Source: Manis javanica
Lineage: Eukaryota > Chordata > Mammalia > Pholidota > Manidae
Assembly (NCBI RefSeq): GCF_040802235.1
Contig: NC_133174.1
Span: 140,111,213 to 140,175,212, forward strand
DNA: 64,000 bases
Direction: 5' to 3'
Below are positions 1 through 64,000 of this stretch, one piece after another. The first letter of the stretch is position 1. The number at the start of each line of letters is the position of its first letter. Position numbers and translations under genes: made by a program. A model generated the notes under the pieces. The model searched no databases, was not told the DNA's origin, and saw only the letters and a program-made list of their open reading frames with translations.

Positions 1-3000
1 TGCCTCATTCTCATTCCATGCCATAGCAAGCCACCCCTGCACAAGCCTGGGAGAGGCAGACTCCCACGATGTCTTGGGAGGAGTTTCACCCAAGTTATCA
101 GGATAAAAAAGAAACTTCTCAGATAAACTCAGCCAGCCTCCCTTAACTGATAAAGGAACAGAACCAGAAAGGGAAGTGACCTCTCTGATATCACAGAGAC
201 AAGGACCCGTTCACTGACTTCAAGTTATCGCTGGGTACCCACCTCAGGGCCCAGTGCACAGGAAGTCATTGGGTACCCTCACTCACCTGAGCACCTCCTG
301 TGGCCACTGCACACGCCAGCTGCTCTCGGTCCTAGCTCATCTAGCAGGGCATCATATAACAACCCCCCCTGCATTCCTCATTCTTGATAATGCTCTGGCT
401 GTCACGGCTCTCAGCTGGGAGAGGGTTTGAGGAGAGGAGGCCACCTGCACACAGTACTCTTCATGGAAGGACCAGAACCACATTCCACCTTCTCTCTCCT
501 CAGCAAGACCGAAACCCCAGCTTCTGTTTTATCAGATGCCCCCCAGCCCTTTCCATGCTTTGCCAAAACCACGGGCAGTTGCTGTCATCCTTTCAACCTC
601 CACCTGTGGCCACCTAGAGACCTATACCCGTGCAGTGGTAGACGACCAAGCTCCCCCAGCTGCCTTTTTGTTCACCCCCGTGACGCTGGGGCACTTCCTG
701 TGTGGCAGATGTGGTGCCAGGTGCTGGGAGGCACAGCCACGACTCCCATACTTAAGCCTCCAGTCTAGTAGGAAGGCTGCTGGGCCGTCCTCCCACGATG
801 GTAAGAGCAGCCCAAAAGAGGTCTGCCCCGAGCCTGAGCCTTGGGAGTACAGAGCAGGGTCGATTATGGGGAGGGGGGCTTCTCAGAAGAGGTAACACTG
901 GAGCTGGGCCTGGAAGGGTGAGCAAAATTTCCCAACAAGTGAAACTAGCAGAGCCAATCAGGAAGTGACTGCAAGAGTCAAGTGAGAAGAGAAAAGGGCC
1001 CAGAATGGAGGGGGACAGATATGAGACAGCTTCAACTTAGTGACCAATAACTTCAGGAACAGGGGGGCATTCCCAAAGTGGTGGCCTTCACCCATTAACA
1101 GAGACTGTGAAGGTCTGTTACTACTGCCAGACTCCACTGCCAGCTGGCGGGGTGACCATAGACCTGTCACTTCCCCTCTCAGACCCCACTATTCTCATGT
1201 GCAAAAACACAGAAGTTCCACTAGATAATTTCCAAGGCTCCTTTCCTTCAAGCTCTAACAGTCAATGGACATTAAAGAACCACTGAGAAAGACCAGCCTT
1301 GGGTGCCTGCTTGCCAGCCACATCCTCCCCTCATCAGGGCGCATTTACCCCATCAGCACCAGGTCCTCTGAGTAATCTGCTTTGCTACAATGAAATAAAA
1401 TCCCCGAGGTCAAAGGCAGTACCTATACCCTGAGACCTCCCAAAAGCCAGTCAAGTGTCCCACAGTTGCTGTGGTGACTGGCGCCAGAAGGAAAGACACA
1501 CTTTTTCGTACACAAATGCTTTAAGTGCACACCTGAAACCCCCCAGACCCTTGTCACACCCAGACCGCTGAACTACCCAAGAGCAAAGCACGCACACACA
1601 TCCTGCAGCCTCTTATCTTAGTGACAGGGAATGCTTCCAGATCAGCTCTCTCCAAAATATGAGTTTCTCTGAGCACTCATCCTGCAGGAGGAAAAGTGCA
1701 AGAGGGGACCCAAGGGGGATACACTGAAGCCTCAGTTAAAACAAAGGCAAGCAAGAGGCCAGATGTCCAGGCAGTAGCCAAACCAGCAGCAGAGACGCAA
1801 CATCAAGAACCCCAGAGCCTCACAGGTATAAGCACTGCTGGTGGACACCAAATGTCAGACAAATTCCCGCCCTGTCGTACGATGCCAAGACACCAGGCAA
1901 GGGACAGCGAGGTGGGTCTACCAGTCACTCCCCTGAGAGGTCACCTAAGGAGTTCATTAGGGCAGTTTCCAAACTGCTACCCTGGAGGAACCCAGGGCTG
2001 CAGTCCTTTGGAAGGCTGGCTACCCTCTACTGCAAAACAGAGCCTTGCAGACGGGGAGGGAATTAACACCAAGGTGGTGAACTCCTTTAAACAAACTAAC
2101 AAATATGCAAAGGCCCCTGCAAACAGTGGACTTCGGGACTAATGGAAATTAGGCCCCTGCCCTACTTTCTAAAATTCTACTTTCCTGCCAAAGACACTGT
2201 TCCAGGCCTTACGAGAATAAGTTGGTCAAAGGAGTTTAGGAGGTTCTGCTCAGGGCAGCAGCCTCTCTAAAAACAGCCGTCCCCTCACTGGGCTGGTTGC
2301 TGCTACTGCAGCTGTCTGAGCCGGGGCACCACTAAGCAGTCAGGCGTCGCTGGAGGCGACAGGTGCTGAGGCCCGGAATGCAAAGGGTCACAACAACCCG
2401 CCAGCCTTTTAAAAGTCAAGTTGGCAGGGGCAACAACCTACAAGGTGCAAAGAAAACTGCACTCTTCACCTCAGGGGAGGGGGAGCACCCAGCCCAGAGC
2501 CCAGCCCTCACCTCACCACTCCAACCAACGTCTCCCTCAGCCACCAGCTCCCCACTGCAGAGCAAGCTCAAAGCAGAAAGGAGGTGTCCGGACTTGAACC
2601 TAGTGCTGCCACAGCCCCGGGAGGATGGACCTGGAGCAAAAGGAGTTTGCTGATGTGACAGCAAGGGGTAAAAGCTGGAAGACGGCCACTGCCAACCTGA
2701 GGGCATCGTCCCGCTGCCGGGGCAGGCAGCTTCCTGAAATGCTACTCCTGCGTGACCCGCAGAGGGCGGCGGCTCTCCCCCAGGACTGCACGCGCACAGG
2801 CTCACCGTCCTCAGTGAGAACTCCTAGGCTCTCCTTCTGAGCAAGGCAAGGTGCTGGGGGCCAGAGTCCACCCAACGGGCAGCTTGGGCCCAACGGGGCG
2901 CTAGGTGTGCAATGCAGACCAAGTGACCACGGGGGAGGGGGTCGCAGGAGGATGCGGGCCAGCCCTAGAGACCTAGCAGGGAGCGCAGCCGGAGGCGTGC

Positions 3001-3751
3001 TGCGGCTTCTGTCTCCCATGGAATCTCCTCCTCTCAAGGAGGGAGGCAGCCTTTGGGGAAGGTCTAAAACCGGACAGGGCAACCTCCTCAACCCCACAGG
3101 AAGCGGAGGTCAGCTCAGGTCCGACCCAGCCCCCTGCCGGATCACTGAAATTCACCTCCTCCACTGCAGGGTCCCAGACCGAAAAAACAGGCCATGTGAA
3201 AAAGCTGCAGAAGTAAAAAGTGGAAAGGGGAAGGCAGCAACGCCACGCGACCTGTGGGGCCCCGAGGCGCCTGCACATCACGGAGACGATTAGCCTGCAC
3301 GGCACACAACCCCCACCCTCCCGCCCGAGATCGCGTTAGGCTGCTCAACTCTTCCCCTTCTCAGGAGACAGAACTAGTCTGTAATCTAGAAGCTGTCATT
3401 TCTCCCGAATGAGCACAAGCGACGGGGAAGAGCGGAGCAGGCGCAGGAGCGAGGAAGGGGGTGGGACTCTGCCTGCGCCGAAGGACGCATCCGCCCGGTG
3501 GGGTAACGGTGTCTGTCTGAAGTCACCTCCGATGTCGACGCCCCCGCCCCCTCACAGCCGGACTCGACGGTTCCTCTCCAATAACGGAAACCACCCCTCA
3601 ACCCAGGAGAGGCAGAGGCTGTAAAAAGGAAAGAGACAGGGAAAAGCAGAGAAGCCCGGCAGAGCAAAGGGTCGCACAGGCACAGGGAGAGCAAATCAGT
3701 GCGGAGAAATGGGAGGGAAAGATCCGAAGACCCAGCGGGCTTTGCACTCAC
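1..3751 (-). other. HCFC1: HCFC1 intron 1 (5' part, runs off the left edge)
   Basis: Intronic sequence of HCFC1 downstream of coding exon 1 on the minus strand. Its donor (GTGAGT on the minus strand) is read at 3751-3746. I find no second HCFC1 exon here, so exon 2 must lie left of the window. The stretch is moderately GC-rich, has no young L1 or LTR, and has one likely old MIR-type segment around 1140-1260. Short open frames between 384 and 3350 have no recognisable protein and overlap in several frames, so I treat them as chance. Confidence 0.8.
1140..1262. repeat. Old MIR-like SINE fragment
   Basis: The stretch reads like a diverged MIR family element: a 'cctgtcacttcccctctcag' block followed by a segment resembling the MIR tail that ends in 'cagctctaac'. 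It is ancient and degraded; the boundaries are approximate. Confidence 0.4.
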
Positions 3752-3944
3752 CCGTGTTGTACACGTGCAGTTCGTCCACTATCCCCTCGTTGCCGCCGCC
3801 GAACACCACGATGAGCTCCTTGATGGCCACGGCGCGGTGGCCGTGGCGGGGCCGGGGCACTGGACCCGACCAGCCCACCACTCGCTTCCAGCGGGGCTGC
3901 AAAAGCACAGCTGGCGAGTTGGCGGGCGACACGGCCGAAGCCAT
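3752..3944 (-). CDS. HCFC1: HCFC1 coding exon 1 (host cell factor 1, N-terminus)
   Basis: Encodes the first 64 residues of HCF-1, starting MASAVSPAN and ending HVYNT, plus one base of the next codon. The ATG is at 3944-3942 and the exon ends at 3752 before a GTGAGT donor. The peptide matches mammalian HCF-1 almost residue for residue. It contains the start of the first Kelch blade, with the FGGGNEG segment at about residues 48-54. HCF-1 is a nuclear co-regulator. Its Kelch beta-propeller binds factors carrying the HCF-binding motif, and it links them to chromatin modifiers such as SET1/MLL, Sin3 and BAP1. The protein is about 2000 residues, so over 95% of the CDS lies outside the window to the left. 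The divergent neighbour is TMEM187, which shares the CpG island. No lesion is seen. The minus-strand frame stays open past the donor to 3696, but that continuation is intronic. Confidence 0.96.
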
Positions 3945-4082
3945 AGTTTCGGGAAAGGGCGCGGTGGAAAACAGTCACCAAACGGGAAGGGGGCTCCAAT
4001 TCGTCTCTCACACACACCCCTTCACCTAAGGCAGTTCTCAACGGAGAAGCGGTTCCTCACACAGCGGTGGACTGCTCCATGG

Positions 4083-4096
4083 AGGCCGCCATCTTA
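4083..4096 (-). promoter_or_regulatory. HCFC1: YY1-like site, partial match
   Basis: GGCCGCCATCTTA matches the YY1 core (GCCGCCATCTT; AAGATGGCGGC on the minus strand) but lacks the TGGGA extension found in the five-copy array upstream. Confidence 0.55.
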
Positions 4097-4261
4097 ACTA
4101 TTCTCCTTCCCTTCGGCTCTTCCCCTTCTTCTGGTTCACCCCGTCTCCTCAAGAACCTCCCGAATCTATCATGCGCCTAGGCCCAAGAGGCTGAAGGCCG
4201 CCGAGTCCTGCTGCCCTGACTACTTGCCCGGGCGCTCCCTCTCACAAGCTCGGGCGGGAGG

Positions 4262-4281
4262 CCCTGGGAGCCGCCATCTTG
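4262..4281 (-). promoter_or_regulatory. HCFC1: Repeated promoter motif, copy 1 (YY1-type)
   Basis: CCCTGGGAGCCGCCATCTTG; on the minus strand this contains CAAGATGGCGGC, the consensus YY1 site, in the direction of HCFC1 transcription. It shares a 17-base core with copies at 4460, 4683, 4904 and 5187. Confidence 0.75.
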
Positions 4282-4459
4282 AGCCGCCTCTCTCTCCTCC
4301 CTTCCTCAGTCGTAGCCCTCCCCCGCCGGAAATGGCGGAGACCCGGCCCGGTTCCCACACACCCCCAAGTCCCTTGCACTGGCCGGCTTCCGGGGCGGGT
4401 GGAAAGGAGCCACAGGCACGGCGGTTGTCCCAGTCCCGCCGGCGCTCAGACCACAATTG

Positions 4460-4476
4460 TGGGAGCCGCCATCTTG
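4460..4476 (-). promoter_or_regulatory. HCFC1: Repeated promoter motif, copy 2 (YY1-type)
   Basis: TGGGAGCCGCCATCTTG is identical to the core of the other copies. It follows the palindrome CCACAATTGTGG (4451-4462), which overlaps its first bases. Confidence 0.75.
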
Positions 4477-4679
4477 AGACCGTCCCGCTTCCCCGCCCAG
4501 CGCTTAGCACAGCCGCCGCTCCCGCAACAGCCTCGACACTCGTAAGGGATAGAGGCGCGCCAGAGGCCAGTGGAAAGAGCTCGAATTCTTGGGGGCTGCT
4601 CGGGAGCTCGCGCCGTAGGACGCGTGATGTTCGAACCTTTCCCCTTAGTCCGCCTCTGCTCCTCAGGCTGCGTCTGCCG

Positions 4680-4699
4680 CCCTGGGAGCCGCCATCTTG
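4680..4699 (-). promoter_or_regulatory. HCFC1: Repeated promoter motif, copy 3 (YY1-type)
   Basis: All 20 bases equal copy 1. The flanks are not duplicated beyond a few pyrimidines. Confidence 0.75.
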
Positions 4700-4900
4700 A
4701 GAGTAACTCCCCCTTGCCCCCTATTCTCTTCCTCCTCCGTCAGTTTTTCCACTGCCAACCAAACGCAAGGCAGCGTCCGATCCTCGCTTCCCTCCTTATG
4801 ACTCCTTCCCACGAGAGCCGCTCCAAGGAGCCAGAGTTAAGCCCCGAAGTGGCAACTGTACGGCAAGAGGAGCGGTAACGGCAGGGCGCTCATACCTCCT

Positions 4901-4920
4901 CCCTGGGAGCCGCCATCTTG
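4901..4920 (-). promoter_or_regulatory. HCFC1: Repeated promoter motif, copy 4 (YY1-type)
   Basis: All 20 bases equal copy 1. It lies 221 bp from copy 3 and about 20 bp before the first opposite-strand ATGGCGGC motif. Confidence 0.75.
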
Positions 4921-4940
4921 TGTGAAGAAGTAACAACTAA

Positions 4941-4952
4941 ACATGGCGGCGG
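4941..4952 (+). promoter_or_regulatory. TMEM187: YY1-like site facing TMEM187
   Basis: ACATGGCGGCGG carries the ATGGCGGC core on the plus strand, opposite to copies 1-4. It is the first such site in the TMEM187 direction. Confidence 0.55.
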
Positions 4953-5183
4953 TAGGGCGAGGGGGCGGGGTCGGGCGACGTCATTGCTCGCCCCCAACCT
5001 CCCCGTCTTCGCCCGGCCTCGCCTCTGCGCCGAGGCCTCTTAAAGGAGCCCTGGGCTGCCCCGCAACGAGAGCCCAAGGCCGCTGCGCGCTTGGCTTCGG
5101 CTCAGACCGTGCTCGTCAAGCGCAGCCGCGTCCAGCCCTGCGGCCCCTCCCAGCGCCCCTCCCAGCGCCCCTCCACACCTCCG

Positions 5184-5203
5184 CCCTGGGAGCCGCCATC
5201 TTG
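5184..5203 (-). promoter_or_regulatory. HCFC1: Repeated promoter motif, copy 5 (YY1-type)
   Basis: All 20 bases equal copy 1. It is the outermost copy and lies among motifs that face the other way. Confidence 0.75.
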
Positions 5204-5260
5204 CCACTTCCTCTCGCCCGGCCGTCCACGGGCGTCAATAGCGACTTTCAGCACAAAACA

Positions 5261-5272
5261 AAGATGGCGGCC
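5261..5272 (+). promoter_or_regulatory. TMEM187: YY1 site facing TMEM187
   Basis: AAGATGGCGGCC is a full consensus YY1 site on the plus strand. In many promoters this motif sits just downstream of the transcription start, so it is a candidate start-site element for TMEM187. Confidence 0.6.
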
Positions 5273-5810
5273 GTGGCATCGGGGAATGCCCGGATGAGGA
5301 TACCTCAGACGAGCTTAGCCCCGCCCCCCTTGGGAACTAACCCCAGGTCGCTGAAGGGACACACACCCGGGGAGCTACGTGTAACAGGCAGTGGGGACGG
5401 GGCACAGGTCGTTGAGGGTGGCTTACGGGAGACACTAAAGTTGCGCCTCGGGCCTGGGAGCGGACGTTTTCCCGCTCCGCACGCCCAGCAGCCGCAGGAG
5501 GGGCGGCCCGAGGCCCGGCTCAGGGCAGCCGGAGGCGGGACGAGAGCGCGGCGGTGCGGTGACGCCACCGGCTCCCAGGGTCCCAGACTCGGCGGCCCCG
5601 CCCCCGAGCGCAGCGCCGCCGCCCGCGCGCCAACGAAAGGAGACAGGCCGCGCGCCCGGCGCAGCCCCACATTCTTGCTGGCTGCAAGGCGCGCAGCCTG
5701 GCCGACGGTACCGGAACCTCCCGGGCGCGCGCGGGAGACCTCGGCATCACCTCGCGTTACCCCGCCCCGCCTGCTTCCCAGAGTCCCGCGCCCCGCCCCG
5801 CGCGCAGGCG

Positions 5811-5889
5811 CATGGCGGCCTCTCGGGTCCGCCCTTTTTCGAGATTTGAATTTCCCCCAGCAAAGAGAGGCAAAATACCCGGATGGCGG
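5811..5889 (+). promoter_or_regulatory. TMEM187: Two further ATGGCGG motifs
   Basis: CATGGCGGCC (5811-5820) and GGATGGCGGTC (from 5881) repeat the YY1 core on the plus strand at the outer edge of the island. The second is a weaker match. Confidence 0.4.
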
Positions 5890-6060
5890 TCGCTGGCCTT
5901 TTCGCGCCAATATTGTAAGTTCTCGCAACAGCCTTGAGAGGTGGGTACCGGCTCTACCCCCGCGTTCCAAATCTTTCTGGCGGCCGCCTGGGCGCTGCCC
6001 GGTCATCCTCACTGCCAGACACAGGCTGTAGGGCAAGGGTCCTGCTCTGGAGTCCGGGAG

Positions 6061-8995
6061 CAAGCAGCGACAACTTATAATTTTTACACTTTCTCTCATC
6101 TTTATGTCGACATCTTTATTTTCACCAACCTCTAACCGAAATTTGGCCTTTCCTGCAATTACGAATGTAGACAGCAGAGCACAGCATTAGCACAGATCAT
6201 TTCAGATCGTAGGGCTTTTGTTGTAGATAATATGAAGTGAACAAAATTAAATTACAAGACCTACTGGCAGGCAGAATAACTACTTTGAAATTACGGTAGT
6301 TATTAAACCTGCCAGTAGAGCCTGTAATTTCACCTTAGTAAAGAAGCACATATATTAATTACTGTATCACATTTTCAAAAATATTTTAATAACCATCTTT
6401 CGAGAGACTAAATTCATGTTATAATTGTGTTTTTGTTAATGCATTTGGAAGCAGAGGCCAAGGAGGCCTGTGACACAGGAGAGGACAAGAAGCCCCCCAC
6501 AGCATGGCTCCGCTGCCTCACCTCTCTGGCCCTGAGTACCTCTGCTGTAAAATAAGGAAACCAAGCTGCTGGTTACCAGGGCCCTTGCCCAATGTCAGCC
6601 ATTTTCTCCCAAGAGTTCAGAAATCACTGGTTGCTCCGGGCTCTTTGGGCATCCGAGTGGCCAGGATTGACCTCACCTGAGGGGGGCGGTGGTCCTACAG
6701 TAGAGCGCTCGGACTGGCATCACCTTATCCGCAGAAAGGTGGCAAGGACGCTCAGCATAATCAGGCGCAAGCAGCGGCTGTCATAAATGCTATAGGAAAG
6801 CAGCTACCTCTTGTGACAGAGCCCCAGGAAGCAGGAGAGTCTGAGGAACATATATTGACTCTTAACTGGGAGAGAAATTCCCCCATAAAACCCCAGAATG
6901 GCCAGCCAATGCTGTTGAACTCTCAGCCATTGTGTGCCAGGCATGGGGAAGTTGTGAAGAACTTTATGAGTGTCATATAATACGGGTCGTGGCAGCTCAG
7001 GGGTACAGAGGAGCTAGGCCTTAAATTGCCCAGCCTGGTCTTCCTGGTGGACTTGGGAAGTTGGTTTGATAACATGTCACTTTCCACTTGCACAGAGGTT
7101 CAAATGAAGTCTGCCCGGCAGCCCGAGAGAAGAGTTGCTTTCCATGCCCTTCCTAGACCTTTATCAAGTTGACAGTGTTTGACTCCTGTCCTCAGCTCTC
7201 ATCCATGCTTGCTGGCAGACAGGAAGGTCAAGCTAGTGCAGGCCCCAAAAGCCTGACAACTTCACACCAGGGAGCCAGGCTCCAGATGGGTACCAGCAGG
7301 GACCCAGGGACACCAGGCAGGTCTTCAGCTGGCCTCCCACTGGAGTCAAGAGCTGAATGTGCAAGCAACTCAGAGGAAATGATAGTGGAGTTGAGGGTGT
7401 GAGCAGGCTGGGGCAGTACAGAAGGAGGGCTGCAGAGTCTCCTAGCTGAAGGACAGACTGGGTCTACAGAGCTTAAACGGCTATGTAGGGATGGCACTTT
7501 GATGTCTGGCCAAGAGGCTGTGATGTGACCATGTGTGGAGAGCCAGCCACTAAAGGGTATTAAGCAGGGCCTGCTATGACCTTATCTGGGGGTCATCAAG
7601 GAGAAGGTATAGGTTGCTATGTGCAGACCATGTTAGCGGTGGCTGGCCTGGAAGTAGGGACCCTGGGGCAGGGTGGTCCCCCAGGCCCAGTGGCTCCTTA
7701 ACCAGAGAGGAGGAAGTGGGAGGTGGTGCATGCCAGGGCCACACGCTGAGATGGAGGCTTGTGGTCTCCTTAACAGCAGACCCCCAAGGCAGGATAGGAA
7801 CAAGAAAGCTTGGCAGGAGGCCCAGCAGACCACTCCCCAGAGAATACAGGTGAATGCCTAGGGCCCGGGTGAGAAGTGAGATGGCCACTAGGACCAGTGA
7901 GGGTGAGGAAAGAGCAAAGGCGCTGGTTCTGTGCTTGAGTCGGACGGAACTAAAATTGAGCAGGACTTCACTGAGCACCAGAGCGAGAGCAGAGAATCAG
8001 ACTCTACCTCTCCTTTCCAGGGCCTAAACTATAGGATGGAAGATGAACGTCGTGCCTTAAAAAAAACGGTGCTCGGTGGTCTACATATATAAGAAGTCAT
8101 TTGATGCACACAACTCTGCAGGAAGGTCCTGGTGGCATCCCCATTCTACAGGTATGTAAACCAAGGCCCGCAAAGGTTAGGACCCAAAGTCACACAGTTA
8201 GTAGGTAGGGAAGCCAGGGTTCGAAGACACACAGTCCATCTCATCTCCATGCCTGCCTGCCTGCCGTCTTGGCTTTCAGTCATTTTCACAGCATTGAACC
8301 TCTTCTCTCTTTGATACTAATATATTTCTGGGCTACTAGATCAACTCATACCACAGCTGGCCCCAGAGCAGTTGACAGTCAGTGGGAAGTCCATATTCTT
8401 TTTAAATGGCTGCTACTGTAGCTACAGGAAATGGAAGGCTTGATTGTGGGCCAGGGAAGAACGTGATTTGGAACCATGTGGTACTATGGCAGAGCAGGAG
8501 GCGACCCAGGGTGGCAGGCCTCGGACAGCTTCCTGTGCTGCCTGGCCTCATACCCAAGAAGCAGAGAGGAGGTGCTTGTCCTCCACCTCCCTGCTCCTTC
8601 TCCTCCAGCCCCATGCCATCCCTTGCCTTGGGTTCCAGAACTTGGGCCACAGCTAACCATCTGCAACAGTCTGTTCAACTGGTGCTTGGCCTGAAACATC
8701 TACATTTACAATACCACTGAGATGGAAAAGCCCATTCTGAGCTGTAGGAAAGGTTTAAATCTCTAAATGAAGTGTCTCTAAGGGAAGTAGGGCAGTGAGT
8801 GGGGGGATTATAGTACACAGTGAAGTATGGAGAGCATAGACGTCACCCCTAGGTCAGAGGGTTCTACAGGCTCCTAGAGGCGATGTGTGAGGAGGCGAGT
8901 GTGTTGTGGGTATCACTTCACTTCCTTTTCTGTTTTTTTCTGACAAAAACTTGGTGGATCCTAAGGCTGAGAGTCAGAAAGATGGAAGCTCTTTT
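6061..8995. other. TMEM187: TMEM187 intron 1, first part; no gene
   Basis: GC content drops sharply after about 6060. The stretch holds anonymous single-copy sequence and an old MIR fragment near 8135-8260. Several short open frames (for example 7574-7978 minus and 8406-8720 plus) overlap others in different frames, and none looks like a known protein. Confidence 0.6.
8135..8262 (+). repeat. MIR SINE
   Basis: It contains the MIR core arrangement: 'cattctacag' then 'cacacagttagtaggtaggg' then a 'ccagggttcgaa' block. This is a tRNA-derived ancient SINE shared by all mammals. The B-box-like GGTTCGAA belongs to the repeat and is not a functional tRNA. Confidence 0.7.
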
Positions 8996-9405
8996 TGGAT
9001 GATTTGCTTTCTTTTTCTTTTTTCCAATTGCTTTCTTCTTTTTTTATTGAGTTTTTATTTTTTTATTCATTTTGTTATCATTAATCTACAATTACATGAA
9101 GAACATTATGTTTACTAGACTTCCGCCTTCACCAAGTCCCCCCCACAAACCCCATTACAGTCACTGTCCATCAGCGTACTGAGATGCTATAGAATCACAA
9201 CTTGTCTTCTCTGTGTTGCGCAGCCCTCCCCGTGCCCCCCACGCACTATACATGCTAATCATTAAGGCCCCCTTTCTTTTTCCCCACCCTTATCCCTCCC
9301 TTCCCACCCACCCTCCCCAGTCCCTTTCCCTTTGGTAACTGTGAGTCCATTCTTGGGTTCTGTGATTCTGCTGCTGTTTTGTTCCTTCAGTTCTTTTCTT
9401 TGTTC

Positions 9406-9777
9406 TTATACTCCACAGATGAGTGAAATCATTTGGTACTTGTCTCTCTCCACCTGGCTTATTTCACTGAGCATAATCCCCTCTAGCTCCATCCATGTTG
9501 TTGTGAATGGTAGGATTTGTTTTCTTCTTATGACTGAATAGTATTCCACTGTGTATATGTACCACCTCTTCTTTATCCATTCATCTACTGATGGACACTT
9601 AGGTTGCTTCCATTTCTTGGCTATTGTAAATAGTGCTGCGATAAACATAGGGGTGCATCTGTCTTTTTCAAACTGGAGTGCTGCATTCTTAGGGTAAATT
9701 TCTAGAAGTGGAATTCCTGGGTCAAATGGTATTTCCATTTTGAGCTTTTTGAGGACCCTCCATACAGCTTTCCACAA
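9406..9777 (-). pseudogene. L1 ORF2, C-terminal cysteine-region end
   Basis: C-terminal 120 or so residues of ORF2p: WKAVWRVLKKL, IPFDPGIPLL, KWKQPKCPSVDEWIKK and EYYSVIRR are characteristic L1 segments. It is separated from the RT part by the nonsense codon at 9997 and decayed sequence at 9778-9996. Confidence 0.85.
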
Positions 9778-9996
9778 TGGTTGACCTAATTTACATTCCC
9801 ACCAGCAGTGTAGGAGGGTTCCCCTTTCTCCACAACCTCACCAACATTTGTTGTTATTTGTCTTTTGGATGGTGGTGATCCTTACTGGTGTGAGGTGATA
9901 CCTCATTGTGGTTTTAGTTTGCATTTCTCTGATGACTAGCGATGTGGAGCATTTTTTCATGTGTCTGTTGGCCATCTGAATTTCTTCTTTAGAGAA

Positions 9997-12730
9997 CTAT
10001 CTGTTCAGTTCCTCTGCCCATTTTTTAATTGGATTATTTGCTTTTTGTTTGTTGAGGTGTGTGAGCTCTTTATATATTTTGGATGTCAACCCTTTATCGG
10101 ATCTGTCATTTATGAATATATTCTGTACGGTACTGTAGGGTACCTTCCATACTGTAGGGTACCTTTTTGTTCTATTGATGGTGTCCTTTGCTGTACAGAA
10201 GCTTTTCAGCTTGGTGTAGTCCCACTTGTTCGTTTTTGCTTTTGTTTCCCTTGCCCGGGGAGATATGTTCATGAAGATGTTGCTCATGTTTATGTCCAAG
10301 AGATTTTTGCCTATGTATTTTTCTAAGAGTTTTATGGTTTCATGACTTACATTCAAGTCTTTGATCCATTTCGAATTTACTTTTGTGTATGGGGTTAGAC
10401 AGTGATCCAGTTTCATTCTCTTACATGTAGCTGTCCAGTTTTGCCAGCACCATCTGTTGAAGAGACTGTCATTTCCCCATTGTATGTCCATGGCTCTTTT
10501 ATCGTATATTAATTGACCATATATGTTTGGGTTAATGTCTGGAGTCTGTATTCTGTTCCACTGGCCTGTGGCTCTGTTCTTGTGCCAGTACCAAACTGTC
10601 TTGATTACTGTGGCTTTGTAGTAGAGCTTGAAGTTAGGGAGAGAGATCCCCCCCACTTTATTCTTCCTTCTCAGGATTGCTTTGGCTATTTGGGGTCTTT
10701 GGTGTTTCAATATGAATTTTTGAACTATTTGTTCGAGTTCGTTGAAGAATGTTGTTGGTAATTTGATAGGGATTGCATCAAATCTGTATATTGCTTTGGG
10801 CAGGATGGCTATTTTGACGATATTAATTCTTCCTAGCCAAGAGCATGGGATGAGTTTCCATTTGTTAGTCTCCTCTTTAATTTCTCTTAAGAGTGTCTTA
10901 TAGTTGTCAGGGTATAGGTCTTTCACTTCTTTGGTTACGTTTATTCCTAGGTATTTTATTCTTTTTGATGTAATTGTGAATGGGATTGTTTTCCTGATTT
11001 CTCTTTCTATTAGTTCATTGTTAGTGTATAGGAAAGCCACAGATTTCTGTGTATTAACTTTGTATCCTGCAACTTTGCTGCATTCCGATATCACTTCTAG
11101 TAGTTTTGGAGTGGAGTCTTTAGGGTTTTTTATGTACAATATCATATCATCTGCAAATAGTGACAGTTTAACTTCTTCTTTACCAATCTGGATTCCTTGT
11201 ATTTCTTTGTTTTGTCTGATTGCCGTGGCTAGGACCTCCAGTACTATGTTGAATAACAGTGGGGAGAGTGGGCATCCCTGTCTTGTTCCTGATCTCAGAG
11301 GAAAAGCTTTCAGCTTCTTGCTGTTCAGTATGATGTTGGCTGTGGGTTTATCATATGTGGCCTTTATTATGTTGAGGTACTTGCCCTCTATACCCATTTT
11401 GTTGAGAGTTTTTATCATGAATGGATGTTGAATTTTGTCAGATGCTTTTTCAGCATCTATGGAGATGATCATGTGGTTTTTGTCCTTTCTGTTTATGTGG
11501 TGGATGAAGTTGATGGATTTTCTAATGTTGTACCATCCTTGTATCCCTGGGATGAATCCCACTTGGTCATGGTGTATGAGCCTTTTGATGTATTTTTGAA
11601 TTGGGTTTGCTAATATTTTGTTGAGTGTTTTTGCATCTGTGTTCATCAGGGATATTGGTCTGTAATTTTCTTTTTTGGTGGGGTCTTTGCCTGGTTTGGG
11701 TATTAGGGCGATGTTGGCTTCATAGAATGAGTTTGGGAGTATTCCGTCCTCTTCTATTTTTTGGGAAACTTTAAGGAGAATGGGTGTTATGTCTTCTCTG
11801 TATGTCTGATAAAATTCTGAGGTAAATCCATCTGGCCTGGGGGTTTTGTTCTTGGGTAGTTTTTTGATTACTGCTTCAATTTCTTTGCTTGTAATTGGTT
11901 TGTTTAGATTTTCTGTTTCTTCCTTGGTCAGTCTTGGAAGGTTGTATTTTTCTAGGAAGTTGTCCATTTCTTGTAGGTTTTCCAGCTTGTTAGCCGTCGT
12001 GATGTTTACTTTCTCATTTCTGATTCTGTTGATGTGTGTTGATTCTCTTTTTCTCTTAATAAGTCTGGCTAGAGGCTTATCTATTTTGTTTATTTTCTCA
12101 AAGAACCAGCTCTTGGTTTTACTGATTTTTTCTATTGTTTTATTCTTCTCAATTTTATTTATTTCTTCTCTGATCTTTATTATGTCCCTCCTTCTGCTGA
12201 CTTTAGGCCTCATTTGTTCTTTTTCCAATTTCGATAATTGTGACATTAGACTATTCATTTGGGTTTGTTCTTCCTTCTTTAAATATGCCTGGATTGCTAT
12301 ATACTTTCCTCTTAAGACTGCTTTCGCTGCATCCCACAGAAGTTGGGGCTTTGTGTTGTTGTTGTCATTTGTTTCCATATATTGCCTGATCTCTATTTTA
12401 ATTTGGTCGTTGATCCATTGATTATTTAGGAGCATGTTGTTAAACCTGCATGTGTTTGTGGACCTTTTTGCTTTCTTTGTACAATTTAGTTCTAGTTTTA
12501 TACGTTTGTGGTCTGAAAAGTTGGTTGGTAGAATTTCAATCTTTTTGAATTTATTGAGGCTCTTTTTGTGGCCTAGTATATGGTCTATTCTGGAGAATAT
12601 TCCATGTGCACTTGAGAAGAATGTGTATCCTGTTGCTTTTGGATGTAGAGTTCTGTAGCTGTCTATTAGGTCCATCTGTTCTAGTGTGTTGTTCAGTGCC
12701 TCTGTGTCCTTACTATTTTCTGTCTGGTGG
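9997..12730 (-). pseudogene. L1 ORF2, reverse transcriptase portion (broken frame 2)
   Basis: The continuation of ORF2p after the frameshift runs through the end of the endonuclease domain (TEYT-like [18 protein letters not shown]), the linker and the reverse transcriptase. RT motifs include [19 protein letters not shown] and the catalytic FADD ([10 protein letters not shown]). It ends at 9997 because a conserved Gln codon in the ..EELNRQFS.. segment has become TAG. The open frame itself starts at 12786, but L1 homology begins near 12720. Confidence 0.88.
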
Positions 12731-13220
12731 ATCTGTCCTCTGGAGTGAGTGGTGTGTTGAAGTCTCCTAAAATGAATGCATTGCATTCTGTTTCCTCCTT
12801 TAGTTCTGTTAGTATTTGTTTCACATATGCTGGTGCTCCTGTGTTGGGTGCATATATATTTAGAATGGTTATATCCTCTTGTTGGACTGAGCCCTTTATC
12901 ATTATGTAATGTCCTTCTTTATCTCTTGTTACTTTCTTTGTTTTGAAGTCTATTTTGTCTGATACTAGTACTGCAACACCTGCTTTTTTCTCCCTGTTGT
13001 TTGCATAAAATATGTTTTTCCATCCCTTGACTTTTAGTCTGTGCATGTCTTTGGGTTTGAGGTGAGTCTCTTGTAAGCAGCATATAGATGGGTCTTGCTT
13101 TTTTATCCATTCAGTGACTCTGTGTCTTTTGATTGGTGCATTCAGTCCATTTACATTTAGGGTGATTATCGATAGGTATGTACTTATTGCCATTGCAGCC
13201 TTTAGGTTCATGGTTACCAA
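12693..13220 (-). pseudogene. L1 ORF2, endonuclease portion (broken frame 1)
   Basis: This is the N-terminal apurinic/apyrimidinic-type endonuclease of L1 ORF2p. Visible motifs include TLNVNGLN, CCLQETH (catalytic Glu), YAPN and LGDFNTPL. The natural start is probably one of the Met codons within the first few residues. The frame runs out after the [15 protein letters not shown] segment, where a frameshift around 12700-12730 moves homology into another frame. Confidence 0.85.
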
Positions 13221-13503
13221 AGGTTCAAGGTTAACTTCTTTACTGTCTTAGAGTCTAACTTAACTCACTTAGTATGCTGTTACAAATACAATCTAAAGGT
13301 TCTTTTCTGTTTCTCCTCCTTTTTCTTCCTCCTCCATTCTTTATATATTAGGTATCATAGTCTGTACTTTTTGTCTATCCCTTGATTGACTTTGGGGATA
13401 GTTAATTTAATTTTGCATTTGCTTAGTAATTAGCTGTTCTACTTTCTTTACTGTAGTTTTATTACCTCTGGTGACAGCTATTCAACCTTAGGAACACTTC
13501 CAT

Positions 13504-14352
13504 CTATAGCAGTCCCTCCAAAATAGACTGTAGAGATGGTTTGTGGGAGGTAAATTCTGTCAGCTTTTGCTTATCTGGAAATTGTTTAATCCCTCCTTCA
13601 AATTTAAATGATAATCTTGCCGGATAAAGTAATCTTGGTTCCAGGCCCTTCTGCTTCATGGCATTAAATACATCATGCCACTCCCTTCTGGCCTGTAAGG
13701 TTTCTGCTGAGAAGTTTGATCGTAGCTTGATGGGCTTTCCTTTGTATGTGATCTTATTTCTGTCTCTGGCTGCTTTTAACAGTCTGTCCTTATCCTTGAT
13801 CTTTTCCATTTTAATTACTATGTGTCTTGGTGTTGTCTTCCTTGGGTCCCTTGTGTTGGGAGATCTGTGCACCTCCATGGCCTGAGAGACTATCTCCTTC
13901 CCCAGACTGGGGAAGTTTTCAGCAACTACCTCCTCAAAGACACTTTCTATCCCTTTCTCTCTCTCTTCTTCTGGTATCCCTGTAATGCGAATATTGTTCC
14001 GCTTGGATTGGTCACACAGTTCTCTCAATATTGTTTCATTCTTAGAGATCCTTTCTTCTCTCTGTGCTTCAGCTTCTTTGTATTCCTCTTCTCTAGATTC
14101 TATTTCATTTATCGTCTCCTCCACTGTATCCAACCTGCTTTTATTACCCTCCATCGTGCTCTTCAACGATTGGATGTCCGACCTGAATTCATTCCTGAGT
14201 TCTTGGATGTCTTTCCATACCTCCATTAGCATGTTGGTGATTTTTCTTTTGAAGTCCCTTTCAGGAAGAGTCACGAGGTCCATATCGTTTAAATCTTTCT
14301 CAGGAGTTGTATTAATAATTTTACTCTGGACAAGGTTCCTTTGGTGTTTCAT
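13504..14352 (-). CDS. L1 ORF1 protein (open, 282 aa)
   Basis: This is an L1 ORF1p-like RNA-binding chaperone, which forms trimers that coat L1 RNA. From residue ~40 to ~125 it is rich in charged heptads (coiled coil; for example ETINEIESREEEYKEAEAQRE). It then has the RRM-like core with RNNIRITGIPEEE near residue 117, and the basic C-terminal domain with LKAARDRNKITYKGKPIKL. The frame is uninterrupted. At 282 residues it is shorter than human ORF1p (338). It may be a genuine lineage form or may begin slightly upstream. It belongs to the surrounding L1 and is not a host gene. Confidence 0.85.
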   Translation of the reverse strand: MKHQRNLVQSKIINTTPEKDLNDMDLVTLPERDFKRKITNMLMEVWKDIQELRNEFRSDIQSLKSTMEGNKSRLDTVEETINEIESREEEYKEAEAQREERISKNETILRELCDQSKRNNIRITGIPEEEREKGIESVFEEVVAENFPSLGKEIVSQAMEVHRSPNTRDPRKTTPRHIVIKMEKIKDKDRLLKAARDRNKITYKGKPIKLRSNFSAETLQARREWHDVFNAMKQKGLEPRLLYPARLSFKFEGGIKQFPDKQKLTEFTSHKPSLQSILEGLL

Positions 14353-15002
14353 GTTTGTATATGGCGCCCTCTAGTGTCCAGAAGCTCTATTCTGGATCTG
14401 CTCAGCCCCTGAAGCAATGTCGGGGGTCAGAGGGGAGCGGTACTGGTGCCTGGGGGGAGGAAAGAGCTGTTCCCTGCTTCCCGGCTGCTGTGCCTGTTTC
14501 CACTGCCTGAGCCAGTGGGCCGGTCACACTGGTATAAGTTTTTGTCCCAGAGCAGCTGGATATGGATCCCTGCTTTCCACAAGCAGCCAGAATCCCAGTC
14601 TCCCCAGGAATTCTGCCTGTATAAACTTTCCAACCCAGTAGTCATGCGAGTCTCTTGGAAGCCACATGAAATGTAGGTTTGTGCTCCCAGAGCAGATCTC
14701 CGGAGCTAGGTATTCAGCAGTCCCAGGCCTTCCTCTTCCTCCCTGTTCCATTTGTCTTCCTCCCCGGGTGAGCTGGGGTGGGGGAGGGGCTTGGGTCCCG
14801 CAGAGCCGCAGCTCTGGTACTAGTCCGGTTCACTGAGGTCTGCTCTTTTCTCCAGGTGTGTGCAGTCTGACATTGTCCTCTTTCCTGTTGCTCTCTCAGG
14901 ATTAGTTGCGCCAACTATATTTTCTAATTGTATCCAGTTTTAGGAAGAGGCCTCTGTCCCTGTCATGCTGCCATCTTTAATCCTAATGGATGAGTTGCTG
15001 TC

Positions 15003-15260
15003 TAACCACACTCTTTTTTTTAATTTTATTTATTTATTTATTTATTTTTTGAGAGGGCATCTCTCATATTTATTGATCAAATGGTTGTTAACAATAAAAT
15101 TCTGTATAGGGGACTCAATGCACAATCATTAATCAACCCCAAGCCTAATTCTCAACAGTCTCCAATCTTCTGAAGCATAACAAACAAGTTCTTACATGGT
15201 GAACAAGTTCTTACATAGTGAATAAGTTCTTACATGGTGAACAGTAACCACACTCTTTTT
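15003..15260 (-). mobile_element. Short retroposed element with 16-bp target-site duplication
   Basis: The insert 15019-15244 is flanked by TAACCACACTCTTTTT at 15003-15018 and 15245-15260. Read on the minus strand it starts with three tandem ~23-bp units containing GTTCACCATGTAAGAACTT-like sequence, then carries an AATAAA (in GATCAATAAATATGAG) and ends in an (AAAT)n tail at 15019-15050. The tail and duplication show L1-style retroposition. I do not recognise the source family with certainty: it could be a 3' piece of a different L1 subfamily, a non-autonomous element or an LTR-derived transcript. It abuts the 5' duplication of the large L1. Confidence 0.8.
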
Positions 15261-15480
15261 GTTACCACAACAGAAAAAGGCAGAACGCCCCTTCATTACC
15301 ACCAGCCAGTTGGCAGGAGCACTGCCTTCCTCTGGCCTGCCACCACCGTTCCCAGGCGGGGTCGCAGCCTCTGCAGCGGAAATCCTGGGGACTTCGTCCT
15401 GCTGGCTCAGCTGGGGGGCCGAGGAGTGTTTTGCAAAAGCTGTTTATCTAAATTCCAAAGTAACAGTGGAGGCTGCCTCT

Positions 15481-15520
15481 CTTTTAAGCTCTTCTCCTTG
15501 ACTCCCACCTACGGTTGCAG
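15481..15520 (+). other. TMEM187: TMEM187 exon 2 splice acceptor
   Basis: A C/T-rich tract ends in GGTTGCAG directly before the ATG. The acceptor is inferred from its position and from the known two-exon structure of the gene. Confidence 0.65.
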
Positions 15521-16321
15521 ATGAAGCCTGAGTCAAGGCAGGCCCTCTTCCACGTGGCTGTGGCCAGCAGCCTCTGTGTGACCACTGTCTACACAGGTGT
15601 TTTTGAAGGTGTCGTCATCCAGGTGGGCTACGAGCACTATGCTGAAGCAGCGGTAGCCAGCCTCCCCACCTTTCTAGCCATGCCCTTCAACTCGCTCATT
15701 AACTTGGCCTACATGCTCCTGGGAGGGTACTGGCTGCGGAGGAAGGCCAGTGCCCCAGGGCACCCCGCAGCTGTGCAGAGGGCTCAGTACCTGAAGGATG
15801 TCTTCGCTGCCATGGCTCTGGTCTATGGCCCCGTTCAGTGGCTGCGCATTGGGGTGCAGACGCACTCTGCTGCTGTGCTGGACCAGTGGCTCACCTTGCC
15901 CATCTTCGCGTGGCCAGTGGCCTGGTGCCTCTACCTAGACAGGGGCTGGAAGCCCTGGCTGTTCCTCACCGTGGAGTGCCTCTCCCTGTGCAGTTACAGC
16001 CTTGCCTTGCTGCACCCCTATGGGTTTGAAGTTGTGCTGGGCATGCACATGGCAGCCGCAGTGAGCCTAGCCCTCCGTGCCCACAGGCGCTATGGCAGTG
16101 GCTCCTCAGGAATGTACTTGGCTTTGGGCATGCTTTCCTGCCTGGGCTTTGTGGTCCTCAAGCTGTGTGACCATCAGCTTGCGAGATGGCATCTCTTCCA
16201 GTGGCTCACCGGCCACTTCTGGTCCAAAGTCTGTGATGTGCTCCAGTTCCACTTTGCATTCTTATTTCTGACAAATGTCCACACTTGCCAAAGACGCGCT
16301 CCTGAGGGGAAGATGCATTAA
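15521..16321 (+). CDS. TMEM187: TMEM187, transmembrane protein 187 (266 aa)
   Basis: This is a multi-pass membrane protein of unknown function. It closely follows mammalian TMEM187 throughout, including QVGYEHYAEA, the FLAMPFNSL segment and the DQWLTLPIFAWPVAWCLYLDRGW stretch. Its C-terminal half holds LGFVVLKLCDHQLARW and HFWSKVCDVLQFHFAFLFL. Hydrophobic segments fall near residues 8-28, 50-72, 92-108, 120-138, 147-163, 168-187, 197-214 and 235-251, giving six to eight membrane passes. The whole CDS is in one exon, as in human. The ATG at 15521 follows a splice-acceptor-like pyrimidine tract ending in TTGCAG at 15520, so the coding exon probably starts exactly at the ATG. An upstream in-frame TTG (15515) is inside the acceptor and is not a start. 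No frame lesion is seen. The human protein is 261 residues, so the length is normal. The function is not established. Confidence 0.95.
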   Translation: MKPESRQALFHVAVASSLCVTTVYTGVFEGVVIQVGYEHYAEAAVASLPTFLAMPFNSLINLAYMLLGGYWLRRKASAPGHPAAVQRAQYLKDVFAAMALVYGPVQWLRIGVQTHSAAVLDQWLTLPIFAWPVAWCLYLDRGWKPWLFLTVECLSLCSYSLALLHPYGFEVVLGMHMAAAVSLALRAHRRYGSGSSGMYLALGMLSCLGFVVLKLCDHQLARWHLFQWLTGHFWSKVCDVLQFHFAFLFLTNVHTCQRRAPEGKMH

Positions 16322-16625
16322 ACTGAAAAGAAGCTACCTAGAAAGAGTGGCCCCCACCCTGCGACATCAAAATGGACTATCAGATGACATTCTGTCATCG
16401 GTGTTACATTTAAGATTTATGATGATGATATGATGGTTACATGGAAGATTGTCCTCTGAAGTTATAAGCTACAGAATTTAGGGGTGAAATGTTGTGCTCT
16501 ATGCAACTTGCTTTCAAAGAGAGTAAGCAAATATCTAGGTGCAAGGGAGGTGCTGGTGCCTTGTACTCTTATAACCTTTCTGTAGTTTTCAGTTTTTCAG
16601 AATAAAATGTTGGGGGGAAACGACC
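16322..16625 (+). other. TMEM187: TMEM187 3' UTR with polyadenylation signal
   Basis: AATAAA at 16601-16606 is the first canonical signal after the stop codon, with a G-rich downstream tract (TTGGGGGGAAA) at 16610-16620. The cleavage point is therefore near 16615-16630. Confidence 0.75.
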
Positions 16626-19294
16626 CCAAGAAATCCACCACTTCCAGTTGGAGAAAAAATGGTTGTCTACAGTAGCTCTGGGATTTCGGTGACAGCTGGG
16701 CAGGGTATCTTCTGGCCAGTGTGCCAGGCCTGGCAGTGGGGTTACCAGTGAGGTCCCCAGAAGTGACTGGGTTCAGGGACACCTTGTCACATTATACACA
16801 TGCCCAGCAGACTGATCAGGAAATTGGAAGGCCAGAACAATAGCTCACTGTGACATCTGTGACTGCCAGAACATCAGGTCACATGGAAGCCACGTCACCT
16901 CAGACCCTTTGTGAAACAAGGCAGGGTAGATCTAGATGAAGGAACACACACAAATGTCAAAAGCTGAATTCTCAACAGAATCTCTCTGGGTGATCCACTC
17001 ATAGAGCTGGGTGGGGCTTAGATATCCTTAGCTGCTAAGGTTACTGAACTGTCATGTGTCTGTCACCATTGGGGAGACCCAGAACATGGTCTGAGCAAGA
17101 CCTACATCCTTGTCACCCAGGTCCTTAGGAACCATGATCTCCTGATGGCATCTCAGGGTGGGGCCCTGGAATTGGCATGTACAAACCCCCTAGCAGATGA
17201 CATGTGTGAACCAGTGAGCCTGGGGGTGACTCTGGGACTGAAGAGATGCTGAGGATCCTGCCTTTGGGTCACCCCTGCAAACCCGTGAAGCCCAGCTACC
17301 CTTGGCATTCTTTCTTCCCACTTATTAATGTGTTCTTAGACACCTGTTTCATCCCGTCACCTGAAAGGTGTCTGGTCTTTAAAGACAAAGGTGAAGGCAG
17401 AGGAGAGAAGGATGCCCTGTCGTTGCTGAATGGCATCTCAGGGCGACCTGCCCTTCCTGGGCCCCTCTCCACAGAGCCTCATGGCAGCCAAGCCATCACC
17501 TGAAGAACGTGGTAGATGAGGGCCCATGAGCACTGCACCTCCCCCAGGGCGTGTGGGGGGAGTCGAGAGCAGAGGTGGTGTTCATTTGAGGAAACAGCTT
17601 TGTTCCATTACAGTCATCTCGGAGGCTTTGCACCCTAGAAGAGGAGAAAGGCTATGGGAGTCTCCAGAGAGGCTGCCCTTTCCCCAAAGAGGCCAGAGAG
17701 AAGGGAGGAAGGCGAGCTTCCTTCTTCATTCCATGCCTTTGAGCCACAAGCACCCATAACTTCTCTTTTCTTTCTACCAATACCTACATAATAAATAGCT
17801 CCGAGAACCTTCTGGTTTTCATTCTGTGCCTGTGTCAGGCTGGATGTCCACAGGAAACAGGTGGCATTCAGGGTGGTCTCATGGAGAACTGTGCACACTA
17901 CCTTGCAGGGCGGGCACTGGGAACCTCTACCACCCCTCGCCCTGGGGAGACTCCACCCAAAGGAAAGACTCACGTGGGAGAGACAGCGTGGGCGGGCGGA
18001 GACCTCCAGGAGCCCAGCCCCACTCTCTCCTGCCAGGCGCCCATCCAAGGTTGTCAGATGAAATACAGGATGACAAAATGTTCTGGTCCCTGTGGTGCCA
18101 TGAGACATGCTTATACTAAAAAATTGTTGTTCATTGTTTTTCTGAAATTCAGATTTAACTGGGTGTCCTGTCTTTATTTACTAAATTAGACAGCTCTACA
18201 TTGAGCTAACCCAATCAAAGCCAGAGGCCTGGAACCTTCTCTCTCTGCTCCCTCGTTCTGACCAGTGTTGCTCCAAGTGTGGCCAGCCTGAGCCATGCAG
18301 CTTCCTGAGTGCCCCCCCCAACTCTGGCCCTGGGGAGTCCTGGCTTCTGGGGCTGAGACCTCCCCCCACCTCAGCCCTGCCCCGGGGTTCAAGGGTGTCA
18401 GCAGTGTTTGAGATGCTGAGAAAAGGGGCTGGTGGCTGTGCCCACTCTGGGCACCCCGGGCTCTGCTCTGAGCTCTGCAGCCCTTTTGGCCACAGGGCGT
18501 CCGAGGGGTTCTTCTGCTCTGCCCCCTGCCCACCCCGTTTGTTCACTTATTGTCACTCTCCTCATATCCAACCTGCCCCGAGCAGCTGAGAAGGCAGTGG
18601 TCAACGGAGGGCTCCTCTCTGTGCATTTGGCCTAATGGGTTAGAGGGTCCAAAGCTGGGAGGGGTCTTAGAAACCATTATTTCACAGAAACAAACTCTAT
18701 AGAAGTTTGACTTGACTTAAAGTTGCAACACTGAGCATCTGAAACCTAGGCCCAGTGCCTTACTCTACCTCTCCCTGGAAGTGACAACAGTAGTGTCACT
18801 GCTGGGCCTCTCCCTGGCTTCCCCATACCATAGCTGCCTCTCATGAAGAGTTGTATTGGTTTGGCTCTGTGTAGGTTGCACAGACTCATCTGCAGGGAAC
18901 AGTGAGCCACCTGAGAGGACTGTCAGGGATCTGGTGGCCTCGTCCTAGGACATACACGGTGAGGGGTGCACATGCTGCCCCAGGCCTACTGTGTCTTTCG
19001 TGTGCATTGGTGATGTTCCTTGCTTGGCACGTGTTGTGCCGATGCCTCCCCAGCTTTCATTCAGTGCTACTAGAAACCCACTGACGTTCATACTTCACAT
19101 TTCTACCAGCAACAAGAGAGACCCCCCTAGACCCCCAACCACCAGCAAGGTGTTAGCCACTTTCTCAGTTTGCCAGTCTGATGGGGTCCAAGCAAGATGT
19201 CATTGTGACTGTACCTCACGTCCCTCCCCCTGTGCAGGTGTTGGAAGTTTGGGCTTGTTCATCAGTAAGTTGCTGGGCACTTTTTCTTCTCAAT
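16626..19294. other. Intergenic, no gene seen
   Basis: Anonymous single-copy and old degraded repeat sequence lies downstream of TMEM187. Short overlapping frames, such as those at 18186-18635 on both strands, mirror each other and carry no known protein. Confidence 0.5.
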
Positions 19295-19806
19295 TTGTAG
19301 GAGCTCTTTTTTTTTTATTAAGGTATCATTGATATACACTCTTAGGAAGGTTTCATATGAAAAACATTGTGGTTACTATGTTCACCTATATTATCGAGTC
19401 CCCCCCATACCCCATTGTAGTCACTGTCCATCAGCGTAGTAAGATGCCACAGAGTCACTACTTGTCTTCTCGGTGCTATGCTGCCTTCCCCGTGCCCCCC
19501 CTTACATTCTGTGTGCCAATCGCAATGCAGAGCACTCTGGGGTGCTGTGATTCTGCTGCTGTTTTGCTCCTTCAGTTTTTGCTTTGTTCTTATGCTCCAC
19601 AGATGAGTGAAATCATTTGGTATTTGTCTTTCTCCGCCTGGCTTATTTCACTGAGCATAATACCCTCTAGCTCCATCCATATTGTTGCAAACGGTAGGAT
19701 TTGTTTCTTTCTTATGGCTGAATAGTATTCCACTGTGTATATGTACCACAAGTTCTTTATCCATTCATCTCCTGATGGACACTTAGGGTGCTTGTAGGAG
19801 CTCTTT
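19295..19806 (-). mobile_element. 5'-truncated L1 insertion with 15-bp duplication
   Basis: The insert 19310-19791 is the 3' end of the same L1 family as the 9-15 kb element (last ORF2 residues plus 3' UTR, poly-T at the left). The flanking duplication TTGTAGGAGCTCTTT is perfect at 19295-19309 and 19792-19806. About 100 bases of the 3' UTR are missing relative to the longer copy. Confidence 0.9.
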
Positions 19807-21290
19807 CTTATATTATAAATGTTAGACATAATCTGTCACACAGATGACAGATGTTTTAGTTATCATTAGTCTTTTGATTTCGTGGGTATTTTAAAGGAAC
19901 ATGGTTGAAGGTTTATGTAGTCATATGTTTATATGTCTTTTCTTTACAGCTTTTGGGTTTCTGGTCTTGCTTAATGTATGTCAAATCTTAACATCTATTG
20001 CTGCTTCAGTTCTTTTTCATGATAAAATTTAATTATAAAATTATTAAAAATAATTATTATAAAAAGTTTACATTTAGAAATAAAACAGTGCAGCTGCTAT
20101 CATTGTCAACATAACAGTTTACTAAACTGGCGCTAACTGCCACACTTTGTGATCACGTTTAATGGAAGTGAGGGGATGCTGAAGCCATGTGGCAGGAGGT
20201 CACTGCTGCCTGGGAAAGCGCAGGAGATTCTGTTTCTCAGCCCTAAAGATTGGGCACATGCAAGAGGCAAAGCAGCTCTCTCGCCTCTGAAGGTCTGAAG
20301 GTCTCTCCGTGTAAGTAGAACTCTGAATAAACATAGACTAGGTGACTTATTTATGGCCTCAGGCAGCCCCCAAATAGTCATGTGATTGGGAGCACCTCTA
20401 CCCCTGCGCAACGGAGGCTTCCCCCCACTTCTTTCAGCCTCAGTGTCTCACTGCTGAGCCACACTGCCTTTGTCCTGAGTGTCCCTGGAGGCCCTGCTGC
20501 CTCTCTGCTAAGTGACCTGGAGGCTGGGGGGCGCTGCTTCCAGGGCACAGCCCCTGTGGATCTGGAGAGCCACCGCAGCCTGATGACTGTTTGCAGCCTA
20601 GGGCACGTTGGCATGGCAGGTCCTTCGAACCATTTTTGTGTTTTACTTGTCTTCTACCTCCAGCCTTCCACTTTGATCTTTGCCTTATGTTGCTCTTCAG
20701 AACCATTGACTTCTGCTTTCGCTTCTCCTTTTTTTTTCTTGACCCTGCCTGACTTCCACGGGGCCTCTGCCAGGCATCTGTGCCACCAGCTCAGCCAGCT
20801 CAGGTCTCTTCCTTTGAAGGAGGTGAAACCTAACAGATCACACTGGAGCCTCAGAGCTGGCTCTGCCCTGCTCCCTCCCCAGCATGCTCTCGCCCCTCTC
20901 CTATGTGTGGCTACAGGGCACTAGCAGTCGTTCCTACTGTCTTGCATGTGTTGTGACTCTCTATGAATGCACCATGCGGTCCAGATTCTTCTCCTACAGG
21001 CTGCAGGCCCACATCAGCGGGAGTGTTTCTTCAGGGCTCCTGGGGTGCCGCCGTCCATGTCTCTCTGCTTATGTGTGGGCGCTCACTTGGGCATCGGCCT
21101 GGGCCTGGCACAGCCACATTTCAACTTGACTAGAAGTTGCCAAATCCCTTGTCAAAGGGGTTGCTCAAATTACTGCCCACCAGAGTTCCCATTGCTCCAT
21201 GGCCTCGCCAGCACACGGCATGATTAAAAGGACTTCCTGTCTGCCCATCTGATTATGTGAAGTGGAATTTCATTTCCTTCTTGTTTGCCT
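19807..21290. other. Intergenic, no gene seen
   Basis: An AT-rich part up to about 20130 is followed by GC-richer sequence. The 180-residue open frame at 20382-20924 has no recognisable domain and no splice or promoter support. Confidence 0.45.
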
Positions 21291-21299
21291 TTCTCAGCT

Positions 21300-21850
21300 T
21301 AAAATTGAGGTTGTCTGAAAAAACTAAACAGAATTACTGTCTGACGGCACCTCCATTTCTGGCTGCATACCCCAAGGAAGTGAAAGTAGGGACTCAAACA
21401 GAGGTCTGCACCATGTTCACAGCAGCATGAGTCGCAGCGGCCAGAAGGTGGGAACAACCCGGGTGTCCATCGATGGCTGAGTGGAGAAAGGAAATGGGGG
21501 CTGTCCATACAGTGCGATAGCAAAAAGGAGGGAAATTCTTGATGACATTGTGCTAAGTGAAACTGCGCGCCGCCATAAACAGACGCTGTATGGCTCCACG
21601 TCTACGAGGTGAGGGACGTAGAGCAGTCAGAGTCAGAGAGACAGAAAGGCGGACGGGGGGCTGGGCTGGGGGAGTGGGGTGGGGAGTTGGTGTCTCACGG
21701 GGACAGAGTTCAGCGTGGGGAGATGAACAAGTTCTGGGGAGGGATGGTGGGGATGCTGTACAAAATATAAATGCTCTTAATTTCACATAGCTGTACACTT
21801 GAAAGTGGTTAAAATGGTAAATTTTATGTTATCTGTATTTATCCACATTT
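21300..21850 (+). repeat. Old L1 3' end
   Basis: The sequence resembles the terminal part of mammalian-wide L1 (L1M type): 'gtgtccatcgatggctgag', 'gtgctaagtgaaa' and 'gtacacttgaaagtggttaaaatggtaaatttt'. It is highly diverged. Confidence 0.6.
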
Positions 21851-22239
21851 TTTAAATTTGACATTGATCTTTGCAATTTGCTACCTGGGGAGACCTTGGG
21901 TGAGTTTCTTAAGTGCTCTGTGCCTCAGTTTCCTCTCTCTAAAAGGAGCCACTCACAACACTCTCACACGATGAGAGCTGGTTGCAAGGGTTAGGCAAAT
22001 GTCTGCGGTACTGTCAACCTCACAGCCTTGCACTCCGATGTCGAGGAGACGCAAGTCGCGTGTCAGTAGCTAACAGTTACTGAGGGAGAAGTTGAATGAC
22101 CTTCAAGTTCATGGAGGTACTACGAGGCCAAGATGGAATCTGTCCTGGGGCTTTAAACTTCCCTCCCTCCCTAGCTGTTGCCCATTACTTTGTTGTTAGT
22201 AACTGGAACCCTTGGGATACAAATTTCATTTTGAAAATA

Positions 22240-23040
22240 CATTTTTAAATTGAGCTACAGCTCACAGACACCCAATTCCCCCGTTGAAAGCGGACAGCCC
22301 TTGGCTTTTAGAACATTCACAGGGCTGTGCGACCATCCCCACCATCTAATTGCAGCATGTTGTCATTACCAGAAAGAAGCCCTGTGCTTGCTAGCAGGCA
22401 CTCCCTGCCCTCCCTGCCCCAGCCCCGGGCACCCACGACCGGCTTTCCGCCTCTAGGGATTGGCCGGTCCCGAGTATTTCACATCAGCGGAAGCATGGGA
22501 CACAGGGCCTTTTGGGCCTGGCTGTTCTCAGCATAATGCTGCCAAGGTGCATCCGTGTTGTAGCACATGTCAGTACTTCATTCCTTTTTTCTTTTTTACA
22601 ATTTCTATAATATTTTATTGAAGTGTAGTTGATATGTGCTTCATTCCTTTGTACGGCTAGATAGTACTCCCGTGTATGGGTAGACTACGTTGTGTTTATC
22701 CATTCATCAAATGATGGACATTTGGGTTATTCCCACCTTTTGGCTCTTATGAGTAATGCCACTATGAACAATTTGTGTACAAGTTTCTCTGTGAACAAAT
22801 ATTTTCCCTGCTCGTGGATATATAGCTAGGAGTGGAAGTGTGGGACTATGTGCTAATTCCATGCATCCTTGTCTGAGGAGACACCACAATGTTCCCATAG
22901 CAGCTGCACCATTTCGTATTCCCAGCAGTGGTGCACGACGATGCACCCTGGCCAGTCCTTGTTACTGATTTTTTATTATAGCCATCCTTGTGGGTATGAA
23001 GTCATATCTCATTATGGTTTGAAAACACATTCTTAATTTT
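22240..23040 (-). repeat. Old L1 fragments (L1ME-like), antisense
   Basis: 'aaattgagctacagctcacag' and the 'atccattcatcaaatgatgg' / 'ttgggttattcccacctttt' segments are antisense L1 3' sequence. A second short L1 tail (TTTATTGAAGTGTAGTTGAT, ~22610) seems to be nested within it. Confidence 0.55.
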
Positions 23041-24349
23041 CAAAAGCCTCTAATAAGAAGGACAGTAGCACACACTCAGATGTGTCATGGGTCAAGTGTG
23101 GACACAGGAGGCCATGGTGCCTGGCCCCCACCACCTCAGCTTCACCAGAGAGCACCCTGCCCTTGCCAGGCAAGCTGTTCAGAAATGTTTGTCATTTGAA
23201 ACTATTCCTCTTTGCCATTCAGATGGGCTTTTTTCCCCTAGATTGTTCTTTAAACTGTACAACCTGAACAGGTGGAGGGGCTACGCCTGTACTCCTGGGG
23301 GGCCAACACAACACGACAGATGTCACCTCTGAGAGACCTTCAGAGGAGGTGACTGTCAGAGATCACAGAGATTGCCATAACGTATCAAAACCACCACCCT
23401 TGTCTTGAGGAAACATTTTCCTCTACCCTTCAAGGTTCTTCTAGTTGGCCAAAGAATCAGATTGACAGGAGACAAATTAACAGGAAGAAATCAAATTGAA
23501 TGAAGGGCAGTCTACACAGGAGATTCCAAAGACAGGGACAATAAGGCATGTATGTCCCTGTGATCCAGGGAGGAGGGGTAGCAGTCTGGAACTTCACAGG
23601 GGAAGGGAAGCAGTTCACAGGCAGATGAAAGAGTAAATGCTTGGTAAACAACTGGCTGGGCCGCACAGAAACAGTGGGGCGCAGAGAGGACCCATAACAG
23701 GTTCTCCTAAATCCCTCCTTGCCTGCCACCCCTCTCATATGATAATGTTCTCTAAGGTGTTAGCTCTCCCCTGGAGCAGGGCCTCTATCTAAATCCTTTT
23801 AAGGCAGTTAGGGGGAAAGTCAGAGGTTTTTTTCTAACTCTTTTGGGTCTTGATTGTTTCCAGCTCGACATAATCTGCACATCAAAGCGGCACCTTGGGG
23901 TGGCCTGCCCTGGCCCTACACTGTTTACTAGAGACCTAAGGCACCTGTCTTCAGAAAGAGTACACGTGAAAGAGTCAGAAAGAACCAAGAGATCTGGCAT
24001 GGCTGTATTAATCTCCTACAAAATAGACTTTTGGACAACATAAGAGCATTTTAGGAATAAAGTTAAAGTGGGTTCCAAATATACAAATCAAAAAGTGAGA
24101 GACCTCCAGGAAGAAATAGACAAACTTAGCATCATGGAGGGTTCAGTGGGTTTCCCTTGAAGGTACTTAGGTCAAACACACCAGTTCAGTGAAGGTACAG
24201 AAAATGTGAACAAGCCCCTGATTAAGAGCACTTTGGGGGGCTGGTGTCTGAACCATGTATCACTCCCGCCTAATGTCTACAAGCGGGATCTAAATCCAAT
24301 GGCAGCATCCTAGCCATAAAGCAAGAAGCAAGTAAGTTGGAAGACTTGG
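23041..24349. other. Intergenic; degraded repeat sequence
   Basis: No coding feature. 23440-23910 has the texture of an old LTR or DNA-element remnant, but I cannot place it in a family. 24000-24180 looks like diverged L1. Confidence 0.35.
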
Positions 24350-24785
24350 TGTCAGACGACATTCCTGGAGCACAGCGCAATGATATTACAAGCCAGGAGT
24401 GTGTACCGTGGGGTGTTATTCACCCTTAGAAAGGTCAGAAATTCTGAGACATGCTTCAGTGTGGCAGAGCCTGAAAACATGATGCTACGTGAAACCAAGA
24501 CACAAAAGGACAAATTGTGTCTGCTTCCATTCTATGTGGCATGTGGGGCAGTCAGACTCATAGGGACAAAAAGTAGAATGATGGGGGCTGGGGGAGGGGG
24601 GTGGGGAGTTGGTGTCTAATAGGGACAGACTTCAGTTTGGGGAGATGGAAATTTCTGGAGATGGATGGTGCTCATGGTTGTACAGCAACATGAATGATCT
24701 GAACCTAAATGCCAGTGAATTATATACTTAAAACTGGTCAAAGCAGTAAATTATACATGCTTATTATACTACAATAAAAAATAAA
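24350..24785 (+). repeat. Old L1 3' end
   Basis: It shares 'gggagttggtgtct', 'gttgtacagcaacatgaat' and 'tatacttaaaactggtcaaa' with the 21.3-21.8 kb fragment, so it is a second copy of the same old L1 3' end in the same orientation. It ends in an A-rich tail. Confidence 0.6.
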
Positions 24786-24789
24786 AGAT

Positions 24790-25105
24790 CACAGACTCCA
24801 AGAAGGGACTAGCAGTTACCAAAGAGAAGGGGCTGGGGAGGGTGGGTGGGGAGGGAGGGAGAAGGGGATTGACAGGCATTATAATTAGCACTCATAGATA
24901 GGTCACAAGGAAGGCAGTACAGCAGGGAGAAGACAAGTAGTGACTCTGTGGCATCTTACCACGCTGATGGGCAGTGACTGCAATGGGGGGAGGGGAACTT
25001 GATAATAGGGGTGAACGTTGCAACCACAATGTTGCTCATGTGAATCCTTCATAAGATTGTATATCAATGATACCTTAATTAAGAAAATAAAATAAAATAC
25101 AGGGG
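24790..25105 (+). mobile_element. Lineage-specific L1 3' UTR fragment
   Basis: 'gtagtgactctgtggcatct', 'gggcagtgactgcaat' and 'gtatatcaatgataccttaa' followed by an (AAATA)n tail are the sense version of the antisense 3' UTR seen at 19.3 kb. The 5' boundary and target duplication are not clear. Confidence 0.65.
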
Positions 25106-25665
25106 GAAAAAGTTATTTGATAAAATTCCATTCTCTTAATAACACAGGAATTGAAATAGATGATATTTCATTTAACTATCACTGCATAACAAACTACCCC
25201 AAAATAGTGTCTGAGAACAGTTCCAAAGGCTTATTTGGCCTGTGACTCTGTAGTAGGAGCACAGCTCATTTCTGCTGTGTGTGGCATCAGCTGGGCGAGC
25301 TCCCTAAGTGCTGGAACACCCTTTGCCAAGGCAGCAAGTGGGGAAGTTGGTGCTGAACATCAGCTGGAGCTCAGTTGTGGCTGAGGACAGAGGGCACTGG
25401 CTGTTCTGCACGTCAGCTCCCCCACAACATGGTGTCGGCTGCCAGGAGTGAGCATCCCGTGAGGGGGATGTAGCTTTGGAAGTCACTAGTGTCCCTTCTA
25501 CCAGTCTCCACCTAACTCAGGCAGTCACAGATGTCTGCCCAGGGTAAAGGGGACTCCACCTCTTGATGGGAGAATGGAAATGTTCTGGAAGAGCAAATGG
25601 GATGGGAAATATTACTTCAGCCATTTTTGGAAAGTGAAATCTGCTACAGATGATAACTTCACAAG

Positions 25666-25670
<5 letters not shown>

Positions 25671-25710
<40 letters not shown>

Positions 25711-25735
25711 TATAAATATATTTTCAATATATACA
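25671..25735. repeat. (TA)n microsatellite
   Basis: About 20 almost pure TA units, then an interrupted TATAAATATATTTTC tract. Confidence 0.9.
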
Positions 25736-27839
25736 TCTCAAACCAAAGGGCAGTGTGATGTTTAATGGTGAAACACCAAAAGCATTTTCATTTCATTAGC
25801 CAAGAACAAGACAGACAATATCCCCATGATAACTACTATTACTGAACATTCAAAAAGAGAAATACAAGGAATACGTGTTGGAAAGGACAAAGTTCTCATT
25901 ATTTGTAACTAAGATGGAAATCGAAAAGTCCAAGAGAAGCAACTGAAAAATTATTCTAAAAAATAAGCAAATACAGCCAACTGGCTGGTTACAAAATTAA
26001 CACAGTAAAAAGGAGTGGTTTCTATATAAAAACAAGTTAGAAAATGTTTGGAGGACCCCATTCTGTCGCCTTTCCTGTAGGAGCACCACCAGCAAGAAAA
26101 GCTAACCATTATGCAGGAAAACCGTCATGTTTACAGTATCAAGTCTCATTGGGTGAGATGCAGGTCAGTGTTCCTCTTGGAGACTGGACCCCACGGTGGG
26201 AGGGCTCGTCCCGTGCCCATGGGTCTGACTGGGATGGTGGGGGACAGCGAGGGTGACAGTGAGCCCTTCATCAATCAGAGAAGCATCAGTCAGGCAGGCC
26301 TGGTCTTTTCACTGGGCCTGAGCTGAGACCAGGCATCATTTTCTCTTTGGGCTTGTCTGAGTTTAGAGCTCAGTTTCCACCTTTAACCAGTCCTGGGAGT
26401 AGTCTCCACTCTTTGGAAGCATGCATGTAATAGTTTTATTTTTCCAGCAATTATTTCCTCTCCACCCCCCCCATCCCCACCATCCCCTGCACCGCCTCTC
26501 CCCAGCTTCGGTTGTACCAAACCCCCTGTAAGATATGGGAGATTGAATCCCTTGTTTCTCAGGTCTTCTGTAGTTAGTCTCATTCTGGTTCTTAGACCCA
26601 ATGGTGTTCATTTCCAATCATGACCCTAGTACCCAATTCCTGGCAATTCAAAGTGCTCCCCTGCATGGGAATTCACTTGCCTGGGGCTCTGACTTCTTAT
26701 TTGCTCCTCAGCCCTGCCTAATCCACAGCTCTTGCTGCTGGGGTCCCCTTGGTAGGAGATCCTCGTGGGTAGGAGCCAGCAAGACAGTTCACTTGAAACC
26801 CACCATCTTGCTTTGCCAAATGGTGGCGGAGCAGTTACGTGCAGCTGTACCCTGTGGGGCTGCTTGCTGCAGCCCGCCATGGCCTGGAGCTCCAGCACTC
26901 CAGATGAAGCAGGGACCATTCAAACACCCCTAGTCTCCAGGAGTGATTCCCTTGGGGTACCCCTCCTTGGCTTCGTGGAGCAGAAGCCCCTGATATGCTC
27001 CCCTCAGATGTTATACCAGCCAGAGCCCTTGTCACCTAGGCACTAGTGTGACAGCTGGTGGTGTGTTGGTAGGACCACTTTTGCTCATTTGTGCCTCTCA
27101 GCAAGCTCCTAGGAGAGGTGGCAGGTTTTGGTCTCGAACTGGGAGCTACTCAGGCGAGAACTGAAACCATGGGTAGTCGCTCAGCTTCTCGGCTCCCTGT
27201 GTTAACCGGCCTCTGCTATGCCAGGAAATTCTTGTCAGGGAAGAGGACGTTGCAAATAACCTTATTGCTTATTTCAGGAACGTCCTGAAAATCCATCTAT
27301 CTGAACAGTAGCTTACCAGTCCTCATCAGGTGAGAGCCCCGAGCTGAGAACAGCAGGCCGCACAGCCGGGCTTCTCAGAGGGCGATCTGTTCTTCAGGGT
27401 TACCTTCCAAGCCCTTTCTCGCAGTATCTATCCCCCAATCTTGAAGACCTGCTTTATACCAGACTCAATAACCTAATTAAAAACATCTCATCTCACCCTT
27501 CCAAAGTGCTTCTAGGGCTCTGTCAAGGTCATGGTGTTGCTTATGGCAGGCAGCAATGATCTTGGCTCATCTTGGCAGTCTTTAGGGGAGTGGGAGCAGA
27601 CAGTGTGGCCTAGGGGTCCTAGCTGTGAAATCTGAAAACATCATTTCCTGGCCCAGGGTTAAACTACATTGGAGGCAAACATCATGCCTTGCTGTCCCCA
27701 TGAGAAACAATTCTGGGACAGGGTGCCCTTTCCCATTCCGTTCTCAAACTGGGAGGGGAGCGAGTAAACTAGCTCCCAGCGCCAGGACGCACTTGCTTCT
27801 GGAAGGTGACGCCTGTGCCCCACCACTCGGTGGGCCTTC
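25736..27839. other. Intergenic, no gene seen
   Basis: There is a diverged L1-like segment at about 25900-26045, then GC-richer sequence with C-runs. Short open frames on both strands near 26360-26930 are shadows of one another. Confidence 0.4.
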
Positions 27840-28095
27840 CGGGTGACCCTGTCCGGGCCCCGCCCCTAGGCTTGCCCACCAATCCGATGCGATGATGTCA
27901 GAACACCGGCCCCGACTCAGGTTCCCGCCTTGAAATCCCCACCGGCTCGCCGGCTCGCCAGCTCGTCCGCTCGTCCGCTTCGTCCGCTTCTCCGCTTCCT
28001 TCGCGCTTTCTCTGGTCCGGGTTGGTCTTCCTCATTGCAGTGAGTCCAGTAAACTCCGCTTTGCCTGAACAACAGGTTTTCCTGGTGGTCATGTT
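27600..28095 (+). mobile_element. LTR-like, CpG-rich segment
   Basis: A CCAAT-bearing, CpG-rich block (GGCCCCGCCCC, CCACCAATCCGATGCG) is followed by a tandem GCTCGYCC tract at 27944-28000. Then comes a segment resembling an LTR R/U5 end with AGTAAA in place of AATAAA (about 28050). The order promoter, CG-rich tract, polyA-like signal suggests an LTR of a class I endogenous retrovirus. Ends and target duplication could not be found, so the call is tentative. Confidence 0.35.
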
Positions 28096-29785
28096 GGGGA
28101 GTCTACAGCCAACAGGTGCAATTGGGAAAATGGTGGAGGGGTGTCCCTTGGATCACCTAGTGGCTCTGTGGCTCTGGTGGCTGCTCACAGGTAGAGACCA
28201 CACCCGTCTTCAGTGTAGGTGGTGCTGGGTCCCCAAATTAATTAGCCAAAGATGCAGAACAGTGTCCAAGGCCCGGTGCTCAACCCGGGCACGGGCAGAC
28301 GCAGCCCGCTAGCCTGCAACCTGCCCCGCCATGCGGGGCCCCGATTCTGGGAGAAGCTCCCCACCTTGCGTGAGTGCCATTGTGAAAGGTGAGCCGCGGA
28401 CTGAGCCTGGCCCATCGCACGCTTCCCCACCCTTGACAGGCTTGGCATTGAGGCTGGCAATTCCATTTCAGGTCATTTTTGTTCTATTCAGACTTTGTAC
28501 TTCTTTTGAGACAATTTTGGAGTTCTCTACTTTTCAAAGAAAATCGCTCTTTTAACCCAAAATGTCAAATGTATTGAAATAAAATTGTATTTAGTATTTA
28601 CTGTTTTTAAAAAAATTTCCTCCTAACCCAAACTTAATTTAAAAGGGGGATTTTAAATTTCCAGTTGGAGGGTTTGCAGGGAGGTGGTGTGATCTTCTGG
28701 TTCATCCTGATTTCTTTGCATTGCAGTCACTGGTCTGATTTCCACATTTTGGAATTAGTTGACATTTGTGCTGTGACCCATAGCACAATATTTCTCTGAA
28801 TATTTCATGTATGTTTGAAAAGTATGTATCCTCTGTTTATTGGGTGCCGTTCTCTGTGTATACCTATTAGGTGAATGTTTGTCTTTTGCATATTTTACAT
28901 TATTTAAACATTAAAAGATAAGCTTATAGCAAAAGAAAACATGAGTGGCCTTTTCAAATGATGTGTAAGTGGGGAAAGCCTTTTGAAGCCCGAAACTGCA
29001 AGTCAGAAGCTATAAAGGAAAAGATTAGTAAATTTTTGCTTGGAAAGTACCATGAACAAAGTCAAAGCCACATCACAAGCCAGGACAGAATATTTGCAAC
29101 ACATATGGATAGATCAAGTGTTATGATCCTGCATATGGAAAGAACTCCTGCTACCAATAAAAAAACGCCCCACAACCTGGTGGAAATCTGCCCATGGATG
29201 TGACTGGATAGCTCATGTGAAATTCAAAAAGCCTGTGAAGACAAAGCTTACTCATACTGAAAGAAATGTAAACAAAAAGCAAGGTAGCCTTTTCCCTTAG
29301 ATTTGCAAAGGTGAAACTTTTGCCGACACGCAGTGTTTTGGAGGCCACTTTGGCTGCACCTACCAGAATGACCCAGTAATCTCACTCCTGGGAGTCTCGC
29401 CTACAGATGCCCTGGCCTAAGATGTGCAAAAATACACGTGCAAGGATACAGGATTGTTTACGATGGCAACAGCAAAAACAGGAAGGCTAGAAACAACCTA
29501 ACTCCCCTGAGGACTGGTTAAATAAATATATAGAATATTCATACAGCGACTACTCCCCAGCTCTGCAGAACAAAAGTAAGGTTCATCTGTGCCATTGGGA
29601 GCAGCCTTTAAGCACACCGCTGGTGGAGCCTGCGAGGTGCAGGTTCATGGGTGCGCTCTGAGTCATGGGAGGTGGGCCGTGAAGGATTGCAGGGCTGCTC
29701 TTGGGGAGGAGATTCCAGGCTGGGAAAGTGAGAAGGGGCTTTTCTTCCTCTGAACACTGCATTTCTGCACAGTTTGGATTTATTT
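28096..29785. other. Intergenic with old L1-like pieces
   Basis: 28900-29560 contains plus-strand L1-type 3' sequence ('ccagaatgacccagtaatct', 'aggattgtttacgatggcaa', 'ggttaaataaatatatagaa'). No gene is recognisable. Confidence 0.4.
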
Positions 29786-31220
29786 TAATGAGCAAGTATT
29801 TTTTTTTCTGTATTGTTTCATTTTTTTTTGGTATCATTAATCTACATTATGTTTACTAGGCTCCCCCCTTCACCAAGTCCCCTCCACAAACCCCTTTACA
29901 GTCAGTGTCCATCAGTGTAGTAAGATGCTGCAGAATCCCTACTCGGCTTCTCTGTGTTGTGCAGCCCTCCCCATGCCCCCCACACTACACATGCTGACCT
30001 TAATGCCCCCTTTCTTCCCCACCCTTATCCCTCCCTTCCCACCCATCCTCCCCAGTCCCTTTCCCTTTGGTAACTGTGAGTCCATTCTTGGGTTCTGTGA
30101 TTCTACTGTTGTTTTTTTCCTTCAGTTTTTCTTTGTTCTTATACTCCACGTATGAGTGAAATCATTTGGTACTTGTCTTTCTCCACCTGGCTTATTTCAC
30201 TGGGCATAATACCCTCTAGCTCCATCTATGTTGTTGCAGATGGTAGGATTTGTTTTCTTATGGCTGCGTAATATTCCATTGTGTGTATGTACCACACCTT
30301 CTTTATCCATTCATCTACTGATGGATACTTGGGTTGCTTCCATTTCTTGGCTATTGTAAATAGTGCTGCGATAAACAAGGATGCATATGTCTTTTTGAGA
30401 CTGGGAAACTGCATTCTTAGGGTAAATTCCTAGAAGTGGAATTCCTGGGTCAAATGGTATTTCTATTTTGAGCTTTTTGAGGACCCTCCATACTGCTTTC
30501 CACAATGGTTGAACTAGTTTACATTCCCACCAGCAGTGTAGGAGGGTTCACCTTTCTCCACATCCTTGCCAGCATTTCTTGTTCAGTCTTTTGTATGTTG
30601 GCCGTCCTTACTGGTGTGAGGTGATATCTCACTGTGGTTTTAATTTGCATTTCCCTGATACTTAGTGATGTGGAGCATCTTTTCATGTGTCTGTTGGCCA
30701 TCTGGATTTCTTCTTTAGAGAACTGTCTATTCAGCTCCTCTGCGCATTTTTTTCCTCTGCCCATTTTTTAATTGGATTATTTGCTTTTTGTTTGTGGAGG
30801 TGTGTGAGCTCTTCATATATTTTGGATGTCAACCCTTTATCAGATCTGTCATTTACGAATATATTCTCCCATACTGTAGGATACCTTTTTGTTCTGTTGA
30901 TGGTGTCCTTTGCTGTACAGAAGCTTTTCAGCTTGATATAGTCCCACTTGTTCATTTTTGCTTTTGTTTCCCTTGCCCAGGGAGATATGTTCATGAAGAT
31001 GTCGCTCATGTTTATGTCCATGAGATTTTTGCCTATGTTTTTTTCTAAGAGTTTTATGGTTTCATGACTTACATTGAAGTCTTTGATCCATTTTGAATTT
31101 ACTTTTGTGTATGGGGTTAGACAGTGATGCAGTTGCATTCTCTTACATGTAGCTGTCCAGTTTTGCCAGCACCATCTGTTGAAGAGACTGTCATTTCCCC
31201 ATTAATGAGCAAGTATTTTT
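29786..31220 (-). mobile_element. 5'-truncated L1, copy A, 18-bp duplication
   Basis: The insert 29804-31202 carries the C-terminal third of ORF2 and the 3' UTR of the young family, antisense, with poly-T at the left. The duplication TAATGAGCAAGTATTTTT is perfect at 29786-29803 and 31203-31220. ORF2 is broken into several frames (30226-30764 and 30731-31138). Confidence 0.92.
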
Positions 31221-32225
31221 ATTTGTATTTATTTATTTTTTGTTTTGGTATCATTAATATACAATTAATGATATTGTATCATTACTGGTTACTACATTCC
31301 CCCATTTTCAAGCCCCCCCCCATATACCCCATTACAGTCCCTGTCCATCAGTGTAGTAAGATGCTATAGAATCACAACTTGTCTTCTCTGTGCTATCCTG
31401 CCTTCCCCATGTCCCCCCCTTCATTATGTGTGCTAATTGTAATGCTCTGTTTTCCCCCTTCTCCCTCCCTTCCCACCCATCGTCCCCAGTCCCTTTCCCT
31501 TTGGTAACTGTTAGTCCATTCTCGGGTTCTGTGAATCTGGTGCTGTTTTGCTCCTTCAGTTTTTTCTTGGTTCTCCTTCTCCACAGATGAGTGAAATCAT
31601 TTGATACTTGTCTTTCTACTCCTGGCTTATTTCACTGAGCATAATACCCTCTAGCTCCATCCATGTTGTTGCAAATGGTAGGATTTGTTTTCTTCTTATG
31701 GCTGAATAATATTCCATTGTGTGTATGTACCACATCTTCTTTATCCATTCATCTACTGATGGCACGTAGGTTGCTTCCATTTCTTGGCTATTGTAAATAG
31801 TGCTGTGATAAACATAGGGTGTGTAAGACTGGAGGTACTGGAGGAAGGGACGGGTCTCACTGGAGGAACCTGTCTGGAGCCAAGTAAGGAAGAGAACGAT
31901 GAATGTCACTCAAATGATTCAACGGAAGGTCCCTAGCTGCAGGTCCCGCCTAAAACATGCGTCACGGTACTCTCTCCCCAGCAACCCAGCATGACCAGTC
32001 ATCGGTGATCACGCCCTCAGGGCTCTCCCAGCGCCCTTGATAAGCCTGTTGCCCCTCCTGCTGGACTCAGCCTCCCTGGCCTGTGCGCAGACCAGTGAAC
32101 CTTGCCCGGGATTGCGCTAATAAATTTTTTTGGCTCCTTTGTTGCTGCTTGTCTGGTCTGTTTTGTTTACCTTACAGGGTGCATATGTCTTTTTCAAACT
32201 GGGATCCTAATGAGCAGGTATTTTT
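31203..32225 (-). mobile_element. 5'-truncated L1, copy B, same target site
   Basis: A second antisense L1 3' end (31221-31821 and 32177-32207) begins right after the shared duplication copy at 31203-31220. It ends at a third copy, TAATGAGCAGGTATTTTT (32208-32225, one mismatch). It is split by a solo LTR. Confidence 0.9.
31822..32176 (+). mobile_element. Solo LTR inside L1 copy B
   Basis: A 355-bp element has inverted ends TGTAAG...CTTACA and a 5-bp duplication GGGTG at 31817-31821 and 32177-32181. It carries AATAAA at 32119-32124. It is a single LTR with no internal retroviral region, the usual product of recombination between two LTRs of an endogenous retrovirus. The L1 sequence resumes in register on the right side. 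Confidence 0.88.
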
Positions 32226-32832
32226 AAAAGGCAAAGTTTGTTTTTAAAAAAGATGGATTCTAAAAATGTTCTGGCTAGGGAAAAATAAAAGGCCACATTG
32301 TGGCCAGGAATGGGACTCCCTCTGATCCCAGGCTGGCTTCACTCCCAGCCTGCTCACTGGTTGCCTTAGAAACAAACTAAGAGAGGGGGAGTCCTTATCT
32401 CTAGTAGCCATGAAGGCAGTGACTCAGCAGAAAACCCAACCCAAGAGGGAGGTCTCCATTCACTGTTTTCTGCCTGCTGACTTTCATTCTTTCTAGCAAA
32501 GCTACAGCCAACAGTGATAGAGTATTTCTGATGTCACATTTGCAGTGTGGTGAGGTGATAAAAAATGGAAGAGGCTGAGAAGTTGGCCCTCTCTTCTAGT
32601 TTCTTACTAGGTGACTGCCATCTCTCTGCTCTTCTGTCTCTAGGAGACATAGGTTCTAGCCCCTCCTGCTGACAGTGTAAAGCCAGCTTCCTTTCACAAG
32701 GGCTTAGTCAAGGCTGCCACGGCAACTGGTCACCTATAGACGACAATTATGGCTCTTGGAGAATTTTAGGGAAAAAAAAATCCCACCCACCAACCAAGAG
32801 AAAAGCTAAGGGACACAGGTTTGGTGTGACTT
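32226..32832. other. Intergenic, no gene seen
   Basis: Anonymous sequence between the L1 pair and the nested LTRs. Confidence 0.4.
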
Positions 32833-34472
32833 TGAGACAGGGACCATAGGCTTAGACAGAGTAGGGTGAGGGCCTCCGGAGAAAGCAAGGCAGGATATTT
32901 GCAGTCAGAGCAATGTAACTACATGCAAGCAAACCCCCTACCAAAACTCTGTGTTAAACATTCAGCTCTAGAATCATTCATCAGCGAGATCAGATCACAT
33001 GTTTTTATTATGCTAATCATTTGTAATGGTAAAATTCACTTTAGCATGCTAAAAGGCCCAGGCCTATGTGCTGTCTTGGATGCCAGGGTTCTTGTTCAGG
33101 AAGCCAAAGAATGAGCTTCACAAACACTCAAGGTAGGAGAGCAAGGTACAGGCTTTTATTTAGAGATAAAATGAGAGGACAGGGCTCCCGACTCACGCCA
33201 GGAGGGGACAAGAGAGTCCGTGGTTGGCTCCTTGTCTAGGGGTTTTATGCGTGGTTGAGGATTTTCAGGAATGAGGGTAAAGGGTTAGGGGTGCAGACTT
33301 GTTGAGTGGTCCCAGAATGCTCATTCTTGATGAGTAACAGAGGAGATTTTCAGCTCTGATTCTTTCTCAAGATAGCAGTTTCCCTCTGGGGGCATGTCAA
33401 TTAAGACCGCCTACCCTGCCCCCAAGGTGGGCTGAGTTGTTGCCTGTTTGCTGAAGTAAGTTAAGAATCTTACTTCTTAACTTCTTGGACTGCTTATAGT
33501 TGGGCTTGCTTACTAAACTAGTCTTTTGCCTAGGTTGCAGATTACTTGGTTAGGATCAGAGAAGGAAATATAGCACATAGGTACGGTTAAAATAAGGTGG
33601 GCCTTTTAGCAGGCTAAGGTAAATTTTACAGTGAAGTCACGGGTAATGCTGACACATTTTTCTTTATCTGCAGAACACTCAACACTCTAGGCTAAGTTGC
33701 TGCTGGCCTTTTGAGTTTTAACTGATCTCACTGAAGATGTCTGTATTCCCAGTCTGGAATCTCTACCCTAGAGAATTAGTGTGACTCTGACTTTGCTTAC
33801 TGCTTATCACAGAGTTTCAACAGGGACTTCTTGCACATTGCTACATTGTTCTGATGGTAATTATCTTGCTCTGCTTTTTCTCAGGAGGCCTTCACCCTAC
33901 TCTGCCTAATCCCACGGTCCCTGTCTCATCTTTTCTCCTTCAGACCTGATAAGGTAACTTGCAATCGGGACAATTAATAATGGCAAGCAAGCCCTGCCAT
34001 AAACAACATAGTAAAAGGCAGGAAGGATTCCACCTTAAAGATAAGATTGCGTTTTTAACAGTGAGGAAGTGAAGAAGTAAGATTCTTAATTTACTCTTTA
34101 GCAAACAATGCCTCAGCCCACCTTGGGGGCTGGGCAGGCGGCCTTGTTTGATATGCTCCCAGACCAAGTCACTGGTATCTCTGGGAGAAATCATTAGAGC
34201 AGGAAGTTGCTTGTGTTGTTAATTCTAAATATTCAGGGACCACTTAACAAGTCCACACACCCCTAAGCTTTTTTTCACATTGCCAAAAATCCTCAACAGC
34301 CTATAAATCCCCTAGACAACACACCATCACTGGCTGTCCGGTCCCCTCCTGGCTCAAGCCAGGAGCTCTGTCCTCTCACTGTATCTCTCAATAAAAGCAT
34401 TTCCCTGGCTCTCCTACCTTAAGTGTTTGCTAAGTTCATTCTTCGACTCCGCAAACAAGAACCCCAGCATCA
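32833..34472 (+). mobile_element. Outer solo LTR (E1), split by an inverted LTR
   Basis: The LTR runs 32833-33077 and resumes at 33933-34472 after the inner insertion and its duplication. It begins TGAGACAGGG and ends GCATCA. The 4-bp duplication ACTT is at 32829-32832 and 34473-34476. AATAAA lies at 34390-34395, with a TATAAA-like stretch (CCTATAAATCCCC) upstream of it. TG...CA ends plus a 4-bp duplication are typical of gamma-type (class I) endogenous retroviruses. No internal genes remain. Confidence 0.88.
33078..33928 (-). mobile_element. Inner solo LTR (E2), inverted inside E1
   Basis: The same LTR family as E1 in reverse: its 5' TGAGACAGGG is read on the minus strand from 33928, and its AATAAA is at 33160-33155. 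The 4-bp duplication TCTT at 33074-33077 and 33929-33932 interrupts E1 exactly where the aligned sequence continues. The last base seems mutated (..GGCATCC rather than ..GGCATCA). Confidence 0.88.
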
Positions 34473-34809
34473 ACTTCACTCTGACTTGCCTGGCCACAGA
34501 TCTGTCTTGAATGAGGGTGAATCAAGGGCAGAGTTTAACATCTGAGTTTTTTCTCATTGAGAGAACTGAGAGATGAGAGAGGCTGGACTGTGGCAGGAGA
34601 GGACGCTGAAGGGCTAGGCAGGGCCAAGGGACCCACACAAGGATGACAGAGATGATGGTGGCCTGGGCCATAGAGATGCTGTGAGGCAAATGGGAGAAAT
34701 ATGCAATCTGGAAGAAGGTAAGTCGTGTGGTTTTATTTGGCTTTGGTGGTTGTGTGAGGAAATGAGAGGAGCTTCTTCAGGGAGAGGAAATCCTGGGGCA
34801 AAATACCTC

Positions 34810-35115
34810 TAAAAACCAAAATCAGTCAAAGGGAGAAATAAAGTTTAAAATCCACTTATTGCTCACAAACTGCAGTCCAGGGCCTTCTCTCTCTCCTGCT
34901 CCAGCAGAAGCCACACCAGCCCTCCCCTCCCCTCTCAGGCACAGACAAGCCCTCCTTGCCCAGGTCATTAGCCCTTGACAGGAGATGACCTTCTCTCCAC
35001 CCCTGAAGAATGATGCAAATGCACTAAAGCCTTACTTCTTTCCACCTCTGAACGCCTATTGATGTGCAGATGTACTAAAGCCAGGAGAAATATTCTGGAA
35101 TTGTTACAGTTTCAC
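34810..35115 (-). repeat. Possible old LTR, antisense
   Basis: Antisense reading gives TGTAACAATTCC at the right end and a polyA-like GCAATAAGTGGATTTT near the left. No target duplication was found. Family not recognised. Confidence 0.3.
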
Positions 35116-36455
35116 CCACACCATGACAGAGAATGTCAGACTCACTCTCACTGAGAACAGCTACAGAAGCGGAGCAATGTATGCTTCGGGAAGCAGGCAG
35201 CACTTGAGGAGGTGAGCACCACAGTCACCCTGGCTTGTTCCACACAACAGAGGAGGGGGGTGTGGAAGCAACATTTGAAGAGATACTGAGAATTTTTCAA
35301 ACCTGACAAAAAATCATCAAACCCTAGATTCAAGGAGGTTACAAACATTAAGCAGCATAGATTCAAAGAGAATCACAGCGAGGCACACAGTAGTCAAACT
35401 GTTCAAAATCCAAGACAGAGAACTAATCAAAGCAGCCAGAGGGAAACAACACCTTGCCCCCAAAAGCACCATAGTAACACTGATTTTCCACAGAAATAAT
35501 GAAAGGTAACAGGACGATATCTTTACAAGCACTGAACAAGAAAACTGACCAACCTGGAGTTCTACGCCCAGGAGAACATCCTTTAAAAATGAAGGCAGAA
35601 AACAAATAGATTTCAGGCAAAGGTTTAAGCAACTCAATGTCAGCCCACGTGCACTATAAGAAATAGAAACATAAGAAATAGTGCAGGTAGTTCTTCAAGC
35701 TGAAGGAAAATGACTCTGCACATGAAAAGATGCTCAACATCATCAGTCATTAAGGAAGTAGAAATCGAAACTTCACACCTACCAGAATGGCTACTATGAA
35801 AAGGATGGACAATAATGGGCTTTGGTGAAGACGTGGTCGAAGCGGACCCCTCATACATTGCTGGTGGGGGTGAAAATGGTGCAGCTACCGTGGAAATAGT
35901 GGGACAGATCCTCAAAAATGTTACAATAATTTACAATATGACCTAGCAATTCCACTTCTAGAAAAACTAAGACATGGCCACACAAAAACATACAAAAATG
36001 TCCCTAGCAGCACTATTCATAGTAGCCCCAAAGTGGAAACGACCCAAATATTCATCAATAGATGAATGACTAAATGAAATATGGTCTCTCCATACGATGG
36101 GATGTTACTCAACTGTGAAAAGGAGTGCTGACCTGTGCTGCAACGGGGAAAACATGCTAAGGGAAAGAAATTAGACAAAAAAGATCACATCTGTACGGTC
36201 CCATTTATATGAAATGTCCAGAAGAGGTAAAACCGTAGAGACAGCAAGTACATTAGTCATGGCCCTGGGGCAGGGACGGGGCTGGGGTGGGAGGGCTTCT
36301 CATGGGCACAGTGTTTCTTTTTCCAGTGATGAAAATGCTGTAAAATAGGTTATGGCGGTGGTTGCACAACTCTGTAAATGTATGAAAAAATACTGAATTA
36401 CACAGGTAAACCTTATGGTGTGTGAGTTACATCTTAAAGCAAGCTGTTAAAACCT
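35116..36455 (+). repeat. Old L1 (L1M type), 3' part
   Basis: Characteristic plus-strand L1 sequence: 'gagttctacgcccaggagaa', 'catgaaaagatgctcaacat', 'catacattgctggtgggggt' and 'cattcatagtagccccaaag'-type blocks. Many lesions; no intact frame. Confidence 0.75.
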
Positions 36456-36592
36456 TAGCGTGGATGGACAGTGACTGCAGTGGGGCATGGGGGGGGGACT
36501 CGATAATATGGGTGAATGTAGTAACCACATTGTTTTTCTTGTGAAACCTTCATGAGTGTATATCAGTACCTTAATAAAAAAATAAAAAAGTG
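36456..36592 (+). mobile_element. Short young L1 3' UTR insertion
   Basis: 'gatggacagtgactgcagtg' through 'gtgtatatcagtaccttaat' plus an A-rich tail match the 3' end of the young family seen at 24.8-25.1 kb. It interrupts or abuts older L1 sequence. Confidence 0.65.
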
Positions 36593-37767
36593 GGAAAAAA
36601 AACCCAATGTATTTTCCCACAGTCCTTTTAATAAACTACCTGAAAGAGATGCGTGTTTCCCCTGCATTGTAGAGGACAACCCACAGCATATTTATTATTT
36701 AAACTGTTAACTGGAAATATACTGACCCTGTGTTGTGGGACCCGAGAGGATTTTCAGTAATGTTTGTAGGAGTCAAGATCAGAAAACAGCGAAGGACGGC
36801 TCACACTCATTAATGTCCAAGTATAGTGATGTTACCGTCTCATTATTTTCTTGACCCTATTTTCTGCCAAGAAATGAAGTAATTTGAGAAAGAAAGGAAG
36901 CGAGGGGACAGATCCAAGATGGAAGAAGAGACCTGCAGGAAAGCATGGGGGCAGGGCGGGGTGGTGTGGGGGGGGGAGGCCTGAGGGTGAGCCTGGTGTA
37001 GTGACACCGAGTGACAGCTCAGAGGCAGAGAGCAGAGACTATCAGCAGGAGGGCAGCCACTGCCTGAGGTGCACAGAGTATGTCGGCGATGATGAAAAAG
37101 TTCAAGGGTGTCGGCAGTGGTAATGGTTATGCCGTGGGATTGTGTACAGACGGTTGACATGGTAAATATTATGTCGTGTATATTTACCACAGTCAGAGCA
37201 CACACACAACCATATCGGCCAATCCATTAAAATGTCAATGGATAAACAGTGGTTGCCAGGCTGATTAACGGGGAAACACCCCGGGCGATATGCTGCTTAA
37301 AAGGGACACATTGTATTTTTTTAAAAACAACTTTATTGAGGTAGAATTGACAAAAAATAAAGTACACAGATGTAAAACCTACGCTCTTAAAGCTGTATCT
37401 GTGGAACCATCACCGCAATGGAGAGAATGAGCATATCCATCACCCCCTAAAGTTGCCTTGTGCCCCCTGAGAACCCCGTCCTTCCGGGACCTTCCTCCGC
37501 AGCGGCCCCTGGGCAGCCAATGCTCAGCTTTCTGTCCTGAAAGACAGTCTGTTTCTCCATTCATCCGGTGACCATTCTGGTTGTTTCAACTGTCTGCCTG
37601 GTGTGGACACAGGAATTCATTTCTCTTGGGTAACTCCTAGGAGTGGACTCGGTGCATCATAGTGTAAGTGGATGACAGCCTTTTAAGGCACTGCCAAGAC
37701 ATTTCGCTGGGTGGCCAAATCATATTCCATTCCCATGAGCAATGGAGGAGCATTCCAATTGCTCTAC
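36593..37767. repeat. Mixed old L1 fragments
   Basis: 36880-37200 reads as plus-strand L1 3' end. 37310-37740 is antisense L1ME-like ('ttattgaggtagaattgaca', 'tctgtggaaccatcaccgca'). No gene. Confidence 0.5.
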
Positions 37768-37921
37768 AATTTATATGGAAATGCAAAGGGCCTACAATAA
37801 GGAAGGCAATCCTGCAGAACAAACTGGAGGGCTCTAAGGCTACAGGAACAGACCTCAGAAACGGGTAGGGAGACGGAGCGAGAGCAGAGGCCGGAGGCAG
37901 GCTTGAGCAAATCAGCTGGCC
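37768..37921 (+). repeat. Inverted duplication, source copy (154 bp)
   Basis: Identical at 152 of 154 positions to the reverse complement of 39429-39582. Its left part is L1 ORF2 sequence (AATTTATATGGAAATGCAAA) continuous with surrounding old L1, so this copy is likely the original. Confidence 0.9.
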
Positions 37922-39414
37922 GACCGACTCAGCAGGGACAGTCTTGGAACTCACTGGCGTGGGATAAATCAGATGAGATGAGATGATGTGGGGTAAGAAG
38001 GACATCTTGGTGCCTATCTACCACCAGAAACAAAAATCAATTTGATATGTAGCATAGACCTAAGTATGACAGATAAAGCCATGAAGTGTTTACAAGCCAA
38101 GGAAGAGTATCTTCATGACCTTGAGGTTGGCAGAAATCTTAGAGCACAGCAAGTATTAACCAGAACAAAAAAGATCAATACATAGGATGTCACTAATATT
38201 AACAACTGTTAATCAAAAGACGTCATTAGGAGAGTGCGAAGGTAAACTCAAGAGTGGCAGAAGATGTTTATGGTACACCTATCACCCAAGACTTGTATCC
38301 TGAATACACACGGAAGTGCTGCATATGAACAAGGACAGCCTAATTACACAATGTGCAAAAGATCTGAATACACCTTTCACAGAAGACGATATACAGATGG
38401 CCACAAAGCTAATGAACTGATGTTCAGCATCATTAGTCATTAGGGAAATACAAATTAAAACCACAATGAGATACCATGTCACACCTGTTGGAGTGACTAG
38501 AGTTACACATGCTCACTATATGATGTGTTTGCAGAGCACCTGGAACTCACACACACTGCCTGGTCGGGTAGGCAAATTGGCACAGCCCTTCTGGAAAATG
38601 CATTCCTTATGACCCAGAGGTCCTACCTCAGTATGTATGCCTGTGCTGCTTTTGTCCTGTGTCAGATGTGTGTACAACTTTGCGGTGAAGGGCACCTGCT
38701 TGTTCCGTAGGCCACCTGCATCATCAGTATTGGGATCCAGTGAGATCGATGCTGTGCGGGGTTCTGCTCCCTCACAAGCAGCTGTGTCTCCTTTTCAGAG
38801 GCCAGCCCTGCTGGCCTGAGGCCCAAGAGCAGGCCTAACCCTGTCTGTACTAATTATCCCTTCACCTCTAGTGGTTCTGCTGCTCAGACGGAACCGTAAA
38901 TGAGACAATATCCGAGAGAAATGAGGACACACATCACCGAGTACAATGTTCATGGCAACTGCGTGCATACCAGCCCCAAACTGGAAACGACCCAGACGTT
39001 CACCAAAGGGCGGAGGGATACTGCACAGGATGAAAACCGACGCGCTACTGCTGCTCGCCACGATATAGCTGCCTCTCAGAACAGTGTGCCCTGCGAAAGA
39101 AGCTGGACACAGGAGACCCAGAGCCGTGTGATTCCATTTACGTGATGTTCAAGAACATGCAGAACCGATCTATGTGTGTGGTTCTCTTGCATGAGGGACT
39201 TTTCCAGGGCGGCAGAAGCACCCTTGTGCTGGTTCGAAGCATGTCCACGAATTCCTTCGCACCCCTCCCATCAAAGGCTGGCCTGTGAACCTTTCCTTCC
39301 TGAGTGGCTTCTAAGAGAATACAGCAGAAGCCAGGCCATCAAAGGTGACAGTCTCCACTAGGCTCTCTCTCAAGATGTTCACCTTTAGAAGCCAGCCTCT
39401 ACGCTGGGAAGAAG
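37922..39414 (+). repeat. Old L1 ORF2/3' fragments between the inverted copies
   Basis: Diverged plus-strand L1 ('gaagagtatcttcatgacct', 'gtgcaaaagatctgaataca', 'aaactggaaacgacccagac'). No intact frame. Confidence 0.55.
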
Positions 39415-39594
39415 CCACAGACCCACAAGGCCAGCTGATTTGCTCAAGCCTGCCTCCGGCCTCTGCTCTCGCTCCGTCTCCCTACCCGTTTCTGAGGTCT
39501 GTTCCTGTAGCCTTAGGGCCCTCCAGTTTGTTCTGCAGGATTGTCTTCCTTATTGTAGGCCCTTTGCATTTCCATATAAATTCCACAGACCCAC
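39415..39594 (-). repeat. Inverted duplication, inserted copy with 12-bp flanking repeat
   Basis: The insert 39427-39582 (AA plus the 154-bp copy) is bracketed by CCACAGACCCAC at 39415-39426 and 39583-39594. It has no poly-A or poly-T tail. Removing one 12-mer and the insert restores continuous sequence. Confidence 0.88.
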
Positions 39595-40780
39595 CTAAAC
39601 CCCAATTTAGGTGTCTGAGCCCTGCCCACATTGCAGGTTCATAGGCAAAATAAATGTTATCTTCATTTCAGCCCCTAAATTTTGGAGTGTTTTGGTACCC
39701 AGTGATAGATACCTGGAGCAGGCATCCCTTGGTCTAAGCAGTGACTGTCACATGGCTGTGTACATGCATAAAGTCACTGAGCTCTACACGCAGTTTGCAT
39801 ACTTTCTTGCCTTTAAGTCATGCCCCCTAACAAAGTCTATTTAAGAAGTGTAATTTCTGAGGGTCTGGCTTGGACAACTAACTGGGTAGAAAGTGGTGGT
39901 AGTGCGACACATTGAGATGGGAGGCTTGTGGTGGCTGGGAATTCAAAGTTCCTTTTTGTCATTTATGGCACCTGTGAGACATCAAAGAGGACATGTCGGG
40001 TAGCTGACGGAAGCATGGGTGAAAAACTCAGAGGAGAGCTCAATTGTTGGAGACGTCAATCGGGAATGATCAATAGTTAGCTGCTCTTTAGAGCCGTAAG
40101 GATGAATGAGGCCGCCACAGGACTGAATGGAGATGCCAGGGCGCACCCTGAGGGACGCATACCTGGTACAAGTTGGGTAGGAGACACAGGGCAGTACTGG
40201 AGAGATCACTGGAGGAGGTCACTCAGAGGGGGCATATGTACCAAGAGCCCCACATGATGAAGTCAGAAAGGGGCCACCAGATGGGCAACATGATCGCGTT
40301 GGTGGGGCAGTGGGGGTAGGAGCCAGATTAGCTGAAGAGAGAATGGGATGAAGTGAGAAAACAGACAATTGGTTTTGAAAAGTCTGGCTATAAATAGGGA
40401 CAGAGAATCAGGGTCATGATTGAAGAGAGGTGTGGGGTCAGAGGACTTCTTCAAGAATGGAAGCTACCAGGACACATCTGATGACAGTAAGTCCTGGAGT
40501 GAGTAAAGAGATTGATCGTGCAGGAGAAAGATGGGGTGAACTTAGGAGTGAAGAACTCCTCAGAAATAATAGATGGGAAAATTTGATCCTGGCCATGAAA
40601 GAATAATCAACACCAGAATAGCCCTCTGGTTGTAAACTAGAAAACCAGGCAGAATATTAGAAACAACTATTTTCAGATACTGGACAACAGGAAGACCAGG
40701 ACTGTGATTAACCAGGTCAACTAAAAGGCAGAGATTGTCAGACTGGGTTACAAGAGTAAGAGACCCATGTGCTGTAAGTG
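39595..40780. other. Intergenic, no gene seen
   Basis: Anonymous sequence, purine-rich from about 40000 to 40600, probably an ancient repeat that I cannot name. Confidence 0.35.
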
Positions 40781-42570
40781 CACTTTAAATATAAAGACAT
40801 GGATAGGTTCAAAAAGGAACAGAAAGTTTATACCATGAAACAAAGTAAGATAAGGAAGTTGGGGTGGCTATACTCACACTATACAAAGCAGACATCTGAA
40901 GAAGGAATATTACCAAGGATAAAGATAGGCATTTCATAATAATAAAACGGTCAACTTATCAAAAACCATGAACAGTCCTAAATGTGTATGCACCCGAGAC
41001 CTCCAAACAGAGGCAGCAAAATCTGACAGAACTGAAAGGAGAAAGACAAATCCACAGTTACAGTCGGACACTGCGATATTTTTCTCTGTCTGCCAGAGAG
41101 AACTAGTAAACAAAGACTCAGCAAGGATACTGAAGACTTGACAACACAAGCACTTTGACCTAAATGATATTTATAGAACACACCACCCAACTGCAGAAAT
41201 ACACTCTTAACTACACATGGAACATTCACCAAGCTTAACCATATGCTAAGCCATCAAACAAGTCTCAATTATCTTAAAAGAAATGAAATTACATAAATTC
41301 TCTGACCACAATGTAATTAAAAACACATAACAAAAAGATACCTGCAAAATCTCCAAGTATTTGGACCAAATACACTTCTAAGTCAGTCATCGGCTTAAGA
41401 AGTAATCACAAGGGAAATCAGAAAACATTATGAACTGACTGATAATGAAAATAGAACATATCCAAATGAGCAGAATGCAGCTAAAAATGTTTCCAGAGGG
41501 AATTTATAGCTTTAAGTGCTTATGTTAGAAAAAGAAACGTTGAAAATCAATGATTCAAGGTTACTTTACGAAGCTGGGATAAGATGAGCAAGTTAAACCC
41601 CAAAAAGTGTTATTACTCCAAAATAAGTGAGAAAGGAGATAATAAAGAGTGGATATCAACAAAACAGAACGTGGACAAACAATACAGAAAAAAAAATCAA
41701 TGAAACCAGGAATGAAAGAGGGACATCACTACAGATCCTACAGATGTAAAAGGATGATAAGGGGGAATCATTAAATTTATGACAACTTAGATGAAGTGCG
41801 CAAATTCCTTCAAAGACACAAATTACTAACACATGAAGAAACACAAAATCTGAGTGGCCCAGGATGTCATCAAAGACATTGAATTTGTAAAAACCTTCCC
41901 ATCAAGAAAACTCAAGGTGCCTGGTGAATCCACTATTTAAAGAGGTAAGACCAAACATACACAATCCCTTTACTAACATAAGGAAACACTTGCCAACTTC
42001 TTATGAGGTCCAGATACCAGATAGGTACTGCCAGAAAACCGCAGATCAATATCCTTCACGAACAGAGATGCAGCAGTTCTCTCGAGATACTAGCAGTGGA
42101 ATCCAGCAAGGTGTAAGAGCATGACACATCCTGACAAAGTGCTGTTTTTATTTAAGGAACAAGAAATTGGTTTTAATATTTGAAAATCAATTGATATGGT
42201 TTACCAGACTGACAAGCTACACCTACAACAATCCTATCACCAGCATCTGAGATTGAGAACACGGCAAGGATGTCCACTGTGACCACTTCTAGTCAGTGTC
42301 TGACTAGAGGCCCTGGACAGGGCAATGAGGTAAGAAAAAGAACTGAGAGGCATAGATTGGAGAGGAAGTGGTAAAACGGTCTTTATTGGCAGATGAAATG
42401 ATTGTGTAGGTAGACTATCCACAGGTATTTGCCAAAAAACGACAGGAGCTAATAAATGAATTCAAGCAAGGTCACAGAATGCAAAGCCAATACACAAAAC
42501 TCCATCATATTTCTACGCTATCAGTAATCGATTAGAAAATGAGATAAAGATACCATTTACAGTAGTGTCA
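40781..42570 (+). repeat. Old L1 ORF2 fragments
   Basis: Plus-strand L1 ORF2 remnants ('aatgtgtatgcacccgagac', 'gaacacaccacccaactgca', 'aaatctgagtggccc'-type blocks) with many indels and stops. Confidence 0.65.
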
Positions 42571-42814
42571 AAGCCTGTTAAGTACATAAGGAAAACTTAC
42601 CAACCCGTGAAAGTACTGCTGTGTAGCAGGGTTGTGGATCTGCCGCCAGTACAGCGCACTGAGAATGAAACAGGAGCCTCCAGAGGAGCTGCGGGCACTG
42701 GGGGCAGCGGTGCGCTGCTGTCTGGTGTTTAGTAGGACAGGCAAGATCCCTGAGGTGAAAAGCACTGGAAAAGCTCAAGGCTTTCAGTGTTACAAACTCC
42801 GCAAGCACAGCCAC

Positions 42815-43746
42815 AGGTCAAAACATAAGCTTTTATTACTTCAGGACAACTTGAACTTCAATGCCTAGATTTGTGGAGCATGTAGTGTAAGCCTGTGCTA
42901 CAGCCCCGGGCTACTTCTGACATTCAGCTCCATGAAACATGACATGTTCTTGAAAATGTGAGTTCCATCTTTTTTCCTCCTCCTCCGCCTTGCTCCCAAC
43001 TTCTCACCTTCTTGGGGCATCTCACTATCTGGGTAATACAGGGCTCGGGCCTAGCCGAACCTTGGGTAGCAGTCCCTGTCATAATCAGGGACCGGGCCCG
43101 AGGCTGAACCTGTGCTCTCTGGAGCCTGACGTGACTTGGCGCCCATTTGTAGCCCCTAGGGGTAGCCTAGCCAGCAGTCACGTGAGGCTAACTCGAAGAC
43201 CCCAGTGGAATCTGCAGACACTGGCTTGATGGGGACACTGCTGGACCCTTTGGGGTGTCTCAGCACTCTCACTTCCAGCTCATGGACTGAACCATAGGAC
43301 AGCCACACCTCATCTTTCCAAATCACAACTGCCTGGGAGCGCCCTGGCTGTTTTACAGAGTGGCTGCTTTGCCCTAGGGCTTCAGGCAAGTCCAAAGAGA
43401 AAGGCTAAGGGCTGTCCTGCCCAGCTCTCAGGGGAGCCAGCCCCCTGCTCTATCGCACTGTTCCCACTCTGCCTTCAGACATGCGCTCCCCCCACCCCTC
43501 CTGCACCATCAGCTTTCAGAGGCAGGACTTTGAGATGTCCCGCCCTGATGGCTCCCAGCAGCTGGCACAGGTGGCTCCCAGTCCTGTGCCCACATCCCTA
43601 CATCAGCAGGGGCCACCACTGCTCTTCCTTGGGAGGAGGGGCCCACCCCCACCCCCTGCAGGCTGCCGAGAGTTCCTGCGCCTTGAGAACTTCCAACCAT
43701 GAGAACTTTGACTTCCGGGTTTGGGGGCATCTGCCAGGTGCACAGA
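42815..43746 (-). other. IRAK1: IRAK1 3' UTR
   Basis: From the stop codon to a canonical AATAAA on the minus strand (42837-42832) that leaves about 910-930 nt of UTR. The position is consistent with the compact human gene. The exact cleavage point, near 42810-42825, is inferred. Confidence 0.7.
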
Positions 43747-51244
<7,498 letters not shown>

Positions 51245-51355
51245 GGCCGCCGCCGCCGGGCCGGGGCCGGGGCCTCTAGGGGCCGCGGCGGGCGCGGGCC
51301 TGGGCCGGCCGGGTGGGCAGACACTGACTCACTTCCCCTTTAAGCCGACCTCGTG

Positions 51356-51376
51356 CGGCGCCCGGCGGGCCGGAAG
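51356..51376 (-). ncRNA. MIR718: mir-718-like sequence
   Basis: On the minus strand these 21 bases match the human miR-718 mature sequence, as I remember it, at about 19 positions. In human that miRNA lies just upstream of the IRAK1 start, the same place. The surroundings are so GC-rich that a hairpin can form by chance; no precursor was folded. Confidence 0.4.
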
Positions 51377-51392
51377 GGGCGGGGCCGGGCCC

Positions 51393-51404
51393 GCCGCCAT
51401 CTTG
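51393..51404 (-). promoter_or_regulatory. IRAK1: YY1 site in the IRAK1 promoter
   Basis: GCCGCCATCTTG, the consensus YY1 site in the direction of IRAK1 transcription. It is the same 12-mer as in the HCFC1 array but without the CCCTGGGA extension. Confidence 0.65.
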
Positions 51405-51560
51405 GCCGCCTCCGCCCTGCTGCCCTCCGCCGCACGGGGCGCCGCCTAGCCGGGGGACGCGGGCCGGGCGGCTTCCAGGAGGAGGGGCGGTCTGAGGGCA
51501 TAAAGGGCCTGGCGGGGGCGCGGGACTGCGGGCCGGGGCGGTGGCGTGAGGTCCCCCGAG

Positions 51561-52445
51561 AAAGGTTGGCTTCGTGTGGGGGGCAGCGGAGCGTCGGCAG
51601 AGGTCCAGGCCGGGCAGGTCAGGTGTGGGGCGCCCAGAGCCCCCCGCTGGCCTCCTGCAGCCCGCCGGCGAGGCTGGGGGCGCGGGTCGCCTGGAGCGGC
51701 GCCTTCCGCCCACCTCCCGTACCCTGGCTGGGCGCCTTCAGGAACCTGCTCCTGCCATTGTTAGTTCTTGGCCGCATCTGCTGCTTTTCCTTCTTTGCTG
51801 GCTCCTTCCCACTAGCACATAAAACGTGGTTACGTCTCAAGTAAAGCGCCTTCAGTTCCCGCTGTCCCTTCTCCATCTTGGCTCACCGCCGGCTCAGTTT
51901 GCACACCTTGCCCGCCCCCCTCCTCCCTGGGCGCACCTCGGGACTGGCATAGACCGACCTCTTCCAGGTGGCAAGCTCAGTTCCCAGCCTGTTTGATGTG
52001 TTGGCCACACTTGTTTCTGTTGCCCATTTCCACAATACTCTGCAGCCGTTGATTCCTATGGATTCTCTGGCACCCCTCCCTCCCCTTACCACACAGAAGC
52101 TGACACTGTTTTCCTGTCGTCTTCCCGAACATCTCTGCTCCATCTCTTCCCTACAGACCCACTGCTCTCACTGCTCCCTTACAGGGATGACCCTTGTCCC
52201 CTGGCTCCCTAGGCCCCTCAGGTGGGTCAGGCCACAGCCTCTGCTGTGTGTGGCAGCTCTAGTGCAATAAGTCTCTTCACTTGTCTGCCTCCCCCACTAT
52301 ATGGGAGAAGATATCTGGCCCCCTGCCCACCACTTCCCCCAAGCAGCAAGCGTGACTTTCTCCTTTGTTTCCCCAGCTGGGGCGTGCTTGCAAGTTCCCC
52401 TTGCCCTCTTGATCCTGATCCCAGAAGGCTCTCCCTCTCCTGCCA
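51561..52445. other. IRAK1-MECP2 intergenic, no gene
   Basis: GC-rich shoulder of the IRAK1 island grading into anonymous sequence. Open frames here overlap on both strands and are chance. Confidence 0.55.
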
Positions 52446-52449
52446 GTGA

Positions 52450-52941
52450 TGAAAAATGCCAAGATATAAACAGTATAGTAAGAGCAGGAGGGACACCATT
52501 TTATAACTAAGATTCCATTTTAAAAACCAGGGTGTCAGGAGGTTACGATTCCGAACTAACACACCCTCTGGTAATCAGCCAGCAGCCCATCTCTAGGCAG
52601 GGTAGGCAGTCCGAAATGATAAATCCCCATTGCTTGTGGGTAACCACTACCTTGGAGAACAGGATCAAGAAATTCCTTCTGTTAAGTTTATCTCACAGAA
52701 CATCTAGAGGACTGACTGTGGGTGGTGACATAATGCCTCTCACCAGAGATACACATGCGACATGTCATGCCTACACATCCCCTGGCCCTTTGCCCCATTC
52801 CTGAAATCCTTAAAAGACAGAATCCTAAGCCCTTAAGTGCGTCTCATCTCTATGGTTGCCCGCACTCCCTTTTCTGAGTGTGTACTTTTTAAATAAAACC
52901 TCACTGCTCAGCTTACTGCGTTTTGTCTCTGTACTCCTCCA
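52450..52941 (+). mobile_element. Solo LTR between IRAK1 and MECP2
   Basis: A 492-bp element begins TGAAAAATGCC and ends CTCCTCCA. It has a 4-bp duplication GTGA at 52446-52449 and 52942-52945, and AATAAA at 52892-52897. TG..CA ends and a 4-bp duplication fit a class I (gamma-type) endogenous retrovirus. No internal region is present. Confidence 0.88.
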
Positions 52942-52945
52942 GTGA

Positions 52946-54470
52946 TGTCTTTATTTTGCTATTTCGTTCTCTTTTCCAGAAAGCACAAGTCTTCACTCTC
53001 TCTGTCCTACTCCAGACAAGTAGGGAGAGGCTGCTGAGAACTCTGACTTGGCCTGCAGGTTCCCGTCCCCTGGGTAATGCAGACAGGACAGCAGCTGTGC
53101 GATCCTGCTCTTTAGCAGGCTGCCTGAAAATCTCCTGTCTTTGTCTCTGGGAAGTTCTCAGAACATCATCTCCCTCCATCCAGTGCTCTGCAGCTCCCCC
53201 AAATCCTGGCCTGGTGGGGGCTTAGTTCCCAAATCATGCAGATGCAAGTGGGCCCTGGATGCCAGGGGACACTGTCTTTAGAAGTTGCCAACGGATCTGC
53301 CCTATGCTGAGCAGGAGTTCAGTGAGCCTCCCTTTCCTCCCTCTGCTGCCTGCACAGCTGCTGCCATTCACTGCCGCTCTCGCTTTAATGAATTCTTTCC
53401 TTACCTACACTCGTCAGACCTGTTCAAGAATTCTTTCTTGTTCAGAGTCAAGAATGCTCCCCGGCCTGGTTGAGGTTTCACCTAGCGTACCTCCCCAGAT
53501 CAGATGCAGCTGCCCAGCAACAAATACACACAGTTTGAATTTCAACCCTTTGCTTTGTAATGTTCAAGACCAGGCCTTTGGAGTGCACCTTCTAGTAGGT
53601 GGGTCCACATTTGCATGTGCACCTGGACACTGAAAAGTTGCCATTCCTTCCAGCCCAGCAACAGCCCAGTGAGGACAGCTGTGGTAGGGCAGGCAGCTCC
53701 TGAGAGCCCACACAACCTTACAGGAAGCCAGGGAGCACCCGCAGGATGTGACAAGGCCTGCAAACCCCACAGTGATGACAGCGCCCCCTTTGGGCAGGGA
53801 GCCAGGTCAGCAGAGGCCATGGGAGGGTCTCAGGTGGTAGCCTGGGAGGAGCTGCAGCTGGTAGGGGGAAGGAGGGTATTTCCAAAAGTGCTTCAGCACA
53901 TTCAGACCAAGGCACCTCTCAGGGACAGGGAAGTTATGCTGCCATGCAGAAGGCCTGTAGCCCACCTGCCTCGGACCTTGGGCACAGTGGGTTCACACCT
54001 GGCCCTTCCTTCCCAGCCTGCCGCAGAGAGCTTCCTGGCACGCGCAGGAGCACAGCACCTGGAAAGTGCGGCCTGGGGACACCCAAGGACAGGTGGTCTA
54101 TGGAGTGGGCTGCTCTTTCCTCCCGTGGCTGTCCTGAAAGCCACCGGCTATTTGTGTTCAGGGACAGCCAGACAGAATGAGGAAACACACTGCCATGCTG
54201 TCCGGTGAGCTGTCTGACAATGAAAGCCCAGACCTGGAGTCACTTTCACAGAGATTTATCGAGAATGCTAATAGCACAGGGTACAGTACTTCCCAACAAA
54301 AGGTGCAAACGCATCACTTAGAAAGGCATGCTGAGCACTCCTTGCTTTCACACGTATTAGAAAACTTACAAAAATAAAATAAAACTGCGTGCTGCCCATC
54401 TTTTCAAATAGTAAAAGAACCTTATGAAAAAATCACTTGAGTTTACAACAAAAGACACAAACGGACATTT
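52946..54470. other. Intergenic, downstream of the MECP2 distal end
   Basis: Mostly single-copy sequence. The 197-residue open frame at 53615-54208 has frames open on the other strand too and no recognisable domain. Confidence 0.5.
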
Positions 54471-54479
54471 TTATGTAAA

Positions 54480-54501
54480 TTTATAAGGCAAACTCTTTAT
54501 A
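54480..54501 (-). terminator. MECP2: MECP2 distal polyadenylation region (variant signals)
   Basis: TATAAA at 54501-54496 and 54485-54480 on the minus strand, in an AT-rich stretch at the distance expected for the long-form end. Confidence 0.45.
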
Positions 54502-56063
54502 TAATAAATAGGTTACAGGGATTCAGTGTGGGGGGGTGTTTCTGAAACGTATACAGGTACATTCAGACAGGTTTACTGAAATGGTACAAATTTCCTTAAT
54601 AAATTGCCTTTTTTTAAATATATCAGTGCTTTCAGTCATTTGGCTATACACAAAGAACCTTTTTTGAACACTACAAAAAAGCAATCAGTATTTTTTTGTT
54701 TTTAAAACGACCTACTTATTTTCTAAAGTAATTGTCCCAAAACACAAAAACTGAAGGTGAATGCGATAGAGGGCTTTTCGAGGCATCTCCAGCCAAGTCT
54801 GTCCTGGGCAGCTCCCCACGCCTCACACACACCTCCCCTACCCTTAGCTGGGCTTCTGGGCTGGAGCTGGCTTCCTCTGCACAGGGTGGCCGGTGTCACT
54901 GTGACTTGGGAAGGGGCAGCCACCCGAACTGGTTCTTCCTGCTACTAAACCCCATGTGCAAACAGTCACTAGTCAGCACTATCCTTGCCTTTCAGAGGAG
55001 GGGCCACCAGGTGTCCCTGTTTCATAAGCCCCAATGTCTGGTGGGGTAATGGCTTCTCTGAGAAGGATCTGCTTTGCCATGGGAAGGGGAGGGGTTTCTT
55101 TGTGTGCAAACTTTGCTGGGGATTGGATGACAGCAAAGAGTGCCAAGCCCCCTCTGCCGCCATGTCCCCGGGCTGTGCACTGCAGGGCAGGGTGGGATGG
55201 AGGGGAGGTGGCCTGAATGGTAATGCCCACCGTCTGGGCCTGCCATGAAGAGTTGTGTCAGGCAGAGAGTGGCCAGTCTGCCCTATCCACAAAGACCTGA
55301 CCTGTGGCCACAGTGGAGGTGTCCAGGGAGATGACCACCCAGGTCTGAGCCCTGCTACTCAGGCCCGCCCCATCTCCTTCCCACCAAGGCAAGGCCAGTT
55401 CTGCCCATGCCCCTCCTGGCTCCCCTCACAGAAACATCAACCTTGACTGTCCTTAAAAATAATAATGATGCTAGTAACTCTTGGTGGGGAAAAGGGCAAA
55501 AGAATCCAGTGGGTAGAACAAAACCTGGTTTTGCTCTGACTTCAAAAATGGCAACACATTAGCTATTCAGTCCGTTGGCTTGGGCTTAACTTCTTTGGGT
55601 GGCTTCTGGCTGATCTGGACAGGGGTCATCTCTTTGGGGATTCCCTCCTGGGGCAAAAGGACAGCCCCGCTCATCTCAGTCACCATCCCTTCCCTCCAAA
55701 TTCTTCTGTTTGTAAAGAAAAGGTGTCTAGAAGCATTTGTCTCTGGAACAATTACTTTACACATGGTTACAATACAGACTTGAGTTCAAACACAGAAGAG
55801 ATTTACTTAGCAAATTTCCTTTCACCCACCAAAAATTACACAAATATAAGCTTCAACACCACCACAGTTAAGAGGACCAGTAGAGAGAACCTCGTGTTTG
55901 GAACATAAAAGGAGAAGTAAAAACCAAACCAAATCCAAACAGAAAAACCCCAGAAAGACAAGGGGAGGGCGAGGGAGGAGGGGAGGAGAGCAGACACAGC
56001 ACACGTTACAGTGTCAGGGTACATGGGAGCCCGGCGCGAGGAAAGGGCTCGGCACACATTGAG

Positions 56064-56071
56064 TAACAGTC
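56064..56071 (-). promoter_or_regulatory. MECP2: miR-132/212 target site in the MECP2 3' UTR
   Basis: The minus strand reads GACTGTTA, an 8-mer seed match to miR-132/miR-212. It lies about 6.9 kb into the UTR. miR-132 repression of MeCP2 through the long UTR is established in rodents. The site is present only in the long mRNA form. Confidence 0.75.
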
Positions 56072-57283
56072 CTGGTGATATTTGGTCATATATTCATCAA
56101 CTACTGACTCTGGAGCGGCTGTTATTGATTGAAGCAGTGACAAATCAAACAGAAAAGGAGGCCTTGATAGCAAAGGAAGGAGCAGGCTTCAAGTTCTAGC
56201 AAGCCTTTCTTTGCATTCCACCGTCCAGCTCCCCAGAAACACTGAACTGGGTGGCCCCTGCTCCATCCAGGCAGGACAAGAGGTCCCCAGGTGAGGCTAA
56301 CTCGGGCGCCGATTCAGATTTCGGTCAGCACGCCTGTGAACACATGCAGACTCCCACCTGTTAGTGGCCAAACATCAGCGGCAACAGCCTCCTGGCCTCC
56401 ACTGCCCCAGTGCCAGGCTGGGTGGGAAAGGATGTCAAGACCCAGTGCTAATACTGAACGCAGGCTGGAGTGGGCCTGGAGGCCCCCAGCCCAGGTCCTC
56501 TGAGGGGCCCACAGCTAGCCTGGCCACCAACGGGCCTACAAGCATTTTTCTTTTGGTTCAGGCCTCAGTAGTGACACAGGGAGGGGAGCTTTTGGCCCCA
56601 GTGATTATAATGCTCTCTGCTTTGGAAGAACAAGTTTCTGCATTTTTTTGGTGTTTTTAATTACTTAAAAAAAGATCAAAAAGAACTGTTACAGCTAAAC
56701 TCTCTAGCAGATATTGCTCATTAAGAATTACAAAAGCAAATGCAATTACTCGTAGGATGGGGGAGAAGGTATGTTTCTGGAGTCTTCACTACTCCTGGAG
56801 GAGACCCACTGGACTCTTGCACGTGGTTCTGGGGTCCCCGGTGTTCCATGTGGTGTGGCTCACACATTCAAGGATGCCACAGGTTTCCCATCTCCCCTCC
56901 AGCCCCCAGACTCACTGAGGTGGGAGCCCTGCCGATAGGGAGGTCTGCTGAGCCAACTCTCCACACGGGACCACTCTGCCCGAGTCACTGGAGGGGGTGG
57001 TGCTGTGCTTGGGTTGGGCCACCCCCCATGGACTCTCATCGCCCCACCCAGAGGTCCAAGGGGACCAGACAGTACCAAGTACATCATGGCCTTAGCCAGG
57101 CACAGGAGTGCTCTTGTGCCCACTGATGCAGTGAACTGTCCTCTCACCAGCGCAGGAGAAACTGTGAAACCCGGATGCTACCTGGAGCCTCCTTTGCTTG
57201 GCACAGGGAAGCCCTTGAAAGAAGCGAGGAAAGAACACAGTTCTGCTTGGACAGAAGAAGTGACCAGCAGACAGACTTGTCGT

Positions 57284-57318
57284 TTTTGTGTGTGTGTGTT
57301 TGTGGTTTTTTTTTTTTG
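57284..57318. repeat. (TG)n and poly-T tract in the MECP2 UTR
   Basis: Short TGTGTGTGTG run followed by TTTTTTTTTT; simple sequence. Confidence 0.7.
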
Positions 57319-59048
57319 ATTTTCTCTTGTTCTAAGCTATGGTTATCAGAAATATTGTAATTAAGCAACAGGTATAATTTTAACAGGTCTTTTTTTACGT
57401 GTGGAGCCACAAGCAAAATGAGTTTATAGTTGTGCAATATACAGATATATATATATAAAAATTCAACTGCTTTGTGTGTCTAGTCAGTGCATTAAATAAA
57501 AGGGACAGAAAATCTAAAAGCAAAACTAAAAAGCAAAACAAAAGCCCAGATAGAGGAGACCGAGCAGGCCTATGTGTATAGTCTGTAAGATACCGGATAT
57601 GATCGGGGTCACCAGGAAGAACAGCTTTGTCACTTGACGCACAAACACTGCAGGGATAGGGACTACCCGTGGGCAGCAGCCCAGGCTCTTGGCCTTTTCC
57701 TCTCGTTCTCTCTCGCTGCTGAGCACAACCTGAGAAAAGGTAAGATAGAAAGGGGGAGCTAAGGGAGCAAAGGCAATTGGCAAGTTCCCCAAGTGCTCTG
57801 AAACTCCAAGGCCAGATTCCCCTGCAGGAGGGTTTCACCTGCTGCACTATCCTCCCACTGGCCCAGGGGCAGGACTCACAGCATAGCCGGCACTCAGGCG
57901 GCAGCCCCCACCTCGACACTTCAGAGGAAGTAACATTTGTCCCAGCCCTAGGCTGCACGGAGAGCAGTGCAGGGGTGTCCTCGGGACAGGCTGCAACCAT
58001 TGTTCCAGGGGGAGACATCACCCTCTTCTCCCTAGATGCCTGGGCCTTAGTTAGAAATTGTTTTTCCTGACAGGCAGTGCTGGGTGGTGAGAATGTCACA
58101 GGCCTCCGGAGTCACTGGTGACACTCTGCTTCCCACACCAAGGGCTGGGCTCGTGCAGCTTTGGGATCAGGCAGGCCAATAACCTCCAGGCCACCCCACG
58201 GGACAGGGTGGCAGCCAAGTCCTCAAGGACTGCTACCCAAGGAGCGACAGGCTCCTCAGGGACAAGATGGCCCCAAGTCTCAGACCCAATGGCTTCAGGC
58301 TGGACCTCCTTTCACCTGCGGCACTGTCAGGCTCCAGGTATTTTTTGATCAGCGTTTTTGCAAGAACTTGCTCTTATTCATTCAGAAACAGCAAAATGTT
58401 ATTTTCTGTCAAATGTTTTCTAGGTTTTCCTTCTGAATTGTTCAGAGTAAGTTTCAGTCATTCACTTTTTCCCCTTTAATATGTAACTTTAGACCCTGGG
58501 GGAGGCAGTATCCTAGCAATTTGTTAACAATTGACTATGCCTTTTCTGAAGATTGATAAAATACTTAAAAGAAAAAAAGCAAAAATGGAGGCTGAACAAA
58601 CCCACTAGAGTGGAGTCTGCTGATGAAAAGAGCAAAGATGGAACCCCCACAGCGAGCACAGCAGAGCGGGCCCTTGGGTGTGGCAGCGGCCAGGGGCAGG
58701 GAGCCTGCCCCCCGCTCCCCCCCAGCACCTACACCACCTTCAGTGGACTCGGGGGCTGGCTAGGCAAACCCCCACAGGGCTCTAGGCCCAGCTGACTTCC
58801 TGAGGTCTGGGCTGTAGATCCTACAATCAGTGTGTGAAACTTACATCAGGAAACGATCCGGGGCAATGACACTGGCTAGGAATGGATGCGCCAAAGGTCT
58901 CCTCCAAGAACTAGTACCTGTGACCTCCCCGGTGTTCCAGAAAAGGGCAGAGCTCAGCTGCGAGACTGCACTTGGGTTCCTCCAGGTCCAGTTGGCCTCC
59001 CCTGGTGGATTCAGTTCATACCCTTTGCTCCCTCTGGGGCTTGAGTTG

Positions 59049-59955
59049 TTTATTAAATTACTTAAAATCCAGAAGTCTCATCAGCTAAGTAAACTCCTTT
59101 CCAACCAAACATTGTTGCCAGCTAGTACCCTCTTTCATGATCTCTGCCACAGTAATGACAAGCTGGGCGGAGCAGCATGTGACAACTTGGGGCTGCTCCG
59201 GGTCCCACTGCCACTGTTAGTGACCTCTAGCATGGAATGATGCCACTGAACAAACTTGTTACCTGCACCTGCATGGGGTGTCCAGACCCCACCTGGGGCC
59301 AGCACCCCCAAGGCTACCCCTTTGGCTTTCAGCTTCCTGGGAGCTAAGGGGCTGGGATCCTTGGTTTGGCACTGGTGGCCTGGGGAACATGGCATTTCTA
59401 GTTGTCTCTTGTGCATTTTGATATGGGAACACAGCACCAGTAGAAGGGAGCTGTACTAGAGCCTGGTGGTGGCCCAGTGTCCCCAGTGCACTGCAGCGTC
59501 AAGGTGGGCAATTCCACTGGTTGGGACAAGCCCACCAATGGGTAGGACTGAGCCAGGCCAGGTGTGGTGGGAGCTCAAGGACACACAGAATTGCGCTGGG
59601 AGAGGAGGTAGTAGCTAACAACTAGAACGGGGGCCGGGGAGGCTGAATGTGACTGTGACCTAGCCCCACAGGTTATCTGAAAGCTGTTGGCCAATTCCTG
59701 TATTCTTCAGTCTCTAAAAGATGCTGCCCCCCCCCCCCAATTTCATAGTATACAAGGACACACAAAATTGAGGTCACACCCCAAACTGGGCCAAACACAG
59801 CTTGAGAGAATCCTGTGGCTTAGGCTTTCCCTCCAACCTCCTGTCTACCTGACCCCAGGAGAGGGGTGGCGGGGAGCTGCAGGGCACCTGCCTGCCAGGG
59901 CGACAAACCACCAAGACGGCCTGCTTAAAGGTGACTCACTTGTTATGCCTTTATT
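59049..59955 (-). terminator. MECP2: Candidate intermediate MECP2 polyadenylation signals
   Basis: AATAAA on the minus strand at 59955-59950 and 59054-59049 falls inside the long UTR and could serve the intermediate-length transcripts reported for the gene. Use is inferred only. Confidence 0.35.
59727..59738. repeat. C12 homopolymer in the MECP2 UTR
   Basis: Twelve C in a row (G12 in the transcript). Its length may be unreliable in sequencing. Confidence 0.8.
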
Positions 59956-62851
59956 TGGGAAAGAGGAGGGAATGAGGAAGAAAGGAGAGGGAGAGAAAGA
60001 AGACTGTAAGGCGCCTCAGGTGCCGCCTGCAGCTTTGGAACCCTAGGGGAAGAAGCTGGGGAGCCACCGGGCTGCAGGGCGGGCTGGGCCGGAAAAAACC
60101 ACCTGAAAATGCTGTGTTCTCGACCACAATGCCCAGTCAGCCTCTGAATGAACTGTCCTGCGTGAAGCAGGGGCATGGTGGGCCCTGTACCACTCTCCCC
60201 AGGACCAGATTGGACTGAGCCAATGGGGGGCCAGCTCCTGACACTGGTTTCAGGAGCCACTTTCACTGGCTAAGCATTGTGCATAAAAACCTGACCAAAG
60301 TGGACGGCGTCTCCATGACAAACTGGCTGTACGCCATGCTTGTACAGATATAGGCATCCTCTGGAGCTGCCAGGAATGCGAGGCCACTGCAGGGTCAGGA
60401 GCCTTTGTCCTAGGAGGAAGAGGGGTCTGGAAGGACTTGCCCCCTCCTCTGAGCCCCCTTCCCTTTCTGGGGAGAAGTCAGAAGTGAAGCCTGGAGGGTC
60501 GACAGCACAGCAGGTTTGGTTGTGGGACTTGCTTGTGCAGCATAAGGAAATGGATACAAAAATGCTAGAAAGGCCAACTATGACTGCAAACAAAGGGGCA
60601 AACTCCCTTGCTTCTAACCATTCTGGAAGAGACAGACACGTTTTTTTCTTAAGCTACTGATTGGAACTGTCAACTATGGTTCCTGATCACTAAGGACTGG
60701 CAGGGAAGGGTTAGACAGTTTCTAGAATGTTTCACTCCTTCATGGTTACACTGCAGTAAGGAAGCCAGGGGACAATAACTGAAATACACAAGACAACACA
60801 CACTTGACAGTTCATGGCAGCAGCTCACATGGGACGTGCTTGTGGGTGTTTCTGGAAGCATAAGACTGCTGTCTCATTTGCTACTTTGATAAGGTACTTC
60901 TCAGTTGGACAGATTTAGATATAAGAGACGTCTCTGTAAACACAGAAAAGGATATACCAATATGATGAAGGTATGCAGCTAGATAAGGACTTCCTGAACG
61001 GAGGATGGAAAACTCATCAGTTAACACACTACGGGAAGCCCAAGCCTCGAAGTCCCCACCCCATATTCCAGGCGGGCGAGGATGTGGAGATGTGTATGTG
61101 CTGGCCCCACCCAGCCTCCAGCAAGGGGAAGCCAAACCTCTCCTGTCAGCAAAGAACCCCTCCTAGGTAGAGGAGGAACAGAGGGGCGGGGCAGGGGGCT
61201 AGGCGCTGGTCCCAGCTTAGGGCTGGGGGCATCTGCATTCGTTCTACCTGCTGCCCTGTCTCAATGGACTGTGCTAGTGGGGCCTGGCAAAGGCCAAGGT
61301 CAGGGCTGGGTCATTTGATAATTCTGATAGGCCAGAGAGGCCTCTATGCTGCCCTAGGCTCCCAAATCCACATCCCATCCAACTTCTCCCACCTGCTTCT
61401 CTCAAGTGAAAAGTTGGGAAGGCCCAGAATCTGGGGTCTGACCAGGGATGGGGGGGTCCCTAGGAGAGGAAGACCTTGCTGCTCTCTTCCCCTTCAGAGA
61501 GGCCAAGGTGGTAAGGCCAGGCAGACTCAGCAGAGCCAGGTGCTTCCTCAGGGCTAGGAATGGGGTGGGGCTGGCAGCCAGAAGGCCAGAGGCGGGTGAG
61601 TTCTGGGGGCCTGAGCTGACCAGCATCAGCTTGGGGTATAGTGGGGCACTCGGCTGCCTGGAACAGAAGGGATGAACGAGGAGGAAGAAGGGAGAAATGA
61701 AAAGATGAAATGAAAGAAGAGGAAATGGGACAGAAGAGAAACCAATCAGGAAGTCCTTATAAAATTGCAGCAAACACTTAGAGTTTCGGAGCTTCGTGGG
61801 AACCCTATGTGCTAAGCCCACTTTAAAACAAGCGCAGGTATGTACATATCCAGGTAGTTCTAAACACTGTCATGTCTGTGCCTTGACAGACAAAGTGTTG
61901 CCGACTCAAGCCCGTTTGCTCTCAAAGCATGTTTGTTTTGAAGTGGGAACATGAAGACTCAAATAGTGCAAATAGTTCTAAGCTGTCCCTAAAGGAGTAG
62001 AATTGGAAAGTTTTGGAAGAACATTTTTCCCTCTTTCCCCTTGGCCCCCTACCCCTACCCCTGGCCCTGTTCACTGTACCTGTCACTACCAGTTACAGAC
62101 TGCTCAGAGCGACTAGGAATCCCTCCGGTCCCCTGCGTGTTTGGCTGGCCAGAGGGCCGGCTACATCCTGCTGCCTCCACGGTTTCTCTCTAGCGCCACC
62201 CACTGGAGGACGGCTGTGGGCCATACTCTCCTGTGGCTTAGGCCAGACTACACCCAGCAGCTCAAAGGACAACTCCCTCCCAGCCATGCCAGCACTGGAG
62301 TGCACAGGTGCTACTTCCCTGTCCTGTGAAATGTCCTTGTCGGTTTTGGATGGGGCTGGTGTGGGGCCAGATCCGTGCCATTTTGGGTGGGATCACATGG
62401 GCTGTAGCCACTGGCCATCTCCATCTTTCTAAAGAATCTGTCTCTCTGGCCTCACACCTCCTTGTCCCAGTATGGGTAGGAGTGGGGGAGCTGGAGGCAG
62501 GGCAGGGTGAAGGGAGAGGAGAGCTGTGACTGGGGTACCAATGGCAGCGAAAATGGGCGTGTCGTCTCAACTGCTCTCTGTCCCTCATGACCACACTGGG
62601 GGGGAGGTGTGGAAGGGAGGGGAGGTGCAGGCGTACCCTAAGAAGCCTGGTCAACAGCTTGTCTGGTCAGTAGTATCTGCAGCAAGCCTTGTTGAAGGAG
62701 CCTAGTTTAGAAAAGTGCAAAGCTACTTCTGGCCCTGGTTAGGTCTTCAACCTGACTGTGCTTGTCGGTAAGAAAAACATCCCCAATGCTCCAACTACTC
62801 CCACCCTGAAGCCACGAAACTCTAAGTTTACTGAAAGAAAAAAAAATATTT

Positions 62852-62923
62852 TTTATTTCAGTTAATTGGGAAGCTTTGTCAGAGCCCTACCCATAAGGAG
62901 AAGAGACAACAGCTGCCTTTATT
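62852..62923 (-). terminator. MECP2: MECP2 proximal polyadenylation signals
   Basis: Two AATAAA hexamers on the minus strand at 62923-62918 and 62857-62852 lie about 37 and 103 nt after the stop. They would generate the short MECP2 mRNA. Confidence 0.8.
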
Positions 62924-62959
62924 CTTGTTGGTTTGCTTTGCAATCCACTTTGTGTAAAG

Positions 62960-64000
<1,041 letters not shown>

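Follow-up and report, generated by a model that had tools for sequence, protein, structure and literature searches.

The window, by which we mean the entire stretch of 64,000 nucleotides of Manis javanica DNA analysed here, carries on its minus strand an ATG at position 3944 that opens a protein which we take to be HCF-1, and on this recognition the placement of the motifs described below in the HCFC1 promoter, as proposed in the initial annotation, stands. Residue 10 of the protein is Ser in this window and presumably Leu in human HCF-1; a PDB sequence search with the N-terminus returned no HCF-1 chain and 15 other sequences, mostly kelch proteins. Further to the right is an open reading frame that we have named TMEM187-like, whose order next to HCFC1 presumably fits Xq28. 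Between the two genes there are open reading frames of 929, 172 and 282 aa (9997-14352, minus strand) that we take to be LINE-1. The coordinates of the main features, including the CpG-rich island, are collected in Table 1. A scan of this island for bacterial promoters gave no promoter-like and three terminator-like matches (2.2 expected), the models being bacterial and their output meaningless for a mammal.

Table 1. Positions of HCFC1, the repeated motif and associated elements in the window.
Feature	Coordinates	Strand	Remarks
CpG-rich island with array	3401..6000	.	per 200 bp: GC 0.57-0.78, CpG observed/expected 0.66-1.14
HCFC1 start codon	3942..3944	-	ATG at 3944; coding exon runs toward lower coordinates
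Probable sixth copy, diverged	4080..4096	+	TGGAGGCCGCCATCTTA, 3 mismatches
Array copy 1	4262..4281	+	20-bp form CCCTGGGAGCCGCCATCTTG; HCFC1 sense CAAGATGGCGGCTCCCAGGG; 17-mer 4265-4281
Array copy 2	4460..4476	+	17-bp form, TTG before it in place of CCC; 17-mer 4460-4476
Array copy 3	4680..4699	+	20-bp form; 17-mer 4683-4699
Array copy 4	4901..4920	+	20-bp form; 17-mer 4904-4920; T of its minus-strand ATG 971 bases upstream of HCFC1 start codon
Weak YY1-like core	4939..4950	-	GCCGCCATGTTT, 2 mismatches; strand opposite to array
Array copy 5	5184..5203	+	20-bp form; 17-mer 5187-5203
YY1-like core	5260..5271	-	GCCGCCATCTTT, 1 mismatch, without TGGGA extension; strand opposite to array
Solo copy of extension	5569..5580	-	CCCTGGGAGCCG, without YY1 core
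TMEM187-like ORF	15521-16321	+	

An array of identical YY1-type motifs

The 17-mer TGGGAGCCGCCATCTTG occurs five times in the window without a mismatch, always on the plus strand, and the positions, the single orientation and the start-to-start intervals (195, 223, 221 and 283 bp) that were originally annotated are all reproduced. The spacing is irregular, and the five exact copies fit within 939 bp. The further claim that four copies extend beyond 17 bp also holds, the 20-bp form being shared by all except the copy at 4460. Taken from the ATG that each copy contains, the distance of the array to the HCFC1 start codon is 333-1255 bp, the copies sitting upstream of this codon and not over it.

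When up to three mismatches are allowed the 17-mer matches six times in the window against 0.20 expected, and none of 100 dinucleotide shuffles reaches six; the additional match, at 4080, is probably a decayed sixth copy of the array. The word GCCGCCAT is found four times outside the array where 0.11 are expected (0 of 2000 shuffles reach four). One of these four is the sixth copy, and three lie on the opposite strand at 4943, 5264 and 5812, within the same island. In homotypic YY1 clusters of the Peg3/Nespas/Xist kind, four or more YY1 consensus sites fall within some 1-2.5 kb, in a single orientation and with irregular spacing, and the array has each of these properties, with the mismatched cores in addition.

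The initial annotation noted that the sequence between the copies is not duplicated, and the flanks agree. Among 20 pairwise local alignments of the 100-bp flanks there is none whose score is reached by fewer than 5% of 200 shuffles, the lowest value being 6%. When the flanks are compared in register, only the three bases immediately 5′ of the 17-mer stand out (identity 0.600 versus 0.280, reached by 0.6% of 3000 random placements); the next ten bases upstream (7.7% of 3000 placements) and the first two downstream (10.2%) show a similar trend that does not pass 5%, and the remaining seven bins are at background. Identity therefore breaks off abruptly at both edges of the block. Tandem duplication of units of about 200 bp, in which spacers are copied along with repeats, is ruled out by flanks at or close to background. 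An L1 origin is likewise ruled out, since all five copies have TGGGA at the place where the L1-like context, CTCAY-GCCGCCATCTTG, has CTCAY.

Occurrence in the genome

A genome-wide search for the exact 17-mer returned five places, of which three are array copies and two are elsewhere and separate from one another; part of the HCFC1 locus reads N in the searched genome, so two array copies are missing from this return. One of the other places (L001, 1200-1513, minus strand, C15) sits on the start codon of a gene that we take to be COQ5-like, the only profile support being an insignificant match to the UbiE family (E 0.18). The second is in a CpG-rich stretch where the frame opens MAAPT and then meets a stop.

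The 12-bp core alone is far more abundant, with 6349 occurrences of GCCGCCATCTTG against 10 for its reversed control. Most of these exact cores (CAAGATGGCGGC), 5538 of the 6349, share one 5′ context, CTCAY, which we presume to be that of L1. Of 20 core sites picked from the first 100 places listed, all on C1, 16 are clearly L1-like, three are less so and one is CpG-rich. This leaves at most 811 cores outside the L1-like context, or at most 808 once the three array copies returned are set aside.

Pairs of exact cores on the same strand are rare over the gaps counted. Inner gaps of 1-61 yield three pairs, each of them within a single C14 cluster, and gaps of 121-181 yield two in that same cluster; gaps of 161-221 occur at three places (HCFC1, the C14 cluster and one two-copy locus), and gaps of 221-281 at HCFC1 only. 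The census is partial, taking in same-strand pairs of exact cores at inner gaps of 1-61 and 121-281 in the sequence that does not read N, and within its range just three loci are found: HCFC1, the C14 cluster with its 28-bp tandem arrangement, and the two-copy locus. The rarity that a genome scan had been proposed to test is thus borne out, for the part of the genome searched, both by the 17-mer, with its two other places, and by the partial census, with its two other loci.

The TGGGA extension

In all five copies the 12-bp YY1 core is preceded by the same 5 bp, and in four of them by the same 8 bp, and the initial annotation read this as a composite site for YY1 and a second factor. As a general site this reading is not supported, because such a site would be expected to recur and TGGGA does not: a one-mismatch search (all 25 entries counted) finds, before non-array cores, TGGGA twice, TGGGC ten times, and TGGGG and TGGGT once each, with at most 808 other cores of non-L1 context as the denominator. 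At a rate of 2 in 808, the chance that four further copies share TGGGA is about 4e-11, and its presence in five of five copies together with its rarity elsewhere points to common descent or to local constraint.

A partner particular to this locus may nonetheless read the extension, a possibility kept alive by the solo CCCTGGGAGCCG on the minus strand of the island. This 12-mer appears 0.0045 times on average in shuffles of the array-free island (0.45% of 2000 hold one), and it was spotted post hoc. The word CCTGGGAGC is present twice in the array-free island versus 0.11 in shuffles, and shorter words of the extension give no clear excess there (TGGGAGC, 2 versus 0.76; TGGGAG, 5 versus 2.5). 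Genome-wide, CCCTGGGAGCCG occurs 426 times against 196 for the reversed control, about twofold, and two tandem arrays account for at least 36 of the first 100 places listed. It recurs there mostly every 11.1 kb, 22 times over about 230 kb (C2:92005715-92233978) and 14 times over about 140 kb (C2:94226437-94365775), a pattern that points to two extensive tandem arrays whose unit measures about 11 kb.

Discussion

That YY1 is the factor concerned, as proposed at the outset, is in print for both the human and the mouse promoter. In human cells and in hybrids, YY1 ChIP takes the human HCFC1 promoter as its positive control (PMC4363909), and mouse Hcfc1 is described as having the strongest YY1 promoter peak among X-linked genes (PMC11094009). 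The suggested link with X inactivation is also in print for the mouse: upon YY1 degradation Hcfc1 expression goes up on the active X and down on the inactive X, Hcfc1 is a slow-silencing gene, and its YY1 is lost from the inactive X as silencing proceeds (PMC11094009). The text on Hcfc1 YY1 binding in that paper makes no mention of an array and does not explain the strength of the peak, an extreme for which the array offers an explanation at the level of sequence (PMC11094009).

PMC7288482 cites, by its title, a noncoding regulatory mutation of HCFC1 in intellectual disability. At c.-970 this window has a G, and c.-971 is the T of the ATG in copy 4. The mutation, the human MRX3 variant, is said to be a c.-970T>C change that falls within a YY1 site, and to raise HCFC1 expression, and copy 4 is then presumably one base from the variant position, an offset to be expected if the species differ slightly in length here. 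There is also a 1996 Genomics paper whose title reportedly announces the full HCFC1 sequence, promoter included, and a role for YY1; it may already describe the repeats, and four strings from the repeat gave no match in the literature searched. YY1 control of HCFC1 is thus already known, and the architecture of the array, which the 1996 paper may describe, represents a new case among clustered YY1 sites.

We favour, with a probability of roughly 0.6, the interpretation that this is a homotypic YY1 array whose effect is to damp HCFC1 when the X is active and to resist its silencing when the X is inactive. Several YY1 molecules would bind the one-way array together in the CpG-island promoter and 5′ region and so set HCFC1 output. 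On the active X their occupancy would damp the gene, such that loss of a site or of YY1 would raise expression, and this dense occupancy would, on the inactive X, hold the promoter open for longer and slow Xist silencing. The array probably explains the strong YY1 binding of HCFC1, which would then be caused by the five copies; mouse and human presumably carry the same array, and HCFC1 dose would follow copy number. In a mutagenesis study no relation was seen between function and the number of sites for the same factor (PMC3491394).

The sign of the effect, damping on the active X, is drawn from the mouse degradation data and the reported human variant, and is not settled by the sequence. COQ5, the presumed gene at another exact 17-mer, is listed as YY1-activated, and this lowers our confidence in the favoured interpretation. 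The listing is among ubiquitously YY1-activated genes (PMC3491394), and the 17-mer itself may not be the site tested. Clustered sites elsewhere act in both directions: mutation of the Peg3 YY1 sites lowers promoter activity and YY1 knockdown raises Peg3 (PMC2615030), and the YY1 intron cluster is activating at normal and repressing at high YY1 levels (PMC2743690). Repressing YY1 sites in the mutagenesis study favour G at motif position 4 and are near start codons (PMC3491394). The array shares with these repression-associated sites an ATG inside the site (PMC3491394), and its AAGATGG form, with CAAGATGG in all five copies, would match theirs if motif position 4 is the N of AANATGG; it differs from them in its distance upstream of the actual start codon.

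The sites are separate, few in number and identical and so lend themselves to removal one by one, and stepwise removal would ask directly whether the number of YY1 sites sets the slowness of X-linked silencing. It would also ask whether HCFC1 goes up once a single site of five is lost, which is presumably what the human MRX3 variant implies. A bolder version of the proposal, which we regard as quite unlikely, is that the five 20-bp blocks form a locus-specific dose-counting element in which YY1 and a second protein reading CCCTGGGAG would set the HCF-1 level on the active X, the number of sites making HCFC1 the best-shielded X-linked promoter against Xist silencing. If so, copy number would directly encode the rate of silencing.

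Other explanations for the array have to be weighed against a purely homotypic one. The 17-20 bp block could be a composite of YY1 and a factor reading CCCTGGGAG that is particular to HCFC1 and perhaps tied to HCF-1/BAP1 feedback. The bases shared beyond the core, the improbability that TGGGA is common to the copies by chance, and the solo CCCTGGGAGCCG and paired CCTGGGAGC words would all fit, but TGGGA precedes fewer of the other cores than TGGGC does, the solo word was noticed post hoc and its shorter parts are not in clear excess, and CCCTGGGAGCCG is itself about twofold enriched genome-wide, with many of the places listed for it in tandem arrays. Three strict THAP11/ZNF143 consensus strings, moreover, have no match in 3900-6100, and recruitment through these strings is rejected; overall we hold such a composite to be rather doubtful. 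The non-chance sharing of TGGGA would also be accounted for by descent, if the copies arose through recent short copying events of about 20 bp (templated insertion or gene conversion) and owe their identity to this and not to selection, and the abrupt ends of identity between flanks at or near background are what such events would leave. Against this, the reported human variant places a YY1 site nearly as far from the start codon as copy 4 is here, which makes at least this copy look old, and the opposite-strand GCCGCCAT words in the island are expected if YY1-like sites are favoured there; we consider recent copying unlikely.

The block could conceivably also act at the level of RNA. Read in the sense of HCFC1 the repeat is CAAGATGGCGGCTCCCA, and the ATG within every copy has a good start context (A at -3, G at +4) and opens an upstream frame; these frames, of 27, 8, 10, 8 and 11 codons, all stop ahead of the main start. 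Five strong upstream start codons could limit HCF-1 translation, or each could mark a transcription start. Constraint on coding would leave third codon positions free to vary, yet 17 of 17 bases are identical, the ATG is part of the YY1 core anyway, and no paper combining YY1, HCFC1 and 'upstream open reading frame' was found in the literature searched; of the readings considered this is the least probable. Only slightly easier to credit, and still improbable, is that HCFC1 simply has a YY1-rich housekeeping promoter of the ordinary type seen at many CpG islands. YY1 cores are indeed common in promoters, the window's other CpG island having a single exact one (51393-51404, plus strand; without the TGGGA extension), and our pair census is incomplete, but same-strand exact-core pairs within the gaps counted occur at only three loci.

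If the homotypic array is accepted, it has several partial counterparts among known YY1 clusters. We know of no imprinting at HCFC1, and to our knowledge HCF-1 does not bind DNA by itself. The CSE2 cluster of the Peg3 imprinting control region is similar in having many one-orientation YY1 sites spread irregularly over a CpG island (PMC2615030); it differs in its core, GGCGCCATCTT, its location in a 2.5-kb intron region and its binding of YY1 on the unmethylated paternal allele (PMC2615030), whereas the HCFC1 block has a longer identity of 17-20 bp and is upstream of the coding start. Intron 1 of the YY1 gene has five conserved YY1 sites that tune output and are proposed there to act as an occupancy sensor, but these are in two orientations, are common to vertebrates and are bound by the gene's own product (PMC2743690). 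At XIST P2 there are likewise five consensus YY1 sites, in a CpG island that is also X-linked, although, unlike at Hcfc1, YY1 occupies them on the inactive X alone and XIST falls when YY1 is lost (PMC4363909).

Within the same genome, the C14 cluster (L013/L020; C14:46243310-46243521) sits in a lone CpG-rich segment surrounded by AT-rich DNA. Neither a list of its open reading frames nor a handful of SNURF peptide words yielded a convincing gene identity. It resembles imprinted-type clusters, and is like the HCFC1 array in having five exact GCCGCCATCTTG cores, plus two more GCCATCTT, in CpG-rich sequence; its sites recur at 28 bp and multiples of this, whereas the HCFC1 copies are separated by unrelated spacers of about 180-265 bp.
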